DNA of 64,000 nt from an uncultured Acidilobus sp. JCHS. GTDB taxonomy: Archaea; Thermoproteota; Thermoprotei_A; Sulfolobales; Acidilobaceae. This document shows, piece after piece, positions 1 to 64,000 of the stretch (its first letter is position 1; the number at the start of each line of letters is the position of its first letter). Where the stretch lies: positions 124,001 through 188,000 of the forward strand of contig AYMD01000008.1 in NCBI GenBank assembly GCA_000495735.1, written 5' to 3'. The notes beneath the pieces are model-generated. The model searched no databases and was not told the DNA's origin. It saw nothing but the letters and a program-made list of their open reading frames with translations. A program made the position numbers and the translations under genes.

Positions 1-687
1 CAAATGATGAATGCCATGCCCAACCTTAAGGTGGTGGCGGTCTCCGATGACATCAGGAGCCTCAACAGGGTCCTCGACTTGGCCTCAAGGTATCAGGGCA
101 GGGTCTTCCCCTGTGCCGGCTTTCACCCGTGGTCACTTAAAGATCACCAGCTAGAGGAGGCTTGGCAGGTCATCAGGCTCGCGGAGAGGGCTGGGGTCAT
201 CTGCATAGGCGAGGTCGGCCTAGACAGGAAGTTCATGCCCGAGGAGACCTTCATGACCCAGAGGAAGGTGTTCGAGGCCTTCGCCAAGGCCGCCAGGGAC
301 ATGAACGCCTTCCTTAACATACATTCGCCGGGGGCCTGGAGGGACGCCCTGAACGTGATAGTTGAAGTAGGCGTTGAGGACGCCGTCTTTCACTGGTACA
401 CGGGCCCGCTGGACCTAGTAGATGAGATAGTCAAGAGGGGATACTTCGTGTCGATAAACGTAGCCGCCGAGGTCCAGAGCAAGTCAAAGGACGTCGCCAA
501 GGCAGCGCCGTTAACCAACATGGTCCTTGAGAGCGACGGGCCCTATAATTACCATGGCCTTAGGCTGACGCCACTTATGATACCTAGGCTCGTCAAGTTA
601 GTTGCTGAGCTCAAGGGAGTTGCTGAAGGCGAGCTGCAAGAGGTCATAGCCGTGAACTCGGAGAGGCTCCTCAAGCTTCGTACATAA
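1..687 (+). CDS. TatD-family metal-dependent hydrolase, 5' end cut off by window edge
   Basis: The reading frame is open from the first base, so the gene begins before the window. The visible 227 residues match the TatD/amidohydrolase fold: a GFHPW motif near residue 39, GEVGLD near 69, IHSPG with His near 107, FHWYTG with His near 130, and ESDGP near 176. These correspond to the Glu, two His and Asp metal ligands of the family. The N-terminal HxH ligand pair is missing and should lie upstream. TatD enzymes are Mg-dependent 3'-5' DNases or phosphoesterases; the substrate here cannot be told. The last 17 bases overlap the convergent dph6 gene. The call to the superfamily is firm, the exact activity is not. 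Confidence 0.85.
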   Translation, partial: QMMNAMPNLKVVAVSDDIRSLNRVLDLASRYQGRVFPCAGFHPWSLKDHQLEEAWQVIRLAERAGVICIGEVGLDRKFMPEETFMTQRKVFEAFAKAARDMNAFLNIHSPGAWRDALNVIVEVGVEDAVFHWYTGPLDLVDEIVKRGYFVSINVAAEVQSKSKDVAKAAPLTNMVLESDGPYNYHGLRLTPLMIPRLVKLVAELKGVAEGELQEVIAVNSERLLKLRT

Positions 688-1402
688 CGCCATCGATTGT
701 TACCCTTGGCCTGTCGCAGAGGGTGGCTGAGATCGGCTCCAGCTTGTACTCGAACTCGGAGACCCTAACCCTCCTAGCCTCCAGGCATATCCCGCCGCTG
801 TACCTAGGCGCCTTAATCACAAAGGTCTCGGCCTCCCCTCCCTCAAAGGCTGGGTGAAAGCCGTGTTTTCGAGCAAGCTCGACGATCTCTCTGACCAGGC
901 CTTCGCTGTTAACGGGCACCCCAAGGAGCCTGTGGGGAAGCCCCGCCGTTGTTATCTGGGTTATCACGTATATGATGCCGTACCTTAGCAGTTCATACAT
1001 GTAGGCCTCAGGGTCCATACCCCACTGAGGGTCGTAAACTCTGAGCCCCAGCTCCTCAGCCACCATTCCGAACCTGGTCAGCTGATACCTGCTCGCTATG
1101 CCTCCTATGACCAGCGTGTCGAAGGCCCTGACCTCCTTGGCCCTTGCCAGCGACTCCTTCAGCTCTTCCACCTCCTTCTCCTTCTCGCCGCTCACCCTGA
1201 TCTCGTAGCTAAGCCCCGAGAGACCCATGGCATTAAGCTGAAGTGGGACGAACTCTACGAAGGGCCTGTGAAACATCCAGCTGTCAGGCCTTCCAGGAAC
1301 AACAATACCTATACATGAAGGGGCTAGGCCCTCGTCAAGGGCCTTATGAAGGGCGTACGTGCTGTCCTTGCCGCCCGAGAGAAGGGAGCAGAAGGCCCTC
1401 AC
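671..1402 (-). CDS. dph6: Diphthine-ammonia ligase, ATP pyrophosphatase family
   Basis: A 243-residue PP-loop ATPase with SGGKDS at residues 9-14 and an EGGEAET motif near residue 190, the signature of the Dph6/MJ0570 family. Dph6 performs the last step of diphthamide synthesis, amidating diphthine on elongation factor 2 with ATP and ammonium. The target protein, aEF-2, is encoded in this window at 20483-22696 and carries the expected histidine. The start ATG overlaps the stop of the upstream asnS gene by four bases, so the two are probably co-transcribed. The length is normal for the single-domain archaeal form. Confidence 0.9.
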   Translation of the reverse strand: MRAFCSLLSGGKDSTYALHKALDEGLAPSCIGIVVPGRPDSWMFHRPFVEFVPLQLNAMGLSGLSYEIRVSGEKEKEVEELKESLARAKEVRAFDTLVIGGIASRYQLTRFGMVAEELGLRVYDPQWGMDPEAYMYELLRYGIIYVITQITTAGLPHRLLGVPVNSEGLVREIVELARKHGFHPAFEGGEAETFVIKAPRYSGGICLEARRVRVSEFEYKLEPISATLCDRPRVTIDGVMYEA

Positions 1403-2691
1403 GGGTATATCCGCTCGCGCAGCCTAGGGAACGGTATTGAGTCCCTTATGTGGTCAAGCCCAGCTATCCACATAACGAGCCTGTCGACGCCGAGGCCAAA
1501 CCCGCTGTGCGGCACGCTTCCGTAGCGCCTGAGGTCAAGGTACCACTGGTAATCCTCAGGGTTCAGGTTGTTCTCCTTAATCCTCTGGAGCAAGACGTCG
1601 TACCTGTCCTCCCTCTGACTGCCGCCTACGACCTCGCCATAGCCCTCTGGGGCCTCTAGGTCAAAGCCCAGGACTACCTCAGGCCTTTGATCATGGAGCT
1701 TCATGTAGAAGCTCTTCAGGTGCTTGGGGAACATCGTCAAGAAGAAGGGCACCTCCTCGTCTTCCGTTAGCGCCCTCTCCTCGTCGGCCCCGATGTCGTC
1801 ACCCCACTTTATGTTAAAGCTCTTCCTCTTGAGCCTTTCAATGGCTTCATCGTAAGTCACCTCTGGGAACGTGGCCTTGAGGGTTGCCTCAAGGGGCTCG
1901 GTCCTGCGGCCGAGCGCGCTGAGCTCCTCAAGCCTCTTCTCAAGCACGGCCTTAACGGCGTACTTTACCATACCTTCAACCACCTTCATCATGTCATGCA
2001 TGTCCATCCAGGCCGCCTCAGCCTCTAGGTGCCAGTACTCGTAGAGGTGCCTCCTCGTCCTGCTCCTCTCGGCCCTGAAGCTAGGCGTCAGAGACCATAC
2101 CCTCTCAAGACTGAATATCATGACCTCCAGGTAGAACTGGGCGCTCTGGCTAAGGTACGCCTTCCTCCCAAAGAAGTCTACAGAGAACAGTGTAGCGCCT
2201 CCTTCAACGGCGCTCTGGGTCAGTATGGGTGGGCTCACCTCCCACCAGCCGTTCCTCGTGAAGTACTCCCTGAGGGCCTCGAGGACCGTGGCCCTGATCC
2301 TCATGACCTGCGTGAGCCTCCTTGACCTCAGCCAAAGGTGCCTAACATCGAGAAGATAGTCAACGCTTTCACCGCCTTTGATAGGGAAGTCCTCTGCTAA
2401 CCCTACTACCTTGAAGTCCTCGACCCTTACCTCCTTACCTCCAGGCGCCCTTGGGTCTGACCTAATGATGCCCTCCACCATTACTGATGACTCTATAGTG
2501 GCCTTAGAGGCCTCAGGGGCCGCCCCTGACGAGCCCTCTATAACACACTGAATCACGCCCTCGGAGTCCCTAAGAACTATGAAGACCTTGCCTCCTAGGT
2601 CTCTTCTCCTGTAGACCCAGCCCCTCAGTCTGACCCTCTCGCCGTCCGGCCTCTGCAGGGCCTCCCTGGTGCTCAGGAACCCCTGCTCCAT
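1399..2691 (-). CDS. asnS: Asparaginyl-tRNA synthetase (class II)
   Basis: The 430-residue protein has an N-terminal OB-fold anticodon-binding domain (about residues 1-115) and a class II catalytic domain. Motif 2 is seen as FRAERSRTRRHLYEYWHLEAE and motif 3 as GFGLGVDRLVMW near the C terminus. The GGATLF and LSQSAQFYLE segments are typical of archaeal AsnRS; the acidic LEAEAAW context favours Asn over Asp specificity. It charges tRNA-Asn directly. It starts with ATG at 2691, and dph6 follows with a 4-base overlap. An AspRS identity is the main alternative and is less likely from these motifs. Confidence 0.88.
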   Translation of the reverse strand: MEQGFLSTREALQRPDGERVRLRGWVYRRRDLGGKVFIVLRDSEGVIQCVIEGSSGAAPEASKATIESSVMVEGIIRSDPRAPGGKEVRVEDFKVVGLAEDFPIKGGESVDYLLDVRHLWLRSRRLTQVMRIRATVLEALREYFTRNGWWEVSPPILTQSAVEGGATLFSVDFFGRKAYLSQSAQFYLEVMIFSLERVWSLTPSFRAERSRTRRHLYEYWHLEAEAAWMDMHDMMKVVEGMVKYAVKAVLEKRLEELSALGRRTEPLEATLKATFPEVTYDEAIERLKRKSFNIKWGDDIGADEERALTEDEEVPFFLTMFPKHLKSFYMKLHDQRPEVVLGFDLEAPEGYGEVVGGSQREDRYDVLLQRIKENNLNPEDYQWYLDLRRYGSVPHSGFGLGVDRLVMWIAGLDHIRDSIPFPRLRERIYP

Positions 2692-2784
2692 GTGAGCCTC
2701 CAGCCCTCATTCATGAAGTTCCAGGTGCTTATTCAAAGGTTTAAGAGCTATCAAGCGCCCTCACCTGCTCGCTTAGCTTGCCTG

Positions 2785-2844
2785 CCTGACTTCCTCCCCG
2801 CCTTTACAGGAACCCTCGCCCTTCAGGGCGGGGAGGAGGTCAGG
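2785..2844. repeat. 18-bp inverted repeat hairpin resembling an IS200/IS605 (TnpB-type) element end
   Basis: The arms 2785-2802 and 2827-2844 are complementary over 18 bp with a single G-T wobble, around a 24-base loop. Inside the right part is a second hairpin, CGCCC-TTCA-GGGCG (2817-2830), followed by GGGAGGAGGTCAGG. From memory this layout, a GC-rich hairpin followed by GGAGG(A/G)GTCAGG, recurs at the ends of IS200/IS605 and TnpB-only elements in archaea. No tnpA or tnpB gene is nearby, so this would be a solo end or a minimal MITE-like relic. It could also be an unrelated transcription terminator hairpin. Confidence 0.5.
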
Positions 2845-3065
2845 GCGAAAGTGGCGAAGCGCACCTTTAACGCGTCCTTAGGCCTGAGCCTTTTGCCCCT
2901 GGACCTAGCAGCTATTAGAAACCTTGTGCTCTTAAGGGCTTCCTCAGAGGCTATGATGGCCGCTGCAATTATGACGCCAAGGGGGTCCTCTGCGAGGACT
3001 TCCAAGGCCCTTTGAAGGCTCTTCAGCAGAAAATGAAGAACTACCAGAATAAGGACTACAAGCAC
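2823..3065 (-). CDS. Possible small membrane protein downstream of the radical SAM gene
   Basis: An 80-codon frame begins with GTG at 3065, 50 bases after the stop of the radical SAM gene and on the same strand. Its N terminus is a strongly hydrophobic helix (LVVLILVVLHFLL), followed by an amphipathic stretch and a basic tail (AARSRGKRLRPK), a pattern fitting a single-pass membrane anchor with a cytoplasmic tail. The frame remains open for about 20 codons upstream of the GTG but has no better start there. The last residues (TSSPP) are encoded by the palindromic repeat at 2785-2844, which suggests that the original C terminus was replaced by an insertion. It is not recognised as a family and could be non-coding. 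Confidence 0.35.
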   Translation of the reverse strand: MLVVLILVVLHFLLKSLQRALEVLAEDPLGVIIAAAIIASEEALKSTRFLIAARSRGKRLRPKDALKVRFATFALTSSPP

Positions 3066-3114
3066 TAACCCCCATACGGCCAGGTAAAGATTACTTGACG
3101 ACGTTCTAAGCGTC

Positions 3115-4629
3115 CTAGGCCTTTGACCTCTCCTCCACAGCCCTCGCCGCCTCCTCCGCCTTCCTCTCTATGTAATTAATTATCCACTTGATGGCAGCCC
3201 TGACAAGGACGTACCTGGCCCCCTTGAGGTAGAACCTGTCAACTATGTCCCTGGCCCAGTACGCGCTGTGCCTCAGGGTGGCCTTGAGCAGCTCTATATG
3301 CTCATGCCTTATCTGGGTCCTCCTGAACCACTCCATGTTCTTGAAGGCCCCCATCGGCACGAAGAACATGGGCACTATGAGGCTCCTGTAGGGCCTGAGC
3401 TTTTCGACAAGCTCTGTCGTGGCCATAACGTCGTCAGGCTCCTCGCCAGGCAGCCCAGCTATCAGCGTGGCTGCCGGTATCACCTTGTGCTCATGCATTA
3501 TGCTGAAGGCCTCCTCAACGACCTCTGGCCACTTGTCGACAGGGTAAGGGGCCGACTTGGCAGGCATTATCTTCCTTGCCAGCTTAACGCTGCCCGTCTC
3601 CAAGCCGACCTCAACGCCTAGGTACGTCTGCTTCTCGCTCGAGAACATTATGTCAGTCAACTTGGTTATCAGCTTGTGCTGCTCCTGCGCGCTCTTGATG
3701 GCTGCGAGGCTCGCGTGACTCCACCCTATGGGCTCATCCGTGATCTGCCTGATGGCTGTGTGGAGCTTAAGCAGGGCCTCAGGCCTCGGCCTTACGCCAT
3801 CGGCGTAGTAGAGAAGTACGTCCTCGCTGTGCAGTATTATCCCCTTCTCCCCCTCGCTCATGTTAACCTTTATCTCCTCAATTACTCTATCCGGCGGTAT
3901 CATCCTCCAGGGCCTCAGAGTGACGCTGCAGAACTTGCAGCCCCTTGGGCAGCCCCTCATTATCTCGACGAGGCCGTTCACGCTCGCGTGCTTTATCCTG
4001 GGTATCTCCTCAATGTTCTGAGGGGTGTCAGCAGGTCCCACAAACATGTAATCAGGGAGCGGTAGCCCCTTGAGGGCCCTGTCGGCCAATGCAACTACGG
4101 CCTTCTCGGCCTCACCATCTACTACCGTGTCTATGCCCCACTTCCTCCACTCGTCAAGGGCCCAGAGCCACTGCCAGGCCGCAGGGCCTCCCACTATTAT
4201 CTTGACCCCCTTCTCCTTGGCCTTCCTGATAATGGGGCTCTCCATGAACCTCCTGAAGCTGACCCTGTTAAAGGGCTCCTTGCCAGTTATCGTCCACCAC
4301 TCGCTGCTTGGCGGACCGTAGGCAAAGAAGTCGTGGTGACCTATCATCATGACCTTCATGGTATCAAGGTGCTTACTTATGTGGTCAGGGTCGACGACTG
4401 CCGCGTTGAAGCCGGCATCAACAAGGGCGGCCTCTATCTTCCTCAGCCCATAGGGGGCTACCTTTGGTCTGCCCTCGCTGTCAACCTTAGGCTTAGGCGC
4501 TGCTATCCAGCCCCAGACCCTCTCGGGAACCCCGAAGGCAGGGCCCGTTGTCATGAAGCCCAGGAACTCGTGGTGATGATGATCTGTCATCATGCTTCTG
4601 TCAGTCGTTATCACTATGTCAAACGTCAT
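3115..4629 (-). CDS. B12-binding-type radical SAM protein of unknown function
   Basis: This 504-residue protein has the radical SAM cluster motif CPRGCKFC (Cys 227, 231 and 234) in a TIM-barrel domain. Before it lies a Rossmann-like domain with IIVGGPAAW and the VVDGEAE signature usual in cobalamin-binding-type radical SAM enzymes. A clear DxHxxG cobalamin motif is not visible, so B12 use is uncertain. The N terminus contains four consecutive histidines (17-20). The LPGEEPDD motif lies in the C-terminal half of the barrel. The ATG overlaps the TGA of the small upstream frame (4626-4781) by three bases, so the genes form an operon. Methyl transfer or methylthiolation is typical of the superfamily, but no substrate can be named. 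Confidence 0.85.
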   Translation of the reverse strand: MTFDIVITTDRSMMTDHHHHEFLGFMTTGPAFGVPERVWGWIAAPKPKVDSEGRPKVAPYGLRKIEAALVDAGFNAAVVDPDHISKHLDTMKVMMIGHHDFFAYGPPSSEWWTITGKEPFNRVSFRRFMESPIIRKAKEKGVKIIVGGPAAWQWLWALDEWRKWGIDTVVDGEAEKAVVALADRALKGLPLPDYMFVGPADTPQNIEEIPRIKHASVNGLVEIMRGCPRGCKFCSVTLRPWRMIPPDRVIEEIKVNMSEGEKGIILHSEDVLLYYADGVRPRPEALLKLHTAIRQITDEPIGWSHASLAAIKSAQEQHKLITKLTDIMFSSEKQTYLGVEVGLETGSVKLARKIMPAKSAPYPVDKWPEVVEEAFSIMHEHKVIPAATLIAGLPGEEPDDVMATTELVEKLRPYRSLIVPMFFVPMGAFKNMEWFRRTQIRHEHIELLKATLRHSAYWARDIVDRFYLKGARYVLVRAAIKWIINYIERKAEEAARAVEERSKA

Positions 4630-4781
4630 GCGCTACTCACCTCGTCTTCCCGCCATATTACTATGGTCTGGGCTATAAACTCGGACAAAACCTCCCTTGC
4701 CTTCTCCATGTAAGTTACATCATTCGACTTGACCACCACCGCGATCCTCTTAACGCCTTTCCTGAAGGCCTCCGTTAACAT
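4626..4781 (-). CDS. Small conserved-looking ORF upstream of and overlapping the radical SAM gene; start uncertain
   Basis: A frame ending with TGA at 4628-4626 overlaps the radical SAM ATG, a typical translational coupling arrangement. The first ATG is at 4781 and gives 51 residues, but the protein-like sequence continues upstream (for example NYYVIRWDPLTNGEAELRKM) to at least about 4870, without any in-frame ATG, GTG or TTG. The pattern is beta strand, amphipathic helix, then the strand RIAVVVKS and another helix, an alpha/beta fold. A TATA-like TTTTTATAG lies upstream on this strand at 4907-4915. Either a rare start codon is used, or translation starts at 4781, or a sequencing error hides the start. 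No family is recognised. Confidence 0.55.
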   Translation of the reverse strand: MLTEAFRKGVKRIAVVVKSNDVTYMEKAREVLSEFIAQTIVIWREDEVSSA

Positions 4782-4905
4782 CTTCCTTAGCTCTGCCTCT
4801 CCATTCGTGAGGGGGTCCCACCTGATTACATAATAGTTCGTCGGCTCAAGGCTTACAGGCTGCTTAGACGTCCCTAGGGCACCCCGGCCCTTTAGACTAA
4901 TAGAG

Positions 4906-4978
4906 CTATAAAAACGCCCTTCAATATTCTTTTTTCTTTTTCAAAAAAGATGTAATGTGTAAGATTCCATTTTATAAG
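4906..4978. promoter_or_regulatory. AT-rich divergent promoter region between the radical SAM operon and cdc48
   Basis: The rightward box TTTTATAAG (4970-4978) sits about 27 bases before the GTG at 5003, which implies a leaderless cdc48 message. The leftward box (CTATAAAAAC read on the plus strand, 4906-4915) faces the small ORF. Between them is a T-run/A-run tract (4928-4948) that stands out in this GC-rich region. Confidence 0.6.
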
Positions 4979-5002
4979 CCCTGATTTCAGAGCTCCTCAG
5001 GG

Positions 5003-7234
5003 GTGCAGCCCTTAGTGTCAGAACCTACGCAACAGCCGACCTCAAATACGCCAAAGGAGGTCGTGTTGAGGGTCTCTGAGGCCAAGCCAAGGGATGCTGG
5101 CAAGAAGAGGGTCCGAATAGACCCTGACGTAATGAAGGAGCTGGGGGTTGAGGCAGGCGACGTAGTTGAGATAGAGGGTAAGAGGAAGACAGCCGCTATA
5201 GTCTGGCCCTCCCTTCCTGAGGACCTTGGCCTTGACATAATCAGGATGGATGGCACGCTGCGCAGGAACGCTGACGTTAATATAGGCGACAAGGTTATAG
5301 TTAGGAAGGCCAATCCTAAGCCGGCCACCAAAGTCAGGCTGGCTCCGACGGTCCACTCTATGTCAATAGATGATAGCTTCAAGAAGTACGTCAAAAAGAA
5401 GCTTGTAGGTTTACCAGTTATAGAGAATGACATAATACCAGTCCCGGTTCTGGGTCAGGCAGTCCAACTCGTGGTCATCGACACCAGGCCAAGGGGTGTT
5501 GTAATCATAACGGAGAAGACCACTGTGGACATACTTGAGAAGCCCGTCACAGCCACCACTATACCTAAGGTCACCTATGAGGACATTGGTGGCCTACATG
5601 AGGTAATAGCCAAGATCAGGGAGCTCGTGGAGCTACCGCTGAGGCACCCTGAGCTCTTCCAGAGGCTTGGCATCGAGCCGCCAAAGGGGATACTCCTCTA
5701 CGGCCCCCCTGGCACAGGCAAGACGCTGCTGGCCAAGGCAGTAGCGAATGAGAGTGATGCTTACTTCATAGCCATCAACGGCCCTGAGATAATGAGCAAG
5801 TTCTACGGCGAGAGCGAGCAGAGGCTGAGGGAGATATTCGAGGAGGCCAAGAAGAATGCGCCAGCAATAATATTCATCGATGAGATAGACGCCATAGCCC
5901 CAAAGAGAGATGAGGTGATTGGGGAGGTCGAGAGGAGGGTCGTGGCCCAGCTGCTGGCCCTTATGGACGGACTTGAGGCGAGAGGACAAGTAATTGTCAT
6001 AGGGGCCACCAATAGACCAAACGCGCTTGACCCAGCCCTCAGGAGGCCCGGGAGGTTCGACAGGGAGATAGAGGTTCCGATGCCCGACAAACAGGGAAGG
6101 CTCGAGATCCTTCAGATACATACAAGGCATATGCCCCTATCTGATGACGTCAACCTTGAGGAGCTCGCCGAGATGACCAAGGGTTACACAGGTGCTGACC
6201 TGGCGGCCCTTGCAAGGGAAGCTGCTATGCACGCGCTCAGGAGATACCTTCCTGAAATAGATATTGAGCAGGAGAGGATACCGGCAGAAGTCCTTGAGAA
6301 GATGGTTGTCACGAAGGCTGATTTCCTAGCGGCCTTCAAGGAGATCACTCCCAGCGGGCTCAGGGAGATAGAGGTCGAGGTCCCTGAGGTCCACTGGGAC
6401 GACATAGGCGGCCTTGAGAACGTGAAGCAGGAGCTCAGGGAGGTCGTCGAGTGGCCCCTGAGGTATCCTAATACGTTCAAGAGGCTTGGCATCGAGCCGC
6501 CCAGGGGGATACTGCTGTTTGGGCCTCCTGGCACAGGCAAGACGCTGCTGGCCAAGGCCGTGGCGACGGAGAGCGGGGCCAACTTCATAGCGATAAGGGG
6601 ACCTGAGCTGCTGAGCAAGTGGGTCGGCGAGAGCGAGAAGGCCGTGAGGGAGGTCTTCAGGAGGGCGAGACAGTACGCGCCTGCCGTTGTGTTCTTTGAT
6701 GAGATAGAGGCTATCGCCTCCCTAAGGGGCTCGGACGTGGAGACCGACGTGACCGAGAGGGTCGTGAGCCAGCTTCTAACAGAGATAGACGGCATAACGG
6801 GGCTTGAGAACGTGGTCGTGATAGCCGCCACCAACAGGCCAGACTTGGTTGACCCGGCTCTCCTGAGGCCTGGGAGGCTTGAGAAGCTTATTTACGTGCC
6901 GCCGCCTGACGAGAAGGGGAGACTTGATATACTTAAGATACATACAAGGCACGTGCCGCTCGCCGAGGACGTTGACCTCAGGGAGATAGCTAAGATGACT
7001 AATGGCTATACAGGCGCTGACCTAGCGGCGCTCGTCAGGGAGGCCACCCTTGCTGCCCTAAGGGAGGACTTGAAGGCTACCAGGGTCAGGTTCAAGCACT
7101 TTGAGCAGGCCCTCTCTAAGGTGAGACCGAGCGTCACCAAATACATGATAGACTTCTACAGTAGATGGCTCGAGAGCGCCAGGCAGATAAGCGTAACCTC
7201 AACAAGGCCTTCGCAGCCTTCGCTCACGGTCTGA
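5003..7234 (+). CDS. cdc48: Cdc48/VCP (VAT) family AAA ATPase
   Basis: The 743-residue protein has an N domain (about 1-185, double-psi barrel and second subdomain) and two AAA modules. D1 has Walker A GPPGTGKT near 234 and Walker B IIFIDEID near 290. D2 has Walker A near 507 and Walker B VVFFDEIE near 563. Both modules have the arginine-finger and sensor region (ATNRP, RPGR). It is the ring unfoldase that extracts and unfolds proteins, often for the archaeal proteasome. D2 has Glu where Asp is common after the catalytic Glu (FFDEIE), a conservative change. The GTG start is supported by a TATA box about 27 bases upstream. A short winged-helix gene follows 13 bases downstream. Confidence 0.96.
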
Positions 7235-7247
7235 GAGGTGATAGGCA

Positions 7248-7502
7248 TTGTCTGTATGGACTGAGAGCCCGATGCTCAACATAGTGTATGAGGCGCTGAA
7301 GGAGCTGAGCAAGGGCGGCAAGGAGCCGGTCACGGAGAGCCAGATTCTTTCATACCTTGCCAGGAACGGCTACTCCATCTCCCTGCCTGACCTCGTTAAG
7401 TCGCTTATGAGGCTAGAGCTCATGGGGCTTGTTTACGTGACCTCGAGCACTAAGGAGGAGCGGATGGTGAAGCTCCTCGTGAGGCAGGAAACGACGTCAT
7501 AG
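7248..7502 (+). CDS. Small winged-helix protein in the cdc48 operon
   Basis: An 84-residue protein (TTG start) with the helix-turn-helix/wing pattern of archaeal DNA-binding proteins: a helix near residues 10-20, ESQILSYLARNGYSIS, then DLVKSLMRLELMGLVYVT as recognition helix and wing. A GAGGTGAT ribosome-binding site ends about 5 bases before the TTG, which supports this start over the ATG 24 bases later. The gene follows cdc48 by 13 bases and is likely co-transcribed. The exact family is not recognised. A role in protein-protein contact rather than DNA binding is possible, because winged helices also occur as adaptor modules. Confidence 0.75.
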   Translation: MSVWTESPMLNIVYEALKELSKGGKEPVTESQILSYLARNGYSISLPDLVKSLMRLELMGLVYVTSSTKEERMVKLLVRQETTS

Positions 7503-7543
7503 TCTTAGGAACGGCGCCTGCGCACGATAAAACAATATAGGCC

Positions 7544-7551
7544 TTTAAATA
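7544..7551 (+). promoter_or_regulatory. TATA box of fen1
   Basis: TTTAAATA centred at 7548 lies 26 bases before the TTG at 7574. This is the normal distance from TATA box to transcription start in crenarchaea, so transcription would begin at the TTG itself and the message would be leaderless. This decides the start of the fen gene. Confidence 0.65.
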
Positions 7552-7573
7552 CTGATATCAATTGGTGCGAGCG

Positions 7574-8626
7574 TTGGGCGTTAACATACGTGACATAATT
7601 CCTCCTCAGGCAAGACAAGAAGTGGAGCTAAAGGCCCTTAAAGGCTATGTGATAGCGCTTGACGCATATAACATGATTTACCAGTTCCTCTCAGCCATAA
7701 GGCAGCCTGACGGAACTCCCCTGAAGGATTCGCAGGGAAGGGTTACAAGCCACTTGAGCGGCCTCTTCTACAGGACCGTAAACCTCGTCGAGGAGGGCCT
7801 GAAGCCCATTTACGTATTTGACGGCAAGCCGCCCGAGATGAAGAAAAGGGAGCTCGAGGAGAGAATGGCGAGGAGGAGGGAGGCCGCTGAGAAGTATCAG
7901 AAGGCCAAGGAGGCAGGCGCCCTGGAGGAGGCGAGGAAGTACGCCCAGGCGGCCTCTGAGCTAACGTCTGACATGGTGGCTGAGTCAAAGAGGCTCCTTG
8001 ACGCCATGGGAATCCCATGGGTGCAGGCGCCGGCTGACGGCGAGGCGCAGGCTGCGTTAATTGCTAAGAAAGGTGACGCGTGGGGCGCGGGCAGTCAAGA
8101 CTATGATAGCCTCCTCTTCGGGTCCCCCAGGCTTGTCCGTAACCTGGCCATCACTGGCAAGAGAAAGCTGCCCAACAAGGATGAGTACATAGAGGTTAAG
8201 CCGGAGGTGATAGACCTTAACACGCTCCTCAAGGCCTTAGGGGTCTCGAGGGAGCAGCTGATAGTGCTTGGAATACTCGTCGGGACCGACTTCGACCCTG
8301 GCGGAGTCAGAGGCTATGGCCCTAAGACGGCGCTGTCCTTTGTGAAGACGTATAAGGATCCCCTTAAGGCGTTGGAGGTCATAAAGCCTCAGCTTCCTGA
8401 CGTTGACCCGGTCAAGATATTTGATTACTTCACGAACCCGCCCATTAATGACAAGTACAAAATAGAGTTCAGGGAGCCTGATGTCAACGCGATAAAGAAT
8501 ATCCTGGTCAAGGACCACGACTTCAGCGAGGACAGGGTTGAAAAGGCCGCGGAGAGGCTCAAGAAGGCGTTCAAGGAGAGCCTGAGGGGCAAGCAGTCAA
8601 GACTAGACATGTGGTTCGGGTCCTGA
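7574..8626 (+). CDS. fen: Flap endonuclease 1 (FEN1)
   Basis: A structure-specific 5' nuclease of lagging-strand synthesis and repair, about 350 residues. It shows the N-region (ALDAYNMIYQFLS), the conserved VFDGKPPEMK, the I-region acidic cluster around DGEAQAA and SQDYDSLLFG, and the helix-hairpin-helix GTDFDPGGVRGYGPKTAL. The C-terminal QSRLDMWF is a PCNA-interacting peptide. The start chosen is TTG at 7574, giving MGVNIRD, because FEN1 proteins begin with a conserved Met-Gly-Val and the TATA box at 7544-7551 points here; a TTG four codons earlier (7562) gives a non-conserved extension. It is transcribed convergently with the KH-protein gene at 8632. Confidence 0.95.
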   Translation: MGVNIRDIIPPQARQEVELKALKGYVIALDAYNMIYQFLSAIRQPDGTPLKDSQGRVTSHLSGLFYRTVNLVEEGLKPIYVFDGKPPEMKKRELEERMARRREAAEKYQKAKEAGALEEARKYAQAASELTSDMVAESKRLLDAMGIPWVQAPADGEAQAALIAKKGDAWGAGSQDYDSLLFGSPRLVRNLAITGKRKLPNKDEYIEVKPEVIDLNTLLKALGVSREQLIVLGILVGTDFDPGGVRGYGPKTALSFVKTYKDPLKALEVIKPQLPDVDPVKIFDYFTNPPINDKYKIEFREPDVNAIKNILVKDHDFSEDRVEKAAERLKKAFKESLRGKQSRLDMWFGS

Positions 8627-8631
8627 TCAGG

Positions 8632-9216
8632 TCACCTCTCTAACCTCTTAAGCCACTCCTCCAGCTTCTCTTTCTCTAGCTTAGGCCCCTTCACCTGGCT
8701 GACTTCCGTCAAGCCCTCCTCGTACTCTATAACTATGTCATTTCCGGTGATTAACTTAAATGCCTTCTTAACGACTTCCTCGCGGTCTGCGTTCCTGGCC
8801 CTTGTGGGGGCGAGCACCTTAGCCACGTAATAAACACTGCCGTCAGGAGCGTAGTAAAGGTTCAGAGACGAAAGGGAGGCCCCCAACAGGCTAGAGATCA
8901 ATGACCTTGGGTCTGAGGCGCCGCTCATCAGGTGAACTCTCTTCACGCCTAGGTGTGAGAGCTTGTTAACCAGCGCTCGATCAAGCCCTCTGCTCACGGC
9001 CTTCAGGCCGTCAAGCAGTATATAGACGTCGTCGCCGATCCTTAGGGCTTTCCTGTACGACGCTGACCTCAGCTCCTTATAGCTCTCCTCAAGGTCTAGA
9101 AGGGCCTTCATTACGTCTACCTCCCACCGCTCGTAAAGGCCAGAGCTTATCTTAGCCTGACAGCGTTCACAGAGCACACCGCTCCTGACGCAAACCTTGT
9201 CAAGAGGTATCTGCAA
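8632..9216 (-). CDS. Zinc-ribbon and NusA-like KH-domain protein (archaeal)
   Basis: The 194-residue protein starts with a cysteine motif, CVRSGVLCERC (Cys 9, 16 and 19), as in archaeal proteins annotated as NusA-like or KH-domain RNA-binding factors. A helical segment (WEVDVMKALLDLEESYKEL) follows, then a globular region. In the family this architecture accompanies roles in transcription elongation or RNA binding; the exact job is not established. It starts with ATG at 9216 and lies 76 bases downstream of pyrG on the same strand, so it may be co-transcribed. The C terminus is rich in Lys/Glu. Confidence is high for the CDS and moderate for the family. Confidence 0.75.
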   Translation of the reverse strand: MQIPLDKVCVRSGVLCERCQAKISSGLYERWEVDVMKALLDLEESYKELRSASYRKALRIGDDVYILLDGLKAVSRGLDRALVNKLSHLGVKRVHLMSGASDPRSLISSLLGASLSSLNLYYAPDGSVYYVAKVLAPTRARNADREEVVKKAFKLITGNDIVIEYEEGLTEVSQVKGPKLEKEKLEEWLKRLER

Positions 9217-9291
9217 GGTTCCTCGGACAACTTGGTCGTCTAAACCTAAATGCTTAACGTCTGTAAAAGGTGGATATAAGAAAAGTTGTGA

Positions 9292-10902
9292 TCAGAGCGC
9301 CTTGGCTGCAGCCCTGAGAAGGCCTACATATGGCGGGCTTGGGTCAAGGGGCCTGCTCTTGAACTCAGGGTGTGGCTGCGTCCCTACGAAGAACCTGTGC
9401 TCGCTCCTCGGAAGCTCTATGGCCTCCACTAGACCGTCGGGCGACCACGCGCTTATCATCAACCCTGCCTCAACAAGCCTGTCGACGTACTTGGGGTTCA
9501 CCTCATATCTGTGCCTATGCCTCTCGTATATCACCTCACGGCCGTAGAGGCTGTGAAGGATCGTCCCCTTAACGACCCTTATCTCGGAGGCGCCTAACCT
9601 CATTGTTCCGCCCAGCTCCTTGATCTCCCTCTGCCACGGGAGCAGGTCCACGACAGGGTGAGGCGTCTTAGGGTCTATCTCTGTGCTATTGGCGCCCTCA
9701 AGCCCTACTACATCCCTCGCGAACTCAACTACCGAGAGCTGGAGCCCAAAGCATATGCCCAGCGTGGGCACGTTGCTTTCCCTGAGGTACCTTATGGCCT
9801 TCACCTTGCCCTCGGCCCCCCTCTTGCCGAAACCAGGGAGTATGACAGCGCCGTCAACTGTTGACAATGTGTCTTCAACCTTCAAGTTGCCCTCCTCTAT
9901 ATCTGTTGACTCAACCCAGACGAGCTCGGGTCTATAGCCTACAACAGCGCTCGCGTGCCTGAGCGCCTCAACAATGCTTATGTAGCTGTCCTTAAGCCTT
10001 GTGTACTTACCGACCATGGCTATCCTGACGGACTTGTTAAGGTTCTTCAGCCTGTCAACGAACGCCTCCCAGGCCCCGAGGTCAGGCTCCCTGTCCTGAA
10101 GCCCAAGCTTTGAAGCCAGGAACGACGCGTAGCCTTGCGACTCCAAAAGGAGGGGCACCTCATAGACGTACTGCACGTCATGATCGCTGAAGACGGCCGC
10201 TGGGGGAAGGTTAGCGAAGAGCGCTATCTTCTGCCTGGCTTCGTCCATCAGCGGCCTAGTGGACCTGACCACGAGGGCCGTGGGCTGTATGCCTATCCTC
10301 CTCAGTTCCTGTACGCTGTGCTGTACAGGCTTGGTCTTCTGCTCGCCAGTGGTCGATAGGACTGGGGCTAAGGCCACGTGGACAAATGCGACATTATTAG
10401 AGCCCAGCTCGACATACATCTGCCTTGCAGCCTCAAGGAACGGCAGCCCCTCTATGTCCCCTACCGTCCCGCCTATCTCTACAACCATTACGTCAACTCC
10501 TGTGTCCTTGGCCAGACCTGAGATCCTCTGCTTAATCTCATCAGTCACGTGTGGTATGACCTGAACAGTCTTCCCAAGGTACTCCCCCTTCCTCTCCTTA
10601 GCTATAACGCTGTAGTAGACCTGCCCAGCGGTTATGTTATGACGTCTGTCCACGTTCTCGCCAAGAAACCTCTCATAGTGGCCCAGGTCCAGGTCTGTCT
10701 CACCGCCGTCCTCTGTTACGAACACCTCTCCGTGGGCGTATGGGTTCATGGTGCCTGCGTCAACGTTCAGATACGGGTCTATCTTGATTATACCCACTTT
10801 GTACCCCCTGGACTTGAAGAGCAGACCTGTTGACGCTGAGACTATCCCCTTGCCTATGCCAGACATCACGCCTCCTGTCACGAAGATGTACTTCGTCTCC
10901 AC
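9292..10902 (-). CDS. pyrG: CTP synthase
   Basis: A full-length CTP synthase of 536 residues. The N-terminal synthetase domain has [12 protein letters not shown] at residues 9-20 and the [16 protein letters not shown] segment. The C-terminal class I glutamine amidotransferase domain has the nucleophile Cys in LGICFGLQL (about residue 385) and a terminal His/Glu pair (THPEF-type sequence QPHPEF). It converts UTP plus glutamine to CTP, the last step of pyrimidine nucleotide synthesis. The start is GTG at 10902. A leftward TATA-like TTATAAG lies about 33 bases upstream, in a short region shared with the divergent gene at 10986. Confidence 0.97.
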
Positions 10903-10985
10903 CGCGTGCCTTTTTTGTAACCTTGGGCCCCAGCTCTTATAACGGCTAAAGCTGGATATAGGCCCTGGTAAAAGGTGGAAACGTC

Positions 10986-11477
10986 TTGACCCCTCTTCAG
11001 CTGTACTTCTACCTGGTAGTCCTTGCAGCCCTGGTCGAGCTGGCGCTGCTGATAGCCCAGACGGTCCGCTTAACCATAGCGCAAAGGGTCCTGAGGGAGC
11101 TCTCCAAGAATGTAGACGAGGTTGCCAGAGCCAGGGCTGAAAGGATGGCCAGCGAGCTCATCAAGCAGGCAAGGGAAGATGCCGTCAAGAGGAGCAGCGC
11201 CGTCGTAACGGGCAAGGTCTATGAGCAGCTAGCGCCCTATATGCCCTGGTTCAAGTACAACCCCCGTGAGGCCAGGTTCCTCGGCTCCCCTGTGGACTTC
11301 ATAGTCTTCGACGGAATCGAGAGCGGAGGACCTGTAACGGTAAGGTTTGTAGAGGTGAAGAGCGGCGACTCTAGGCTGAGCGACAGGGAGAGGGCCATAA
11401 AGGAGGCCATAGAGAGGTGCTCGGTGACGTTTGAGGTCGTAAGGCCCGAGGGCCCAGCTGAGAAAGGCCCTAAGTAG
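10986..11477 (+). CDS. Membrane-anchored Holliday-junction-resolvase-like endonuclease
   Basis: The 163-residue protein begins with one hydrophobic segment ([20 protein letters not shown]), followed by a coiled helical stretch rich in Ala/Arg/Glu. A C-terminal nuclease-like domain follows, in which [12 protein letters not shown] and RFVEVKSG form the D...ExK core of the restriction-endonuclease-like fold. This matches the archaeal Endonuc_Holl (Holliday junction resolvase-related) family. Catalytic residues Asp (PVDFIVFD) and Glu-x-Lys (VEVKSG) are present. The start is TTG at 10986, with GGTGG upstream and a TATA-like GATATAGG about 30 bases upstream. A membrane-bound nuclease of this kind is not functionally understood. 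Confidence 0.75.
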
Positions 11478-11524
11478 CGAAATTAATAACCGCAAGGGCC
11501 TGTTAACTCATTGAACGACAAGCC

Positions 11525-12814
11525 ATGCCGACATATTACATGGAGAACTACGGCTGCGCCTTAGCGGAGTTTGACGGTGCAGTGATGGCTGCCCTGTTAG
11601 AGTCTGAGGGCTATCAAAGGGTGACATCACCTGACGAGGCGGACTTAGTCATAATTAACACGTGCGCTGTCAGGCTTGACACAGAGGCAAAGATAGTCAA
11701 GAGGCTTAACGAGCTTAAGCCGCTGGTCAAAGGTAAGTTGATAGTTGCAGGCTGTCTAGTTAAGGCAAGGCCCTCCCTCATAGCCCGCGTTGCCCCGTCA
11801 GCAAGCCTTGTCTCGCCTCAGAACGTCACTAGGATTGCTGAAGTCGCGAGGTCACCTTCCAGGGTCACGCTCATAGAGGGGGAGAGGGATACAAACTTCA
11901 TGCCCCAGGTGCCGCTGAGGGATAGAATAGCCACGATCATGATATCCGAGGGGTGTCTTGACAACTGTTCCTTCTGCGAGACGAAGCTAGCCAGGAGGAC
12001 CTTAAGGTCATATCCCCCTAGGCTGATAGTTGAGAGGGTCGCCGACGCCGTTCAGAGGGGCGCTAAGGAGATCAGGTTAACGGCGCAGGACGCCGCCGCC
12101 TACGGCCTTGACCTACCAGCCAAGGTCAGGCTGCCCGACCTGTTGTCCATGATACTGGACAAGGTACCGGGGGACTACAGGATCAGGGTTGGCATGATGA
12201 CGCCTAACGAAGCCATGGAGATAATGGATGACCTCCTTGACGTCTATAAGGATGAGAGAGTGTTCAAGTTCTTTCACATACCTGTCCAGAGCGGCGATGA
12301 CAGGGTCCTCGAGATAATGAATAGGAGATATACCGTTGATGAGTTCGTTGAGCTTCACGCTAACGTCAAGAAGGCCTTCCCCGACTCGCTCTTCGCAACC
12401 GACATCATAGTCGGCCACCCAGGGGAGGACGAGGAGGCATTCATGAGAAGCGTTGAGCTGGTTAAGAGGTTGAGGTTTGAGAGGGTCTACCTGGCACAGT
12501 ACAGCATAAGGCCCAGGACCCTCTCGGCGTCAATGCCCCAGGTGCCTGAGCCTGTAAAGAAGGAGAGAAGCCTGCGCATTCTAAGCGTCATACAGGAGGT
12601 CGAGACGGAGATCTACAAGGCCTACATAGGTAGGGAGCTGAAGGCCTTGGTCACGTCGAGAGGGTTTAGGGACGGTTACTACGTGGCCAGAGCTGAGAAC
12701 TACTTCCCTATCTCAATACGGGAGGACCCTGATATTATGGGCAGGTGGATAAGAGCAAAGGTCACCGACGCCACTTACTTTGACCTAAGGGGTTATGTCG
12801 CTTCGCCTCTCTGA
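11525..12814 (+). CDS. tRNA-t6A methylthiotransferase (MtaB/CDKAL1-like radical SAM)
   Basis: A 429-residue MiaB-family enzyme: an N-terminal UPF0004 domain with three conserved Cys (YGC near residue 10, NTCAV near 46, AGCLV near 78), a radical SAM domain with CLDNCSFC (about 150), and a C-terminal TRAM-like region. Archaeal members convert t6A37 to ms2t6A37 in tRNAs decoding ANN codons. An FFHIPVQSGDDRVL motif typical of the family is present. It starts with ATG at 11525 behind a TATA-like AAATTAATA. Its last 53 bases overlap the 3' end of the opposing PIN-domain gene. Confidence 0.92.
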   Translation: MPTYYMENYGCALAEFDGAVMAALLESEGYQRVTSPDEADLVIINTCAVRLDTEAKIVKRLNELKPLVKGKLIVAGCLVKARPSLIARVAPSASLVSPQNVTRIAEVARSPSRVTLIEGERDTNFMPQVPLRDRIATIMISEGCLDNCSFCETKLARRTLRSYPPRLIVERVADAVQRGAKEIRLTAQDAAAYGLDLPAKVRLPDLLSMILDKVPGDYRIRVGMMTPNEAMEIMDDLLDVYKDERVFKFFHIPVQSGDDRVLEIMNRRYTVDEFVELHANVKKAFPDSLFATDIIVGHPGEDEEAFMRSVELVKRLRFERVYLAQYSIRPRTLSASMPQVPEPVKKERSLRILSVIQEVETEIYKAYIGRELKALVTSRGFRDGYYVARAENYFPISIREDPDIMGRWIRAKVTDATYFDLRGYVASPL

Positions 12815-13229
12815 CACCCCTATACCTAACTGGTATAACCTCTAGTCCCGCCCTGAGGGCTGTGACCTGAACCGCATAGTCGTCGGAGGCCACAGCGACC
12901 TTCTTCCCACAGCCCCTCACCTCCAGGGCCAGGGCTATCACCCCTAAGTCAGCCCTGCTGAGCCTGTCAAGGGTTCTGGCCGACCTGGCGACACCTATAG
13001 CCTCCTCGATAAATTCCTGCTCCGGATCGATAACAAGTAGCTTGCCCGCCTCAAGGGCCCTCTCAAGATCGGTCCTGGAGCCTTCGTCCCTTACCTCATC
13101 CACCACCAGGCCAGTGGTTACCGACAGAGGAAGCCTCAGCTGGACGCCCGCGAAGAGAGCGCCAGCGTCGAGAACAACAACTCTCTCTACGTCACCAATA
13201 GCTGAGCAGGCGCGCGAAGAGCCTCTCAT
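12762..13229 (-). CDS. Nob1-type PIN-domain ribonuclease lacking the zinc ribbon
   Basis: A PIN nuclease with the expected acidic residues: VVLDAGALF, the VVDEVRDE segment, LSRADLGVIALA and VASDDYAVQ. The spacing and the Val-Arg-Tyr ending match archaeal Nob1, which cleaves the 3' end of pre-16S rRNA. Nob1 normally continues into a four-Cys zinc ribbon; here the protein ends soon after the PIN domain (KRHNPLGQSKWRR) with no such cysteines. The ATG at 13229 overlaps nadK by 38 bases and the 3' end overlaps the convergent methylthiotransferase gene by 53. The ribbon may have been lost or be encoded elsewhere. A general PIN toxin is less likely, because no antitoxin is adjacent. Confidence 0.75.
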   Translation of the reverse strand: MRGSSRACSAIGDVERVVVLDAGALFAGVQLRLPLSVTTGLVVDEVRDEGSRTDLERALEAGKLLVIDPEQEFIEEAIGVARSARTLDRLSRADLGVIALALEVRGCGKKVAVASDDYAVQVTALRAGLEVIPVRYRGVREAKRHNPLGQSKWRR

Positions 13230-14052
13230 AATAGTTCGCCCACCAGTTGAACCTGGCAACCCTAAGGGGCCTTGGGCAGGGGCCTACAGACACCAAAGCC
13301 CCTGGCCTCAGGGAGTGCTTGACCTGGCCATCAATTACAAGGTATGCAGCGCCGCTGTCCTCCCTAAGCCTTATCGTAAGCTGCTCACTTCTTGACATAA
13401 CTACGGGCCTCAGATAAAGCTGGACTGGGTTAAGGGGGGTCAGAACTATAACGTCGAGCCTTGGGTCGATGACTGGTCCGCCCGCGTTCAGGCTATAGGC
13501 GGTCGAGCCCGTTGTAGTCGAGATCACCAAGCCGTCCCCGTCAAGGCCCATAACCCTTTCACCTCTGGTCATTACATTAAGCCTTACCATCTGGCCCTCA
13601 GCGGTAAAGACGACAATGTCGTTTAGGGCGCAAGGAGTAGCAGCCCCCTCGACTTCAGCCCTAATCCTCTGATGCTCCACGATTTCAAATTCCCCCCTTA
13701 AGAACTCGGGAACCCTCTTGCTGAGCTCCGTCTCGTCAACGTCTAACAGGAAGCCTCTCTTTCCAGCCCTCACGGCCATGAACACCACATCGTTGTCTCC
13801 TGCCTTAATTGCAGCCCTCAGGAGCGTTCCATCACCCCCTATTACGATAACCCTGTCTGGCGGATCCCTATCAAGTGAAAACGTCCGTAGGCCTCCAAGT
13901 CTTCCTGGGTAGGCTTCAGCGCTCTCCACCTCTATTAGCGGCTCCCATCCGGCCTCCTTCACGCGTTGAATGACCTCAAGCGCTATTCTCTCGGCTACGT
14001 CGCTGGAAGGCCTCACTACAAGCCCTACGCCTGATCCCAAGGCCTCGTCCAA
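13192..14052 (-). CDS. nadK: NAD kinase
   Basis: The 286-residue protein has the diagnostic GGDGTLLRA (about residues 72-80), the NDIVVF segment and STTTGSTAYSLNAGGPV, which place it in the ATP/polyphosphate NAD kinase family. It makes NADP from NAD. An HQRIRAEV stretch lies between these motifs, as usual. It starts with ATG at 14052 and ends within the PIN gene on the same strand, so the two are coupled. The AT-rich 14080-14100 region is the likely promoter area, before the RNase P RNA gene on the other strand. Confidence 0.95.
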   Translation of the reverse strand: MDEALGSGVGLVVRPSSDVAERIALEVIQRVKEAGWEPLIEVESAEAYPGRLGGLRTFSLDRDPPDRVIVIGGDGTLLRAAIKAGDNDVVFMAVRAGKRGFLLDVDETELSKRVPEFLRGEFEIVEHQRIRAEVEGAATPCALNDIVVFTAEGQMVRLNVMTRGERVMGLDGDGLVISTTTGSTAYSLNAGGPVIDPRLDVIVLTPLNPVQLYLRPVVMSRSEQLTIRLREDSGAAYLVIDGQVKHSLRPGALVSVGPCPRPLRVARFNWWANYYERLFARLLSYW

Positions 14053-14105
14053 GAGGTCAAAGGAGGCTGGTAGGCTTTATTACTTAACATGAATTAAAGC
14101 TTGCA

Positions 14106-14427
14106 GGGGGCCGAGGCTGGCGGCTCACGGGCCCGATGGGGCCTGAGGAAACACCGCCCTCTCAGCGGCAGCCGGACCCCGTAAGGGGCCTGGGTGATAC
14201 CCAGGGCAACGGCACAGAGACGACACGGCCTCCACGGTATGTCGATGAAGCCTTGAGGGGGCCCTGGCGACAGGGCCCTAGTAACGGGCTGAGCATCGTG
14301 GAGGATGCGGTGAAACGGCCGACCCCGGCGGAGCAAGGCGGGGGCCTGTGAGGAGCCGCGCGAGGCCCTCAGGCCGCGTAGTCGGATGCTGCCGAAGTAC
14401 AGAAGGCGGGTTATAGCCTCGGCCCCC
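14106..14427 (+). ncRNA. rnpB: RNase P RNA
   Basis: The region folds as archaeal RNase P RNA. The ends GGGGGCCGAGGCT (14106) and AGCCTCGGCCCCC (14427) pair as helix P1. Universally conserved blocks occur in order: GAGGAAACACC (near 14145, CR-I), ACAGAGACGACA (near 14214), GGTGAAACGGCCGACCC and GGAGCAAGG (near 14310-14338), and the terminal block with ACAGAAGGCGGGTTATAG (14399-14416, CR-V). About 322 nt is usual for archaea. It is the catalytic RNA that removes the 5' leader of pre-tRNAs. It lies 11 bases before the tRNA methyltransferase gene trm5. Confidence 0.92.
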
Positions 14428-14438
14428 AGGGAGGCCTT

Positions 14439-15455
14439 TTGAGCGAGCTAGCGAACTACGGCTGCGTTAAGGTTGAAGTAAGGCACGCGGAACAAGCCTT
14501 GGCCGCGCTCAAGGCCAAGGGCCTGATCGCCAAGGCCAAGCCTAAGAGGGAGAACGGCAAGCTTAAGATACCGGTCCTTGACTTACTAAAGGCTTCCTCA
14601 ACCTTATCAGGCCTAGGCATAGAGTCAGAGCCGTGCGAGGACCTCTTCGAGTCTTCAAGGCCCTCCGGCATACCCAAGGAAATAGGGCTTTCGAGCTTCA
14701 TCAAAATAGGCGACATAGTTATCTTCAGTAGGTCAAGCGGCATCCCCTTTGACGCCTATGTAAGGGCTGCCCAAGCCGTAACGAGAATCTACCCAAGGCT
14801 AGAGTCCGTTTTCCTCAAGGTCGGTACAGTGGGAGAGCTCAGGCTCCCTCAGCTCGTGTTGCTTTACGGCAGCGGCTCGACGCTGACCAGGGCAACAGAG
14901 AACGGCCTTCACTTTCTGGTCGATGTGGCCAAGACCTATTACAACCCAAAGCTGGCGGGCGAGAGGCTGAGAGTCTCAAAGGAGGTCTCCGAGGGGGAGC
15001 TGATACTTGACATGTTTGCAGGGGTAGCCCCGTTCTCCATAACAGCGGCCTCGGCCGCCAGGTGTGAGGCTGTAGCAGTTGACGTAAACCCCTATGCGGC
15101 TTATCTCGCTGCCAGGAACGCGGCTCTAAACGTGAGAAGGCTCAAGGGCAAGGTCACGGTTATGTGGGCAGACTCACGGACGCTACCTGACGTCCTCGAG
15201 GGTGAGTTTGACCGGATTATAATGAACAACCCAACCTCTGTGCTTGACTTCATAGGTCCTGCCTGTGCGTTGGCAGCTAAAGGGGCCAGGCTTCACGTGT
15301 ATATTCTCACCGCTGATGAGGGTGCAGCCCTTGACTTAGTGACATCGACGGCCTTGAAGTACTGCGGCTCTGTGAGGCCCATAGGTGTCCATAGGGTCCT
15401 AGAGTACAGCCCCTCCCAGAACATATACTCCGTTGAACTGCTTGTAAAGGCCTAG
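14439..15455 (+). CDS. trm5: Trm5-type tRNA (guanine37-N1)-methyltransferase
   Basis: A 338-residue class I methyltransferase with an N-terminal extension. The YYNPKLAGERLRVSKEV helix and motif I DMFAGVAPFSI (near residue 189) are typical of Trm5/Tyw2 proteins. Motif II is VAVDVNPYAAYLAARNA. Motif IV reads MNNPTS, where Trm5 usually has N-L-P; the central residue is unusual. Trm5 makes m1G37, or in some archaea acts in wyosine synthesis, so a Tyw2/Taw-like role cannot be excluded. The start is TTG at 14439, 11 bases behind rnpB. The 3' end overlaps the convergent DUF1614 gene by four bases. Confidence 0.85.
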   Translation: MSELANYGCVKVEVRHAEQALAALKAKGLIAKAKPKRENGKLKIPVLDLLKASSTLSGLGIESEPCEDLFESSRPSGIPKEIGLSSFIKIGDIVIFSRSSGIPFDAYVRAAQAVTRIYPRLESVFLKVGTVGELRLPQLVLLYGSGSTLTRATENGLHFLVDVAKTYYNPKLAGERLRVSKEVSEGELILDMFAGVAPFSITAASAARCEAVAVDVNPYAAYLAARNAALNVRRLKGKVTVMWADSRTLPDVLEGEFDRIIMNNPTSVLDFIGPACALAAKGARLHVYILTADEGAALDLVTSTALKYCGSVRPIGVHRVLEYSPSQNIYSVELLVKA

Positions 15456-16213
15456 AGAGCCAGGATGAACGCCATGACGCCACTTATGAAGACGCCATCG
15501 AAAACCCCTGCGCCCCCTACGCTCAGCATGGGCGCCCTTAGCTCGTGGAAGCTCTTTGACAGCCTTATTATGTCAGCGCCTATTAGGCTGCCCACCGAGC
15601 CCCCTATGTAAGCTGCCGTGGCCGCAGCCACGCCAAAGCCAACAGACGCCACAGCAACCAGCGCGGCCATAAGGGGTGCTACGAATGCCGGCACCACTAT
15701 TCCAACGCCTGCTACAGGCCTTGAGAGGAGATAGACCACTGCTGAAGTCAAGCCCACGTCAAGTAGCGCCGCTACGCCAAAGCGCCACGAGTAAGGCGAG
15801 TTAAGGAGTAGATAGGCAAATACGCCTGACGATATTATCGGCACCAGTGCCCCGCCCACGTTAACGGCTAGAATGGTCTTGACCTCTCTTGTCCTAATTC
15901 TCGGCACAGGGATTGGTATACCGAAGAACTCCACGTAATCAACGTCAAGCTCTGTTACAAGGGCCCCTGTGCTTACCCTAGCTATGGCTATGTTGAGGAA
16001 GCTCAGAGGGGGACTCAGGGCTATGAGAAGCGTTGCCAGCGCCCAAAGAGGCCAGGCAAGGCGGCTGCTGGAAACGCTGGCCACAAGCCCAGGAAAGCCC
16101 AGGAACAGGAACACCAGGAGAGCTCCGATTATCAGGTAGCCCCATAGGAAGGCTGGGTGAGTTGGGTAGGAGATTATTAGCCTGCCGTGTGACCTTAAGC
16201 TACCTCGGCCCAA
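15452..16213 (-). CDS. DUF1614 family membrane protein
   Basis: A 253-residue protein with about seven hydrophobic segments: for example GYLIIGALLVFLFLGFPGLV, LWALATLLIALSPP, the VNVGGALVPIISSGVFAYLL core, and VVPAFVAPLMAALVAVASVG. The final GGAGVFDGVFISG motif is the hallmark of the DUF1614 family. Its function is unknown; predicted location is the cytoplasmic membrane. The C-terminal stop overlaps trm5 by four bases in convergent orientation. No gene in this cluster hints at a role. Start: the chosen frame begins at 16213, but an internal start nearer the first hydrophobic segment is possible. Confidence 0.82.
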   Translation of the reverse strand: MGRGSLRSHGRLIISYPTHPAFLWGYLIIGALLVFLFLGFPGLVASVSSSRLAWPLWALATLLIALSPPLSFLNIAIARVSTGALVTELDVDYVEFFGIPIPVPRIRTREVKTILAVNVGGALVPIISSGVFAYLLLNSPYSWRFGVAALLDVGLTSAVVYLLSRPVAGVGIVVPAFVAPLMAALVAVASVGFGVAAATAAYIGGSVGSLIGADIIRLSKSFHELRAPMLSVGGAGVFDGVFISGVMAFILAL

Positions 16214-16265
16214 CTAAGTCCCTGGGGAAGCTATACAAGGAGGTAATATAACGTTTGTCAAGACG

Positions 16266-16805
16266 TTAAATGCTGGCTTGAACCTTGAAGAACTTGGGCA
16301 ACTTGACGCCCCTCTGCCCCTTGTACTCGCCCGAGTACGGCCTTTCTGACGGCGTCTCAAGCTTAACTAAAACGAGGTGTAGAAACCTTTCCCCAGCGTA
16401 AAGCCTGACCGGGAACTCGCTCCCTATCACCTCAATTGTCAGCTGGCCCTCAAAGCCCGCGTCAACCACCGTGCTTGGTATGTAGATACCCGTCCTTGCC
16501 CAGGTGCTCCTTAGGTTGACCAGGCCGGCCAGGTAAGGAGGCAGTTTCACGTACTCCAACGTGTGGAGCAGGTAATGCCTGTGGGGCTCTATCACAAAGC
16601 TCTCCCCCTCACGACATTCATAGAACTCCTCAGGAGTACCAGGCGCCCTGGGGTCCAGCACCTTATCGGTGTCCTTGAAGGCGCAGTAGCCATTGCCTAA
16701 CCTTAGATCAAGGCCGTTCTCCCTCACGACCTCATCATCTAAGGGCTCTACCACTAGCTCGCCGGCCTTTAGGAGAATCCTGATGTCTTTGTCGCCTAGT
16801 ATCAA
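16266..16805 (-). CDS. dcd: dCTP deaminase (possibly bifunctional dCTP deaminase/dUTPase)
   Basis: The 179-residue protein matches the trimeric Dcd fold of the dUTPase superfamily. Motifs include GLDLRLGNGYCAF (about residue 32), NLRSTWARTGI, TVVDAGFEGQLTIE and the C-terminal region around RPYSGEYKGQRG. It deaminates dCTP to dUTP on the path to dTTP. Some archaeal members also hydrolyse dUTP; the sequence alone does not decide this. TTG at 16805 is the start, with GGAG about 8 bases upstream and a TATA-like TTTAAAC near 16838. It is a monocistronic gene. Confidence 0.93.
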   Translation of the reverse strand: MILGDKDIRILLKAGELVVEPLDDEVVRENGLDLRLGNGYCAFKDTDKVLDPRAPGTPEEFYECREGESFVIEPHRHYLLHTLEYVKLPPYLAGLVNLRSTWARTGIYIPSTVVDAGFEGQLTIEVIGSEFPVRLYAGERFLHLVLVKLETPSERPYSGEYKGQRGVKLPKFFKVQASI

Positions 16806-16945
16806 GGCTCTCCGGTCGTAATTTAGCCCAGAAGTTTAAAGGGCCAAATACCCTTTACCACTATAAGTGGTGCAACCAACGCACAGCGCAAACCCGACGT
16901 CAAAAGGGTTTTAATTCCTCAGTGCCATGAGCCAGCCGATGGCCT

Positions 16946-17371
16946 ATGAAGGACCCTGCGAGATTCGTGGAGGGTTTGAACATTGTCCTGAAGGAGGCCT
17001 GGAGGAGGCCTAAGTACAGGGCCATAATGGTAGCTGTTGCTGCTCTGGCAATAATAGCGGCTATAGCGACTGGGGCGGCCGTGGCTCACGCTGTAGGTAC
17101 CTCGACCACTACAGCCACAAGCGATCAGGCGATGTCACCCTACGCGATGTCGGTACTCGGCAAGGCTATAGGGGCAGGTCTCGCCGTAGGCCTAGCTGGC
17201 ATAGGAGGGGGCTATGCGGTTGCCGTAGCAGGGGCCGCAGCCATCAGCGCCGTAGCTGAGAAGAGGGAGGTTTTTGGATCGGCCTTCCTCTTCGTGGTCC
17301 TCGGCGAGGGAATAGCCATCTACGGCCTGCTGATAGCGATAATAATAGCCTTTGTTCTGCCCACGGCCTAA
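16946..17371 (+). CDS. atpK: Archaeal A-type ATP synthase ring subunit K
   Basis: The protein has 141 residues. The C-terminal half is the proteolipid hairpin: GKAIGAGLAVGLAGIGGGYA as helix 1 and FLFVVLGEGIAIYGLLIAIIIAF as helix 2, with the ion-binding Glu in VVLGEGIAI. Before it is a hydrophilic stretch and one hydrophobic helix (about residues 28-49, AVAALAIIAAIATGAAVAHA), which could be a cleaved leader or an extra membrane segment. No other ATP synthase genes are in the window, so the ring subunit is encoded away from the rest of the operon. A TATA-like TTTTAATT lies about 35 bases upstream. Confidence 0.9.
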   Translation: MKDPARFVEGLNIVLKEAWRRPKYRAIMVAVAALAIIAAIATGAAVAHAVGTSTTTATSDQAMSPYAMSVLGKAIGAGLAVGLAGIGGGYAVAVAGAAAISAVAEKREVFGSAFLFVVLGEGIAIYGLLIAIIIAFVLPTA

Positions 17372-17655
17372 AGGGCCCTTCCTAAAACCCTTGAACTTTT
17401 TCATATTCGCCAGAGCGTCAAGGACCTTCTACCAGGCCAGGGCGTCACTTAATAGAGTCACGGTAGTCAGTGACCTGAATGGGAAGCCTTTACCATGGCT
17501 AGCCCGCTTACATTATTATAAACGCCAGCGAGAGCTGCCACCCCGTAGTCGATGCTGGCTATAAGCAAAATAATATAAATAAAAAGAGATAGTAGGATTA
17601 GCCTATGGCAGTCATCCTTTAAACCGACTCCTTCTTCTAATCTGACACAGCCAAG
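17372..17655. other. Intergenic region between atpK and proS
   Basis: No convincing gene was found in these 284 bases. There is a GC-bounded inverted repeat (GCCAGC ... GCTGGC, about 17522-17562) with a TATA-like ATTATTATAAAC immediately before it. A proS promoter box CTTTAAACC (17617-17625) lies about 31 bases before the GTG at 17656. The short frame that could be read through here has no convincing protein character. Confidence 0.5.
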
Positions 17656-19113
17656 GTGAAGAGAGTGCCAGGGCCTCAGCGAAAGAGGTGGCAGGAGAGC
17701 TTCTCAGAGTGGTTCGACTGGGTGCTCGAAAGGGCTGAGGTCTACGACTACGGCAGGTACCCAGTTAAAGGTATGGGAGTCTGGATGCCGTATGGCTTCC
17801 AGATAAGGAAGAGGGTACTTGAGCTCATTAGAAACCTCCTGGACTCAAGGGGGCACGAGGAGGTCCTCTTCCCCCTCCTGATACCTGACTGGATGCTGGC
17901 CAAGGAAAGCGAGCACATAAGGGGCTTTGAGGACGAGGTCTACTGGGTAACGCATGGCGGCCTGGAGCCCCTTGACGTTAAGCTGGCCCTTAGGCCCACT
18001 AGCGAGACCCCTATCACATACTACGAGTCCCTTTGGATACAGAGCTACAAGCAGCTTCCAAGGAGGTTCTATCAGATAGTGAGCGTCTTCAGGTATGAGA
18101 CTAAGGCCACAAGGCCCATGATAAGGCTGAGGGAGGTCACGAGCTTTAAGGAGGCCCACACGGTTCACGAGACCTTTGAGGACGCTGAGAGGCAGGTCCT
18201 CGACGCCATTGACATATACAAGAAGTTCTTCGACTCGCTCTACATACCTTACCTCGTATCTAAGAGGCCTGACTGGGATAAGTTCGCGGGGGCCCTCTAC
18301 ACAATAGCCTTTGACACAATAATGCCAGACGGCAGAACCCTTCAGATAGGGACTGTCCACAACCTTGGCCAGAACTTCACTAAGGCCTTTGGGTTCAGAA
18401 TACAGAGAAGTAATGAGACCTTTGACTACCCGTGGCAAACAAGTTACGGCGTGAGCGACAGGGCCGTTGCGACCATCATAGCGACGCACGGTGACGACCT
18501 TGGCCTGGTGCTGCCGTCCACCGTCGCTCCTTACCAGGTGGTTATAGTTCCTATACCACCTTCCGATAAAGACAAACTTGATACAGTCCTAGACTACGCA
18601 AGGCAGGTCCTTGAAGTGACTAAAGGGGCAGGCCTACGCGCACTGCTTGATGACAGAGGTGACCTGACGCCGGGCGAGAAGTACTACCTATGGGATGCCA
18701 AGGGTGTGCCAATAAGGATTGAGGTTGGCCTAAGGGAGGCGAGCTCTAAGACTGTCACGTTAGTCAGGAGGGTAGACCTCTCCAAGCGCGTCGTTAAGCT
18801 TGAGGACCTAGTTAACGAGCTTCAGAAGACGCTGCGCGACCTTGATAACACCTTATACGAAAGGGCCTGGAGGTTCCTAAGGGAAAGGGTGCTAAGAGCC
18901 AACTCTGTGGAGGAGGCGAAAAGGGCCCTGGACGAACGGGGAGGGGTAGTTGAGCTGCCATGGTGCGGCCTTGAGGATTGCGCTTTGAAGGCTGCTGAGC
19001 AGCTGAACGCCAAGGCGTTAGGTACCCCCTGGCCCTCTGAGCCAGCTGAGGGCAACTGCCCTATCTGTGGGCGTCCCGCGATGACTTACATGAGGTACGC
19101 AAGGCAGTATTGA
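17656..19113 (+). CDS. proS: Prolyl-tRNA synthetase
   Basis: A 485-residue class II synthetase of the archaeal/eukaryal type. Features: N-terminal [13 protein letters not shown] and [19 protein letters not shown], motif 2 region [24 protein letters not shown], motif 3 [19 protein letters not shown], an HGxD-type anticodon domain with [13 protein letters not shown] and a C-terminal zinc-binding region (GNCPICG). It charges tRNA-Pro. The GTG start at 17656 fits a TATA box at 17617-17625. Cysteines near the end (CGLEDC and CPIC) fit the four-Cys zinc site of archaeal ProRS. It stands alone. Confidence 0.96.
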
Positions 19114-19120
19114 AAATTAT

Positions 19121-19185
19121 GAGCTCAGAGGGCTCCTTATCGTCATTGCCTAGGGCTCGGAGTCCACCACACACTTCATCGCGCC
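19121..19185 (-). ncRNA. Candidate C/D box sRNA between proS and pcm
   Basis: On the minus strand the order is: C box GCGATGA (19182-19176), 15-nt guide, D' CCGA (19160-19157), 10-nt spacer, C' ATGACGA (19146-19140), 11-nt guide TAAGGAGCCCT, D box CTGA (19128-19125). Each of C, D' and C' has one mismatch to consensus. A TATA-like TTTTTAG (plus 19206-19213) sits about 26 bases upstream of the C box, so the transcript would start right at it. The long spacer is atypical. The region is the only non-coding space between two convergent genes. Confidence 0.35.
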
Positions 19186-19215
19186 TAGCTAAACTGTAGA
19201 CGATCCTAAAAACGT

Positions 19216-19893
19216 TTACGAGCCCTCTGGCCAGCCCTCAGCCCCTACCAGGGGCACGAATAGGACCTCTAAGTCGTAAAATTCCTCGTAAGAGTCCGGT
19301 CCCTTCTTCTCAAAGACAGTCAACACCTGACCAGACCTTCCCCCTATCGGTATCACCATCCTGCCGTTGACTGAGAGCTGAGAGAGGAGGCTATGAGGTG
19401 GCCTGGGCGCGGCAGCGGTCACCACTACTCTGTCGTAAGGGGCTGCCTCGGGGTAGCCAAGGCTGCCATCGCCTACTATTACCGTGACCCTGTCCCCAAG
19501 CCCTATGGACTCTATAGCGCCCTTAGCCCTGGCCGCCAGCTCCGGTATCCTCTCGATAGTCCACACGTGACCCTTCTCGCCCACTAGCCACGCAAGTATT
19601 GAGGCCTGGTAGCCCGAGCCCGTCCCCACCTCGAGCACCTTCTGGCCCTTCCTGACCTGCAGCAGCTCCGTCATGCGGGCTACAACGCTTGGCGCGCTAA
19701 TGGTCTGCCCGAAGCCTATGGGAAGGGGCCTGTCCTCATATGCGTAGGGCCTCTGGTCCTCTGGCACGAAGACCTCCCTTGGGATAGCCAACATGGCCTC
19801 CTCTACCTCCTTGCTGACTATGTAGCCGAGCACCTTCAGCTCCTCCACCATCAGCCTCCTAGCGCGCTCGTAGACGCCCTCTTGACCGTCCAC
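19216..19893 (-). CDS. pcm: Protein-L-isoaspartate O-methyltransferase
   Basis: A 225-residue Pcm: N-terminal VSKEVEEAMLAIPREVFVPE, the diagnostic GQTISAPSVVARMTELL, and SAM motif I VLEVGTGSGYQASILAWL. It methylates isoaspartyl residues to start repair of damaged proteins, useful at high temperature. It starts with ATG at 19893. The upstream spacer is shared with the divergent DUF371 gene at 19955. The length and motifs are normal. Confidence 0.95.
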   Translation of the reverse strand: MDGQEGVYERARRLMVEELKVLGYIVSKEVEEAMLAIPREVFVPEDQRPYAYEDRPLPIGFGQTISAPSVVARMTELLQVRKGQKVLEVGTGSGYQASILAWLVGEKGHVWTIERIPELAARAKGAIESIGLGDRVTVIVGDGSLGYPEAAPYDRVVVTAAAPRPPHSLLSQLSVNGRMVIPIGGRSGQVLTVFEKKGPDSYEEFYDLEVLFVPLVGAEGWPEGS

Positions 19894-19954
19894 TAAGGCC
19901 TCTCCAAAATTAGCTCTAGCTGGCCTAAAGCTAATAGGTGCTCAGCGAGAGCGG

Positions 19955-20470
19955 GTGACGCGCTTGGAGATCGAAGGCCTGTGGTTCCACTTCAGGGCCC
20001 AGGGCCATGAGAACGTAACTGCAAGGCATCCAACTACTATAGAGATAACCAAGGAGGGCTTCCTCACTAAGCGCGGGGACTGCATAATAGGGGTTTCGTC
20101 GGAGGCCGGCGCCCTAGACCTCCCCAGCTGGCTTAAGGAGAGAATAAGGGCGGGCTGGGTCGTCATAGTGGTCCTCTGCGCCTCTGATATCTGTGACTCA
20201 GCGGTAGGGGTCGGTGACCCAGGCCTTGAGCTAAGCGGGTCCACCAAGATCATATTAAGGAAAAGCACTTATGTAGAGCCTTCGACAGTAATGCTCAGGG
20301 CCAACAAGGCCGCAAGGGACTTGAGAAGAGACCTTGTAAAGGCGCTCTCCGAGGGCTCGGGGCTGGACGTTTATATGACTGCGGTCCCGCCCCCTTCCTA
20401 CCTTAAACGGCTAAGTGTTGGTTCAGAATCGCTTTTAACCTCAAGAGGTTCTAACGCTCCTATGGCTTAA
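19955..20470 (+). CDS. DUF371 domain protein
   Basis: A 171-residue protein with the conserved DUF371 block: FRAQGHENVTARHPTTIEIT followed by KEGFLTKRGDCIIGV near residues 33-47. DUF371 is a small, mostly archaeal family without an established function. The C-terminal part contains a polar region and ends 13 bases before the aEF-2 gene. GTG at 19955 is the start. The pairing with fusA hints at a translation-related role, but this is only context. Confidence 0.85.
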   Translation: MTRLEIEGLWFHFRAQGHENVTARHPTTIEITKEGFLTKRGDCIIGVSSEAGALDLPSWLKERIRAGWVVIVVLCASDICDSAVGVGDPGLELSGSTKIILRKSTYVEPSTVMLRANKAARDLRRDLVKALSEGSGLDVYMTAVPPPSYLKRLSVGSESLLTSRGSNAPMA

Positions 20471-20482
20471 GGTGTAGCCGCT

Positions 20483-22696
20483 GTGGGCGTAAGAGTAAAG
20501 ATGGTCTCTGAAATAGAGAAGATCATGGGCAACATCGAGCAAGTGAGGAACATAGGCGTAATAGCGCACGTCGACCACGGCAAGACGACAACTAGCGACG
20601 CCCTGCTCGCCAGGGCTGGCATAATCTCGGAGAGGGTTGCCGGCGAGGCGCTGGCGCTCGATTACCTTAAGGTAGAGAAGGAGAGGCAGATGACGGTCAA
20701 GGCGGCTAACGCAAGCCTCTACCACGAGTACAACGGCAAAGGTTACATAATAAACCTCATCGATACGCCAGGCCACATAGACTTCACCGGGATGGTCACC
20801 AGGAGCCTCAGGGTGCTAGACGGCGCAATAGTAGTGGTTGACGCCGCTGAGGGCGTTATGACGCAGACAGAGACCGTCCTCAGGCAGGCCCTTGAGGAGA
20901 GGGTCAGACCCGTACTATTTATCAACAAGATAGACAGGCTGGTCAAGGAGCTCAGGCTCACGCCTGCGCAGATGCAGGACAGGCTCGTTGAAATAATAAA
21001 GGACGTGAACAACCTGATAGACATGTACGCCGAGCCTGAGTTCAAGGACAAGTGGAAGCTAAACCCTGCCGCGGGCAACGTGGCCTTCGGCAGCGCTAAG
21101 GACCAGTGGGGCATTACAGTCCCATTGGCGTCCAAGAAGGGCGTGAACTTTCAGCACATAATAGAGGCCTACTCCTCTGACGACAAGGAGAAGGTGGCAG
21201 CCCTCAGCAAGAAGGTCCCACTCCATGAGACTCTCCTGGACATGGTAGTTAGGTTCGTCCCTAACCCCAAGGAGGCCCAGAAGTACAGGATCCCCAAGAT
21301 ATGGAAGGGGGGCATTGATAGCGACATCGGCAAGGCCATGATGGAGGCAGACCCCAACGGTCCTCTCGTGTTCTACGTCAATGCAATAAGGGTTGAGAAG
21401 GCGGGCCTCGTGGCGACCGGGAGGGTCTTCTCAGGGACCCTTGAGCCCGGCCGCGAGGTCTACATACTCTCGCAGAACTCTACGGGCAGGATCCTCCAGG
21501 TAAGCCTTTACATGGGTCCCTTCCGTGAGCTGACTAACAGGGTTACAGCGGGCAACATAGCCGCGATCATGGGCATTGAGAACCTGAGGGCGGGCGAGAC
21601 GCTCGTGGACGTAGCGTATAAGACTCAGGCAGCGCCCTTTGAGCAGCTTCACTACATAGCCGAGCCTGTCGTTACTGTAGCCATAGAGCCGACGAAGGTT
21701 CAGGACCTGCCTAAGCTCGTTGACGCGCTGAGGAAAATAACTATAGAGGACCCCAACCTGGTCACCAAGATCAATGAGGAGACAGGAGAGTACCTGCTCT
21801 CGGGCATGGGCCAGCTACACCTTGAGATAGCTTTATGGATCCTCAAGGAGTTCTACGGCCTTGAGGTCAAGGCCAGCCCGCCCATCATAGTTTACAGGGA
21901 GTCTGTTAGGGAGCAGAGCAAGACGTTCGAGGGCAAGAGCCCGAACAAGCACAATAGGTTCTACATAAGCGTTGAGCCCCTCAACGAGGAGACGATAGAG
22001 CTAATACATAAGGGCGTGGTCAGGGAGGACCAGGACCCGAGGGACAGGGCGAAGATCCTCAGGGACCAGGCCAGCTGGGACTATGATGAGGCGCGCAGGA
22101 TATGGGCCATCGATGAGAACATAAATGTCTTCGTCGACATGACCTCAGGCGTCCAGTACCTGAAGGACGTGAAGGACACCATAATAGGGGGCTTCAGGGT
22201 GGCTGTTAAGGAGGGTCCACTGGCTGCTGAGCCCGTTAGGGGCCTAAAGGTCGTGTTGCATGACGCTATAGTCCACGAGGACCCTGTCCACAGGGGGCCA
22301 GGCCAGCTCTACCCCGCGATAAGGAACGCCATCTGGGCTGGGATCCTCACGTCCAGGCCCACACTGCTCGAGCCCATACAGAAGCTTGACATAAGGGTCC
22401 CCATGGAGTTCCTAAGCGCTGTCACAACAATAATAGTAAAGAAGAGGGGCAAGATCATTAACGTCGAGAGCACGGGCATGGGCACTAGGGTGATGGCTGA
22501 GATACCCATCGCTGAGAGCTTCGACCTGGCCGCTGAGCTCAGGGGCTCCACCGCCGGTAAGGCCATCTGGGGCACGGAGTTCAGCAGGTGGGCTCCCGTG
22601 CCTGACTCAATGCTAGAGGACCTCATAAAGAAGATAAGGGAGAGGAAGGGCCTGCCTCCGAAGCCGCCGTCGGTCGATGATCTCCTGGGTCCCTAA
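20483..22696 (+). CDS. fusA: Translation elongation factor aEF-2
   Basis: A 737-residue ribosomal translocase GTPase. G1 [10 protein letters not shown] (near residue 29), switch [10 protein letters not shown], and NKIDRL are present, followed by domains II-V. The diphthamide loop reads [14 protein letters not shown], with the modified His in VHRGPGQ; the modifying enzyme Dph6 is at 671-1402. The start is GTG at 20483, which places 21 residues before [13 protein letters not shown], as in other crenarchaeal EF-2. A TATA-like TTTTAACC lies near 20434. The 3' end abuts the convergent JAMM gene by two bases. Confidence 0.97.
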
Positions 22697-22698
22697 CC

Positions 22699-23391
22699 TC
22701 ATAGCCATACAGCCTCTATCCTCAAGGTCCTGTAGCTGGCAGCCTTGCCTGACTTAAAGGACAGGTACTCGTCCTCATTAACCACCCCTACCCTATAGAC
22801 AAGTGCAGCGCAACTCTTCGTGACGGAGCCGCTGGCGAGACCACCCTCAGTGAGGAGGTCGAGGGCGCTCTCTATATCCTTGCCTGAAAGGCCGCAAGCG
22901 CCCTCAGGGTGCGTGTGAAATATCATGGAGGCCTTCACCCTAGGTATAGATACTCTGTACCTCTCGCCCTCGAGCACCAGGAGATCGCCTGTGTTAGCAT
23001 ATATGAACATGAACTCTACGCCTGTCTCAGTGGTCTCCTGCGCATACCTGGCCAGCAGGTGACGATCTAGGCGTAAGACAGACCTGGGGGCCGCCAAGTA
23101 AAGGCTTTCAACACCTACATGGTTGGAGGATAGCTGACCTGAGACCAGCCTCAGGCTTTTCCCGGCTATACTGAGCTCCTCGGAAGCCCTGCTGCCAGGT
23201 ATTACAAGCTCTATTGAGGGCCTCCTCTCAAGCTCCCTCAGGGCATCAGAGGGGCTCAGGAGATAGGCTGGCACCTTTGAGCCCCACAGCTGGCCCTCCT
23301 CCTCAACGTTGTCCTCAATAAAGCTGAGTACAGCGCTCACCAAGGAAGCGTAAAGGGATCCTGCGGTTCTGGTCTCGCTCTGCCTCTTCAC
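22699..23391 (-). CDS. JAMM/MPN-domain metalloprotease (Mov34/PAD-1-like)
   Basis: A 230-residue protein with a JAMM motif, FHTHPEGACGLSGKDIESA: His 159, His 161 and Asp 172 spaced as H-x-H-x10-D. A Glu in VEFMFIY (about 126) is a plausible upstream catalytic Glu. JAMM enzymes are Zn isopeptidases that remove ubiquitin-like modifiers (SAMP proteins in archaea) or cleave other isopeptides. The N-terminal half has no recognised domain. No ubiquitin-like gene is beside it; neighbours are aEF-2 and a prenyl diphosphate synthase. GTG at 23391 is the start, 32 bases from a symmetric TATA element. Confidence 0.85.
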   Translation of the reverse strand: MKRQSETRTAGSLYASLVSAVLSFIEDNVEEEGQLWGSKVPAYLLSPSDALRELERRPSIELVIPGSRASEELSIAGKSLRLVSGQLSSNHVGVESLYLAAPRSVLRLDRHLLARYAQETTETGVEFMFIYANTGDLLVLEGERYRVSIPRVKASMIFHTHPEGACGLSGKDIESALDLLTEGGLASGSVTKSCAALVYRVGVVNEDEYLSFKSGKAASYRTLRIEAVWL

Positions 23392-23417
23392 GCGTGGCCT
23401 AGTGATGTTAGTAAGCT

Positions 23418-23429
23418 AGTTATATAACT
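23418..23429. promoter_or_regulatory. Perfectly palindromic TATA element between JAMM and prenyl synthase genes
   Basis: AGTTATATAACT is a perfect 12-base palindrome midway between the divergent genes. It lies 32 bases from the leftward GTG (23391) and about 47 from the rightward ATG (23471). Its symmetry could let it bind TBP in either direction and direct both transcripts. Confidence 0.6.
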
Positions 23430-23470
23430 TGAATGCGCCCCAGGTCATCTGAGAGGCTAGGCTGAACCTG

Positions 23471-24370
23471 ATGGAGTCTGTCGATAAAGCTTTGCTGAGA
23501 AAGCTTGAGGAGGCAAGGGCCCTGATAGAGTCCAGGCTTGGCGAGCTCTCCGCCAGCCTGAGCAACTTAGGGCTCTCAGACGTAGTCTCCTATATCAACA
23601 GCGGCGGCAAGAGGCTCAGGGGGTTCCTGACGCTCCTAACGTGCGAGACCTTGGGCTGCAAAGCCAATGACGCTATTGACATAGCCATCGCCATCGAGCT
23701 CGTGCACGCTGCCAGCCTGACCCTTGACGACATAATAGACCAGGACAGGGAGCGGAGGGGGATGCCAGCCGCCTGGGTTCTCTACGGGGTTGGCAAGACG
23801 GCCATGGTCTCGCTGTTCCTGGTCCCGCTGGCTCTTAAGATCATTGAGAGGTTTGGCCGCGCTGCGCTAAGCTACAGCGTATCGGCCTGGGAGGAAATAG
23901 TGAGAGGTGAGCTCCTTGACGCCTATGCCTCAGTCAAGGGGCCCCTCGTCAGCTATGTAGACCTTGCGAGGCTGAAGACAGGCCCTTTGTTCGCCCTAGC
24001 GGTAGCCCTTCCCTTCATTGCAGCGTCAAGGGCTGACATGGCAGAGGAGGCCTATAATCTCGGCGACCTCATAGGCCTCACTTACCAGATAGCCGACGAT
24101 ATCGTTGATTACATTTCCTACCTAAGGGGTCTGAGGCCGAAGCTTGACACTAGCGAGAGGCTACTCAGGGAATGGGCCATGAATGAGCTAGGCGCGAACA
24201 GCGACGACGAGGTAGTGTCTAAGGCCCTTGACTACCTGAGGGAGAAGGTTACCGATGTCTCTAAGAAGGCTGACGAGCTATTCACCAGCTATGGCCAGAG
24301 GGAGCTCATGAAGGAGGTGCCTAGGTTCTTAGCCAACATGATGCTGGCCCAACAAGGGCTATCCCTGTGA
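23471..24370 (+). CDS. Geranylgeranyl/polyprenyl diphosphate synthase
   Basis: A trans-prenyltransferase of 299 residues with the first aspartate-rich motif LTLDDIIDQD (near residue 86) and the second, QIADDIVDY (near 213). NSGGKRLRGFLTLL contains the GGKRxR substrate motif. It probably makes C20 geranylgeranyl diphosphate for archaeal lipids or longer chains. The residues that set chain length are not clear from inspection. The stop overlaps the XPF gene (convergent) by 12 bases. Confidence 0.92.
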   Translation: MESVDKALLRKLEEARALIESRLGELSASLSNLGLSDVVSYINSGGKRLRGFLTLLTCETLGCKANDAIDIAIAIELVHAASLTLDDIIDQDRERRGMPAAWVLYGVGKTAMVSLFLVPLALKIIERFGRAALSYSVSAWEEIVRGELLDAYASVKGPLVSYVDLARLKTGPLFALAVALPFIAASRADMAEEAYNLGDLIGLTYQIADDIVDYISYLRGLRPKLDTSERLLREWAMNELGANSDDEVVSKALDYLREKVTDVSKKADELFTSYGQRELMKEVPRFLANMMLAQQGLSL

Positions 24371-25081
24371 GCCCTCGTCAGCCTTGTAGAACTTCTCAAG
24401 CGTTGGCTTGCTCTCGTCACGCCTAGTGTATGGCGCCTTTATGAGCTCCTTTATCTTGGCCGCCTTGGCCTCGCCTAGGCCCTCAACGCTTGCCAGCTCT
24501 GCTACGCTAGCATTAAAGAATGCCTCCAGGCTTCCGAACCTCTGGAGGAGTCTCTCAGCCGTCTTGGCGCCAACGCCTGGGAAGGCCTGAAGTATATAGA
24601 GTTGCCACTCCCTTATGGACCCCAACCGAGGCTTCTTGTTTATCACAACAGGGCCGCCGCGTGAGGTGGAGGGTCTCGTGGCTAAGGCCGCTATCAGTTC
24701 GGCGCTGTCCTTCCTTGAGGGGCTCCAGAGAAGCTTGACACCGTAGTCGCTGACGAGGGTTACGAGCGCCCCTATCACTTGCTTACGTCTTGAGGGCCAG
24801 GCCTTTAGCTCCTTAAAGAGGTCGCCTTCTATCAGGTAGTAAACCTCTTCGTAGTCCCTTGTAAGCCTTGACGCCTGGTCGAAAAGCCTGCCGTCAAAGA
24901 GCGATGATATGAAGTCAGAGGCGGACTTCCTCTCTATGACTGTGTCTTCAGGTATAACGTAATCCCCCTCTGACAGCTGCTTCCTGACAACAAGAATGCC
25001 GAGTTGCTCGAGAAGCGACGGCAGTCCTGACGCCTCCTCCCTAACGTCAGCATACACCCTGGCCTTCCTCTCACCGCTCAT
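24359..25081 (-). CDS. xpf: Short-form XPF/Mus81 family endonuclease
   Basis: A 240-residue nuclease of the crenarchaeal short XPF type without a helicase domain. The ERCC4 nuclease domain has GDYVIPEDTVIERKSASDF (GDx(n)ERKxxxD) and FDGRLFDQASRL. A C-terminal helix-hairpin-helix has FPGVGAKTAERLL and VEGLGEAKAAKI. The last residues KPTLEKFY resemble a PCNA-interacting peptide, fitting the PCNA-stimulated activity of this group. ATG at 25081 is preferred, with GAGG 5 bases upstream; an ATG at 25105 would extend it by 8 residues. It overlaps the DHH gene by 11 bases. Confidence 0.92.
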   Translation of the reverse strand: MSGERKARVYADVREEASGLPSLLEQLGILVVRKQLSEGDYVIPEDTVIERKSASDFISSLFDGRLFDQASRLTRDYEEVYYLIEGDLFKELKAWPSRRKQVIGALVTLVSDYGVKLLWSPSRKDSAELIAALATRPSTSRGGPVVINKKPRLGSIREWQLYILQAFPGVGAKTAERLLQRFGSLEAFFNASVAELASVEGLGEAKAAKIKELIKAPYTRRDESKPTLEKFYKADEGSQG

Positions 25082-26060
25082 GTCCTCTGCCCCGACAGAG
25101 GTCACTCAGGTACGCCACCACTAAGTCAGCCGCCCTGGCCGCCTCCTTCTCTTCATCTACCTGGGCTGAGAGATTAAGGGCTGCCGCGCCCCTGTGACCG
25201 CCCCCTTCACCACCAAGCCTCTCAGCCAAGTAGGCTGCAATTGACGAGGCGCTGACGCCTCTCTCTAGGGCCTGCCGCGAGACCCTCACGGAGGCCCTGT
25301 TTTCCTTGAAAGCTATAGCGACGTCAGCCCCTAGGCCCACTAATGACCTAGCTACGTCAGCCTCATACGAGCCCACATATGTTGAGACAACTACGAGGTC
25401 CCCGCAGGCCCTCGATACCTTAGCCCTTGAGGCGCCCTTGAGCCTTGCAAGCCTCAGGTCCAGGCTTTCCTGAGCCTTGGGCCTCTTTACGAGAGCTAAA
25501 GCCTCCTCATAGTTAGCGCCAGACCTTAACAGGTAAGCGGCGACCTCAAATGTCCTGGCCGATGCCCTCTCGAAGAGGCCTGTCTCGTCCAGCATCGCGG
25601 CCATGGCCAGGGTGGCCTGCTGGGGCGACAGCTCGAAGTCGGCTGCCCTTATTACGTCAAGTACAAGCTCTACGCAAGTCGGCGCCTCAGGGTCAACGAG
25701 TTTTACGTCCGCCTTCAGCGCTAACGACCCAGCCTCGTGATGGTCTATTAGTATGTATTGCTTGACCCCAAGGCTCCCGCCGAGCTGAGACTCGTTAGAC
25801 GCGTCCACTACGACAGCTATGTCGACTTTCTCTTCATCCTCACATAGCTTAAGGTCAATCCCCAGCAGCTCCAGGGCCTTCCTCGAGTCCCTGCTGGGAC
25901 CCTCTGGGATTAGGACGCAGCAGGAGGTCGCGCCGAGGTGCCTTAGAAGCTCGCATGTTAAAAGCCCTGATGAGACAGCGTCAAGATCAGCATTGCCATG
26001 CGTAACGACCATTAAGGCCTTGCCAGAGACCATCTGCTTTACATGAACTAAGAAGTCCAT
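25071..26060 (-). CDS. DHH/DHHA1-family phosphoesterase
   Basis: A 329-residue protein with an N-terminal DHH domain: THGNADLDAVSSG (about 20-32), VVVDASN, and ILIDHHEAGS (DHH at 106-108). A C-terminal DHHA1 domain ends in GGEGGGHRGAAALNL. The family includes RecJ-like exonucleases, nanoRNases and cyclic di-AMP phosphodiesterases; the arrangement here is the smaller archaeal type. The substrate is unknown. It starts with ATG at 26060 and is translationally coupled to xpf downstream (11-base overlap), which suggests a shared DNA/RNA-repair context. Prefoldin lies just upstream. Confidence 0.88.
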   Translation of the reverse strand: MDFLVHVKQMVSGKALMVVTHGNADLDAVSSGLLTCELLRHLGATSCCVLIPEGPSRDSRKALELLGIDLKLCEDEEKVDIAVVVDASNESQLGGSLGVKQYILIDHHEAGSLALKADVKLVDPEAPTCVELVLDVIRAADFELSPQQATLAMAAMLDETGLFERASARTFEVAAYLLRSGANYEEALALVKRPKAQESLDLRLARLKGASRAKVSRACGDLVVVSTYVGSYEADVARSLVGLGADVAIAFKENRASVRVSRQALERGVSASSIAAYLAERLGGEGGGHRGAAALNLSAQVDEEKEAARAADLVVAYLSDLCRGRGHER

Positions 26061-26100
26061 GACTTGTAAGGCTCCATTAAGGCCGAGCTCCAGGGCCTAT

Positions 26101-26481
26101 TCACGCCCCGCCAGCCTTAGGCTGGACCTGTCCAGCCCCCTTCTGAACGATCGCCTGGAGCTCCGAGGCCAGCCTCTCCAGCTCTCCCTTCACTAGGTCC
26201 TCTTGGTTCTTGAGCGCCTTAATCTTCAGCTCAAGCTCCTCCTTTCTGTCCTGAAGCTCCTTTACCAGCTCAGCTTTGGTGGACCTCACCAGTATAAAGC
26301 CTGTCATCCTATAGACCTCAGCGTCGTCAGAGAGTCCGTTAAGCCTCTCGAGGACCTTCTCCACCTCGCTTAAGGAAGACTCGGCCGCAAGCCTCTGCTG
26401 AACAATCGTGTTATAGGTGTCCCTTAGCTGAAGGTACTTGTTGTACTTTACCTCAGCCTCGGGCGGCACCCTCTCGACCAA
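26101..26481 (-). CDS. pfdB: Prefoldin beta subunit
   Basis: A 126-residue protein made of two long coiled-coil helices joined by a hairpin (RMTGFILVRSTKAELVKEL lies between them), the shape of the archaeal beta prefoldin. It binds nascent or unfolded proteins and hands them to the thermosome. An alanine/glycine-rich tail (QVQPKAGGA) ends the protein. TTG at 26481 is the start. TATA-like TATATTATC lies near 26520 on this strand. Confidence 0.92.
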   Translation of the reverse strand: MVERVPPEAEVKYNKYLQLRDTYNTIVQQRLAAESSLSEVEKVLERLNGLSDDAEVYRMTGFILVRSTKAELVKELQDRKEELELKIKALKNQEDLVKGELERLASELQAIVQKGAGQVQPKAGGA

Positions 26482-26594
26482 GGCCGCACTCCCACCACCT
26501 TAAGTTGGGGCGGGATAATATAGGAATATCCGACTAAAAGACGAAACCAGGCCGCAGGGAGCCTATCCAACCACCCAACAAGGACGGCCAAGAT

Positions 26595-26608
26595 AAAGGA
26601 ATTTATAT
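26595..26608 (+). promoter_or_regulatory. BRE/TATA promoter of the complex I operon
   Basis: AAAGGA followed by ATTTATATC is a strong archaeal BRE-TATA pair. The box centre near 26605 predicts transcription from about 26631, leaving a short leader with GGCGGTG before the TTG at 26646. It is the only good promoter seen upstream of the eleven-gene operon. Confidence 0.6.
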
Positions 26609-26645
26609 CACTGCGCGCTTAAAACGTTTTGGCGGTGCTGAAAAA

Positions 26646-27047
26646 TTGTCAATCGCGTATAGTCCGTTAGTACTGGCAGCGAACTCATTCATAATAGTGC
26701 CAATGATCATCCTGGCCCTCCTCGTCGGGGTCATAGTGTTGCTCAGGGTAGCCCTGAGGGCCAGGACAGACATAGAGAGGCATGAGCCCTACAAGTACCT
26801 GCCCTTCGAGTCCTCTAACCCACCTCGTGGAGTTGGGAAGTCCAGGATTACGTTCCAGTACTTCGGTTACCTCATAATGTTCCTTGCCGTGGAGCCCATG
26901 GTGGTTCTCCTGACGTTCCTCACAGCTGCCTCAAGGAACTACAGCGGTGACCTGCTCCTCCTTTACCTCATACTTGTGGCGGTCCTGGCCCCGCTCCTCG
27001 CCTACGGGGCCTACGTGTCTAAGAGGGCCTCTGAGTGGGGGGTGTAA
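26646..27047 (+). CDS. nuoA: NADH-quinone oxidoreductase-like subunit A
   Basis: A 133-residue membrane protein with three transmembrane helices: IVPMIILALLVGVIVLLRVA, YFGYLIMFLAVEPMVVLLT and LLLLYLILVAVLAPLLAYGA. The loop carries the conserved ERHEPYKYLPFESSNPPRG. Subunit A is near the quinone site. It is the first gene of an ordered operon A-B-C-D-H-I-J-K-M-L-N. The TTG start is preceded by GGTG. nuoB begins 4 bases after the stop. Confidence 0.92.
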   Translation: MSIAYSPLVLAANSFIIVPMIILALLVGVIVLLRVALRARTDIERHEPYKYLPFESSNPPRGVGKSRITFQYFGYLIMFLAVEPMVVLLTFLTAASRNYSGDLLLLYLILVAVLAPLLAYGAYVSKRASEWGV

Positions 27048-27050
27048 GCC

Positions 27051-27665
27051 TTGGCACAAGCCAGCCAAGCCAAGGAGGAAGGCCGCGCCTATATAGGTAA
27101 CCTTGACGTAGCGGCGCAGCTGGCCAAGGAGCACCTGATAAAGGGGACCATAGCCAAGGTCATTGATTGGGCCACGGCCTTCAGCCTCTGGCCCGTCCAC
27201 CTTATGACTAGCTGCTGCGGTTGCGAGATAGGCGCAGCGTGGGGTCCCAGGTTTGATAACGAGAGGTATGGATCGCTTCCGTGGGTTGGGCCAAGGCAGA
27301 CGAACCTCATAATAATAGAGGGCACTGTCACCAAGAAGATGGCATGCACTGTCAGGCTCACATGGGAGCAGATGCCCTACCCCAAGTTCGTGATAGCCAT
27401 GGGCGCCTGCGCCCTCGACGGTGGCATATTCTATAACAGCTATAACATAGTGAGGCCGTGGCAGGTCGTCCCTGTCGATGTCTACATACCTGGCTGCCCG
27501 CCGAGGCCAGAGGCCGTCGCCAGGTCGATCGTTGAGCTACAGAGGATGATAAGAAGTCGTGGTCTGGCGTCAAAGTGGGTGGTTGAGGGGGTCAGGAAGG
27601 ACCTCAAGTACGTCCTCCCCAAGGAGAACCTGTGCGGCTGGAGGGGTGAGAAGGTTGAGCTCTAG
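27051..27665 (+). CDS. nuoB: NADH-quinone oxidoreductase-like subunit B
   Basis: A 204-residue protein holding the N2 iron-sulphur cluster. Tandem Cys appear in TSCCGCEIG, with further ligands in MGACALDGG and YIPGCPPRPEA. The N2 cluster is the terminal electron carrier to quinone. TTG at 27051 is the start; the 3' end overlaps nuoC by 11 bases. The N-terminal part is amphipathic. Confidence 0.95.
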   Translation: MAQASQAKEEGRAYIGNLDVAAQLAKEHLIKGTIAKVIDWATAFSLWPVHLMTSCCGCEIGAAWGPRFDNERYGSLPWVGPRQTNLIIIEGTVTKKMACTVRLTWEQMPYPKFVIAMGACALDGGIFYNSYNIVRPWQVVPVDVYIPGCPPRPEAVARSIVELQRMIRSRGLASKWVVEGVRKDLKYVLPKENLCGWRGEKVEL

Positions 27666-28251
27666 CGGCGCCCCAGCCCCTAGGCCTCAGCAGCCCCCTG
27701 CCCCGCAGGCCCCTAAGCCACAGGCCCCTCCGCAGCAGCCGCAGCCGCCTGAGGCGTGGAAAGCCTTCGCTGAGAAGCTCAAGGACCTGAACCCCGTCTA
27801 TGAGCCTGCCAGGGGCTACCTAGACTTCGTCGTAAGGCCTGACCAGCTGATCGAGGCCGCGAAGAGGCTCAAGGAGATGGGCTTTGACCACGTGATATCC
27901 GTTGGAGCTGTCGACTACCCTGCAAAGAAGCAAATAAAGGTCATGTATCACGTTACCAGCTACCTCAATGAGGAGCTCTCAAAGTACGTCGTATCGCTAT
28001 CAACCTATGTTAACAGGGACAATCCGCGTGTCCCGAGCCTAACTAGCGTCTGGCTCAGCGCAGAGTTCCATGAACGTGAGGAGTATGAGATGTTCGGCAT
28101 AATCTTTGAGGGCCACCCAGACCTGAGGCCTCTCCTGCTGACCCCTGTTGTGGCGGCCCTAAGGCCTCTCAGGAAGGACTTCGTCGTGCCCGAGGAGAGC
28201 GACGACATAGAGGTGGACTCCGAGGCCTTTAATGCCACCAAGTGGTGGTGA
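27655..28251 (+). CDS. nuoC: NADH-quinone oxidoreductase-like subunit C with Pro/Gln-rich N terminus
   Basis: The NuoC (30 kDa) domain is recognisable in VISVGAVDYPAKKQIKVMYH, SVWLSAEFHEREEYEMFGI and FEGHPDLRPLLL. The first 30 residues are low-complexity, rich in Pro, Gln and Ala (for example PQQPPAPQAPKPQAPPQQPQ), an unusual extension. The TTG at 27655 is chosen because GGAGGGGTGA lies just upstream and it overlaps nuoB only slightly; a longer frame starting at 27559 would read into a region without protein character. The subunit binds NuoD and completes the peripheral arm. Confidence 0.9.
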   Translation: MSSSGAPAPRPQQPPAPQAPKPQAPPQQPQPPEAWKAFAEKLKDLNPVYEPARGYLDFVVRPDQLIEAAKRLKEMGFDHVISVGAVDYPAKKQIKVMYHVTSYLNEELSKYVVSLSTYVNRDNPRVPSLTSVWLSAEFHEREEYEMFGIIFEGHPDLRPLLLTPVVAALRPLRKDFVVPEESDDIEVDSEAFNATKWW

Positions 28252-28254
28252 GCC

Positions 28255-29511
28255 ATGAGCTCGCAGACTGGCGTTCAGGGCTCTGAGGTCCCCCGGCTGC
28301 CAGGCATGGTTGTGAGGCCTGTTGAGAGGAGGGTCTACGAGGTCCAGATAGGGCCAGCTCACCCCGGCTCGGGCCACATGAGGATATTCGTCGAGGTTGA
28401 CGGGGACGTAATGACTAGGGTTGACCCAGACATAGGTTTCGTTCACAGGACCATGGAGAAGCTGGCTGAGGGAAGGGACTGGATAAAGAACATACCCCTC
28501 TTTGAACGTATGGCGATACTTGACGCCTGCAACATAACCCTGCCATATGTTGAGGCCGTGGAGAGGCTCCTGGACCTTGACCCGCCTGAGAGGGCCAAGT
28601 ACCTCAGGGTACTCCTGTGTGAGATAAACAGGATAGCCAGCCACCTCTACGGCTTTGGCATATTCGGCGTATTCCTTGGGCACTCTACGCTCTACATGTG
28701 GGCCTTCGGGGACAGGGAGGTGTTTGTCCAGCTCGCGGAGGACCTAACAGGCGCTAGGCTAACGCACTCTTACCCGGTCTTCGGCGGCGTCAGGCGCGAC
28801 ATACCTGATGACTTCCCGCAGAACGCAAGGAAGGCCACGAGGTATATGAGGGGAAGGCTTGACGAGTACGCTAAGATATTCCTCAACAACCCCAATATAA
28901 GGAGCAGGCTCGAGGGCGTGGGCGTGCTCAGCAAGAACAGGGCGGCGGAGCTCGGCGTAGTGGGGCCTAACGCGAGGGCCAGCGGGATAAAATATGACGT
29001 AAGGCTTGTTGAGCCCTATGAGGCCTACGACAGGCTTGACTTCGAGATACCGATATTCGAGGAGGGGGACGCGCTGGCGAGGGCCTGGCAGAGGGTTGAG
29101 GAGATCAAGCAGAGCCTCAACATAATCGAGCAGGTAGTTGACTGGCTTGAGAAGCACCCGCGTGAGGGGTTCATGCATGATAAGTTCTGGAAGACCGCGC
29201 CTAAGCTCTACAGGGACGTCTATGAGGGCAAGATAGATTACGCTGGCAAGTACCGCGTTAAGCTGATGCCCCTATTCGCCACCCTGAAGGTGCCGGCCGG
29301 TAAGGCTTCGGCGAGGGTTGAGGCTGGGAGGGGTGAGATGTTCTACTATGTGGAGAGCGACGGTAAGGACGTCCCGTACAGGGTCAGGGTCGTGTCGCCC
29401 TCGTTCAGGAACGTCATAGCTTTTAAGTACGTAATGCCTGGGCACAGGCTCATGGACCTGCCCGCTATCTACGGCAGCTTTGATTATTTCCCACCTGAGT
29501 GGGACAGGTGA
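28255..29511 (+). CDS. nuoD: NADH-quinone oxidoreductase-like subunit D
   Basis: The 418-residue 49-kDa subunit. It has the N-terminal IGPAHPGSGHMR and the GFVHRTMEKLAEGRDW block, a central EINRIASHLYGFG segment, and a C-terminal VMPGHRLMDLPAIYGSFD. It forms the quinone site together with NuoB and NuoH. Start ATG at 28255 is 4 bases after nuoC. The gene ends with a tandem TGA TGA stop before nuoH. Confidence 0.95.
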   Translation: MSSQTGVQGSEVPRLPGMVVRPVERRVYEVQIGPAHPGSGHMRIFVEVDGDVMTRVDPDIGFVHRTMEKLAEGRDWIKNIPLFERMAILDACNITLPYVEAVERLLDLDPPERAKYLRVLLCEINRIASHLYGFGIFGVFLGHSTLYMWAFGDREVFVQLAEDLTGARLTHSYPVFGGVRRDIPDDFPQNARKATRYMRGRLDEYAKIFLNNPNIRSRLEGVGVLSKNRAAELGVVGPNARASGIKYDVRLVEPYEAYDRLDFEIPIFEEGDALARAWQRVEEIKQSLNIIEQVVDWLEKHPREGFMHDKFWKTAPKLYRDVYEGKIDYAGKYRVKLMPLFATLKVPAGKASARVEAGRGEMFYYVESDGKDVPYRVRVVSPSFRNVIAFKYVMPGHRLMDLPAIYGSFDYFPPEWDR

Positions 29512-29517
29512 TGAGAG

Positions 29518-30573
29518 ATGTCAGGGATACAGGTCCTCAGTGATATAGGTTGGGGGATACTTCACTACATCATTTTCTACCCGCCCGTCTACCAGTACGT
29601 GATAATACCCGGCTTCGCCGCAGCCCTCATTATAGTGATCTTCATCATATGGTTTGAGAGAAAGGCCGCCGCCAGGGTCCAGATGAGGTATGGCCCGCTT
29701 GAGATAAGCCCCCGCACGGGCGGGGCCACGCAGCTGATAGCTGACCTGTTAAGGTACACAGTGCAGGAGATAATAGTCCCCGCCACGGCTGACTTCCTTC
29801 CGTTTATACTGGCACCCAACATCGCTGTAGTGCTGGCCCTCCTCCCCATGGTCGCGGTGCCCATGACCTCGATAAGCGAGTACTGGCCTATACCCATGGG
29901 CTATAGTCTCCTCATAGCGGTGGCCCTCTCTACGTTATCCCCGATATTCATAGTTATGCTTTCATGGGCTAGCAACAACAAGTTCGCAGTAGTAGGCGGG
30001 CTAAGGGAGTCATTCGTTATAGTGGCCTACGAGCTCATAGCCGTCATAAGCCTGCTCGCCGCCACGCCCATGACAGGAACCTTCAACATGGTCACGATAG
30101 TTAACGACCAGCTTAGCGGCAGGTGGCTAGGGCTGCTTAACCCAATAGCGCTCCTCACGGCGTTCATAGCCGTGCTCATGTCGACCAGCGGCTTCCCGTT
30201 CGAGATACCCGACTCAGAGAGCGAGCTGGTGGCAGGGCCGTACACCGAGTACTCGGGCCTCATGTATGGCCTCAACATGGGCGCCGCGTACATAAGGAGA
30301 TGGGCCTTCAGCGTTCTCATAAGCCTGGTCTTCCTGGGAGGCTGGGCCCCCTATAGGCCAACGCCAGGCCTCGTAACGGGCTACCTGGTGCCGAGCCTGA
30401 TAGTGACGGTCAAGGCAATTATAGTCATGGCGATAATGAGCTTCCTTAGGGCGGTCTATGGCAGGTACAGGCTTGATCAAGCCCTAAGCCTAGCATGGGA
30501 GGTGATGATACCCTTGACCCTGGCAGCCTTCGGCATCAGCCTAGCCGAGGCCTACTTCGGCGTTGTTCCGTGA
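29518..30573 (+). CDS. nuoH: NADH-quinone oxidoreductase-like subunit H
   Basis: A 351-residue membrane subunit with about eight helices. Conserved elements include WFERKAAARVQMRYGP, FPFEIPDSESELVAGPYTEY and a C-terminal FLRAVYGRYRLDQALSLAWE. It links the peripheral arm to the pump. ATG at 29518 follows the tandem stop of nuoD. The charged residues of the E-channel (SESELV and TEYSG) are present. Confidence 0.94.
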   Translation: MSGIQVLSDIGWGILHYIIFYPPVYQYVIIPGFAAALIIVIFIIWFERKAAARVQMRYGPLEISPRTGGATQLIADLLRYTVQEIIVPATADFLPFILAPNIAVVLALLPMVAVPMTSISEYWPIPMGYSLLIAVALSTLSPIFIVMLSWASNNKFAVVGGLRESFVIVAYELIAVISLLAATPMTGTFNMVTIVNDQLSGRWLGLLNPIALLTAFIAVLMSTSGFPFEIPDSESELVAGPYTEYSGLMYGLNMGAAYIRRWAFSVLISLVFLGGWAPYRPTPGLVTGYLVPSLIVTVKAIIVMAIMSFLRAVYGRYRLDQALSLAWEVMIPLTLAAFGISLAEAYFGVVP

Positions 30574-30587
30574 GGAGGTGAGGGAAG

Positions 30588-31178
30588 GTGCCCGCGAGAC
30601 CTGTAATTAAGAGGAGTCCCCGGGTCACGTTCTTAGGCAGAGCCATAGCGGGCAACCTGGGGGCGCTGATAGTTGGAGTCAAGTACTTCATAGACCCCAA
30701 CAGGATAACGCTGCTCTACCCCCATGAATACATGAAGCTCAGGCAGGGGTACAGGGGCTACATCGTCCTGAAAATGGACCTCTGCATAAGCTGCAGCTCC
30801 TGCGCGAGGATATGTCCAGCGAGGGCCATGAAGATGTTATCCGTACAGGTCAAGGATAAGAAGACGGGGCGCATCATGAAGAAGAAGTACCCCGTCATAA
30901 ACTACAACAGGTGCATATTCTGCGGCTACTGTGTAGACGTATGTCCGACCGAGGCGCTTTACCACGTGCCATACCACGATATAGTGTACTTCAACATGGC
31001 CGACATGATACTTACGCTCGAGGACATACAGAAGGAGCCCGAGTTCATAACCGCTAAGGAGGGCGTACCCGTAAAGTACGTTTACGACGAAAAGAGGGGC
31101 CTCGTGAAGGTCGCCGCTGAGGAGGAAGGGAAGCCTCCTCAGCAGACGGAGAAGTCAAAGGAGGGTGAGACCGCATGA
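30588..31178 (+). CDS. nuoI: NADH-quinone oxidoreductase-like subunit I (ferredoxin)
   Basis: A 196-residue two-cluster ferredoxin subunit with ligand motifs CISCSSCARICP and CIFCGYCVDVCP (two 4Fe-4S, N6a/N6b). It passes electrons to NuoB. GTG at 30588 is the start after GAGGTGAGGGAAG. The C-terminal tail is rich in Glu/Lys. Its stop overlaps nuoJ by four bases. With no NuoE, NuoF or NuoG in the operon, this is where an external donor such as ferredoxin probably docks. Confidence 0.94.
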   Translation: MPARPVIKRSPRVTFLGRAIAGNLGALIVGVKYFIDPNRITLLYPHEYMKLRQGYRGYIVLKMDLCISCSSCARICPARAMKMLSVQVKDKKTGRIMKKKYPVINYNRCIFCGYCVDVCPTEALYHVPYHDIVYFNMADMILTLEDIQKEPEFITAKEGVPVKYVYDEKRGLVKVAAEEEGKPPQQTEKSKEGETA

Positions 31179-31672
31179 GCGGCACGTCCTTTGACCTACC
31201 GCTCTTCGTGGCGGTCATGGGGGTCGCCGCAGTGGCTTCCGCCTACCTGGTGATCAGGGCTAGGGACCTGGTCTACGCAAGCGTGGCCCTAGCCGTCCTT
31301 GGCTCGCTGACGGCGTCCATACTTGCCCTGCTGGGCCTTGGCATAGTTGCGGCCTACATTGTGTTAGTATATGTCGGGGCCGCTGTCATGTTTATCGTAA
31401 TTACAATTAGCATGCTGGGACCTAAAGGCATGGAGGAGCAAGAGGCCATGAGAGGGGTGATAGTGGCCTCGACCGCCGCCGTTTTCGTGCTTATACTGGT
31501 CTTTGGGCTGAGGCTTTACGACCTCTATGCAGTACCCGCTTCGGTCAGCGTTCAGCTCGCCGCCTCGGAGGCCCTCAGCAAGTACCTCCCAGTTTTAGCG
31601 CTAATACTCATAGGTCAGGCCGCCACAATCGTTGAGGCTATAGCTATTGCGAGAAGGGGTGAGAAGAAGTGA
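31175..31672 (+). CDS. nuoJ: NADH-quinone oxidoreductase-like subunit J
   Basis: A 165-residue membrane protein with five hydrophobic segments, including LFVAVMGVAAVASAYLVIRA, the conserved YIVLVYVGAAVMFIVITISM and a C-terminal YLPVLALILIGQAATIVEAI. It is the antiporter-linking subunit J. ATG overlaps the nuoI stop (ATGA). Its stop overlaps the GTG of nuoK. Confidence 0.93.
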   Translation: MSGTSFDLPLFVAVMGVAAVASAYLVIRARDLVYASVALAVLGSLTASILALLGLGIVAAYIVLVYVGAAVMFIVITISMLGPKGMEEQEAMRGVIVASTAAVFVLILVFGLRLYDLYAVPASVSVQLAASEALSKYLPVLALILIGQAATIVEAIAIARRGEKK

Positions 31673-31983
31673 TAATTGTTGATCAGCTCTCAGCGCTAAT
31701 AGCCTTCATAACCTCTGCGCTGGTCATAGCTATAGGCTCCTATGGCCTCGCCTCGTCAAATAACCTGCTGAGGCAGCTACTATCTGTGGAGGTGATATTT
31801 AACGGCCTTCTCCTCCTCGTCCTCCCTATTCTAATTGGGGACCCCTATATGGCCACGTACTTCGGCATAGTGGTCGTTTCTATAGCGTCGGTTGAGGTGG
31901 TCGTGGTGGTCGCCATAATATTGGCTTTCATGAGGGCTTACAGGACCCTCTCAAGCTCGGACCTTGAGGAGAAGGAGGTGTGA
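31669..31983 (+). CDS. nuoK: NADH-quinone oxidoreductase-like subunit K
   Basis: A 104-residue, three-helix protein: ALIAFITSALVIAIGSYGLA, LLSVEVIFNGLLLLVLPILI (with the conserved Glu) and VVSIASVEVVVVVAIILAF (second Glu). These Glu residues are the proton-transfer residues of subunit K. The start is GTG at 31669. nuoM begins 5 bases after the stop. Confidence 0.93.
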   Translation: MIIVDQLSALIAFITSALVIAIGSYGLASSNNLLRQLLSVEVIFNGLLLLVLPILIGDPYMATYFGIVVVSIASVEVVVVVAIILAFMRAYRTLSSSDLEEKEV

Positions 31984-31987
31984 GGGG

Positions 31988-33559
31988 ATGATACTTCAGG
32001 CCCCCCTGCTATGGGTCTCGATCGTCCTCCCCATAGCAATTGGTATAATAGCATGGCCCATTAGAAGTAAGACAGGCCTTCACGCCCTCTTTTACCTAAG
32101 CTCGGCATCGCTGTTGATACCTTTAGTCGTCGTGCTTTATAGTTACGCTAGCGGCGTTCTGGAGAGCGGCAGCGTCGTTGATCCGCTGATCATCAACGTT
32201 ACTAAATACTCGATAGGTACCATAGCGCTTGGAATTGATGGCCTCTCAGCCCCAGTAATCATAGGCCTCTCCGTAGTGACGGCTTTCGTCGCAATCTATA
32301 GCATAAGGTACATGGAGACGAGAATTGATGAGATGCAAAGACATGGCGAGAGGGTGCCAGGATTAGGCACGTACCTCCTGCTTTACAACATCTTCGCCGC
32401 CACCATGTTAGGTCTCGCCTACTCCACAAACCTAGTAGAGTTTTACGTATTCCTCGAGGGCAGTCTGATATCGTCGTTCCTCCTCATAGCCTTCTACGGC
32501 TACGGCGACAGGCGCAGGATAGCGCTGCTCTACTTCGTCTGGACACATGTGGGCGCCGTGGTCTTCCTCACAGGCGTGCTGTACCTGGGCCTGCTGCTTC
32601 ACGGCTTCAATTACCTCGTGCTAACTGAGGGACAGCTCAGGTCCATAGGTTCTGTGGAGTACATAGGCGCCGCGGCCACGCTTATAGCGGCCCTCATGTT
32701 GTTCGGCCTCTTCGTAAAGATGGCGATATTTGGCGTCCACATGTGGCTCCCGTACGCCCACGCCGAGGCCCCAACGCCGATATCAGCGCTGCTCTCACCT
32801 AACCTCATAGGCCTCGCGGGTTACGCCATAGCCAGGTTCATGATACCGCTGTTCCCGACCCAGATGTTGAGCTGGAGGCCGTTCCTGCTGGGGCTAGCCT
32901 TCACTACTATAGTCTACGCGGGGCTGGTCGCTCTAAGGCAAGCTGACTTCAAGAGGTTCCTCGCCTACTCGAGCATCAGCCAGATGGGCTACATGCTCCT
33001 GGGACTTTCAACGTTAAACCCGTACGGGATAACAGGGGCCATGCTGATTTACCTGTCACACGCCATAGGTAAGGCCGTGCTCTTCATGACAGCAGGCGTG
33101 TTCATAACTGAGCTTGAGGGGCTGAGGGACATAGGCAGGATGGGAGGCCTTGCGAGGAGGTACCCGCTTGTCGCCTCGCTTGCGCTCTTCGGGTTCATGA
33201 ACCTAGCAGGTCTGCCTCCGAGCGTTGGCATGTGGAGCGAGATATTCATAGTGCTTGGCGTCGTCAACTCCTACCTCTTCAGGGGCTATGAGTACATGTT
33301 CGGCTTGTCGCTCCTTCTGATAGTAGCGCTCACGGTAACAGCCGCCTACTCCTTCATAACTATGAGGAGGATCTTCTACGGCCAGCCGAGATCAGAGGTG
33401 GAGGCACATGAGGTCGTAGACGGCTTCAAGATCTCGATGCTTGCCATAGCCCTGTTCAGCGTGGTGTTCTTCCTAGCTATAGACCCGCTTACCTCAGGTC
33501 TCTCCTTTGCCGCGTCGCATGTTGTACTCCTGAATGGCCTCATGGGGGGTGTGAGCTGA
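31988..33559 (+). CDS. nuoM: NADH-quinone oxidoreductase-like subunit M (antiporter-like)
   Basis: A multi-spanning Mrp-like subunit. Conserved FYVFLEGSLISSFLLIAFYG holds the central Glu region, and MWLPYAHAEAPTPISALLSP the Lys/His motif of NuoM. The start is ATG at 31988, after GAGGGGATG; an earlier start at 31964 would overlap nuoK. About 523 residues. It ends with TGA immediately before the nuoL ATG. It resembles the standard M subunit of complex I in length and motif order. Confidence 0.92.
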   Translation: MILQAPLLWVSIVLPIAIGIIAWPIRSKTGLHALFYLSSASLLIPLVVVLYSYASGVLESGSVVDPLIINVTKYSIGTIALGIDGLSAPVIIGLSVVTAFVAIYSIRYMETRIDEMQRHGERVPGLGTYLLLYNIFAATMLGLAYSTNLVEFYVFLEGSLISSFLLIAFYGYGDRRRIALLYFVWTHVGAVVFLTGVLYLGLLLHGFNYLVLTEGQLRSIGSVEYIGAAATLIAALMLFGLFVKMAIFGVHMWLPYAHAEAPTPISALLSPNLIGLAGYAIARFMIPLFPTQMLSWRPFLLGLAFTTIVYAGLVALRQADFKRFLAYSSISQMGYMLLGLSTLNPYGITGAMLIYLSHAIGKAVLFMTAGVFITELEGLRDIGRMGGLARRYPLVASLALFGFMNLAGLPPSVGMWSEIFIVLGVVNSYLFRGYEYMFGLSLLLIVALTVTAAYSFITMRRIFYGQPRSEVEAHEVVDGFKISMLAIALFSVVFFLAIDPLTSGLSFAASHVVLLNGLMGGVS

Positions 33560-35623
33560 ATGACCCAGGTAGTGTATGCCTCCTGGTGGATTTGGTCCTG
33601 GACCTGGCTGGCCCCATTTGTTGGGGCCGGCCTGCTGGCCCTGCTCTGGCTTGCAGGCGTTAGGAGGGAGAGGGTCTACGGGCTCATCAGCGTGCTGAGC
33701 GTCCTGGCCAGTGCCATAATATCGTCAATAGCCCTGTACTATGTGCTCGCGCAGCACGAGGTGATATACGCCACAACGCCCTGGTACTGGGACTCTGTCC
33801 TGAAGGTAAGGGTCGGAACCTACCTTGACGGCCTAGGCGCAATAATGGCCGTCGTGGTCTCATGGCTGAGCTTCCTCATAGACGTCTACAGCCTTGACTA
33901 CATGAAGGGCGACTGGGGCGTCCAGAGGTACTTCTTCTTCATATCCTTCTTCGTCGGCAGCATGATGCTCGTCGTCACCGCCAGCAACCTCGTGCTCATG
34001 TTCATAGGATGGGAGGGCACAGGCCTCGCCAGCTACGCCCTCATAGGCCACTGGTACACTGACGAGGAGGAGTACTGGGTCGGCGTGCCTGGCTCCACGG
34101 CCCTTGGGAAGCCGATGTACTTCGAGCCCAGCACGAGCGGCGTGAGGGCCATACTGTTCACGAGGGTGGGCGACGTAGGCTTCCTAGTAGGCATGACCGG
34201 CCTCTTCACGCTCGTGGGCTCCATGAGCATACCGACTATAGCAAACAGCGCTGGGAGCTGGATGGGTCAGCTGGCCGCCAAGGACCTGCTGGCGCTGTTC
34301 CTATTCGTGTTCACGCTGGGGGCCCTCTCGAAGAGCGCCCAGTTCCCGTTCTCGGAGTGGCTTGTGACCGCTATGACGGGTCCCACGCCTGTATCGGCGC
34401 TAATACACGCAGCCACCATGGTCAAGGTGGGCGTCTACTACATGCTCAGGTTCGCCCCGATATTCTTCGCTGGCGCCCTCGCTGCGGCGGCGCTGGGCTA
34501 CACAGGTGCGGTGGCAGAGGTCCACCAGTACTTCCTCCTGGTGGCCAGCATAGCCGCGGTGACCCTGTTCATGATGGCCACTATGGCGATAGTTAACCAT
34601 GAGTTCAAGCTGGTCCTAGCCTTCTCCACAGCTGAGTACCTCGGCTACATGATATTGGCCGTAGCAGTTGGCGGGCTGGCTGTGACAACCGGTAACTACA
34701 CTATAATGGCTGACGCCGAGATGGCCGGCCTCGCAATGCTGATCGCCCACGCGGTGTTCAAGGCCGCCCTCTTCCTGGTAGCCGGCTACGCCCTTCACGT
34801 CGCGCACAGCAGATTCATAGATGACATGGGCGACTACTGGAAGTATATGAAGTGGACAGGGGTGTCCGCGTGGCTCGCAGGCCTCAGCCTAGCTGGGGTG
34901 CCGCTCTTCGCAGGCTTCTTCGGCAAGGAGCTGGTGCTAAGTGACGTAGCCAGGGCCGGGGTGCTCTCCCTGTACCTCCTGGCGGTCGTAACGGTCTTCT
35001 TCACCGCTGCTTACATAACGAGGCTCCTCGTGAGGGTCTTCCACGTGCCTCCGCTCATCTCTCACCATGATAGCGAGCACCTTGAGGAGGCCCCCATACT
35101 CATGCTGGGCCCCTACGCGCTGCTAGGCATCGCGTCACTGATAATAGGCCTTGCATGGTTCTTCGTCGGCTACTGGGTCGCCCACGGCGTCTTTGAGACC
35201 CTTGACATAAAAGCCTTGCCCTCGTTCACGGTGCCTGTTGACATACTTACGGTGCTCATAAGCGCCCTGGTCATCATCGAGATAATCGCTGTGGCGCTCG
35301 TCTACGTTAGGAGGCATCACCTAGTAGACCTACTGCAGCGGAGCTCCATCCTCAGGGGGATCCACGGCTTCCTGTTCAACAGGTGGTACGTCAACTCTGC
35401 CATATATTACCTCTTCGTCGACTCCTTTGCCGGCCTCTCCTGGCTGCTAAACGTCATTAACAGGGCCATAGACCTCTTCTATCACTTCGTCCTGCCCAAG
35501 GCCGGAGAGCTCACCTCGAGGGGCCTCAGGGCCCTCTTCAGAGGCCGCACAGACTACATATTGACTATGTATCTCTTCATGCTAGTGTTGACAGCCCTTA
35601 TCGTCATGTTGGCCTGGAGGTGA
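33560..35623 (+). CDS. nuoL: NADH-quinone oxidoreductase-like subunit L (antiporter-like)
   Basis: A 687-residue protein, the longest antiporter-like subunit. It has NLVLMFIGWEGTGLASYALI, the LFVFTLGALSKSAQFPFSEW motif with conserved Lys, and ALIHAATMVKVGVYYMLRF. The C-terminal region (about 600-687) gives the long lateral helix usual for NuoL. ATG at 33560 directly follows the nuoM stop. It ends with tandem TGA TGA stops. A sequence coding for FLFNRWYVNSAIYYLFVDSF lies in the C-terminal extension. Confidence 0.93.
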   Translation: MTQVVYASWWIWSWTWLAPFVGAGLLALLWLAGVRRERVYGLISVLSVLASAIISSIALYYVLAQHEVIYATTPWYWDSVLKVRVGTYLDGLGAIMAVVVSWLSFLIDVYSLDYMKGDWGVQRYFFFISFFVGSMMLVVTASNLVLMFIGWEGTGLASYALIGHWYTDEEEYWVGVPGSTALGKPMYFEPSTSGVRAILFTRVGDVGFLVGMTGLFTLVGSMSIPTIANSAGSWMGQLAAKDLLALFLFVFTLGALSKSAQFPFSEWLVTAMTGPTPVSALIHAATMVKVGVYYMLRFAPIFFAGALAAAALGYTGAVAEVHQYFLLVASIAAVTLFMMATMAIVNHEFKLVLAFSTAEYLGYMILAVAVGGLAVTTGNYTIMADAEMAGLAMLIAHAVFKAALFLVAGYALHVAHSRFIDDMGDYWKYMKWTGVSAWLAGLSLAGVPLFAGFFGKELVLSDVARAGVLSLYLLAVVTVFFTAAYITRLLVRVFHVPPLISHHDSEHLEEAPILMLGPYALLGIASLIIGLAWFFVGYWVAHGVFETLDIKALPSFTVPVDILTVLISALVIIEIIAVALVYVRRHHLVDLLQRSSILRGIHGFLFNRWYVNSAIYYLFVDSFAGLSWLLNVINRAIDLFYHFVLPKAGELTSRGLRALFRGRTDYILTMYLFMLVLTALIVMLAWR

Positions 35624-35629
35624 TGAGAG

Positions 35630-37066
35630 GTGTGGGAAGAGTCAACCGTTGAGTTCCTGCTTTACCTCACTCTTGCTGCCTCGCTCATAGCGCCTGTCAC
35701 CTCGCCCCTTGGCAGGCGTGAGAACGTGGCCCCAGCGATAGTGGCGGCTATCGGGGTTGGGTCCTTCGCTACCCTCTCAGGTCTACTCCTTTACGCGACC
35801 GCCAGCGCCCCCGTGCAGTTCTACGGCGGCCTCGTAGTTCAGGACTCCTTCACGTCCCTCTTGCTCCTGGGCGCAGCGCTCGCTGCCATAACCTACATGA
35901 TAGCGATAGGCGTCGAGGGTCTTCAGTGGGCCAGCAGCCCATCGCTTTACAGCCTCATAACTCTCACGCTGTTCGGCTCCTTCTTCCTGGCTGGCGCTGC
36001 CAATCTCCTCGTCATACTCGCGTCCTGGCTCCTGGTCTCCGTTGTAAGCTATGTCGTAATAGCTTCATCGGATGTAAAGGAGGCTAAGGGCGCCGCCGTA
36101 AGGTACGCATTCGTTGGCATAGTTGCTACGCTTATCCTGGCCACGTCGCTGGCCTTCTACTCGATAGCCTCAGGCTCGTACGTCCTCTCGCTCACCCCCC
36201 TGGGCGCAGGGTCAGGCGCTGCAAGGGAGGTCGCTGCGCTCTCGGTTATCCTCTTGCTGGCAGCCCTGGGCTTCAAGGTGGGCCTCTTCCCCTTCCACTG
36301 GTGGCTACCGAGCGTCTATGGCAGGGGCGACGGGAGGACCGTCTCATTTGTGGCAGCCGTCGTTAAGCTGGCGTTCATAGCCGTCCTCGGCAGGGCCCTG
36401 CTGGTGCTCTCCTACGGCTCCCCGCTCGCGGGCGATGTGGCCTTGACCGTTGCAGTACTTGCGGTGGCCACCATGACCTACGGTAACGTCGCTGCCTTCA
36501 CCTCCAGGGACCTCCAGGTGATATTGGCCTACAGCTCCATGGCCCAGGTGGGCTACATACTCGCGGCCCTGGCGGCCGCCGCCTACTTCGCCGGTAACCT
36601 AGAGCTCTTCATGCTCAGGCTAGCCCTTTATGCAGTAGCGCTGCAGTCGATAGCGTACGCCATAGCCAAGGCGCCACTCTTCGCCTTCACGGGCTCCACC
36701 GCGCGGGAGCTTGAGAGGCTGAGGGGTCTCATGGGGGTCAGCCCTACAGCCGCTGTGTCTGCGTCGGTGCTCCTCTACAGCCTCCTCGGCGTCCCGCCGC
36801 TGCTGGGCTTCTGGGGTAAGCTCTACCTCTTCCTATCAACCTCAGGCTACACTGTATGGCTCACCCTGGCAGCCCTCATAAACAGCGGTGTGAGCGCAGT
36901 TTACTACATAATTGCCTCAAGGGAGCTGCTAACCAAGCAGGAGCGCCCGCCTACTCCACCTGCCATGAAGTATAATATAGCCCTTGTCATAGCTGCGCTG
37001 CTAATCCTGGTCCTAGGTATTGTAGCACCTCTCTTCATGAGCTCCCTGATATCAGTATACCTTTGA
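35630..37066 (+). CDS. nuoN: NADH-quinone oxidoreductase-like subunit N (antiporter-like)
   Basis: A 478-residue antiporter-like subunit with the typical LAALGFKVGLFPFHWWLPSV and AYSSMAQVGYILAALAA. It completes the membrane arm. GTG at 35630 is the start behind GGTGATGAGAG. It is the last gene of the operon; a pyrimidine-rich tract follows. The set contains no nuoE, nuoF or nuoG. Confidence 0.92.
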   Translation: MWEESTVEFLLYLTLAASLIAPVTSPLGRRENVAPAIVAAIGVGSFATLSGLLLYATASAPVQFYGGLVVQDSFTSLLLLGAALAAITYMIAIGVEGLQWASSPSLYSLITLTLFGSFFLAGAANLLVILASWLLVSVVSYVVIASSDVKEAKGAAVRYAFVGIVATLILATSLAFYSIASGSYVLSLTPLGAGSGAAREVAALSVILLLAALGFKVGLFPFHWWLPSVYGRGDGRTVSFVAAVVKLAFIAVLGRALLVLSYGSPLAGDVALTVAVLAVATMTYGNVAAFTSRDLQVILAYSSMAQVGYILAALAAAAYFAGNLELFMLRLALYAVALQSIAYAIAKAPLFAFTGSTARELERLRGLMGVSPTAAVSASVLLYSLLGVPPLLGFWGKLYLFLSTSGYTVWLTLAALINSGVSAVYYIIASRELLTKQERPPTPPAMKYNIALVIAALLILVLGIVAPLFMSSLISVYL

Positions 37067-37068
37067 AG

Positions 37069-37094
37069 TTTTTCTCCTTCTTCCCTTTCCCTTA
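37069..37094 (+). terminator. Pyrimidine-rich tract after the complex I operon
   Basis: Immediately after the nuoN stop comes GTTTTTCTCCTTCTTCCC, continuing CTTTCCC. U-rich, pyrimidine-rich tracts serve as intrinsic terminators in archaea without needing a hairpin. No stem is visible. It is the natural end of the long operon. Confidence 0.5.
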
Positions 37095-37162
37095 TCTAAG
37101 CAAGCCGTTAACCTCAGTCTACACGGATCGTAAGCAGAGTAAAGGCATAAACTGAAGAAAGG

Positions 37163-37274
37163 TGGTGCCGCCGCCGGGGTTTGAACCCGGGACCTCCGGA
37201 TCCCCCAGGCCCCCTCGACTTCGGTGTTAGGGGCCGTATGAGTCCGGCGCTCTTACCCGCTGAGCTACGGCGGC
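37163..37274 (-). tRNA. tRNA-Met(CAT) with 35-nt intron
   Basis: On the minus strand the acceptor arms are GCCGCCG and CGGCGGC, followed by A73 and an encoded CCA. The D arm is GCTC...GAGC, the anticodon stem CCGGA/TCCGG, and the T arm CCGGG-TTCAAAC-CCCGG. The loop is CTCATA + A, giving anticodon CAT. An intron of about 35 nt (37202-37236) lies between positions 37 and 38, the standard archaeal site. The acceptor does not look like the initiator, so elongator Met is the likely identity; tRNA-Ile2 with a modified C34 is the alternative. A TATA-like CTTATAGG lies upstream (about 37302). Confidence 0.88.
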
Positions 37275-37358
37275 ACCATAGAGGCTTAGGTACTACGTAC
37301 CTATAAGGCTTCTGCCTTTCCGCTGAGCCCCGGAGGTCTCCGGCTAGGTCTGTAGCTA

Positions 37359-37374
37359 ACTGAGTTGCCTCAGT
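37359..37374. promoter_or_regulatory. Inverted repeat ACTGAG-TTGC-CTCAGT before the RHH gene
   Basis: A 6-bp perfect inverted repeat with a 4-base centre ends 2 bases before the TATA-like TTCTTTATC (37376-37384), which lies about 30 bases from the ATG at 37414. This position fits an operator or BRE-overlapping site. Ribbon-helix-helix repressors often bind such short repeats, so autoregulation by the downstream gene is plausible. Confidence 0.4.
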
Positions 37375-37413
37375 GTTCTTTATCACAAGGAACTACATAA
37401 ACGAGGGGTCAGA

Positions 37414-37581
37414 ATGAGGTCAGGCAACAAGCGAGGTCTCAGAGTAATATCGTTTAAGCTTGACGTTGATACTCTTGTGCAGCTTGACTCAGCTGCCCTG
37501 AAATCCCGCAAGTACAGAAGTGAGCTCATAAGGGACGCCATAAAGAGGTACCTTGAGGCCCTCAGTGAGAGAAACCCTTGA
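37414..37581 (+). CDS. Small ribbon-helix-helix (CopG-type) regulator
   Basis: A 55-residue protein. RVISFKLDVDTLVQLDSAAL forms the beta strand and first helix, and SRKYRSELIRDAIKRYLEAL the second helix with the RSELIRDAI signature of ribbon-helix-helix DNA-binding proteins. Such proteins dimerise and bind short palindromes. ATG at 37414 follows GAGGGG. It sits just upstream of the tungstate/molybdate transporter genes and is flanked by two palindromes (37359-37374 and 37588-37599). The target is not known. Confidence 0.8.
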   Translation: MRSGNKRGLRVISFKLDVDTLVQLDSAALKSRKYRSELIRDAIKRYLEALSERNP

Positions 37582-37587
37582 GATCTG

Positions 37588-37599
37588 TGTATCGATACA
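37588..37599. promoter_or_regulatory. Palindrome TGTATCGATACA upstream of the tungstate transporter promoter
   Basis: A perfect 12-base palindrome lies between the RHH gene and wtpA. A related ATGTATA follows at about 37606. The wtpA TATA box TTTTTAAATATAC (37618-37630) begins about 19 bases further on. Its position upstream of the promoter fits a regulator-binding site. Confidence 0.45.
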
Positions 37600-37661
37600 T
37601 AATAAATGTATAGTTACCTTTTTAAATATACTGCTTCCTTCGCCTTAAGAGAGGAGGCCTG

Positions 37662-38846
37662 ATGAGGCGCTCCGTCCCCTTGTGGACCTACCTTGTGGTG
37701 GGCCTTGTAATCGGGCTTGTGGTGGGCGCTGGGACAGGATATTACGCTGCCCAGAAGAGGGTCGCCAGCACGACCACTACCCCTGCGGTAACTACGACCT
37801 CCACAAAGACCCCTGCGGTCGCGCCTTCCCCCTTCGCCGTGGGGGCTGCTGGCACGCTCAAGTTCGCCTTCACAGAGCTCCTTAACCTCATGGGCTATTA
37901 CTACCCAGGGGTAACGTTAGGCCAGCCCCTGTTCGCCGGGAGCGGCGAGGTAGCCCATAAGGAGGCGACCACTCAGGTGTTCAGTCTGGTCGCCAGCGCT
38001 GACACCACGACAATACCCAGCGTCCTCTTCCCTAACTATGCCAACTATGAGATAGCCTTCGGCGTGACCCAGATGGTCATAATAGTTGACCTGGAGACCT
38101 CGGCAGGCAAGGAGGTCTATTCACTCTGGAGGCAGGCTCAGCAGGAGACGCCCTTTAGCGCCCAGTGGAACCAGACTTGGAGGGAGATATTCGACATCAT
38201 AGCCCTCTACCCCAACACCACAGTCGGGGTCTCAAACCCCTTCACGGACCCGAGCGGCTACCAGGCCCAGTGCGTCCTCAAGCTCGCCGGCCTCGCCTTC
38301 ATGAACAACGCCTCCTACTACTGGGACGCTGTCTATAACCATGTGAGCAAGTACCAGATGAGGAACACCGAGATAGACCTGCTGACGCTGATGTACACTA
38401 ACAGCTCGGTCCAGTTCATACTGTCCGCGTACACCTCTAACGCCATACCCCAGACCCAGTACTACCAGCAGAAGGGCTTCAACATGACCTACATAACGCT
38501 GCCGCCGCTCATAAACCTCGGCAACCTCAGCTACGTCAGCTTCTACCACAAGGTCAACGTTACGTGGACCGAGCTCGGCAAGACCGAGACCTTCACCTGC
38601 AACCCCGTTGTGTACACGGTAACGATACCGCTCAGCGCGCCTAACCAGCAGGCGGCTGTCGACTTCCTTCTCCTCCTCTTCAGCCCTGCCGGCCAGAACG
38701 TGCTTAAGGAGTACGGCATAAACCCAATAGTCCCTGGCGTCGTGTACGGCAACTACTCGGCCGTGCCAGAGCCGCTGAGGCCCTTCGTGGTGCCGCTGGC
38801 CAACGTGAGCTACCTCTCATCAATGTTCCCAGGGACTTCACCTTGA
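37662..38846 (+). CDS. wtpA: Tungstate/molybdate ABC transporter substrate-binding protein
   Basis: A 394-residue protein. The N terminus is a membrane anchor (YLVVGLVIGLVVGAGTGYY) followed by a Thr/Pro-rich linker. The domain then shows the order of the WtpA/ModA family: LFAGSGEVAHKEATTQVFSL, ASADTTTIPSVLFPNYANYE, FGVTQMVII, GVSNPFTDPSGYQA and a C-terminal VDFLLLLFSPAGQNVL. The protein has no lipobox cysteine; it is likely held by its own helix. Several N-x-S/T sites suit an external protein. ATG at 37662 follows GGAGGCCTG. The stop overlaps wtpB by four bases. Confidence 0.88.
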   Translation: MRRSVPLWTYLVVGLVIGLVVGAGTGYYAAQKRVASTTTTPAVTTTSTKTPAVAPSPFAVGAAGTLKFAFTELLNLMGYYYPGVTLGQPLFAGSGEVAHKEATTQVFSLVASADTTTIPSVLFPNYANYEIAFGVTQMVIIVDLETSAGKEVYSLWRQAQQETPFSAQWNQTWREIFDIIALYPNTTVGVSNPFTDPSGYQAQCVLKLAGLAFMNNASYYWDAVYNHVSKYQMRNTEIDLLTLMYTNSSVQFILSAYTSNAIPQTQYYQQKGFNMTYITLPPLINLGNLSYVSFYHKVNVTWTELGKTETFTCNPVVYTVTIPLSAPNQQAAVDFLLLLFSPAGQNVLKEYGINPIVPGVVYGNYSAVPEPLRPFVVPLANVSYLSSMFPGTSP

Positions 38847-39658
38847 GGGTGAAGCCTGAGATCTTCGTCCTTGCCCTCTCAATAATGGGGGGACTGCTGC
38901 TTCTCTTCTTCTCCTACCCGATAGCGGTCCTAGCCCTCGTTGGAGGCGAGGGGCTCCTGGAGGCCCTCAGCGTAAGGACATTTGAGCTGGCGCTCCTTGT
39001 GACCATAATTACGTCAACCATAGCCGCCATAGCCTCAGTGATCTTCGGTGTCCCCCTGGCGTACCTGCTGAGCAGGTTCAACTTCAGGGGCAAGGGCCTG
39101 ATAGAGGCCCTGGTAGACCTGCCTATAGCTGTGCCTCACATAATAGTTGGAGTCATGATAGTCTTAGCGTTCTCCTGGTACGTCGGCCTTGGCCCACTCC
39201 TCCACAAGCTAGGGATAAACGTAGTGGACACCATCCTAGGCGCAGCGCTGGCGGTGACTTACGTCTCGGCCACTTACACGGTGCGCGTGGTAGAGACTGC
39301 GATAAGCTCGCTTGACCCAGAGCTCGAGCTGACGGCTATGAGCTTAGGTGCTTCAAGGGGAAGGACGTTCCTCAGCATAGTGCTCCCTAAGATCTGGAGG
39401 TCGATAGTCGGGGGAGCCCTGACTTCCTGGGCCAGGGCAGCCTCTGAGGCAGGGGCCCTCTTCATAGTTGCCTACGAAGTCTACTTTGGGAAGAGCCTTG
39501 TCTACCCGGCCCCAGTCGCGATATATGAGGCCTTCGTGGGGCTCGGCATCCTAGAGGCGGCTAAGTTCTCAATAGCCATGTTAGTAGTAGTCCTTGGCAT
39601 CTTCGTGTTGGGCAGGGCCCTCCTTGAGATCAGGAGGGGGACCAGGGCTGGGGGCTAA
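38843..39658 (+). CDS. wtpB: Tungstate/molybdate ABC transporter permease
   Basis: A 271-residue permease with about six hydrophobic helices (for example IFVLALSIMGGLLLLFFSYP, LVTIITSTIAAIASVIFGV and VDTILGAALAVTYVSATYTV). The coupling loop reads LTAMSLGASRGRTFLSIVLP, the EAA-like motif of the ModB/WtpB family. TTG at 38843 overlaps the wtpA stop. The gene lies in the order SBP-permease-ATPase. Confidence 0.92.
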   Translation: MRVKPEIFVLALSIMGGLLLLFFSYPIAVLALVGGEGLLEALSVRTFELALLVTIITSTIAAIASVIFGVPLAYLLSRFNFRGKGLIEALVDLPIAVPHIIVGVMIVLAFSWYVGLGPLLHKLGINVVDTILGAALAVTYVSATYTVRVVETAISSLDPELELTAMSLGASRGRTFLSIVLPKIWRSIVGGALTSWARAASEAGALFIVAYEVYFGKSLVYPAPVAIYEAFVGLGILEAAKFSIAMLVVVLGIFVLGRALLEIRRGTRAGG

Positions 39659-40628
39659 GCTAAGGCTTGAGAATGTGGTGACTAGGATAGGCGCGTTCAC
39701 GCTGGGACCGGTGAATCTCGAGGTGGGCGACGGCGAGGTGGCGCTGATATTTGGCCCTAACGGAGCCGGGAAGTCAACGCTCCTTAAGACGATACTTGGC
39801 CTCTACAGGTCTGAGAGAGGCAGGGTCCTGATAGACGACATAGACGTAACCAACGTGCCCGTGAACAGGAGGGAAGTGGGCTATGTGCCTCAGTCCCTGG
39901 CCCTATTTGATCACATGAGCGTGAGGGACAACATAGAGTTCGGGCTTAAGGTAAGGGGGGTGCCAAAGGAGGAGAGGGAGAGGGCCGTCAAGGAGGTGGC
40001 TGAGAGGCTACACATAGAGGACCTCCTTGACAGAAGGGCATCAGAGCTGTCATGGGGACAGGCCCAGAGGGTGGCGATAGCCAGAGCCGTAATTACGAGG
40101 CCAAAGGTCTTGCTCCTGGACGAGCCTGCCTCAGGCCTTGACCCCTGGTCCGCTGACTACCTGGCCGACCTAATAGTGTACGTGAGGGATGAGTTAAAGG
40201 TCGCAACTGTAGTGGTCAGTCAGTACGCAGGGAAACTCCTCAGGGCCTCGACGAGGCTCCTCTTCATGAGCAACGGCAAGCTGTACGACCTGGGCCCCGT
40301 GGAGAGGGCCCTCAAGAGCCCGATGAAGGCAGAGGCGGCTGCCTACCTAGGCTACGACAACGTGATACCCTGCAAGGCGCTTGGGAACCTATGCGAAGGC
40401 TCTAAGTCACTGGCCCTGAGGTACAGCTCCGTGCAGGTAAGCGAGGCCCCTTGTGATGGACTTCAGCTCAAGGGCCGGCTTGAGCAGATATATGCCGATG
40501 TTGATGGATCCCTTAAGGCTAGGGTTGACCTGAACGGCGTTAAGGTTACAGGGCTGCTGAGGGGCAAGGTGGAGGACAGGCACGTCAATGTGTGCATAAA
40601 GATCGACAGCGCTGCCCTAGTTGAGTGA
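39624..40628 (+). CDS. wtpC: Tungstate/molybdate ABC transporter ATPase
   Basis: An ABC ATPase with Walker A GPNGAGKST (near 44-52), Q-loop YVPQ, signature LSWGQAQRVAIARA (142-155), Walker B VLLLDEPASGLD. The switch position where family members have His (V-T-H-D type) reads VVVSQYAGK, so Gln (about 200) replaces the usual catalytic-switch His. A C-terminal domain of about 130 residues follows, possibly TOBE-like. TTG at 39624 gives the longest plausible start; GGAGG at 39634 also suits a downstream CTG at 39645. The start therefore remains open. The gene overlaps wtpB by 35 bases. Confidence 0.9.
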   Translation: MRSGGGPGLGAKLRLENVVTRIGAFTLGPVNLEVGDGEVALIFGPNGAGKSTLLKTILGLYRSERGRVLIDDIDVTNVPVNRREVGYVPQSLALFDHMSVRDNIEFGLKVRGVPKEERERAVKEVAERLHIEDLLDRRASELSWGQAQRVAIARAVITRPKVLLLDEPASGLDPWSADYLADLIVYVRDELKVATVVVSQYAGKLLRASTRLLFMSNGKLYDLGPVERALKSPMKAEAAAYLGYDNVIPCKALGNLCEGSKSLALRYSSVQVSEAPCDGLQLKGRLEQIYADVDGSLKARVDLNGVKVTGLLRGKVEDRHVNVCIKIDSAALVE

Positions 40629-40641
40629 TTAGAACATGACG

Positions 40642-40730
40642 TGGAGCCGGGGCCGGGATTCGAACCCGGGAGATAACGGGTCTCCGCTGCCACTGCAGCC
40701 CGCCGCCTTGGACCGCTCGGCCACCCCGGC
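40642..40730 (-). tRNA. tRNA-Cys(GCA) with 11-nt intron
   Basis: On the minus strand the acceptor arm is GCCGGGG/CCCCGGC, followed by discriminator U73 and an encoded CCA, as expected for tRNA-Cys. The anticodon stem is GCGGG/CCCGT and the loop CTGCAG + A gives anticodon GCA. An 11-nt intron (40682-40692) lies between 37 and 38; this is near the shortest size seen. T arm: CCGGG-TTCGAAT-CCCGG. An AGGTCTTAACC box (about 40758) is 28 bases upstream. Confidence 0.88.
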
Positions 40731-41039
40731 TCCAGTAAGCGCCCTGGGCCCGTAGGTTAAGACCTTTTGTGGCTAGGCCTAGAGCTTGTGACCCAGGCCT
40801 TAGTATATGGTCTGGTCAACATTAGCCGCGACTTACTATTAAGGCGATAGGAGCCCAAGTTCCAAAGAGCCCTCAATGGGACAGGACAGCGCCTTGAGCG
40901 TATAGAGCTGTGAAGCCTGCTCGCACCAGTTGCTGAATCCTTTCATAACTTGAAAGATTAACGAACTAGCTGAGTTAAGACAAGCCTTAAAAACCATTGA
41001 CCTCAACTCTCCACCAGTGCCCGACGAGGGCGTTACCGA
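40731..41039. other. Intergenic region before the PEPCK gene
   Basis: These 309 bases hold the tRNA-Cys promoter (TATA near 40758, leftward) and the pckG promoter (CTTAAAAAC at about 40986-40994, rightward). An inverted repeat CTTTCA-TAACT-TGAAAG lies at 40940-40956, about 30 bases before the latter box; the same half-sites occur at 45312-45324. No convincing gene was found. Confidence 0.55.
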
Positions 41040-42929
41040 ATGGGAGAGGGGCCGGCCCCTAGAAGGGAGGAGGTTCTGTCGGGGCTCTCCCGCTTCACAG
41101 ATAAAGAGCACCTAGGTAGGTTGGCTAGGATAGCCGATGTAGGCCTCCTAGGCTGGCTACTTGAAGTCGCCGAGCTGGTCCAGCCCTCTCTCATATACGT
41201 AAACACGGGCTCGCCCGAGGACCTTGATTACGTGAGAAGAAAGGCCATTGAGGACAAGGAGGAGCTGCCCACTAAGTACAGGCTTAAGACAGTTCACTTC
41301 GACGGGGTCTATGACCTGGGAAGGGACCTCAAGAACACCAGGATCCTGGTGCCAGCGGGCGTCAGTTATCCCCTCATAAACACGTTAGAGAGGGAGAAGG
41401 GGCTCACGGAGATAAAGGAGCTCATGAAAGGCGTCATGAAGGGGGGGACGATGTTCGTCTCCTTCTACTGCTTTGGCCCCAGGGGCTCACCGCTCACCAG
41501 CTACGGCGTCCAGGTAACGGACTCTGCCTACGTTGTTCACAGCGAGAACATACTGTACAGGCCCTGCTACGACGCGTTCACCTCCGATAGGCCTCCAAGG
41601 AACTACATGAGGTTCCTCCACGCTACGGGTGAAAGGAACGAGCTCGGCTGGAGCAAAAACTATGAGATGAAGAGAATTTACATAGACCCTGAGGACAACA
41701 TAACTTACAGCGTTAACACTCAGTACGCTGGGAACACCGTTGGCCTTAAGAAGCTGGCCCTCAGGCTCTGCGTAAACCAGGGCGCCAAGGAGGGCTTCCT
41801 CTGTGAGCACATGTTCATCGCTGGGATTAGGGGGCCGGGCGGAAGGGTGACCTACGTGACTGGGGCCTTCCCTGCAGGCACTGGGAAGACCTCAACTGCC
41901 ATGGTGGCTGACCTACTGGTGAGCGATGACCTTGCTATAGTGTATGCACGTGAAGGGGCTGCAAGGGCCATAAACCCGGAGGTCGGCTCCTTCGGGATAA
42001 TAGATGGCGTAAACCCAGAGGACGACAAGGAGATCTATGACATCCTGCTGGACCCGGAGACCGAGGTCATCTTTAGCAATATTCTGCTTACGGACGACGG
42101 CGAGCCCTGGTGGAGGGGCAGGCCTGAGCCCCCGAGGCCTGGCATGAATTACGCAGGAAGATGGCCTCCCGAGGGGGCTAGCGCTGACAGTGAGCAGCCA
42201 TCGCACCCTAACGCGAGGTTTACAACGTACTTGAGGTACTTCAAGAACCTCGACCCCAGGATCAACGACCCTGACGGGGTCCCAGTGGAGGCCATGATCT
42301 TCGGGGGCAGGGACTCAGACACCAACGTACCCGTTGAGGAGGCGTTCAACTGGGTCCACGGCAACGTCACTAAGGCCGCCTCGCTTGAGAGCGAAAGGAC
42401 TGCTGCCGTCATAGGGAAGGTCGGTGAGAAGGTCCTGAACCCTTACGCCATACTTGACTTCCTGCCCTTCTCGCCGGGCAGGTTCCTTCAGCTTCACATA
42501 GAGTTCGGCAGGAGGCTTACCAAGGAGACCAAGGTTTACAGCGTCAACTACTTCCTGAGGGACGCCCAGGGCAGGTTCCTTAACGACAAGTCAGATAAGC
42601 GTGTTTGGCTGAAGTGGATAGATCTGAGGGTCCACGGTGACGTGGACGCGGCCGAGGCTCCCACAGGCTACATACCCCTCTATGAAGACCTTGTGAGGCT
42701 CTTTGACAGCGTCCTGGGCAAAGAGTACAGGGAGGAGGCCTACAGAGAGCAGTTCAAGATAAGGGTCACGAAGCAGCTTGAGAGGCTTGAGCGGGTGGTC
42801 AGCGTCTATAGGGAGATCTACGATACCCCGAGGGAGTTCTTCGACGTAATGGACTGGCAGAAGAGGAAGCTGGAGGAGGCCAAGGCCAGGTACGGCGACT
42901 ACATAGATCCGTTTACATTAAATAAGTAA
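41040..42929 (+). CDS. pckG: Phosphoenolpyruvate carboxykinase (GTP)
   Basis: A 629-residue GTP-type PEPCK. It has the P-loop GAFPAGTGKTS near residue 277, the CFGPRGSPLTSYGVQVTDS block and the metal/oxaloacetate-site segment EAFNWVHG. The C-terminal YRE...KYRE region lies within the normal length. It converts oxaloacetate to PEP for gluconeogenesis; the downstream glycogen cluster (51531-55852) is a plausible sink. ATG at 41040 is the only in-frame start. A GTG 23 bases upstream is out of frame. Confidence 0.96.
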   Translation: MGEGPAPRREEVLSGLSRFTDKEHLGRLARIADVGLLGWLLEVAELVQPSLIYVNTGSPEDLDYVRRKAIEDKEELPTKYRLKTVHFDGVYDLGRDLKNTRILVPAGVSYPLINTLEREKGLTEIKELMKGVMKGGTMFVSFYCFGPRGSPLTSYGVQVTDSAYVVHSENILYRPCYDAFTSDRPPRNYMRFLHATGERNELGWSKNYEMKRIYIDPEDNITYSVNTQYAGNTVGLKKLALRLCVNQGAKEGFLCEHMFIAGIRGPGGRVTYVTGAFPAGTGKTSTAMVADLLVSDDLAIVYAREGAARAINPEVGSFGIIDGVNPEDDKEIYDILLDPETEVIFSNILLTDDGEPWWRGRPEPPRPGMNYAGRWPPEGASADSEQPSHPNARFTTYLRYFKNLDPRINDPDGVPVEAMIFGGRDSDTNVPVEEAFNWVHGNVTKAASLESERTAAVIGKVGEKVLNPYAILDFLPFSPGRFLQLHIEFGRRLTKETKVYSVNYFLRDAQGRFLNDKSDKRVWLKWIDLRVHGDVDAAEAPTGYIPLYEDLVRLFDSVLGKEYREEAYREQFKIRVTKQLERLERVVSVYREIYDTPREFFDVMDWQKRKLEEAKARYGDYIDPFTLNK

Positions 42930-42935
42930 AGCTGG

Positions 42936-43625
42936 CTAGACGTCAGGCTTCGCCTCACATAGAGGGCCTGCCGGGGCCCACCCTATGACCTTCGCCAGCT
43001 CTACGACCCGTCTGACGGCCCTCTCCACGAGGTCCTCTGGGACCCTGGGCACACCCGTCCCCACTACGAGGGCCCTCCTGGTCGAGGGCCTCACGGAGGT
43101 CAGCGTTGAGTCCCTGTGGGCATAGATGTGGACAACGGTCCCTGAGGAGTCAACCATTATTGGATAGCCTCTGGGCAGGGGCTGCTCCTTCCCCCCTATT
43201 GGCATAAACCTCTCGCCAGCCTCGCTGAGCCTTACGACAAGGGGAAGCCTCAGGAGGTCAAGGTCATAGATTCCTATAGGCACCAAGGTCTCTAGTGAAG
43301 CCACGTTGCCCGCGTCTACGAGCGGGCTCACCCTAGGGAACTCGCCCCTTAGGGCCCTCCTGGCAAGCGCCTCTGAGCTGGGCCTCACCTTGGTCGGGTC
43401 TATCCCGAGCCTCCAGTAGAAGTCCCTGTAGGCCCTAACGACGGGGTCCTCCTTAAGGCCCTCAAGGCTCGCTGAGGCCCTGATCACGCTGAGGGCCTTA
43501 GCTATGGCCTCAGTTAAGAGGTCTCTTACTACCTCCTTCTGGAGCCCGAGGAACGTGAAGTAGAGGAAGAGGCCCCTGGCCTTGGCCTCGTCAGAGAGCC
43601 TTATTAAATCACAGCCGTAGCTCAT
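42936..43625 (-). CDS. B3/B4-domain protein (phenylalanyl-tRNA synthetase beta-like domain)
   Basis: The region VVRAYRDFYWRLGIDPTKVRPSSEALARRAL is the hallmark of the B3/4 fold found in PheRS beta and in free-standing proteins that may act on amino acids or aminoacyl-tRNA. The 229-residue protein starts with ATG at 43625, which overlaps the stop (TAA) of the AIM24 gene by one base. A second block, ETLVPIGIYDLDLLRLPLVV, follows. Free-standing members are thought to edit mischarged tRNA, but the substrate is unknown. A longer frame starting at 43730 would read inside the AIM24 gene and is not preferred. Confidence 0.85.
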   Translation of the reverse strand: MSYGCDLIRLSDEAKARGLFLYFTFLGLQKEVVRDLLTEAIAKALSVIRASASLEGLKEDPVVRAYRDFYWRLGIDPTKVRPSSEALARRALRGEFPRVSPLVDAGNVASLETLVPIGIYDLDLLRLPLVVRLSEAGERFMPIGGKEQPLPRGYPIMVDSSGTVVHIYAHRDSTLTSVRPSTRRALVVGTGVPRVPEDLVERAVRRVVELAKVIGWAPAGPLCEAKPDV

Positions 43626-44299
43626 TACCTTACCACCTGAGCTATCTCGGGCATGAGACCCATGATCATCTGCTGCCTGCTGAGCGCCCTTAGCCACACC
43701 CTCCCAGGGCCCGTGACCTTTGCGAACCACAGGCCCTCCTCGCCAAACAACATTGTCCTGAGGCCCCCGACCCTGCTCACCGAGACCCTGACGGAGGAGT
43801 CGAAGGCGAGCACGTGACCCGCCTCGGCCTCTACGCTCTCGCCAGGCCCAAGACGGACCTCTATTGCGTCGCCCGTTGCATGGAGGAAGACCTTGCCGGG
43901 CCCCCTGAACCTAGCCATCAGAAGCCCCTCCCCTCCCAGCCAGCCGAAGCCAAGCCCCACTAGGGAAGCGTCGTATTTGACGCTGTCCTCAGCCGCCAGG
44001 AAGCTCCTGTGCTCCGCTAACACCTCATCCCCTTCAGAGAGGTTTATCTCAACGATCTTGCCTGGAGCGAAGCCCGCCATTGACGCCACCCCGGGGCCCT
44101 CAAGCTCGAGGACGAAGAAGGTGGCGCCTGTGAGGGCCCTCTTGAGGCCCGCCAACAGGCCCCCTTTAAGAGATGTTTTGAGCCCCACTGAAGGGGACTT
44201 ATATATTAGGTGTCCCCCTTCGACGTAGACCTTCTCCCCTGGGCCTAGCTCCACGTCAAGTCTCTGTATGGAGTCCCCTGCTATAGTGAACCTGGCCAA
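43625..44299 (-). CDS. AIM24 family protein
   Basis: A 224-residue, beta-rich protein of the AIM24/TIGR00266 family. It has LDVELGPGEKVYVEGGHLIY, GFAPGKIVEINLSEGDEVLA, FVLELEGPGVASMAG, and a second half with ARFRGPGKVFLHATGD and VRLGPGESVEAEAGHVLAF. Members form double-stranded beta-helix folds; the archaeal function is unknown. ATG at 44299. It is followed by the B3/4 gene with a one-base overlap. Confidence 0.85.
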   Translation of the reverse strand: MARFTIAGDSIQRLDVELGPGEKVYVEGGHLIYKSPSVGLKTSLKGGLLAGLKRALTGATFFVLELEGPGVASMAGFAPGKIVEINLSEGDEVLAEHRSFLAAEDSVKYDASLVGLGFGWLGGEGLLMARFRGPGKVFLHATGDAIEVRLGPGESVEAEAGHVLAFDSSVRVSVSRVGGLRTMLFGEEGLWFAKVTGPGRVWLRALSRQQMIMGLMPEIAQVVR

Positions 44300-44341
44300 G
44301 GCCTAGCCCACTAGGAGGTCTCAGGGACGAGATTAAATGCC

Positions 44342-44698
44342 TCAGCGCTCAGCATCTCTCATCTCCTTATGGAGTTGTGAGGCAAGCCTTCTCCCCTCCT
44401 TCGTAAGGTCGTAGTAGACGCCTGGGGGTTTACCGTCAGCGACCCTTGACTTCACCTTAAGCCACGGCTTGACTGAGGAAGTAACCCTTAGCTTAAGCTG
44501 GCCCCTGAACCTGGCCAGGAGACCCATTAACTCAAGGTGCTCGCACGCGGCCTCTACGTCCTCTTCCCTGTAGGCCGGGGCCCAGCCCGACCTGCCTAGA
44601 AGCCTCCTGGCCATGAGCCAGGGCGTGTCAGGCCCGTACCTGTATATGTGCACAAGTATCTTCTTCTCTAGGTCGCTCAGCTCCAAGGCCTCAGGCAC
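44342..44698 (-). CDS. Winged-helix protein (DUF2250-like)
   Basis: A 118-residue protein. LSDLEKKILVHIYRYGPDTP and WLMARRLLGR form the helix-turn-helix, EEDVEAACEHLELMGLLARF the recognition helix and wing; a second part, YYDLTKEGRRLASQLHKEM, ends the fold. The pattern resembles the archaeal DUF2250 domain. It probably binds DNA as a regulator, but no target is known. It lies between the AIM24 gene and a thioredoxin-like gene, all on the minus strand. The start is ATG at 44698. Confidence 0.75.
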   Translation of the reverse strand: MPEALELSDLEKKILVHIYRYGPDTPWLMARRLLGRSGWAPAYREEDVEAACEHLELMGLLARFRGQLKLRVTSSVKPWLKVKSRVADGKPPGVYYDLTKEGRRLASQLHKEMRDAER

Positions 44699-44730
44699 TA
44701 GGTAAGCCTGCCCCTTTAACTTTAATGAGC

Positions 44731-45258
44731 TTAGCCCTTCTCCAGCATCCTTGACAGGAGATCAAGCATCTCGCCCTCGGTGATGGGCCTCTCGACTTTC
44801 TCGCCCCTGAAGGCCCTCTCAGCTCTCTCAGGGAAGCTGAACACTATGGTCCTGAGGTCCCTCTCGGTCAGCAAACCCTCGTACCTTTCAGTGTAAAGGA
44901 CCTTTCCGCCGTCAGTCAATACGAGAACAGTTGTCGGCGAGGCCTTGACGCCGTACTCTATGAATGTCAAGGCCGCCTTTAGCGAGGTGCAGTTCTGAGT
45001 GAACCAGTTGCAGTACGCTATGTAAAGGCCAAAGTCCTTTAAAGTGTCAAGGTTAGAGTCTATGAACGGGTACCAGACCTCGTCATACCTTCTGCATACA
45101 GGGCATAGAGAGTTGTCAAAGTAAATGACGGAGACCCTCTCCTTTGGCGTAAGGGGCGAGGCCTCCTCATTAAGGAGCACCCAGGCTCTGCTGGCCTTGT
45201 CATATGCATAAACTCCATTAGGCAAACTATCGTCTAGCCTTCCTGTCCTGGCTTTCAT
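44731..45258 (-). CDS. Thioredoxin-like protein (CPVC)
   Basis: A 175-residue protein with a thioredoxin-fold core: VSVIYFDNSLCPVCRRYDEV contains the redox pair Cys 52/Cys 55, followed by a LYIAYCNWFTQNCTSLKAAL region (with two more Cys) and the cis-Pro segment ASPTTVLVL. It may be a dithiol/disulphide oxidoreductase of the cytoplasm, as no signal peptide is visible. ATG at 45258 follows a TATA-like CTTTTAATTG (about 45293). Confidence 0.8.
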   Translation of the reverse strand: MKARTGRLDDSLPNGVYAYDKASRAWVLLNEEASPLTPKERVSVIYFDNSLCPVCRRYDEVWYPFIDSNLDTLKDFGLYIAYCNWFTQNCTSLKAALTFIEYGVKASPTTVLVLTDGGKVLYTERYEGLLTERDLRTIVFSFPERAERAFRGEKVERPITEGEMLDLLSRMLEKG

Positions 45259-45311
45259 GTTGCCCTGACCCGTTGTCCGATGGCCTCAATTAAAAGGCTC
45301 ACCCCAACAGT

Positions 45312-45324
45312 CTTTCATTGAAAG
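45312..45324. promoter_or_regulatory. Palindrome CTTTCA-T-TGAAAG
   Basis: A 13-base symmetric element lies between the UbiA stop and the TATA-like box (about 45293) of the thioredoxin-like gene, roughly 25 bases upstream of it. The same half-sites with a 5-base centre occur upstream of pckG (40940-40956). Confidence 0.35.
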
Positions 45325-45327
45325 TCG

Positions 45328-46224
45328 TTAAGCTAAGACAGCGACCAGAAGTCCAACAGCCTCTAGCAGGCCAAACATCGTAGCTAGGTTAGCCGTAGCC
45401 ACGTCCATGCCTTTCCAGGATGGCTCCCTTAGGGCCCCCTTCACGATGCCCATTAGCAGGGGCGCTGAGGCCAGCGAAAGCAGTGACCAGAGAGGCAGAA
45501 CGCGTAGAACAGAGAAGGCGACCTCTATCGCGTATGCGGCCGACAGGAACGTAAAGTACAGGAGCTTCGCCGCCCTGGCCCCTATTACCGTGGCCAGGGT
45601 CTTCACGCCAGCCCTTCTGTCCCTCTCTAAGTCCCTTATGTTGTTGGCCATAAGCACGTTATCTATCAGGAGGGCGAGGGGAAGCCCTACCAGGAGCCCC
45701 CTTAAGGCCAGCTCGCCGCTGGCTATGTAATATCCAGTTAGGGTCAACAGGACCGCTGCAAGCATGACAGGTATGTCGCCCAGAGCCCTGTACTTGAGCC
45801 CTGGCGGCCCTGAGTAAGTGTATCCCATTACAGCACCTATGATGCCGAGGAGCAGCGCCAGAGGCCTGCCCAGCAATGCCACAACAAGGCCCAGCGCCAA
45901 GGCTACTGCCAAGAACGTCAATGAGAGCCTGTAAGCGCCAAGATGTCCTATCTCAGGGTCATACGCAAAATGGTACCTTATGGACGCCACCTCCTTGTCA
46001 TCTATTCCCCTGCGGAAGTCGTATACGTCATTTATTACGTTAGTGGCCGAGTGTATGAAGAGCTCCCCGATGACAGCTATCAGGAGGGCTAAGACCACCT
46101 TAGCAGACAAAGTAAAGACGTTATAGGTTAGAAAGCCCACTACGAGCGTTATAGCGTAGAACGGAAGGGCCCACGGCCTTACTCCGATGAAGAGCCTTCT
46201 GGCTCTATTCATCTTATACACCAC
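45328..46224 (-). CDS. UbiA family prenyltransferase
   Basis: A 298-residue integral membrane protein with about eight helices. The first aspartate motif is NDVYDFRRGID (residues 65-75) and the second NIRDLERDRRAG (near 195), which bind prenyl diphosphate and Mg. Archaeal members include GGGP/DGGGP synthases for lipids and menaquinone or heme O prenyltransferases. MenA-like or DGGGPS-like function cannot be decided from inspection. GTG at 46224 coincides with the predicted transcription start 26 bases after the TATA box at 46245-46254. The gene order around it does not help. Confidence 0.88.
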   Translation of the reverse strand: MVYKMNRARRLFIGVRPWALPFYAITLVVGFLTYNVFTLSAKVVLALLIAVIGELFIHSATNVINDVYDFRRGIDDKEVASIRYHFAYDPEIGHLGAYRLSLTFLAVALALGLVVALLGRPLALLLGIIGAVMGYTYSGPPGLKYRALGDIPVMLAAVLLTLTGYYIASGELALRGLLVGLPLALLIDNVLMANNIRDLERDRRAGVKTLATVIGARAAKLLYFTFLSAAYAIEVAFSVLRVLPLWSLLSLASAPLLMGIVKGALREPSWKGMDVATANLATMFGLLEAVGLLVAVLA

Positions 46225-46254
46225 TTATTAGTGGTTATGCAGTATTTAAACGGT
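46220..46254 (-). promoter_or_regulatory. Promoter and inverted repeat of the UbiA gene
   Basis: The TATA-like GTTTAAATAC (46245-46254) predicts a leaderless start at the GTG (46224). An inverted repeat ACCACT-TATT-AGTGGT (46220-46235) covers the predicted transcription start, as an operator would. On the other strand the same box region reads as GTATTTAAAC. Confidence 0.5.
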
Positions 46255-46407
46255 TTTTATGTAAAGGCTGTCCTCATATAACGTAATTACTCAAATAGCC
46301 TTTGAGGCCTCTGCTATGTCTGTCTGAAGATCAGGTCTTCTATTAGTTAGGCAACCTAGCTTAAGCGAGTATATAGAATTGTAAAGTGACTTCTTTTCTA
46401 GCCTCTG

Positions 46408-46485
46408 TGGTGCCGCGGCCGGGATTTGAACCCGGGTCACGGGCTCGAAAGGCCCGCATACTGGGCCGGGCTGTACTACCGCGGC
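46408..46485 (-). tRNA. tRNA-Glu(TTC)
   Basis: On the minus strand the acceptor arm is GCCGCGG/CCGCGGC, then A73 and an encoded CCA. The anticodon stem is CGGGC/GCCCG; the loop CTTTCGA gives anticodon TTC. T arm CCGGG-TTCAAAT-CCCGG. No intron. It is 78 nt including CCA. Confidence 0.95.
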
Positions 46486-46514
46486 ACCCATGACCCAAGC
46501 GTGTTCAGGGCAAA

Positions 46515-47468
46515 TTAAGTTTTGAGGCCAAGGAGCTCCCTGACCGTCATCCTCACGGCCTCCCTGCTTGTCATTGAGGGGCTCCAGCCCCAGGCCCTCG
46601 CCTTACTTATATCAAGCTGCATGTACTTCACGTCGCCCTTCCAGCCCCTGCCACCATCTACGCCGCCGGTAGTGTAAATCCTTGGCGAGAGGCCCATCTC
46701 TGAGGCCACTATCGACGCTATCTCCAATACTGATATCCTGTCAGGGCCGCCTACGTTAAACACCTCGTAGGTGACTCCCCTCTCCACGGCCTTCATTAAA
46801 AGGCCGTGCATGGCCTCAACTGCCTCGGCCACGTGAACGTAGCTCTTGCTCTGAGTTCCATCCCCCAGTACCTCCAGCTCGGCTGGGTTCCTCCTGAGCT
46901 TCTGTATGAAGTCATAAATTGCCCCGTGCGTCTGCCTCCTGCCAACAACGTTAGCCAGCCTGAACGACACAGCTGTCCAGCTGAACGTGTGGGCGTAGCC
47001 GCTTATCATTGCTTCCCCCGCGAGCTTTGAGGCGCCGTAGACGCTTATCGGCTCAAGGGGGTAGTCCTCAGGTGTGGGCAGGACCTTGGCATCACCGTAG
47101 ACCGTGGACGATGAGGCAAACCCTATGACCTTAACGCCGGCAACCCTCATGGCCTCAAGGACATTAAAGGTGACCTCCACGTTGTTCCTGTAGATTGAGG
47201 TGGGGTCCTGAGCCCCCAGCCTGACCTCGGGGTTCGCGGCCAGGTGAAAGACGGCGTCTGCTCCCTTTATCGAGCTGAGGGCTACCTGGGGGTCCCTCAG
47301 GTCCCCTATCATCAGCCTGAGCCTGGGATCGTCCTTGACTGACGCGAGGAACTCGGGCCTGCCCGTGGAGAGGTTGTCGATAACAACAACCTCGTGCCCC
47401 TTGTTTATCAGGAGCTCCACCAGGTGGGACCCTATAAAGCCGGCCCCTCCTGTGACGACGAATCTCAA
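46515..47468 (-). CDS. NAD-dependent nucleotide-sugar epimerase (UDP-glucose 4-epimerase type)
   Basis: A 317-residue short-chain epimerase. The Rossmann motif is VTGGAGFIGSHLVELL at residues 4-19, followed by HLAANPEVRLGAQDPTSIYR, SSTVYGDAK and the catalytic YGASKLAGEA (Tyr and Lys). It probably interconverts UDP-glucose and UDP-galactose or related sugars. TTG at 47468 is the start. Its role may link to glycogen or protein glycosylation, but no glycosyltransferase is adjacent. Confidence 0.88.
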   Translation of the reverse strand: MRFVVTGGAGFIGSHLVELLINKGHEVVVIDNLSTGRPEFLASVKDDPRLRLMIGDLRDPQVALSSIKGADAVFHLAANPEVRLGAQDPTSIYRNNVEVTFNVLEAMRVAGVKVIGFASSSTVYGDAKVLPTPEDYPLEPISVYGASKLAGEAMISGYAHTFSWTAVSFRLANVVGRRQTHGAIYDFIQKLRRNPAELEVLGDGTQSKSYVHVAEAVEAMHGLLMKAVERGVTYEVFNVGGPDRISVLEIASIVASEMGLSPRIYTTGGVDGGRGWKGDVKYMQLDISKARAWGWSPSMTSREAVRMTVRELLGLKT

Positions 47469-47544
47469 GGCCTTCCCAGAAGGAAATAGGGGACCGAACT
47501 ATAAAGGCCTTGTCAGGCCTGCGCGGGCTCTTCATCCCTTCAGG

Positions 47545-48228
47545 TCAGGCCTTTCGAGCCTCTTCATCCGAGCTGTTAGTTGGAGACTCAGCTTTCTTAA
47601 ACCTCATGCACACGAATCCTTCCTGTCCCGTGTAATCCCTCGGCTCCTCAGGCCTCGGGACTTCCTCAGGCCCATAGGTAAGGGTGCCTACGGCCTTCTC
47701 GAGCCTGAACCCCGCTGACAGGAACAGGCTTACAACTTCCTCAAATCCTAAGAACCTGGCAACCCTATAGAAGGGGTTGCCCTCTTCTGCCTTCCTTGTG
47801 TAGAACCTTGCCCACTTGCTCTCCCTTGGTATTATACAGGCCACGGCCCAGCCGCCCGGCCTGAGAACCCTTGAGGCCTCAAGCACGGCTTCTTCAGGCC
47901 TTGGCAGGAAGCAGAGTGTCACTACGAGAAATGCCGAGGAAACGGACCCCCTCCTCAGGGGCATGGCCTCGGCCCTGCCCTGAACAACGTTAACCCCTCT
48001 CCTGACCCTGCTGATCCTGGCCATGCCTAGGCTTGGCTCAAGGCCTAAGCAGCCAAGGGCTGACGTAAAGAAGCCGGTCCCAGAGCCTATGTCTAGGCAG
48101 GGCCTTCCCTCCTGGCCCAGGTCGGCCCTTATCACTGTTAGGAGCTCGTTGTTGGCCGTGACCCTGTTCCTCTCAAACCAGCCCTCATATCTCTCGTATA
48201 GCTCGTCGAATAGCGACCAGGAGCTCAA
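47545..48228 (-). CDS. Class I SAM-dependent methyltransferase
   Basis: A 227-residue protein. Motif I CLDIGSGTGFFTSALG (about 44-59) and post-motif VVQGRAEAMPLRRG are followed by FLVVTLCFLPRPEEAVLEAS and the LRPGGWAVACIIP segment. It belongs to the Methyltransf_11 type; the substrate is unknown. The start is TTG at 48228. It ends upstream of the epimerase gene with the same direction. The upstream spacer holds a candidate C/D sRNA on the opposite strand. Confidence 0.82.
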   Translation of the reverse strand: MSSWSLFDELYERYEGWFERNRVTANNELLTVIRADLGQEGRPCLDIGSGTGFFTSALGCLGLEPSLGMARISRVRRGVNVVQGRAEAMPLRRGSVSSAFLVVTLCFLPRPEEAVLEASRVLRPGGWAVACIIPRESKWARFYTRKAEEGNPFYRVARFLGFEEVVSLFLSAGFRLEKAVGTLTYGPEEVPRPEEPRDYTGQEGFVCMRFKKAESPTNSSDEEARKA

Positions 48229-48259
48229 GGCTACTTATTAGCCTCCGGACCACCGCCTA

Positions 48260-48321
48260 TTGAGGCGATGATGGGAGTTCCTAACTGAGCTGGTGAGGAG
48301 GGTCTGGAGCCCTGAGCCTTG
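48260..48321 (+). ncRNA. Candidate C/D box sRNA
   Basis: The order of boxes is C ATGATGG (48268-48274), 10-nt guide GAGTTCCTAA, D' CTGA (48285-48288), 4-nt spacer, C' GTGAGGA (48293-48299), 12-nt guide GGGTCTGGAGCC, D CTGA (48312-48315). C and C' each have one mismatch to RTGATGA. The flanks TTGAGGC (48260-48266) and GCCTTGA (48316-48322) can pair as a terminal stem with two wobble pairs. A TATA-like ACTTATTA lies about 25 bases upstream (48233-48240). Such RNAs guide 2'-O-methylation. Targets were not searched. Confidence 0.6.
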
Positions 48322-48328
48322 AAATCAT

Positions 48329-49561
48329 TTACTTGCCCTTCGACTTCATGTAGTCCTTAGCGGTCTCCGCTATCAGCCTTATGCCCTCCCTCAGCTTGTC
48401 TGGCGGCAGGTAGCTGAAGTTTATCCTCATCGCGTTGACCCCGGAGCCGTCGCTGAAGAAGCTCCTCCCCGGCACATAGGCGACGCCCCTCTCTATTGCC
48501 ATTGGCAACATGTCACTGGTATCGACTCCGTCAGGCAAATATATGAACGCGAAGAGCCCTCCCCTAGGCTTGAACCAGTGAGAGCCTTCAGGCATATACT
48601 TCTCCAGCGACTCCACCATGATATCCCTCTTCTCCCTGTAGACGACCCTGGCCTTCTGTATGGTCCTCTCAACGACGCCCTCCTTCAGCGCATATAGCGC
48701 TATGTACTGCGAGAGCGTCGAAGAGTGCAGGTCGACCATCTGCTTGGCTAACTCCACCATCCTGGTTATCTGCCTGTCCGCCACCATGTAACCAAGCCTG
48801 AGGCCCGGCGCCAGTATCTTGCTGAAGGTCCCAAGGTATATCACGCGTCCCTCGCTATCTAGCGTCTTAAGTGGCGTGAACGGGACTTCGTCAAATACGA
48901 AGAAGCTGTAGGGGTCGTCCTCTATGACCAGGAGGTCGTACTTGCTCGCGACCTCCAGTAGCTCCTTCCTTCTGTCGTCAGGCATTATTACGCCCGTTGG
49001 GTTATGACACGTGGCTACCGTGTAAACCAGCTTCACGTTAAGCCCCTTCGACTTAGCCTCCTTTATCTTGTCCTCCAGAAGCTCTGTCTTCATGCCGTTC
49101 TCGTCTAAAGGGACCGAGACGAACTCCGCCCCGTAGTACCTGAAGACGTTGAGGGCCGCCAGGTACGTGGGGCTCTCTACAATTATGGCGTCCTTGGGGT
49201 TAATTAACGTCATCGCTAGGAGGTAGATGGCCTCCTGGCTCCCCGTGGTCACCGCGACCCTATCGTCACTCAGCACCTTAACGCCTTTTGACCTGACAAA
49301 GTCGGCCACGGCCTCCCTGAATGGCATGACGCCAAGAGTCGGCGAGTACTGAAGCGCGCTGTCACCCAGCTCCTCTATAACCCTGGACGCTATCCTGGCA
49401 AGGTCCTCCTTTGGAAACACCTCTGGCCCTGGGAGCCCTCCGGCCAGGCTCAGGACCTTCCTGTTCTCAGTGAGGGCCAGTATCTCCCTCACCTCTGAGG
49501 GCCTCAGGGCCCTTGTGGCCGCGGAGAACTTGCCCGATAGGTCCCTCAACATGTTGCCCAT
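48329..49561 (-). CDS. PLP-dependent aminotransferase (class I/II, LysN/Aro8-like)
   Basis: A 410-residue fold-type I aminotransferase. Motifs include VLSLAGGLPGPEVFP at the N terminus, SLAGG, ALQYSPTLGVMPFREAV, a ValThrThrGly-type VAVTTGSQEAI, NPTGV, DDPYSFF and the PLP lysine in LGTFSKILAPGLRLGY. The pattern resembles 2-aminoadipate or aromatic aminotransferases of archaea. The substrate is not certain. ATG at 49561 is the predicted leaderless start, 26 bases from the palindromic TATA at 49582-49593. Confidence 0.9.
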   Translation of the reverse strand: MGNMLRDLSGKFSAATRALRPSEVREILALTENRKVLSLAGGLPGPEVFPKEDLARIASRVIEELGDSALQYSPTLGVMPFREAVADFVRSKGVKVLSDDRVAVTTGSQEAIYLLAMTLINPKDAIIVESPTYLAALNVFRYYGAEFVSVPLDENGMKTELLEDKIKEAKSKGLNVKLVYTVATCHNPTGVIMPDDRRKELLEVASKYDLLVIEDDPYSFFVFDEVPFTPLKTLDSEGRVIYLGTFSKILAPGLRLGYMVADRQITRMVELAKQMVDLHSSTLSQYIALYALKEGVVERTIQKARVVYREKRDIMVESLEKYMPEGSHWFKPRGGLFAFIYLPDGVDTSDMLPMAIERGVAYVPGRSFFSDGSGVNAMRINFSYLPPDKLREGIRLIAETAKDYMKSKGK

Positions 49562-49581
49562 ATTCGTTAAGGCCTCTTAGA

Positions 49582-49593
49582 AGCTTTAAAGCT
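49582..49593 (-). promoter_or_regulatory. Palindromic TATA box AGCTTTAAAGCT of the aminotransferase gene
   Basis: A perfect 12-base palindrome, centre 26-27 bases upstream of the aminotransferase ATG at 49561. This implies a leaderless message. Because of the symmetry it could also fire to the right, into an otherwise empty region. Confidence 0.55.
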
Positions 49594-49893
49594 ATTATCC
49601 TCATTTATCTTGGAAAAGACTAAAGCGTATATGAACACATTGTGGGATACTTTTCTTACTATCCCTTCTAAAGGAAAGGCCCTGCCTGTGAATAACAGAA
49701 ATTAATGGTAAGCCTCTTTCACGCCATCAAAAGCGTAACGACAAGAGTGTGCAGGCCTCATAGCAGGAACACGCGTCCTTGAAGAGACTTCAAGCTCCTT
49801 ACGAACTTAAGGGTAGCTATGACAAAGTTGACATATGGGCAACAAAGGTCCGTCAAAACCCCTTTAAGGGGCTCAGGCAGGGAGCGGAAAGGG
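49594..49893. other. Gene-free region between aminotransferase and tRNA-Thr
   Basis: Nothing convincing is coded here: short frames only, the longest of note about 24 codons. There is a perfect hairpin CTTGAAG-AGA-CTTCAAG at 49778-49794 with a 3-base loop. The tRNA-Thr promoter box CTTTAAGG lies at 49862-49869, about 28 bases before the tRNA. Composition is AT-richer near 49600-49720. Confidence 0.55.
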
Positions 49894-49998
49894 GCCGCCG
49901 TAGCTCAGCTGGCAGAGCGCCGGCCTCGTATGGCCTCTAGGGAGCCCGAGGTCGGGGAGAGCCGGTGGTCGCGGGTTCAAATCCCGCCGGCGGCTCCA
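49894..49998 (+). tRNA. tRNA-Thr(CGT) with 29-nt intron
   Basis: Acceptor arm GCCGCCG/CGGCGGC, discriminator U73 and encoded CCA. D arm GCTC...GAGC; anticodon stem CCGGC/GCCGG; loop CTCGTA + A gives anticodon CGT. The intron (about 49931-49959) is between 37 and 38. T arm GCGGG-TTCAAAT-CCCGC. U73 fits tRNA-Thr of archaea. Confidence 0.88.
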
Positions 49999-50020
49999 GC
50001 CGCTTAACGCAGGTGAGAGC

Positions 50021-50782
50021 GTGGCCAGGCTGCTGTTCCAGGAAGACTCGTACCTGAGGGAGTTTGAGGCCATAGTAGTCGGCATAAAGGAGAACAAGGT
50101 GTTCCTTGACGCTACGGCCTTCCACCCAGGCCCCTCAGGCGGCCTTGACATGGACACGGGCTACCTTGTCCTGCCTGACGGCACAAAGCTAAAAGTGATT
50201 GAGGTAAGGGAGGACGAAGGGGACGTAGCCCACATAGTCGAGGGTGACCTGAGCAAGCTCTCCACGGGGACTAAGGTAAAGGGTGTAATAGACTGGGACC
50301 GCCGCTACTCTATGATGAGGCTTCACACAGCCAGTCATGTAATAGCCGCCGTACTTTTCAACAGGTACGGCGCAAAGGTAACAGGGGGTCACATAAGGCC
50401 TGACATGGCCCAGGACGACTTTGACCTAGTGAACGTTGAGGATTGGAGAGGGGCCCTGTTATCTGCAGTGGAAGAAGCTAACTCCTTATTGTCGAGGTGC
50501 ATTGATGTAAAGGTCTACTGGCTTGAAAGGGAAAAGGCCCTGCAGATACCAGGTATTGTCAAGCTCGCCTCAAGGCTGCCCCCTGAGGTAAAGACCCTGC
50601 GCATCGTTGAGATCCCAGGCGTTGACATACAGGCCGACGGAGGGCCTCACGTAAAGAACACCTGTGAGGTGGGGAGAGTAGAAGTGGTCAAGGTTGAGAA
50701 CAGAGGCAAGACGAGGAAGAGGTTATACTATAGGCTTGCGGGCCAGCCTCAGGGTGGCGTTGTTGGAAGCGGCTCTGGCTGA
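50021..50782 (+). CDS. alaX: AlaX-type alanyl-tRNA editing protein
   Basis: A 253-residue protein with a beta-barrel start (LDATAFHPGPSGGL) and the editing metal site: HTASH (His 102 and 106), plus Cys and His in GGPHVKNTCEVG. AlaX proteins hydrolyse Ser- or Gly-tRNA-Ala. The length and arrangement fit the AlaX-M type. GTG at 50021 follows GGTGAGAG. The 3' end overlaps the next gene by 29 bases. Confidence 0.92.
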   Translation: MARLLFQEDSYLREFEAIVVGIKENKVFLDATAFHPGPSGGLDMDTGYLVLPDGTKLKVIEVREDEGDVAHIVEGDLSKLSTGTKVKGVIDWDRRYSMMRLHTASHVIAAVLFNRYGAKVTGGHIRPDMAQDDFDLVNVEDWRGALLSAVEEANSLLSRCIDVKVYWLEREKALQIPGIVKLASRLPPEVKTLRIVEIPGVDIQADGGPHVKNTCEVGRVEVVKVENRGKTRKRLYYRLAGQPQGGVVGSGSG

Positions 50783-51497
50783 CCTTGCCTCTCAGTGCCG
50801 AGAGCTTCTAAGCAAGGGAGGAGACGAAATCCCGCACGTAATGCGCCTGGCTGCCTCAGGGGATGATGAGGCCCTTAATGAGCTCGGGAAGGCCAGGGAG
50901 ACCACTAAGTCGCTGCTTAACTTGCTTGACAGGGACTACGGCCTCACCATAGCCCTTCCAAGAAATGTTGATATAGTAAAGGACTTTGAGCTGGTGGTGT
51001 GGCCTGATCCGATTCCAGGAAGCCCCTTTTACGGTCTTCTTTTCCTTGCTAGGTTCTCCTTCTCTATATTTAAGAGGGACGGGAAGGCTGAGTACGAACC
51101 CCTCGAGATAGTGTTCCTTAAGGCTCAGGACAACTACGTGCCCATATACGCTTATGGCAGGGTCCATTACGACCTCTGCGAGTACAAAATATTGGGCCTC
51201 CATAGGCTGAGAATATTATACTTTTATCATGGCCATACTCCGTATATCGACGGCGTGGGCTACGTCAGGCTTAAGTGCCCCAAGGTTAAGAGGAGCGCTG
51301 TTCACGTAGGCAGAAAGTACTGGGATAGAATATGGCTGGGCGCCGCCACCACGTTCTTAAGGCTAGTGGGGGTCCAAGAGTTCAGGCTCTCAGACCTGGT
51401 AAGGCTCGGCCTCGTTAAGGTCATGAAGTGCCCTAACGACTTTGTCGTAAACCCCTTCAAAGGTCCCCTCTTCAGGAGAGGACAGTCAAGAACTTAG
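50754..51497 (+). CDS. Conserved-looking hypothetical protein
   Basis: A 247-residue frame starting with GTG at 50754 (MALLEAALADLA), overlapping alaX. It has an all-helical N-terminal part (up to about 80) and a beta-rich C-terminal part with YGLLFLARFSFSIFKRDGK, EIVFLKAQDNYVPIYAYG and HGHTPYIDGVGYVRLKCP. The segment HGHTPYIDG looks catalytic or metal-binding but matches no family I know. The gene sits between AlaX and glycogen synthase. The overlap suggests translational coupling to alaX. Confidence 0.7.
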   Translation: MALLEAALADLASQCRELLSKGGDEIPHVMRLAASGDDEALNELGKARETTKSLLNLLDRDYGLTIALPRNVDIVKDFELVVWPDPIPGSPFYGLLFLARFSFSIFKRDGKAEYEPLEIVFLKAQDNYVPIYAYGRVHYDLCEYKILGLHRLRILYFYHGHTPYIDGVGYVRLKCPKVKRSAVHVGRKYWDRIWLGAATTFLRLVGVQEFRLSDLVRLGLVKVMKCPNDFVVNPFKGPLFRRGQSRT

Positions 51498-51530
51498 ACC
51501 TCTGGCCCTTCTTAGTAAGGGGGTTCTAGC

Positions 51531-53123
51531 TTGCGTCCAGCTAGGCTCATCGCGCCAAGGTCTGTTAGGAGGGTCTGGATAATATCATTTGAATTATCGC
51601 CAATAGTCAAGGCCGGCGGCCTAGGGGAGGCCGTGAGGCAATACGCCGAGGCTCTAGCTGAAAGAGGGCTTGAGGTCACGGTCTTCATGCCGTCCCATGG
51701 GAGGCACCTCGACCTTGGTATAAGGTCCCGCCTCGGCCTAAGGCCCCTCGATTTCACTATATGCGGGGACAGGAGGGGACTTGACGGAAAGCAGTACAGC
51801 TTCTGCCTCGGCGCTGAGGAGGCCTTCATCAACGGGTTCCGGGTAGTCATGTTTAAAGGCCTTGACTACGCTACAGGCATGGTCTTTGACTCCTGGTACC
51901 CTTACTCCTATGCGGAGGAGAAATCAGCGATCATGACAAGGGCCTTAAGGGCCTTTTCGTGGCATGAGGTTCAGCCTGACCTAATACACGTGAACGACTG
52001 GCACAGCGTGCTCCCCGGAGTCGCGCTCAGGGATGAGTTCGAGTCACGAGGGTACGCTATACCTCTTGTCTACAGCATACACCTCAGTGGCTCCCCGAGC
52101 TTCCCATGGCATTACGCGTCACCTGACTGGAGCGGCCTTGACGACGGATATCATCTAGTGTGGAGGGTCGTAAGACATGAACCCGTAAACAACAGGGCCC
52201 TCTGGGAGCAGGTAGGGGGCAACGTTGAGGCCTTTGGCGTCCATTCGTCTGACGCGATAGCCACAGTAAGCCTATCGTACCTCAGGGAGGAGCTGGAGAG
52301 GAAGTACGGCAGCTGGATTGAAGGCAAGTCATGCGTCATCTACAACTCCACTGACTGGAAGAGACAGGCCGTCGAATCGTGGATCACCACAAACTATGGG
52401 TCTGCTGACCGGGCGGTAGCCTATGAGCTGGTAGACAAGTACGTGGTCCCCGGCTCCTGGACAGGCCCTCTTGACTCAAGGGAAAGGGCGCTGTTCATTA
52501 CGTCAGGGAGGCTTACGTCACAGAAGGGCGTCGACATAGCTATCAGGGCCCTTGACTACGCCCCTAGCGCCTCACTTGTAGTCCTTGGAATACCTGTGGG
52601 CGACTACGGTTACGAACAATATGTCAGGAAGCTGGCAGAGGAGAGAAGGGGGAGAGTCGTTATAACAACTAATAGGGTCCCTGACGAAGCCTACAAGGCG
52701 CTCGTGATGCTGTCAACAGCCACCGTGGCGCCCTCGAGGTGGGAACCCTTTGGCCTCGTCGCGCTGGAGTCCCTAGCGGTAGGAACCCCTGTCATAGCTT
52801 CCCGTGTCGGCGGTCTAAAGGAGATAGTAACTGACCTGAGGTCGGGCGAGGGTGACGGCCTCCTGGTGAACGTTGAGGACCCCAAAGAGCTCGGCCTCGC
52901 GATGGAGAGCTTTGCCTGGCTCTCCTGGTTCAGGGACTTTGAGAGGATTCCAATGCAGGAGCTTAAGTCCTTGGCCCTTAAGAACCCCACGTTGCCAGAG
53001 GACATAAAGGCCTTCGCTGTAAATGACGTAAATAAGCGCTTCAGGAAGGAGTCGACAGGCGAGGCCTTAATGGCATGCTATGAGAAGGCTAGGCAGATGG
53101 CCTATTACAGGGCGATAACATGA
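51531..53123 (+). CDS. glgA: Glycogen synthase (GT5/GT-B type)
   Basis: A 530-residue GT-B glycosyltransferase. N-terminal domain: the substrate loop FELSPIVKAGGLGEAVRQYA (KAGGLGE for the usual KxGGL) and HVNDWHSVLPG. C-terminal domain: TSGRLTSQKGVDIAIRAL, SRWEPFGLVALESLAVGTPV and ASRVGGLKEIV (the retaining GT nucleotide site). It extends alpha-1,4-glucan from ADP- or UDP-glucose. TTG at 51531. The next gene, GH57, overlaps the stop by four bases. Confidence 0.93.
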   Translation: MRPARLIAPRSVRRVWIISFELSPIVKAGGLGEAVRQYAEALAERGLEVTVFMPSHGRHLDLGIRSRLGLRPLDFTICGDRRGLDGKQYSFCLGAEEAFINGFRVVMFKGLDYATGMVFDSWYPYSYAEEKSAIMTRALRAFSWHEVQPDLIHVNDWHSVLPGVALRDEFESRGYAIPLVYSIHLSGSPSFPWHYASPDWSGLDDGYHLVWRVVRHEPVNNRALWEQVGGNVEAFGVHSSDAIATVSLSYLREELERKYGSWIEGKSCVIYNSTDWKRQAVESWITTNYGSADRAVAYELVDKYVVPGSWTGPLDSRERALFITSGRLTSQKGVDIAIRALDYAPSASLVVLGIPVGDYGYEQYVRKLAEERRGRVVITTNRVPDEAYKALVMLSTATVAPSRWEPFGLVALESLAVGTPVIASRVGGLKEIVTDLRSGEGDGLLVNVEDPKELGLAMESFAWLSWFRDFERIPMQELKSLALKNPTLPEDIKAFAVNDVNKRFRKESTGEALMACYEKARQMAYYRAIT

Positions 53124-54523
53124 CCGACAGAGTATTGTTATTCTTTGAGCTTCACCAGCCCATCAGGCTCAAGAGGCTATCCTCCTTTAGCCCAACTAAC
53201 CTCCCCAGGAGGTTCGCTGAGACCATAGATCACGAAGCCGACAGGAGAATACTTGCCAGAGTCGTGGAGAGAACGTATAGGATGGCGACAAGGATGCTTC
53301 TTGAGGCAACCAAGGAGGTCCCTGACTTCAAGTTCACCATGAGCGTAGCTGGAAGCCTGCTCAGGGACCTCAAGGAGTTACACCCTGACGTAGTCGAACT
53401 CCTTGCCACCGCTGCTTCAAAGGAGGTCCTGGAGCCTGTGGCCCAGACGTTCTACCACTCACTTGCATGGCTAGTGGACAAGGAAGAGTTCAGCGAGCAG
53501 GTCAAGGCCCAGGCTGAGCTCGTCGAAGAGCTGCTTGGCGTGAAGCCCAAGGCCGCTGAGAACACTGAGTTCATATACAATAATGATATAGGCTGCTCGC
53601 TTCAAAGCCTAGGCTTCGATGTAGTCCTGACGGAGGGCGTTGACTGGGTCCTGGGATGGAGGTCCCCCAACTACGTGTACCAGAACCCGCTCTGTGGAGT
53701 CAGGCTTCTCCTTAGGAACTACAGGCTCAGCGACGATATAGGGTTTAGGTTTGGTGACAAAGCGTGGGATCAGTACCCGCTCACGGCAGACAAGTACGCG
53801 GAGTGGGTCAAGGCCACGCCAGGCGACCTTGTGTTAATTGCTATAGATTATGAGACCTTCGGTGAGCATCATTGGCCTGAGTCAGGCATCTATGAGTTCC
53901 TCAGGTGGCTCCCAAAGGAGCTCAGCAGACGCGGGATAGGGTTTCTCTCCGCCTCTGACGCGCTCTCGCTGTCACCCAAGGGACTATACGACGTGCCTCC
54001 ATGGGCCACCATAAGCTGGGCTGACCAGCGTGACCTGAGCGCCTGGCTTGGCAACCAGATGCAGAGGGAGGCCTTCAACGTGCTGAGGAGATACTATTAC
54101 TTCGCCAGGGCGCTAGGAGGTGAGGCGCTTGAGAAGTGGAGGGTGTTATCAATAAGCGACCACCTTTACTACATGGCCACTAAGTACGGGCCTGAAGGGG
54201 CCGTTCATGCCTACTTCAGCCACCTCGGCTCGCCCTACGAGGCGTTCCTAACCTACTCCTATGCCCTTTACCTGCTAGGCCTCGAAATAAGGGAGGGTTT
54301 TGAGAAGGAGCCGTGTAAGCTCATCGAGGTCAGGCTACCCGAGGACCTATGTTTCCATGGCAGCTCAGGGTCCAGGACCTGTTGCCTGAGAGAGCTCCAA
54401 AAGACCCTTGAGGGGCTTCCGCGTGAGGGCGATCAGAGACGGTGGCTTGAGGCCTGGCTGAGGGACGTATTTGGCATAGGCCTTGAAAGGGCGCTAGAGC
54501 TGCTCTCCGCTTGCCGAGGTTGA
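53120..54523 (+). CDS. GH57 family alpha-glucan enzyme (alpha-amylase/4-alpha-glucanotransferase type)
   Basis: A 467-residue GH57 protein. The family start LLFFELHQP (near residue 6) is followed by the nucleophile region AENTEFIYNN (about 147, Glu) and the acid region IAIDYETFGEHHWPESG (Asp about 243). A helical C-terminal part completes the fold. GH57 enzymes include amylases, amylopullulanases, branching enzymes and glucanotransferases; the subtype is uncertain. It overlaps glgA by the ATGA arrangement. Four Cys are near the C terminus (CKLIE, DLCFHG, TCCLRE). Confidence 0.9.
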   Translation: MTDRVLLFFELHQPIRLKRLSSFSPTNLPRRFAETIDHEADRRILARVVERTYRMATRMLLEATKEVPDFKFTMSVAGSLLRDLKELHPDVVELLATAASKEVLEPVAQTFYHSLAWLVDKEEFSEQVKAQAELVEELLGVKPKAAENTEFIYNNDIGCSLQSLGFDVVLTEGVDWVLGWRSPNYVYQNPLCGVRLLLRNYRLSDDIGFRFGDKAWDQYPLTADKYAEWVKATPGDLVLIAIDYETFGEHHWPESGIYEFLRWLPKELSRRGIGFLSASDALSLSPKGLYDVPPWATISWADQRDLSAWLGNQMQREAFNVLRRYYYFARALGGEALEKWRVLSISDHLYYMATKYGPEGAVHAYFSHLGSPYEAFLTYSYALYLLGLEIREGFEKEPCKLIEVRLPEDLCFHGSSGSRTCCLRELQKTLEGLPREGDQRRWLEAWLRDVFGIGLERALELLSACRG

Positions 54524-54589
54524 TCTTTGTAAGCTATCTCTGTAAAATCTTATGGTTAAAGCATATAACTCGTTAAGGTCAAGAGAATA

Positions 54590-55852
54590 GTGGTGGGACT
54601 TATAGCTGAAGTCAAGAAGGCTGCCATACCGATAGGCGGCCTAGGCACTAGGCTTTACCCCTTTACCGTTGACACGTCTAAACCCATGGTAAGGTTCCTC
54701 AATAGGTTCATTATAGACTTCATACTTGACGAGCTGGCTAAGCAGGGTGTAGGTGAGGTCTTCCTTGGAGTGAGTGGATTTTACAACTACAGGGACCTCT
54801 ACGATCACCTGGGCGAGAGGTTCTACTCAAGGCTTCCTGATGGCAAGAGGACAGCACTTAAGCTCAGGTATCAGCCAAACGTTAACACGATCGGCAATGC
54901 TCACTCGATCTCAGTCCTTGCGGACTACTATGACATAGCGGATAAGCTCATAGTTGTCCAGGGGGACACCATTATAAGTTTGAACCTTGGAGACATGCTC
55001 AAGCGTCATGAGGAGAGCGAGGCCTACATGACGATAGCTCTTAAGCCTGTCCATGATAAGGAGGCCTTAAGACAGCTAGGCCTGGCTAAGCTGAGAAGTG
55101 ATGACACCATAGAGGCCTTCGTTGAGAAGCCAGCGGACCCCGAGAAGGCTCCCTCAAACCTTGCCAACACTGGCGTTTACCTGTTGTCCGAAGAAATGAT
55201 CAAGTTCCTAAGGTCAGAGGAGTTTAAGGGGTTAGTCAAGGAGGGGAGAGCCGACTTCGGCAGAGACATCATACCTTACATCATATCAAGGGGCCATAAG
55301 GTCATGGGCTTCATAACTAACGACTTCTGGTTCGATATAGGGACCTTAGAAAGCTATGTCCAGGCCTCTTTCTACCTGCTTAGATCACTCCCGCCAGAGA
55401 GGCTCGGCGCAACGATGGTTTACCATGACCATATCTACATGCAAGGCGCCAGCGCAAGGTCTAAGAGGGATCACATAGACCTTATAGAGAGAACAGTCCT
55501 TAAGAAGATCGAGCTCTCTGGCTGGGTCCTGATCGGGAGGCATGTCGACATAGAGGACGGAAGCGCTATCATTGATTCCATAGTAGACAACTACGTGATA
55601 CTCTCAAAGGGCTCTCTCGTGAAGAACTCGATAGTAATGGATAGGAGCATAGTTGGCCAGGACAGCGTTATTGAGAACAGCGTAATCGGAAGACACGTAA
55701 AGGTAGGCAACAACGTGAAAATCGTTAATAGCTACGTAGGCAATGACGTCGTTATAGGTGACAATACGGTTGTGGTCAACTCCTCAATCTGGCCCCATAA
55801 GGTTATAGAATCGAACGCCGAGGTCAGGTCGAAGAGAGGTCCAAGCATCTGA
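54590..55852 (+). CDS. Sugar-1-phosphate nucleotidyltransferase with left-handed beta-helix
   Basis: A 420-residue protein with the nucleotidyltransferase start AAIPIGGLGTRLYPFTVDTS (residues 11-30), DTSKPMVRF, VQGDTII, and FVEKP. The C-terminal hexapeptide repeat (from about 300: SIVMDRSIVGQDSVIENSVI) forms a left-handed beta-helix. It is like ADP-glucose pyrophosphorylase (GlgC) or GDP-mannose pyrophosphorylase. The position after glgA and the GH57 gene favours the glucose-activating role. The GTG at 54590 is a predicted leaderless start, 26 bases from the TATA box GCATATAAC (54558-54566). Confidence 0.9.
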   Translation: MVGLIAEVKKAAIPIGGLGTRLYPFTVDTSKPMVRFLNRFIIDFILDELAKQGVGEVFLGVSGFYNYRDLYDHLGERFYSRLPDGKRTALKLRYQPNVNTIGNAHSISVLADYYDIADKLIVVQGDTIISLNLGDMLKRHEESEAYMTIALKPVHDKEALRQLGLAKLRSDDTIEAFVEKPADPEKAPSNLANTGVYLLSEEMIKFLRSEEFKGLVKEGRADFGRDIIPYIISRGHKVMGFITNDFWFDIGTLESYVQASFYLLRSLPPERLGATMVYHDHIYMQGASARSKRDHIDLIERTVLKKIELSGWVLIGRHVDIEDGSAIIDSIVDNYVILSKGSLVKNSIVMDRSIVGQDSVIENSVIGRHVKVGNNVKIVNSYVGNDVVIGDNTVVVNSSIWPHKVIESNAEVRSKRGPSI

Positions 55853-55918
55853 CCATCTAGGACGCCTGCGTCCATGTACACAGAGCTTGCAGCGTCCTGT
55901 TTACGTCATAATTAACGG

Positions 55919-56098
55919 TCACTTAAGCATCTTATACGCCTTAACCTTGTCCAGGATCCCCGCAGCCCTAGAAGCGGCCTCCTCAGGGGTCTCAGCTACC
56001 ACATTGACTATTATATTTGTCCCCTTTAATTTTAACCTAAATCTGTGTTCGCCATTCAGAAAATACTCCTCGATTATCTCAAACTCGTATTTAGCCAT
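55919..56098 (-). CDS. Small unknown protein
   Basis: A 59-residue frame. It alternates beta-strand and helix character: AKYEFEIIEEYFLNGEHRFRL, KGTNIIVNVVAETPEEAASR and a final helix ILDKVKAYKML. The compact alternation looks like a real small fold. ATG at 56098 is preferred over an ATG 21 bases upstream, because the AT-rich element 56118-56126 lies 24 bases away, giving a leaderless message, and GGAG precedes. No family is recognised. Confidence 0.65.
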   Translation of the reverse strand: MAKYEFEIIEEYFLNGEHRFRLKLKGTNIIVNVVAETPEEAASRAAGILDKVKAYKMLK

Positions 56099-56117
56099 CT
56101 TTTTGACTCCTTGAGAC

Positions 56118-56126
56118 ATTAATATG
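56118..56126. promoter_or_regulatory. Shared TATA-like element ATTAATATG
   Basis: This AT-rich element lies between two divergent genes: 24 bases from the leftward ATG (56098) and 35 from the rightward ATG (56157). Its near-symmetry suggests use in both directions. Confidence 0.45.
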
Positions 56127-56156
56127 CAAGGGACCCCTTAAAGAACTGGTGAGCCC

Positions 56157-57503
56157 ATGGAGGAGGTTCCCCTGATAAGGGTTGAGCCGCCAGGACCCAT
56201 GGCCAGGAGCATAATAGCGAGGGACTCGGAGGTCCTTGTCCAGTCATACGTCAGGTGGGTGCCTCTTGTAGTTAAGGAGGCCCACGGCGCCATCGTTGAG
56301 GACGTTGATGGTAACAAGTACATAGACTTAAACGCCGGCATAGCGGTCATGAACGTAGGCCACAGCCACCCCAAGGTCGTTGAGGCCATAAAGCGTCAGG
56401 CCGAGAAGTTCCAGCACTATTCGTTGACGGACTTCTACTATGAGGAGGCAGTGACGGCCGCTGAAAAGCTTGTTGGGATCTCCCCTGTTGACCATCCTAA
56501 GGTCTTCTTTACAAACAGCGGCACAGAAAGCATTGAGGGCTCCCTTAAGTTCGCCAGGTACTTCTTCGAGGGCTCAAGACAGTACTTCATAGCTTTTCTT
56601 GGCGCGTTTCACGGAAGGACATATGGCTCCCTCTCGCTGACCGCCAGCAAGGCCCACTATAGGAAGGGCTTCTCGCCCCTTCTGCCAGGAGTAGTGCATG
56701 TCCCCTACCCATATCCTTACCGCTGCCCATTCAGGACCGACGACCCGCTGGAGTGCGGCGAGGCTGTCCTGGGCTACATTGAGGACTGGATCTTCCATAA
56801 GCTGGTGGACCCGAGCGAGGTGGCGGCCTTCGTGGTTGAGCCCATACAGGGCGAGGGAGGCTACGTTGTCCCGCCCGACAACTTCCTGCCAGGGCTCAGG
56901 AGGCTTGCCGACAAGTACGGGATCCTGATAATCGACGATGAGGTCCAGGCAGGCATGGGACGCACGGGAAGGTGGTTCGCTATAGAGCACTGGAACGTGA
57001 AGCCTGATATCATAGCTCTCGCTAAGGCCATAGGGGGCGGCCTCCCACTGGGGGCAATAGTTACAAGGGGCGATATAGCCAGTAAGCTCGCTAAAGGAAG
57101 CCATGCTAACACCTTTGGCGGGAACCCGATAGCCCTGGCAGCCATGAGCGCTGTGATTGATGTAATAAAGGAGGAGAGGCTCCTTGAGAGAGCTTCAAGG
57201 CTTGGCGAGGAGGCTCTGAGGTTCCTCAACGAGCTCAAGGACAAGTATGAGATAATTGGTGACGTTAGGGGCAAGGGGCTCATGATAGGGGTTGAGCTGG
57301 TCAGGAACAGAAAGACCAAGGAGCCTGCTGAGAGGGAGCTTGCGCAGGTGATAGAGAAGTCCTTCAAGCGCGGCGTCGTGGTAATAGGGGCAGGCCTCTC
57401 CACAATAAGGATAGCGCCACCGCTCGTGATCGAGGAGGAGCACCTCTTTAAGGCCCTGAACATAATAGCAGATGTAATAAAGGAAGTAAACTCAAGCCTT
57501 TAA
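56157..57503 (+). CDS. Class III PLP aminotransferase (GABA/ornithine type, possible racemase)
   Basis: A 448-residue class III enzyme. Motifs: NAGIAVMNVGHSHPKVVEAI, FTNSGTESIEGSLKFAR, GAFHGRTYGSLSLTASKA, DDEVQAGMGRTGRW and the PLP lysine in ALAKAIGGGLPLGA. The family includes GABA and ornithine aminotransferases, and in Thermococcales the broad amino-acid racemases of the same sequence type. The function is thus ambiguous. ATG at 56157. It appears to be a single-gene unit followed by a winged-helix gene. Confidence 0.9.
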   Translation: MEEVPLIRVEPPGPMARSIIARDSEVLVQSYVRWVPLVVKEAHGAIVEDVDGNKYIDLNAGIAVMNVGHSHPKVVEAIKRQAEKFQHYSLTDFYYEEAVTAAEKLVGISPVDHPKVFFTNSGTESIEGSLKFARYFFEGSRQYFIAFLGAFHGRTYGSLSLTASKAHYRKGFSPLLPGVVHVPYPYPYRCPFRTDDPLECGEAVLGYIEDWIFHKLVDPSEVAAFVVEPIQGEGGYVVPPDNFLPGLRRLADKYGILIIDDEVQAGMGRTGRWFAIEHWNVKPDIIALAKAIGGGLPLGAIVTRGDIASKLAKGSHANTFGGNPIALAAMSAVIDVIKEERLLERASRLGEEALRFLNELKDKYEIIGDVRGKGLMIGVELVRNRKTKEPAERELAQVIEKSFKRGVVVIGAGLSTIRIAPPLVIEEEHLFKALNIIADVIKEVNSSL

Positions 57504-57528
57504 TCCTGAACCCCCTTAACTTTTTGGC

Positions 57529-57753
57529 TTGGGCGTGGAGGAAGAAAAGGTTAAGGAGCTTATTTTGGACGTCTTAAGCTCAGAGAGAGGGCTAACATTT
57601 AGCGAGATAGCTGCCGCGCTCTCCTGGACCGGCGACAGGAGACCCCTGAGGAAGGCCTTAAGCGACCTGGTGAGGGAAGGTAGAGTCTTCAGGGAGCCAG
57701 ACTACCAGCGCAAGAGAATGGTGTTCAGGAAGGCGCCGGCGCCCTCATCATAA
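57529..57753 (+). CDS. Small winged-helix protein
   Basis: A 74-residue protein with LTFSEIAAALSWTGDRRPLR and KALSDLVREGRVFREPDY, a typical winged helix with the beta wing QRKRMVFRK. It may be a transcription regulator. TTG at 57529 or GTG two codons later may be the start. The 3' end overlaps the convergent gene at 57725 by 29 bases through a GC palindrome. Confidence 0.7.
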   Translation: MGVEEEKVKELILDVLSSERGLTFSEIAAALSWTGDRRPLRKALSDLVREGRVFREPDYQRKRMVFRKAPAPSS

Positions 57754-57940
57754 CCCTATAGGCCCTATTGGAGTACCTTTCCACATAGCCTTTGGTCTCG
57801 AGCGCCCTGAGGATCCTCCCAGCGCTCCTTGTTGAGACCCCAAGTACCCTGCTCAGATCCCTTGGGGTCACGTAGTTCTTACCCATGGACGTTAACAGGG
57901 ACGCGATGAACTCAAGGCTCACCAACACCTTCTCGCTCAT
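57725..57940 (-). CDS. Small winged-helix regulator
   Basis: A 71-residue protein. SLEFIASLLTSMGKNYVTPR, then DLSRVLGVSTRSAGRILRAL and a wing with YVERYSNRAYRVM make a clear MarR/ArsR-like winged helix. ATG at 57940 is preferred (MSEKVLVSL): it lies 32 bases from the TATA-like element at 57968-57976. Its last residues (RAPAPS) arise from the same palindromic DNA as those of the opposing gene. Confidence 0.75.
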   Translation of the reverse strand: MSEKVLVSLEFIASLLTSMGKNYVTPRDLSRVLGVSTRSAGRILRALETKGYVERYSNRAYRVMMRAPAPS

Positions 57941-57967
57941 ACTGACAACACCCATGGTTGATAGAGC

Positions 57968-57976
57968 CTTTATATG
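57968..57976. promoter_or_regulatory. TATA-like element CTTTATATG between divergent small genes
   Basis: Read rightward it is CTTTATATG, read leftward CATATAAAG. It lies 32 bases from the leftward ATG (57940) and about 44 from the rightward GTG (58016), which has GGGAG just upstream. One box may thus serve both genes. Confidence 0.45.
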
Positions 57977-58015
57977 GGGGTGGACGCCCAAGCGGACAGA
58001 TGCGGGAGAGCGAAA

Positions 58016-58321
58016 GTGGCTAAGGGCGCTTATACCGTTTACAAGGCCCTCCTGGAGCTACTGGGCCTCAGACAGCTTGACGTTTACAGGAAGAGCAGGG
58101 GCTCACCCTCAGACGTTATAAGGGTCCTAGAGCCCTCCAGCAGAAAGGTTATAGATATAGATCTAGGGACTACGAGGGAGTCGCTTACATATGAGGAGTT
58201 CCTCGCAAAGGTGAAGGAGGCGGCTGAGAAGCAAGGTATAAGGATCAGCGACAGGTCCTGGTCAACGGCTATGGCGAAGGTCAAGTCTATGAAGGGAAGA
58301 GCAAAGGCGAGCCAGGCATAG
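58016..58321 (+). CDS. Small unknown protein
   Basis: A 101-residue frame, GTG at 58016 with GGGAG 7 bases upstream (an ATG at 57974 lies within the promoter element and is not preferred). The sequence starts AKGAYTVYKALLELLGLRQL, continues with DVIRVLEPSSRKVIDIDLGT and ends in a basic helix (WSTAMAKVKSMKGRAKASQA). It does not match a family I know. It ends 7 bases before tRNA-Leu on the other strand. Confidence 0.65.
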   Translation: MAKGAYTVYKALLELLGLRQLDVYRKSRGSPSDVIRVLEPSSRKVIDIDLGTTRESLTYEEFLAKVKEAAEKQGIRISDRSWSTAMAKVKSMKGRAKASQA

Positions 58322-58327
58322 CCATAG

Positions 58328-58412
58328 TGCGGGGGGTGGGATTCGAACCCACGCAGGCCTACGCCATCGGGTTCTAAGCCCGACCCCTTTGGCCGGGCTC
58401 GGGCACCCCCGC
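58328..58412 (-). tRNA. tRNA-Leu(TAG)
   Basis: On the minus strand the acceptor arm is GCGGGGG/CCCCCGC, with A73; the anticodon stem TCGGG/CCCGA holds the loop CTTAGAA, anticodon TAG. A long variable arm (TGGCGTAGGCCTGC) makes it class II. T arm GTGGG-TTCGAAT-CCCAC. Unlike the four other tRNAs of the window, CCA is not encoded. No intron. Confidence 0.93.
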
Positions 58413-58450
58413 ACCGCAACCATCGCTAAGGCCTGCCTAAAAAGCTCTTA

Positions 58451-58837
58451 ATGGCTGACCTTCGTTGCTCTGAGGGGAAGCCCTTGGAAGAGATTCCGAA
58501 GGCCCAAGTAATAGAGGTCAGCTCTCTAGCTGATATAGCAAGGCTTGCCGTGGCCATGATATCCTTTGCGGTAGTTATGCCGATCTACAAATATGTAGAG
58601 AACGGCGAAGTGGTCTTCTTCATCCAGACCACGTATAGGGACTACTTCAAGTTCTATGGTGTACCGCTAATTTACCTCTACAGGACTAAAGCCTCGCAGG
58701 AGCTAGAGAAGTCGAAGTATGTCCTAATAAGGGTTGATGAGACCGGTGAGAAGGTAGAGGTCGGGGACAGGTCAAGGCCCGGCTGGACATCAATACCGGT
58801 CATAGATCTTAAGGAGAAGCCTGGCTTTCTACCTTAG
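58451..58837 (+). CDS. Unknown protein, crenarchaeal type
   Basis: A 128-residue protein. A hydrophobic stretch DIARLAVAMISFAVVMPIYK is followed by beta-rich sequence (GEVVFFIQTTYRDYFKFYG, VPLIYLYRTKAS) and a polar end. It could be a small alpha/beta protein; no motif was recognised. It starts with ATG at 58451, behind the tRNA-Leu gene, and overlaps the convergent winged-helix gene by 29 bases. Confidence 0.7.
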   Translation: MADLRCSEGKPLEEIPKAQVIEVSSLADIARLAVAMISFAVVMPIYKYVENGEVVFFIQTTYRDYFKFYGVPLIYLYRTKASQELEKSKYVLIRVDETGEKVEVGDRSRPGWTSIPVIDLKEKPGFLP

Positions 58838-59168
58838 AACCCTCAGCCCTAGGCGCTTCAGCGCCTTCCGAACCCTCGGCGCTTTTCGCCAGATCGTCCT
58901 CGAGTGCCTCCTGGAACAGCTCCTTCATGCTTTTGCTTTCCTTAAGTCGCTCGAGGACTATGCCGCCTAAGCTGCTCAACTTATAGATCTTATAGCTGCC
59001 TCTCGCGTAAAGAGGTTCCAACAGGCCGAGCTCGGCAAGACATGAGACTGTGACCAAGGCCTTATACTTAGGGATGCCGAGCCTCTGAGCCACGTCACCT
59101 GGCGACATAGGCCCATCACTCCTAAAGGCTGACAGGACGTCGACTATGAGCTCTGCCAAGGCCACCAC
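58809..59168 (-). CDS. Winged-helix regulator with acidic tail
   Basis: A 119-residue protein. MSPGDVAQRLGIPKYKALVT and VSCLAELGLLEPLYARGSYK form helix-turn-helix and wing. The C-terminal part is low-complexity and acidic (EGSEGAEAPRAEGSKVE). GTG at 59168. The upstream gene on the other strand is the glucoamylase at 59228, so the regulator could control it, but this is inference from position. Confidence 0.72.
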   Translation of the reverse strand: MVALAELIVDVLSAFRSDGPMSPGDVAQRLGIPKYKALVTVSCLAELGLLEPLYARGSYKIYKLSSLGGIVLERLKESKSMKELFQEALEDDLAKSAEGSEGAEAPRAEGSKVESQASP

Positions 59169-59227
59169 CTTCGTGTAGTAGAATGAGCAAGCTATTTAGG
59201 GGGAGAGCCCTTTAACGAGAGGGCCTA

Positions 59228-61129
59228 GTGCTTATGGCTCGTCGGCAGGCGGCCGTCGTGCTGATTGTCCTACTAGTCATGACAACTCTGCTGAACCTGC
59301 GACTACCCACTGCTACGTCGTTCTGGTCCGGCGAGGCCTCCTGGAGCCCATCTTACTTGCTACTTAGCAACTGGGTTAACTCGTCAGTCCTGATGCAGAC
59401 CGGCGTCCCGATAGCTAACGCCACACTAAACGGCCTTACGAACAGGCCCTTCAGGCTGACGAACCTTTACGTGGGCCCCTATGGTATCATTCCGTTTTCC
59501 CTTGAGCTTCAGGGGCCTTATTCGTCTAAGGCCTACCTGAACCTTAACAACACGGTCACCGTAGAGGGGCCTTACGGAAGCCTAGAGGTCATGTTCCCTC
59601 CGCACACACCGTACCTAGTTGTAATAGCTAACCTAAACGAGACCGTTAACTTCACGGTCTCCTCCGCTTACGGCGTCAGCCTTGTTGAAAGGGGGCAGGT
59701 AAGGCTCAACACCACACCGCCCCTGTTCGTGTGTACAAACGCTACAATGCTCGAGGAAGCCCAGGCCGTTATGGTCAAGGCCCCAAAGGGGCCAAGCTAT
59801 ATAACGATTGCAATAAATTCCTCGTGCGTCGCTGACGTCCAGATGCTCCTAAAGCTCAATGATTACAGGGTTAACGAGTGGTTAGCGAGGTCCAGGGCGC
59901 CGCCCTCCTTGCCGTTGGACCTTGCGAGAGAGTACTTCCTATCCCTCCTGCTGATCAAGGACGACCAAAACCCATACCTTGGAACATTTGCAGCGTCGCC
60001 TAGCCCTGTCTACCTGTACAGCTGGGTCAGGGACTCGTCGTTTGCTACCATGGCGCTTCAGAGCGCAGGCCACTACGAATCCGCCCTGAAGTACTGGCTA
60101 TGGATGGCCTCGGCTGAGACGCCGCAAGGGACCTGGTATACACGCTATAGCTTTTACACAGGTTCTCCCGACGAAAGCTTCTCAGTACCAGAGTATGACA
60201 GCCTGGGACTCTTTGAGATAGGGGTTTACGATTACTACATGGAGACCCATAATCTGACCTTCCTCGACTCAATAGCCGCCGCGCTGAACAGGACCGTCTC
60301 ATTTCAGGTAAGCTCGATATTGGGCTCTGGCCTCCACCTCGTGCCTGAGGACCTCAGCGTCTGGGAGGACAGGGTGGCATATCACTTCTGGACGGAGGCC
60401 ATGAACCTCATAGGGCTTCAGCGGGCAGAGGTTTTGCTCAGCGTCCTGGGCTATAACGTTAGTGCTGTAAGCAAAGCGATAGCCCTGTTAAACGAAAGCA
60501 TTAACAAGTACTTCTGGAACGGCAGTATTTTCTACTCCGCGATGGTGCCCTACGTAACCTTTACTGCAGGCGGTAAGAGCTTAACGCTAGGCCCTGAAGC
60601 ACCTTACTTGAGCTCCTCCTCTGTGCTCCCCCTCGCCGTTGGTAGCTGGCCAGCAGAACGGGGCTCAAGCGACGTGAATTACGTAATTAAGGACCTCTGG
60701 AACCAGAAGACGGGCGGACTTGCAAGGTTTAACGGTGACGACTATCACTATAACGACTACCTTTACGACAGCAGCGCGCCCATGCCGCCCTGGGTCCTGA
60801 CGACACTCTTCCTTGCCTATTACTACGCCGTTAACGGCAATGTCTCAGCGGCCCTAAGCCTTCTCTCATGGTCTGTCGATCACTCCCAGAACGGCCTTCT
60901 GCCAGAAGCCGTGGATCCTACCTATGGGAACCCGTTACCCACTACATCCCCCTTAACTTGGTCATCCGCCATGTACGTGCTGACGGTCCTTTCCTTGAGA
61001 AGGCCTAGCAGCTCTACCTTATCCTATGCTGTGATTGGTGGCGTTATAACAGCGCTGATCTTATTGACATATGCGATCCAGAGATTCTCTGTCAGGAGGT
61101 TAAGGAGGCTGGAGCCGCCGTATTCTTGA
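59228..61129 (+). CDS. Membrane-anchored extracellular GH15 glucoamylase-like protein
   Basis: A 633-residue protein with an N-terminal signal/anchor (AAVVLIVLLVMTTLLNLRLP), a large extracytoplasmic domain rich in N-x-S/T sites, and a C-terminal transmembrane helix (YAVIGGVITALILLTYAI) with a basic tail. The GH15 core is in the second half: LYSWVRDSSFATMALQSAGH, SVWEDRVAYHFWTEAM (general acid Glu near 378), and GLLPEAVDPTYGNPLPTTSP (base Glu near 559). The N-terminal 200 residues resemble the beta-sandwich that accompanies bacterial and archaeal GH15. It would release glucose from starch at the cell surface. TTG- or GTG-type alternatives are possible; the GTG at 59228 is used. Confidence 0.9.
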   Translation: MLMARRQAAVVLIVLLVMTTLLNLRLPTATSFWSGEASWSPSYLLLSNWVNSSVLMQTGVPIANATLNGLTNRPFRLTNLYVGPYGIIPFSLELQGPYSSKAYLNLNNTVTVEGPYGSLEVMFPPHTPYLVVIANLNETVNFTVSSAYGVSLVERGQVRLNTTPPLFVCTNATMLEEAQAVMVKAPKGPSYITIAINSSCVADVQMLLKLNDYRVNEWLARSRAPPSLPLDLAREYFLSLLLIKDDQNPYLGTFAASPSPVYLYSWVRDSSFATMALQSAGHYESALKYWLWMASAETPQGTWYTRYSFYTGSPDESFSVPEYDSLGLFEIGVYDYYMETHNLTFLDSIAAALNRTVSFQVSSILGSGLHLVPEDLSVWEDRVAYHFWTEAMNLIGLQRAEVLLSVLGYNVSAVSKAIALLNESINKYFWNGSIFYSAMVPYVTFTAGGKSLTLGPEAPYLSSSSVLPLAVGSWPAERGSSDVNYVIKDLWNQKTGGLARFNGDDYHYNDYLYDSSAPMPPWVLTTLFLAYYYAVNGNVSAALSLLSWSVDHSQNGLLPEAVDPTYGNPLPTTSPLTWSSAMYVLTVLSLRRPSSSTLSYAVIGGVITALILLTYAIQRFSVRRLRRLEPPYS

Positions 61130-61154
61130 ACAGAAAGCGGCTTATAACAACAAG

Positions 61155-61198
61155 TTGAGCACTCCTTAGAACTTACGATCCCGTTAAGAGTGCTTCAA
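61155..61198 (+). terminator. Strong hairpin after the glucoamylase and before gcvPA
   Basis: The arms TTGAGCACTC (61155-61164) and GAGTGCTTCAA (61188-61198) pair with one bulge, and TTA/TAA extends the stem. It sits 26 bases after the glucoamylase stop and 150 bases before the gcvPA start. It may be a terminator or, given its position, a leader element of the glycine genes. Confidence 0.4.
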
Positions 61199-61347
61199 AC
61201 AGTATGTTCTCGGGCCTTCCCATGAATTAGAGAGCTATCTAAACGCACCAGCTGTCTGTAGGAGTCTTAACGACCTGTTAAATAACTGTGATATCCTGTT
61301 ATCTACCGTTATAATACCCTGGAGCCCTTCTCTGCTAGGCCTTTAAC

Positions 61348-62742
61348 ATGGAGCACCCATGGATACCGAACAGCAACCCCAAGACGAAGGCTGAAATGCT
61401 TAAGGCGATAGGCGTTAGCTCCCCTGAAGAGCTTTTTGCTGACATACCCAAACAAGTAATCATTACCGAGGAGCGTTGGAACTCCCTCCCGATAGGGGCC
61501 GGGAGGCCACTAAGTGAGGTTGAGGTCTCAAAGAGGCTTGACGAGCTGTTCAATGGCATCAAGCCCCTTAAGGCGCCTCCCTTCGCAGGCGGCGGCGTGT
61601 GGCCCCACTACGTCCCTCCTGCGGTCAGAAGCGTAGTTGAGAGAGGGGAGTTCCTTACCGCCTATACGCCGTATCAAGCCGAGATAAGCCAAGGCCTGCT
61701 TCAGGCCCTATTTGAGTACCAGAGCCTCATAGCTGACCTCCTCGAGATGGACGTGGTAAACGCGAGCATGTACGACTGGGGCAGCGCCCTTGGCGAGGCT
61801 GCCCTGATGGCTGTCCGCGTCAAGGGCGTTAATAGGGTGCTTGTGCCATCGATGATAAACCCCTTTCACAAGAGCCAGCTGGAGGCCTACACGTGGGCCA
61901 AGGGGATAACGATAGACACCTACTCTGTTAGCCTTGAGACGGGCTACGCTGACCTAGAGGATCTCAAGGCCAAGCTCACAAGGCCTGCCTCAGCCGTCTA
62001 CATAGAGTTCCCATACACCTTCACAGGGGTCGTTGACGTTAATGTGAAGGCTGTTGGGGAGGTGGCCCATGACGCGGGCTCCCTCTTCATAGTTGGCGTT
62101 AACCCTATTGCTATGGGTCTCTACAAGCCCCCTGGCGAGCTGGGCGCCGACATAGCCGTAGGCGAAGGACAGCCGCTCGGCCTGGGCCTCTACATGGGAG
62201 GCGCGACTTTAGGGCTGTTCGCCGTGAGGTGGGACGCCGAGCTGGTTAGGCAGATGCCTGGCAGGCTGATAGGGATGACCGTCGCTAAGGACGGCAGGAG
62301 GGCCTTCGCTATGATACTTCAGACGAGGGAACAGCACATAAGGAGGTCCAAGGCCACCAGCAACATAACAACCAACGCCGCCCTGAACGCGATAGCCGCT
62401 GCCGTTTACCTCTCGTTGCTTGGCAGAAGAGGGCTAAGGGAGCTGGCCGAGGCCATATGGTACAGATCCCATTATGCGGCCCAGACCTTGTCTAAGCTGA
62501 CAGGCTTCGTCTCGCCTGCGCTTAAGGGCGAGTTCTTCGAGGACTTCGTCGTCTCAGCGCCACTTGAATATGAGACGTTATGGCATAAAGTTCTTGAAAG
62601 GGGCTACATGGCTGGCATCCCCTTAAGCAGGTTTGTTGACTGGGCTCCGCGCAACTGGGGCCTGTTGAGCTTCACCGAGCTTCACTCAAAACATGACATA
62701 GATTCCCTCATTAACGTTGTTCAGGAGGTGAGCTCAAGTTGA
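61348..62742 (+). CDS. gcvPA: Glycine dehydrogenase (decarboxylating) subunit 1
   Basis: A 464-residue P-protein alpha subunit. It has the family segments HYVPPAVRSVVERGEFLTAY, YTPYQAEISQGLLQALFEYQ and the metal-free pocket around YDWGSALGEAALMA. GxGQxLG-type VAVGEGQPLGLGLYMGG is the C-terminal glycine-rich motif. Together with gcvPB it decarboxylates glycine in the cleavage system. ATG at 61348, with a TATA-like GTTATAATA about 30 bases upstream (61309-61317). The stop overlaps gcvPB by four bases. Confidence 0.94.
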   Translation: MEHPWIPNSNPKTKAEMLKAIGVSSPEELFADIPKQVIITEERWNSLPIGAGRPLSEVEVSKRLDELFNGIKPLKAPPFAGGGVWPHYVPPAVRSVVERGEFLTAYTPYQAEISQGLLQALFEYQSLIADLLEMDVVNASMYDWGSALGEAALMAVRVKGVNRVLVPSMINPFHKSQLEAYTWAKGITIDTYSVSLETGYADLEDLKAKLTRPASAVYIEFPYTFTGVVDVNVKAVGEVAHDAGSLFIVGVNPIAMGLYKPPGELGADIAVGEGQPLGLGLYMGGATLGLFAVRWDAELVRQMPGRLIGMTVAKDGRRAFAMILQTREQHIRRSKATSNITTNAALNAIAAAVYLSLLGRRGLRELAEAIWYRSHYAAQTLSKLTGFVSPALKGEFFEDFVVSAPLEYETLWHKVLERGYMAGIPLSRFVDWAPRNWGLLSFTELHSKHDIDSLINVVQEVSSS

Positions 62743-64000
62743 CGTTCAGGCAGGCCAGCTGGGATGAGCCCCTAATTCATGAGCTTGACAACGGGAGAAG
62801 GGGGCTCACCTTTGTAGGCCTCCTGGAGGAGTTCAGGCAGCTGATGGGCGAGCTGAGCATACCGCCCTCTATACTCAGGGAGGAGCCCCCTCAGTTACCA
62901 GAGGTCAGCGAGGTTGAGGTCATAAGACACTACACAAGGCTTTCAGAGATGTCATACGGTGTCGATAACGGCCCTGTGCCGCTTGGCAGTTGCACCATGA
63001 AGTATAACCCAAAGGTAGCGCTTAGATACGCCTTTGACGAAAGGCTACAGCTAATACACCCCCTTGAGCCTGAGGACCGTTATCAAGGCGTCCTCAGGGC
63101 GCTCTATGAGCTTCAGCAGTGGCTGGCCGCCATAGTTGGAATGGATTTCTGCTCCCTTGGCGTCTCGGCTGGAGCCCAAGGCGAGCTAGCCGGCGTACTA
63201 ACCGTCAAGAGGTATCATGAGCTGAAGGGCCAAACGGACCTGAAGACGGAGATAATAGTGCCAGACTCCGCCCACGGCACAAACCCCGCCAGCGCTGCCA
63301 TGGCTGGCTTCAAGGTCGTCGAGATACCTACCGCAGAGGACGGCAACATGGACTATGAGGCCTTCAGGGCAGCGCTAGGACTCCAGACGGCAGGGCTCAT
63401 GCTGACGAACCCTTCAACGCTGGGCCTGTTCGAGGAGAGGATACTTAGGGTAGCTGATGACGTCCACGCAGTCGATGGCCTCCTTTACTATGATGGCGCG
63501 AACCTTAACGGCATAATTGGCAGGGCCAGACCCGGCGACATGGGCTTCGACATAGCCCACTTAAACCTTCACAAGACGTTCTCAACACCGCACGGAGGCG
63601 GAGGGCCAGGCGCAGGGCCCATCTGCGTCAAGGATAGAGAGGTGACAAATGGTGTCAGGCTTAAGGACCTGCTACCAGGCTCCTTCGTATACTATGATGA
63701 AAAGAGTGGCCTGTACAGGTTGGCCTACAGGGGCCCAGCGAGCAGAGGGTCGCTAAGCCACTTCCTCGGCAACCTGCCTCAGCTGATATGGTCGTACGTC
63801 TACATACTTTCCCTTGGCCCTCAGGGGCTTAGGGAGGTTGGTGAGGTCAGCGTCATAAATACCAACTACTTCCTCGCCAGAGTACTTGGCGAGACTAAAG
63901 GGTACTCGTTGCCTTATGCCAAGGGAAGGCCGAGGAAGCACGAGGCTGTCATCAGCGCCAGCCCGCTGGCTGAGAAGTACGGGGTAACCGCAGAGGACGT
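62739..64000 (+). CDS. gcvPB: Glycine dehydrogenase (decarboxylating) subunit 2, 3' end cut off by window edge
   Basis: The frame begins with TTG at 62739, overlapping the gcvPA stop, and continues open to the end of the window (420 codons so far). It shows VPLGSCTMKYNPK near residue 87, the DSAHGTNPASAAMAGF segment, and the PLP lysine 279 in NLHKTFSTPHGGGGPGAGP. These identify the catalytic beta P-protein. The C terminus lies outside the window. Confidence 0.94.
   Translation, partial: MTFRQASWDEPLIHELDNGRRGLTFVGLLEEFRQLMGELSIPPSILREEPPQLPEVSEVEVIRHYTRLSEMSYGVDNGPVPLGSCTMKYNPKVALRYAFDERLQLIHPLEPEDRYQGVLRALYELQQWLAAIVGMDFCSLGVSAGAQGELAGVLTVKRYHELKGQTDLKTEIIVPDSAHGTNPASAAMAGFKVVEIPTAEDGNMDYEAFRAALGLQTAGLMLTNPSTLGLFEERILRVADDVHAVDGLLYYDGANLNGIIGRARPGDMGFDIAHLNLHKTFSTPHGGGGPGAGPICVKDREVTNGVRLKDLLPGSFVYYDEKSGLYRLAYRGPASRGSLSHFLGNLPQLIWSYVYILSLGPQGLREVGEVSVINTNYFLARVLGETKGYSLPYAKGRPRKHEAVISASPLAEKYGVTAED

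Follow-up and report, generated by a model that had tools for sequence, protein, structure and literature searches.

A GrsA orthologue in Acidilobus and a small DUF5751-superfamily gene linked to grsA and geranylgeranyl reductase in Thermoproteota

The stretch of 64,000 nucleotides analysed here (the window) belongs to an Acidilobus genome of 1.48 Mb in 13 contigs, and contains a radical SAM gene that overlaps a small open reading frame (ORF) upstream and is followed by a third, short ORF. What does this group of genes do, and do all three belong together? The preliminary description regarded them as a three-gene operon, assigned no recognised role to any member and pointed by analogy to radical SAM pairs that modify peptides or cofactors. 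The operon proved to be real, consisting of the radical SAM gene (3115 to 4629, minus strand) and a small coding ORF directly upstream of it (4626 to 4868, minus strand), which are coupled by an overlap of 4 bp (4626-4629). A putative archaeal TATA element of the operon (TTTTATA, within 4895 to 4912, minus strand) was recognised by alignment of the upstream DNA and is also kept in two other Acidilobus genomes. The layout therefore holds for two genes and not for the third, which is a truncated, unrelated gene lying outside the conserved unit. The closest relatives in our searches were the Acidilobaceae archaeon UBA162 and a genome of the same genus, presumably that of Acidilobus saccharovorans.

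Identity of the radical SAM enzyme

The 504-aa product of the radical SAM gene was searched against the 2,225,959-bp contig of genome G042, which we take to be Sulfolobus acidocaldarius DSM 639. The best match, at 1353564-1355024 on the minus strand, showed 55% identity over the full length; a second match was found at 199,619, and no other strong relative was present there. ORF calling gave a distance of exactly 12 ORFs from the best-match gene to pyrE, across the pyr cluster. Since pyrE of S. acidocaldarius is Saci_1597, this distance identifies the locus as Saci_1585, the gene for GrsA (radical SAM GDGT ring synthase A). Orthologues with about 50-86% identity were found in most of the 147 genomes of the order, and a paralogue with 30-37% identity in many. 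In a maximum-likelihood tree, the window gene and the S. acidocaldarius gene fell within one clade of 38 rows (support 100/100), with GrsB and a second Acidilobus copy outside it. We concluded that identity, synteny and phylogeny establish the window protein as a GrsA orthologue, which adds one more member to a family already known; the statement that none of the three genes has a recognised role was thus mistaken for this one. The full-length orthologue shares with Saci_1585 the CX3CX2C motif and the arrangement of a Rossmann-like N-terminal part followed by the radical SAM domain. The two differ in their surroundings, because the Acidilobus grsA is coupled to a small partner gene, whereas the gene upstream in Sulfolobus is an unrelated 80-aa ORF.

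Orthology to GrsA makes the probable substrate a membrane tetraether lipid, not a peptide, a cofactor or a tRNA. The idea of a peptide- or cofactor-modifying pair was accordingly rejected on the identity, pyrE synteny and tree given above: the radical SAM protein belongs to a family whose substrate is known and unrelated to peptides, although the part of the proposal that couples the enzyme to a small partner stands. In S. acidocaldarius, GrsA has been shown to introduce C-7 rings into the membrane-spanning GDGT lipids (PMC8473941, PMC9385802), and by orthology the window enzyme would make C-7 cyclopentane rings on GDGT. The GDGTs of Acidilobus sulfurireducens carry cyclopentane rings, the number of which responds to pH and temperature (PMC5487899, PMC7312580).

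The sequence features that had drawn attention to this protein are present, namely the motif C227-P-R-G-C231-K-F-C234 and four consecutive histidines at residues 17-20. Pfam analysis detected Radical_SAM with an E-value of 2e-11; the Rossmann-like N-terminal domain was seen only as a weak, sub-threshold match to the B12-binding-like PF02310 (E 3e-4). An alignment of 45 GrsA orthologues showed that CX3CX2C is invariant and that no cysteine beyond C227, C231 and C234 is near-invariant, so that cysteines for an auxiliary cluster are lacking. The same alignment contains a conserved [ND]HHGKEFLGF motif with the consensus [ND]-H-H-G-K-E-F, in which H17 is near-invariant and H18 common, and the positions of H19 and H20 are usually occupied by G and K. 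The four-histidine run thus reflects local variation within this motif; the His-rich N terminus lost its standing as a special feature, and a special metal site there was rejected. A B12-dependent enzyme was also rejected, because the window protein lacks the cobalamin motif DxHxxG and the PF02310 match is below cut-off, as was a tRNA methylthiotransferase (MiaB/RimO), since the scores of these models are far under their cut-offs and S. acidocaldarius GrsA gives the same pattern. It is extremely improbable, we consider, that the enzyme is another GDGT- or tRNA-modifying protein resembling GrsA. The low-scoring, unspecific matches to MiaB/RimO-type and B12 radical SAM models, and the several Grs-like paralogues present in many organisms, would be in keeping with such a protein, but the full-length identity to Saci_1585, the well-supported clade and the equally poor MiaB-type scores of S. 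acidocaldarius GrsA argue against it.

GrsB (Saci_0240) and the second Acidilobus Grs-like copy (G000 C9:85847, within locus L124, G000 C9:84500-88500) belong to the same superfamily branch with about 30% identity to GrsA and form clades separate from it; no partner gene was detected beside any GrsB-like locus examined. The second Acidilobus protein, which also occurs in A. saccharovorans (L060), groups with a few Desulfurococcaceae-type sequences and with neither GrsA nor GrsB. It possibly represents a third ring-forming or lipid-tailoring activity.

Both GrsA and the partner were absent from the Aeropyrum and Ignicoccus genomes in the searches across the 147 genomes of the order. These genomes presumably include Aeropyrum pernix (G027), A. 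camini (G069) and Ignicoccus hospitalis (G017). We had expected the tetraether synthase Tes, recognised by its match to the structure 7TOL, to be missing from Aeropyrum as well; this expectation was wrong, because Tes was present in the Aeropyrum and Ignicoccus genomes, including 3 of the 4 genomes of the Aeropyrum genus group. The absence of GrsA there thus supports a role in ring formation only loosely. The Tes orthologue of G027 and G069 shows about 57% identity. Aeropyrum pernix has been reported to contain no tetraethers or traces of them (PMC5487899).

The downstream reading frame

The 80-aa ORF downstream of grsA (2823 to 3065, minus strand) had been considered a possible membrane anchor. 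In relatives, the ORF at this place encodes a full-length LPG_synthase_TM or flippase-like integral membrane protein (PF03706 / TIGR00374) of about 300-344 aa, and the gene was intact in all five Acidilobus and Caldisphaera relatives checked (L006-L010). When the intact gene of A. saccharovorans was used in tblastn, only residues 61-100 or so matched at the window ORF, and no convincing match was found elsewhere in the window. What is left is a 5' stub, a pseudogene remnant cut beside a right-end hairpin of the IS200/IS605 TnpB type (2785 to 2845, plus strand). Sequences like this hairpin occur about 17 times across the genome, one of them directly 3' of an OrfB_IS605/TnpB gene; the copy in the window is a remnant with no transposase beside it. 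Among the loci examined, the flippase-like gene follows grsA only in Acidilobus and Caldisphaera, and elsewhere different genes are found, often a methionyl-tRNA-synthetase-like ORF, which shows that it lies outside the conserved unit. We concluded that what remains as the third ORF comes from an unrelated membrane-protein gene in decay, and a membrane anchor as a third component was rejected.

The small partner gene and its relationship to DUF5751

Searching 51 genomes of the phylum with the small ORF as a single sequence returned only itself, and a profile was required to find relatives. Profile A2, built from 17 partner proteins with the Acidilobaceae excluded, was run on the 147 genomes of the order and matched 40 places. 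Thirty-three of these lie directly upstream of grsA (16 of them, the window gene included, were not in the profile), 6 lie directly upstream of the gene for geranylgeranyl reductase (GGR), and the last match is fragmentary and lies where a contig ends. The wider profile A4, which includes the window sequence, matched 45 places in 250 genomes of the phylum: grsA follows at 33 of them, of which 21 come from outside the order, GGR follows at 11, and 1 lies elsewhere. Conserved adjacency, by which the preliminary description proposed to check the pair, is thus strongly positive within the order and beyond it, and its pointer to lipid genes was also right. The small alpha/beta ORF directly 5' of grsA measures about 80-86 aa in Acidilobus and Caldisphaera and about 110-130 aa elsewhere, and the distance from its stop to the start of grsA ranges from -7 to +47 bp. 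Although the partners have drifted to about 20% identity, the linkage covers many families and two lipid genes. As judged from gene order, it shows a functional association with grsA and GGR, not binding. In the literature searched, from which many subscription papers fell outside, there was no mention of DUF5751, of a GrsA partner or of this linkage; as far as we found, the conserved partner has not been described so far.

The linkage has its exceptions. No partner was detectable beside grsA in Sulfolobaceae, Pyrodictium-like and Thermoproteaceae-like genomes, which indicates that grsA does not strictly require a partner beside it. In the Sulfolobaceae, the partner position upstream of grsA is taken by a different conserved ORF of 78-89 aa with no Pfam family (L040 4092-4331). 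In Acidilobus, the gene that precedes GGR does not belong to the partner family. A third location was found in two genomes of one family (G061 and G098), in which a DUF5751-like copy lies directly downstream of cysS and before a zinc-finger-like gene (L121 2911-3234 and L122 3015-3368, respectively).

Is the small ORF of the window a gene at all? Profile A2 matched it with an E-value of 6e-5 and profile A4 with 1.4e-20, the dN/dS of about 0.2 within Acidilobus indicates purifying selection, and AlphaFold predicted a folded alpha/beta protein with a pLDDT of 89. We concluded that the ORF is coding. A RiPP precursor peptide was rejected, because the predicted product is a folded protein and not a leader-core peptide. 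Homology places the coding start near 4868, and no ATG, GTG or TTG is found there; the TTG with which the two nearest relatives start is not a start codon in the window copy. The first ATG, at 4781, would give a product of only 51 aa, with strand 1 (YYVIRW) and most of helix 1 left upstream. A rare start codon, an assembly error or early decay may lie behind this, and the lack of a normal start codon could mean that the window partner is weakly expressed or beginning to decay.

The GGR-linked members of the family are the Pfam family DUF5751 (PF19025), with E-values down to 1e-54. DUF5751 was found in 21 of 21 Sulfolobaceae-type genomes (f11) and in 3 genomes of a second family (f4), it adjoins the GGR catalytic domain by coordinates in all 24, and no genome had more than one match in the DUF5751 search. 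In S. acidocaldarius it directly precedes the GGR whose structure has been solved (3ATQ/4OPC). The Sulfolobaceae GGR loci L096, L089, L091 and L092 likewise have DUF5751 directly 5' of GGR. The window protein itself scored 13.6 bits (E 0.06) against PF19025, under the gathering cut-off of 27 bits, and most grsA partners fail this cut-off, although some exceed it (L104 with 28.5 bits and G043 with 30.5 bits). In the reverse direction, profile A2 matched Sulfolobaceae DUF5751 at an E-value of about 1e-6. Alignment of profiles by hhalign gave 1.5e-7 between the Acidilobaceae partners and the others (A2) and 2e-12 between DUF5751 and the grsA partners, and 2RBG, the structure of the DUF5751 protein ST0493, was among the Foldseek matches of both predicted partner models (TM 0.61 and 0.56), none of which was below an E-value of 0.001. 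When the partner profile was compared with the sequences of the PDB, nothing convincing came up. The unity of the partner family follows from the hhalign values together with the presence of 2RBG in the Foldseek lists, and by these profile and fold comparisons the window partner, of about 80 aa, is a distant, short branch of the DUF5751 superfamily. ST0493 and the grsA partners are alike in their alpha/beta fold pattern (the TM of 0.61 is that of a full-length grsA partner), their lipid-gene neighbourhood and their single copy; they differ in that DUF5751 proper is linked to GGR and not to grsA and has about 116 aa, of which the C-terminal third is missing in the Acidilobus copy. The linkage to GGR offers a functional lead for the orphan structure 2RBG.

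Possible role of the partner

GDGT rings underlie the tolerance of archaea to acid and heat, and they are also the basis of the TEX86 palaeothermometer. PMC9385802 raises the question of how GrsA gains access to lipid carbons in the membrane interior, given that it is not an integral membrane protein. The conserved linkage suggests that the partner family is an overlooked helper of membrane-lipid synthesis. Most likely, and we hold this with moderate confidence, the two genes form a lipid-modification operon in which GrsA has the small protein as its adaptor or as an accessory subunit. GrsA would carry out the radical SAM chemistry, in which a 5'-deoxyadenosyl radical abstracts hydrogen and a C-C bond is formed on the GDGT chains; the small protein, made in step with GrsA, may bind it and help it to reach or hold the membrane-buried lipid. 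The Sulfolobaceae encode the same single-copy protein with GGR, which makes it probable that the family acts in the tailoring of lipid chains as a pathway and is not devoted to a single active site. GrsA and GGR are both peripheral or soluble and come from different superfamilies, and that these two lipid-chain enzymes have a neighbour in common fits a role in lipid access, docking or coordination. More tentatively, GrsA in many Thermoproteota may be a complex with a small DUF5751-superfamily subunit that also serves the GGR of Sulfolobaceae, as a shared lipid-access or hand-over factor linking saturation to ring closure. Counting against a subunit, S. acidocaldarius GrsA was reportedly assigned from gene deletion and is not known to have a partner.

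The linkage of one single-copy family to either of two genes from unrelated superfamilies in one pathway would also suit a protein that regulates or coordinates the pathway, for instance a lipid or redox sensor that modulates GGR and GrsA and so ties ring formation to chain saturation, and not a structural subunit of GrsA. This is a less probable alternative: no ligand-binding signature is known, and the Rossmann/flavodoxin-like fold, with no PDB match below an E-value of 0.001, is uninformative. That the partner has nothing to do with lipid chemistry, its position being historical or serving translational coupling only, appears unlikely. Operon neighbours may persist by chance in a lineage, and two genomes do carry the gene at the third location; however, the association has survived across many families and with two lipid genes at about 20% identity, and selection on the partner is purifying within Acidilobus. 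A dedicated electron-delivery partner for the radical SAM cluster and the FAD of GGR is more doubtful still. The GGR of Methanosarcina acetivorans performs better with a neighbouring ferredoxin-like protein, GGR-ferredoxin synteny is missing in crenarchaea, and PMC9385802, the source of these statements, also poses the question of what reduces many GGRs. The M. acetivorans pair resembles the present one in having a small gene beside a lipid-chain redox enzyme, but its partner is ferredoxin-like, whereas the alignments of our family contain neither conserved cysteines nor an obvious cofactor motif, which makes electron transfer by the partner unlikely. This small family tied to GrsA and GGR is a concrete candidate in the questions of lipid access and of the GGR reductant; its structure is available as 2RBG, and S. 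acidocaldarius is a host open to genetic work.

A further radical SAM domain was found in the window at 11939-12460 (plus strand), within an open frame of 435 aa (PF04055, E 7e-26).

Follow-up and report, generated by a model that had tools for sequence, protein, structure and literature searches.

The 64,000-nt stretch of DNA analysed here (the window) comes from a 1.48-Mb archaeal genome divided among 13 contigs. Positions 48268–48315 on the plus strand hold an archaeal C/D box sRNA with C, D', C' and D boxes, flanked by two minus-strand genes that encode a class I SAM methyltransferase and a class I/II aminotransferase. The elements of the locus are as follows:

47545–48228, minus: class I SAM methyltransferase (Methyltransf_11), lying divergently next to the sRNA and, in the family, next to its relatives; no partnership is claimed
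48233–48240, plus: promoter-like AT-rich box ACTTATTA, read from the sequence; it starts 35 nt upstream of box C
48261–48266, plus: 5' arm of the terminal stem, UGAGGC, pairing with 48316–48321 through four Watson–Crick and two G–U pairs
48268–48274, plus: box C, AUGAUGG, one base off the consensus RUGAUGA
48275–48284, plus: D' guide GAGUUCCUAA, 10 nt, with no significant target and not conserved
48285–48288, plus: box D', CUGA, exact consensus
48289–48292, plus: loop GCUG between D' and C'
48293–48299, plus: box C', GUGAGGA, one base off consensus
48300–48311, plus: D guide GGGUCUGGAGCC, 12 nt, the complement of tRNA-Trp nucleotides 30–41, with C34 at +5
48312–48315, plus: box D, CUGA, exact consensus
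48316–48321, plus: 3' arm of the terminal stem, GCCUUG, read from the sequence
48329–49561, minus: class I/II aminotransferase, adjoining the sRNA in all four genus genomes

A sequence-only reading of this DNA had proposed a two-guide C/D box sRNA that has a terminal stem and a promoter box and lies on the strand opposite to both neighbours, and our analysis bears out each of these elements. The four boxes are read directly, and a strict four-box pattern has a single match in the window (48268) and none in 300 simulated windows (generated from the window by a first-order Markov model and scanned on both strands). The locus thus combines the box order of a C/D box sRNA with guide lengths of 10 and 12 nt, a terminal stem and a target with its base at +5; terminal stems, here and in the relatives, were read from the sequence rather than taken from a folding program. 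The promoter-like box, from which the RNA would be transcribed, has AT-rich counterparts beginning 35–39 nt ahead of box C in 4/4 genus genomes (picked by eye, without motif statistics). The Rfam families sR1, snoPyro_CD and sR3 share the box order and spacing of the window sRNA, but their scores over 48264–48317 are sub-threshold (sR1, 31.1 bits with E 2.7e-6, where 45 bits are required; snoPyro_CD, 29.1 against 45; sR3, 28.6 against 41), and no family reaches its gathering score there. An archaeal RNase P RNA lies elsewhere in the window (14108–14425, plus strand; it scores 167.9 bits, the Rfam cut-off being 84). The conserved position beside the methyltransferase gene also led us to consider a leader or riboswitch for that gene; this candidate was rejected, because the conserved letters belong to the guides and boxes of an RNA encoded on the other strand.

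Both guides were compared with the genome's own 16S, 23S and 47 tRNA hits (30 loci, 15 stretches and 2 in the window), a target set of 49 sequences and 8,692 bases that excludes 5S and other RNAs. The D guide, which the earlier reading had left unpursued, matches the anticodon arm of tRNA-Trp(CCA) perfectly: GGGUCUGGAGCC forms 12/12 Watson–Crick pairs with nucleotides 30–41, placing C34 opposite guide position +5 from box D. This is the kind of complement, with a base 5 nt from the box, that the earlier reading had proposed to look for. Other tRNAs give partial matches to the D guide, scoring at most 8.6 inside tRNA genes as against 12 for tRNA-Trp. Shuffled D guides find 12 consecutive pairs anywhere in 16S, 23S and the 47 tRNA hits in 5/1000 cases, a frequency that the 12-bp match has by itself because GC-rich guides resemble tRNA stems; the case for a tRNA-Trp target rests on register, site identity and conservation taken together. 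In this genome tRNA-Trp is encoded by an intronless gene on contig C10, and the sRNA lies on contig C8.

The D' guide behaves differently, and its pairing is at chance where that of the D guide is not; we therefore assign a target to D and no significant one to D' among 16S, 23S and the 47 tRNA hits. It was through the D' guide that the sequence-only reading had proposed 23S rRNA as the target, pointing to a conserved GGAACTC segment. That segment does occur in the organism's own 23S (CAGGGAACTCGG), where it is the best D' site and pairs the G at the +5 base, position 1858. The pairing, however, amounts to seven Watson–Crick pairs and one G–U, is equalled by 447/1000 shuffled guides, and involves a guide that is absent from the three other genus genomes, so that 23S methylation as the main role of this sRNA is very improbable. 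tRNA-Trp is absent from the best 15 sites of the D' guide across 16S, 23S and the 47 tRNA hits, and no position-39 guide was seen. Neither guide gives a significant pairing with 16S, which was rejected as a target of the window RNA.

The sRNA adjoins the aminotransferase gene in all four genus genomes, G000 (L048), G001 (L080), G002 (L113) and G003 (L112). The methyltransferase gene is adjacent to it in the first three and about 325 kb distant in G003. The segment GGTCTGGAGC is identical in all four RNAs, which form 12, 10, 11 and 10 consecutive pairs (G000–G003) with the same tRNA-Trp arm, each with C34 at +5. The D' guides are unrelated among the four genomes, and the flanks differ too. Terminal stems are present in the relatives as GAGGC/GCCTC (G001, where one extra base separates the stem from box D), GGGC/GCCC (G002) and AGGGC/GCCCT (G003). 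Box D reads CUGA, CUGA, AAGA (weak) and CCGA in G000–G003, and this variability, with the drift of the D' guide, is what could be expected if the family sRNA were here decaying or unexpressed and kept only for lying in a promoter region. We consider this very unlikely: 4/4 genomes preserve the D guide and its register unchanged while the remainder drifts, and the boxes of the window copy are near-consensus.

Searches beyond the genus returned few candidates. DNA similarity across 79 genomes, including the window's own, gives only short matches beyond the window itself. By eye, the two top matches are a protein-coding sequence (G003, L050) and a different C/D sRNA (G041, L049), and four lower ones (L051, L061, L063, L065) correspond to the related RNA of the family described below. 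The G041 sRNA (L049:1480–1545) carries the guide GGGTCTTGAGTG before CTGA and looks like a CAA-anticodon guide; CTCAAGA was not found in the tRNA-Leu(CAA) stretch of the window genome (L043). A strict Trp-guide pattern matches 4/229 genomes, namely those of the window, G001, G154 and G090, of which the G090 match is coding sequence by eye and was taken as chance. In G154, from another family, the match is a separate free-standing C/D sRNA with a C34 guide (L081), and the genus RNAs align poorly with it. A pattern scan of genome contigs and a plasmid search gave no matches.

From these observations we propose that the window encodes a free-standing C/D sRNA whose D guide very probably directs fibrillarin-dependent 2'-O-methylation of the wobble base C34 of tRNA-Trp(CCA). 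C/D sRNAs form K-turns at C/D and C'/D' that bind L7Ae, Nop5 and fibrillarin. In the window sRNA these proteins would assemble on both K-turns, the D guide would pair with tRNA-Trp nucleotides 30–41, and C34, opposite guide position +5, would be methylated to the predicted product Cm34, which may restrict decoding to UGG. The D' guide probably has no target and is an orphan. Boxes C and C' each one base off consensus, the weak box D of G002, the extra base of G001 between box D and the stem, and the lack of an Rfam gathering score count against this proposal. In its favour, the tRNA-Trp of three archaea, Sulfolobus acidocaldarius, Haloferax volcanii and Thermococcus kodakarensis, is known to carry Cm34 (PMC7668247).

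The same predicted target, C34, is ascribed to the intron-encoded C/D RNA of pre-tRNA-Trp (Pyrococcus sR50 and its counterpart in Haloferax volcanii) in published work (PMC7994747; PMC4090602). The window sRNA differs from that RNA in being a separate gene, on another contig than an intronless tRNA-Trp rather than in a 37/38 intron, and in having no position-39 guide that we could see. Free-standing guides for tRNA-Leu and tRNA-Met in Pyrococcus, likened to it by description, also address position 34, but in other tRNAs (PMC7994747). Guide usage also resembles, again by description, that of Pyrobaculum sRNAs that pair a wobble-base guide with a targetless one; the same review reports that tRNA-targeting sRNAs of Pyrobaculum use one guide for the tRNA and have no target for the other (PMC7994747). 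Our literature search, partial in coverage and not establishing absence from print, returned no free-standing tRNA-Trp C34 guide in Acidilobaceae and no retargeting of the kind discussed below.

Archaeal tRNA-Trp introns are described as nesting a C/D RNA (PMC4090602; PMC3218864), and the introns that we read outside the family agree with this description. A 5'-half pattern applied to 40 chosen non-family genomes gave 27 matches, 26 of them tRNA-Trp and one (G082) not, by eye; the pattern went unmatched in 13/40. All 26 of these tRNA-Trp genes carry an insertion after G37. The 24 introns that could be parsed by regular expression all contain a GATGA box and, ahead of nnGA, a GGGTC(T/A) guide, an arrangement that fits a position-39 guide. 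A TCTGGA-like C34 guide is present in 22/24, with nnGA at the exact C34 register in 13/24 under a simple pattern. Many related archaea seem to give C34 methylation to an intron inside the tRNA-Trp gene.

An uninterrupted tRNA-Trp arm pattern has matches in 74/229 genomes of the class. tRNA-Trp reading CTCCAGACCCGTAGGTCGGGGGTTCRA accounts for 30/48 Acidilobaceae genomes and 0/181 other genomes of the class, as counted from the listing of matches; the remaining matches look unrelated by eye, except for one divergent tRNA-like copy in G154. No uninterrupted match was found in 18/48 family genomes, some of which are incomplete. G154 has an intron-bearing tRNA-Trp and a second, divergent intronless tRNA-Trp-like gene (L250, L266), possibly through contamination. 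The tRNA-Trp gene of G045 seems, by eye, to be interrupted just ahead of the anticodon loop (~30/31) rather than at 37/38 (L077:1380–1500).

Related RNAs in the family and beyond were collected with a model, R1, built from 14 related family RNAs and used at a threshold of E <= 0.01 with filters that lose some weak matches. It gives 79 matches in 78/229 genomes of the class, and 48 of these matches were read (30 loci and 18 further stretches). The family loci L171–L185 are divergent from, and lie before, the same methyltransferase gene as the window sRNA in 15/15 cases; no such gene occurs in the stretch examined at L186 (G012) or at 14 f9 loci outside the family (L187–L200). All 16 family RNAs (L171–L186) contain GGTCTGGAGCGA, and 15/16 carry GCAGGGACG as their D' guide, whose complement in own-genome 16S starts at position 1344. 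The 14 f9 loci all contain GGTGGAGCGAC, complementary to 16S GTCGCTCCACC, which is found in all 3 f9 16S genes examined. Their D' guide is one base off the 16S complement (GCAGAGACG in 12/14 and GCAGGAACG in 2/14, against 16S CGTCCCTGC). In 17 of the 18 further stretches, A or G followed by GTGGAGCGA precedes nnGA, which is a canonical CTGA in 8 of them; the eighteenth, from G046 (family, g13), has a different D guide. The RNA recognized by R1 (L187–L200, L304–L321) is therefore widespread in the class and has two guides aimed at nearby 16S positions, U1346 and G1374 (own 16S numbering).

Relative to the form outside the family, whose D guide (A or G plus GTGGAGCGA) is aimed at 16S, the family form carries a CT insertion, which gives rise to 10 bases that can pair with tRNA-Trp and preserves a 16S complement of 8 bases (own 16S and the 16S of G042 were compared). 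The family relatives share the methyltransferase position and GGTCTGGAGC with the window sRNA; unlike it, they keep the 16S D' guide and have mostly degenerate terminal boxes, while their GGTCTGGAGCGA guide is invariant. C34 would lie ~7–8 nt rather than 5 nt from box D in these RNAs (the four bases beside the terminal stem). With the boxes mostly degenerate and C34 off the +5 position, we therefore claim no C34 methylation for the rest of the family, whose RNAs may work through pairing instead of D-side methylation.

The 16S complementarity of both family guides raises the alternative of a dual-purpose window sRNA that has kept the 16S rRNA function of its class relatives and addresses tRNA-Trp only secondarily. 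This reading is very improbable. The window RNA has lost the rest of the 16S match and has a spacing of 12 to CUGA; of the complement to 16S at the relatives' site, its D guide retains only the six bases UGGAGC, and its D' guide has no significant 16S match. Model R1, under stricter filters that lose some weak matches, detects the RNA in 0/4 genus genomes.

Returning to tRNA-Trp C34 as the target, the likely ancestor of the window sRNA is the widespread dual 16S-guide sRNA, which appears to have been retargeted through a two-base insertion. In a fuller scenario, to which we would give an even chance, the CT insertion in Acidilobaceae converted GGUGGAGCGA, directed at 16S, into GGUCUGGAGCGA, which overlaps both targets; loss of the 16S portion in the genus would then have restored canonical spacing and put C34 at +5, and the free-standing guide would have replaced the intron-encoded guide lost from the family's tRNA-Trp. 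As R1 misses the genus RNA, its orthology with the family RNAs, like the order of events, is inferred on the grounds of position and the shared guide. The genera g5, g6 and g13 have uninterrupted tRNA-Trp arms, yet R1 finds no GGTCTGGAGC sRNA in them; replacement of the intron guide is therefore put forward as a hypothesis, and across the family the sRNA and an intronless tRNA-Trp do not correspond one to one.

The window sRNA is of an ordinary kind; its tRNA-Trp target is a firm prediction, and its evolutionary history is hypothetical. The proposed function identifies a probable source of tRNA-Trp Cm34 for archaea that have no intron-encoded guide. The history outlined above would provide a stepwise, testable case of a guide RNA exchanging an rRNA target for a tRNA by way of a sequence able to pair with either, and such retargeting predicts that, in one genus, one methyl mark would have been gained and two 16S marks lost.
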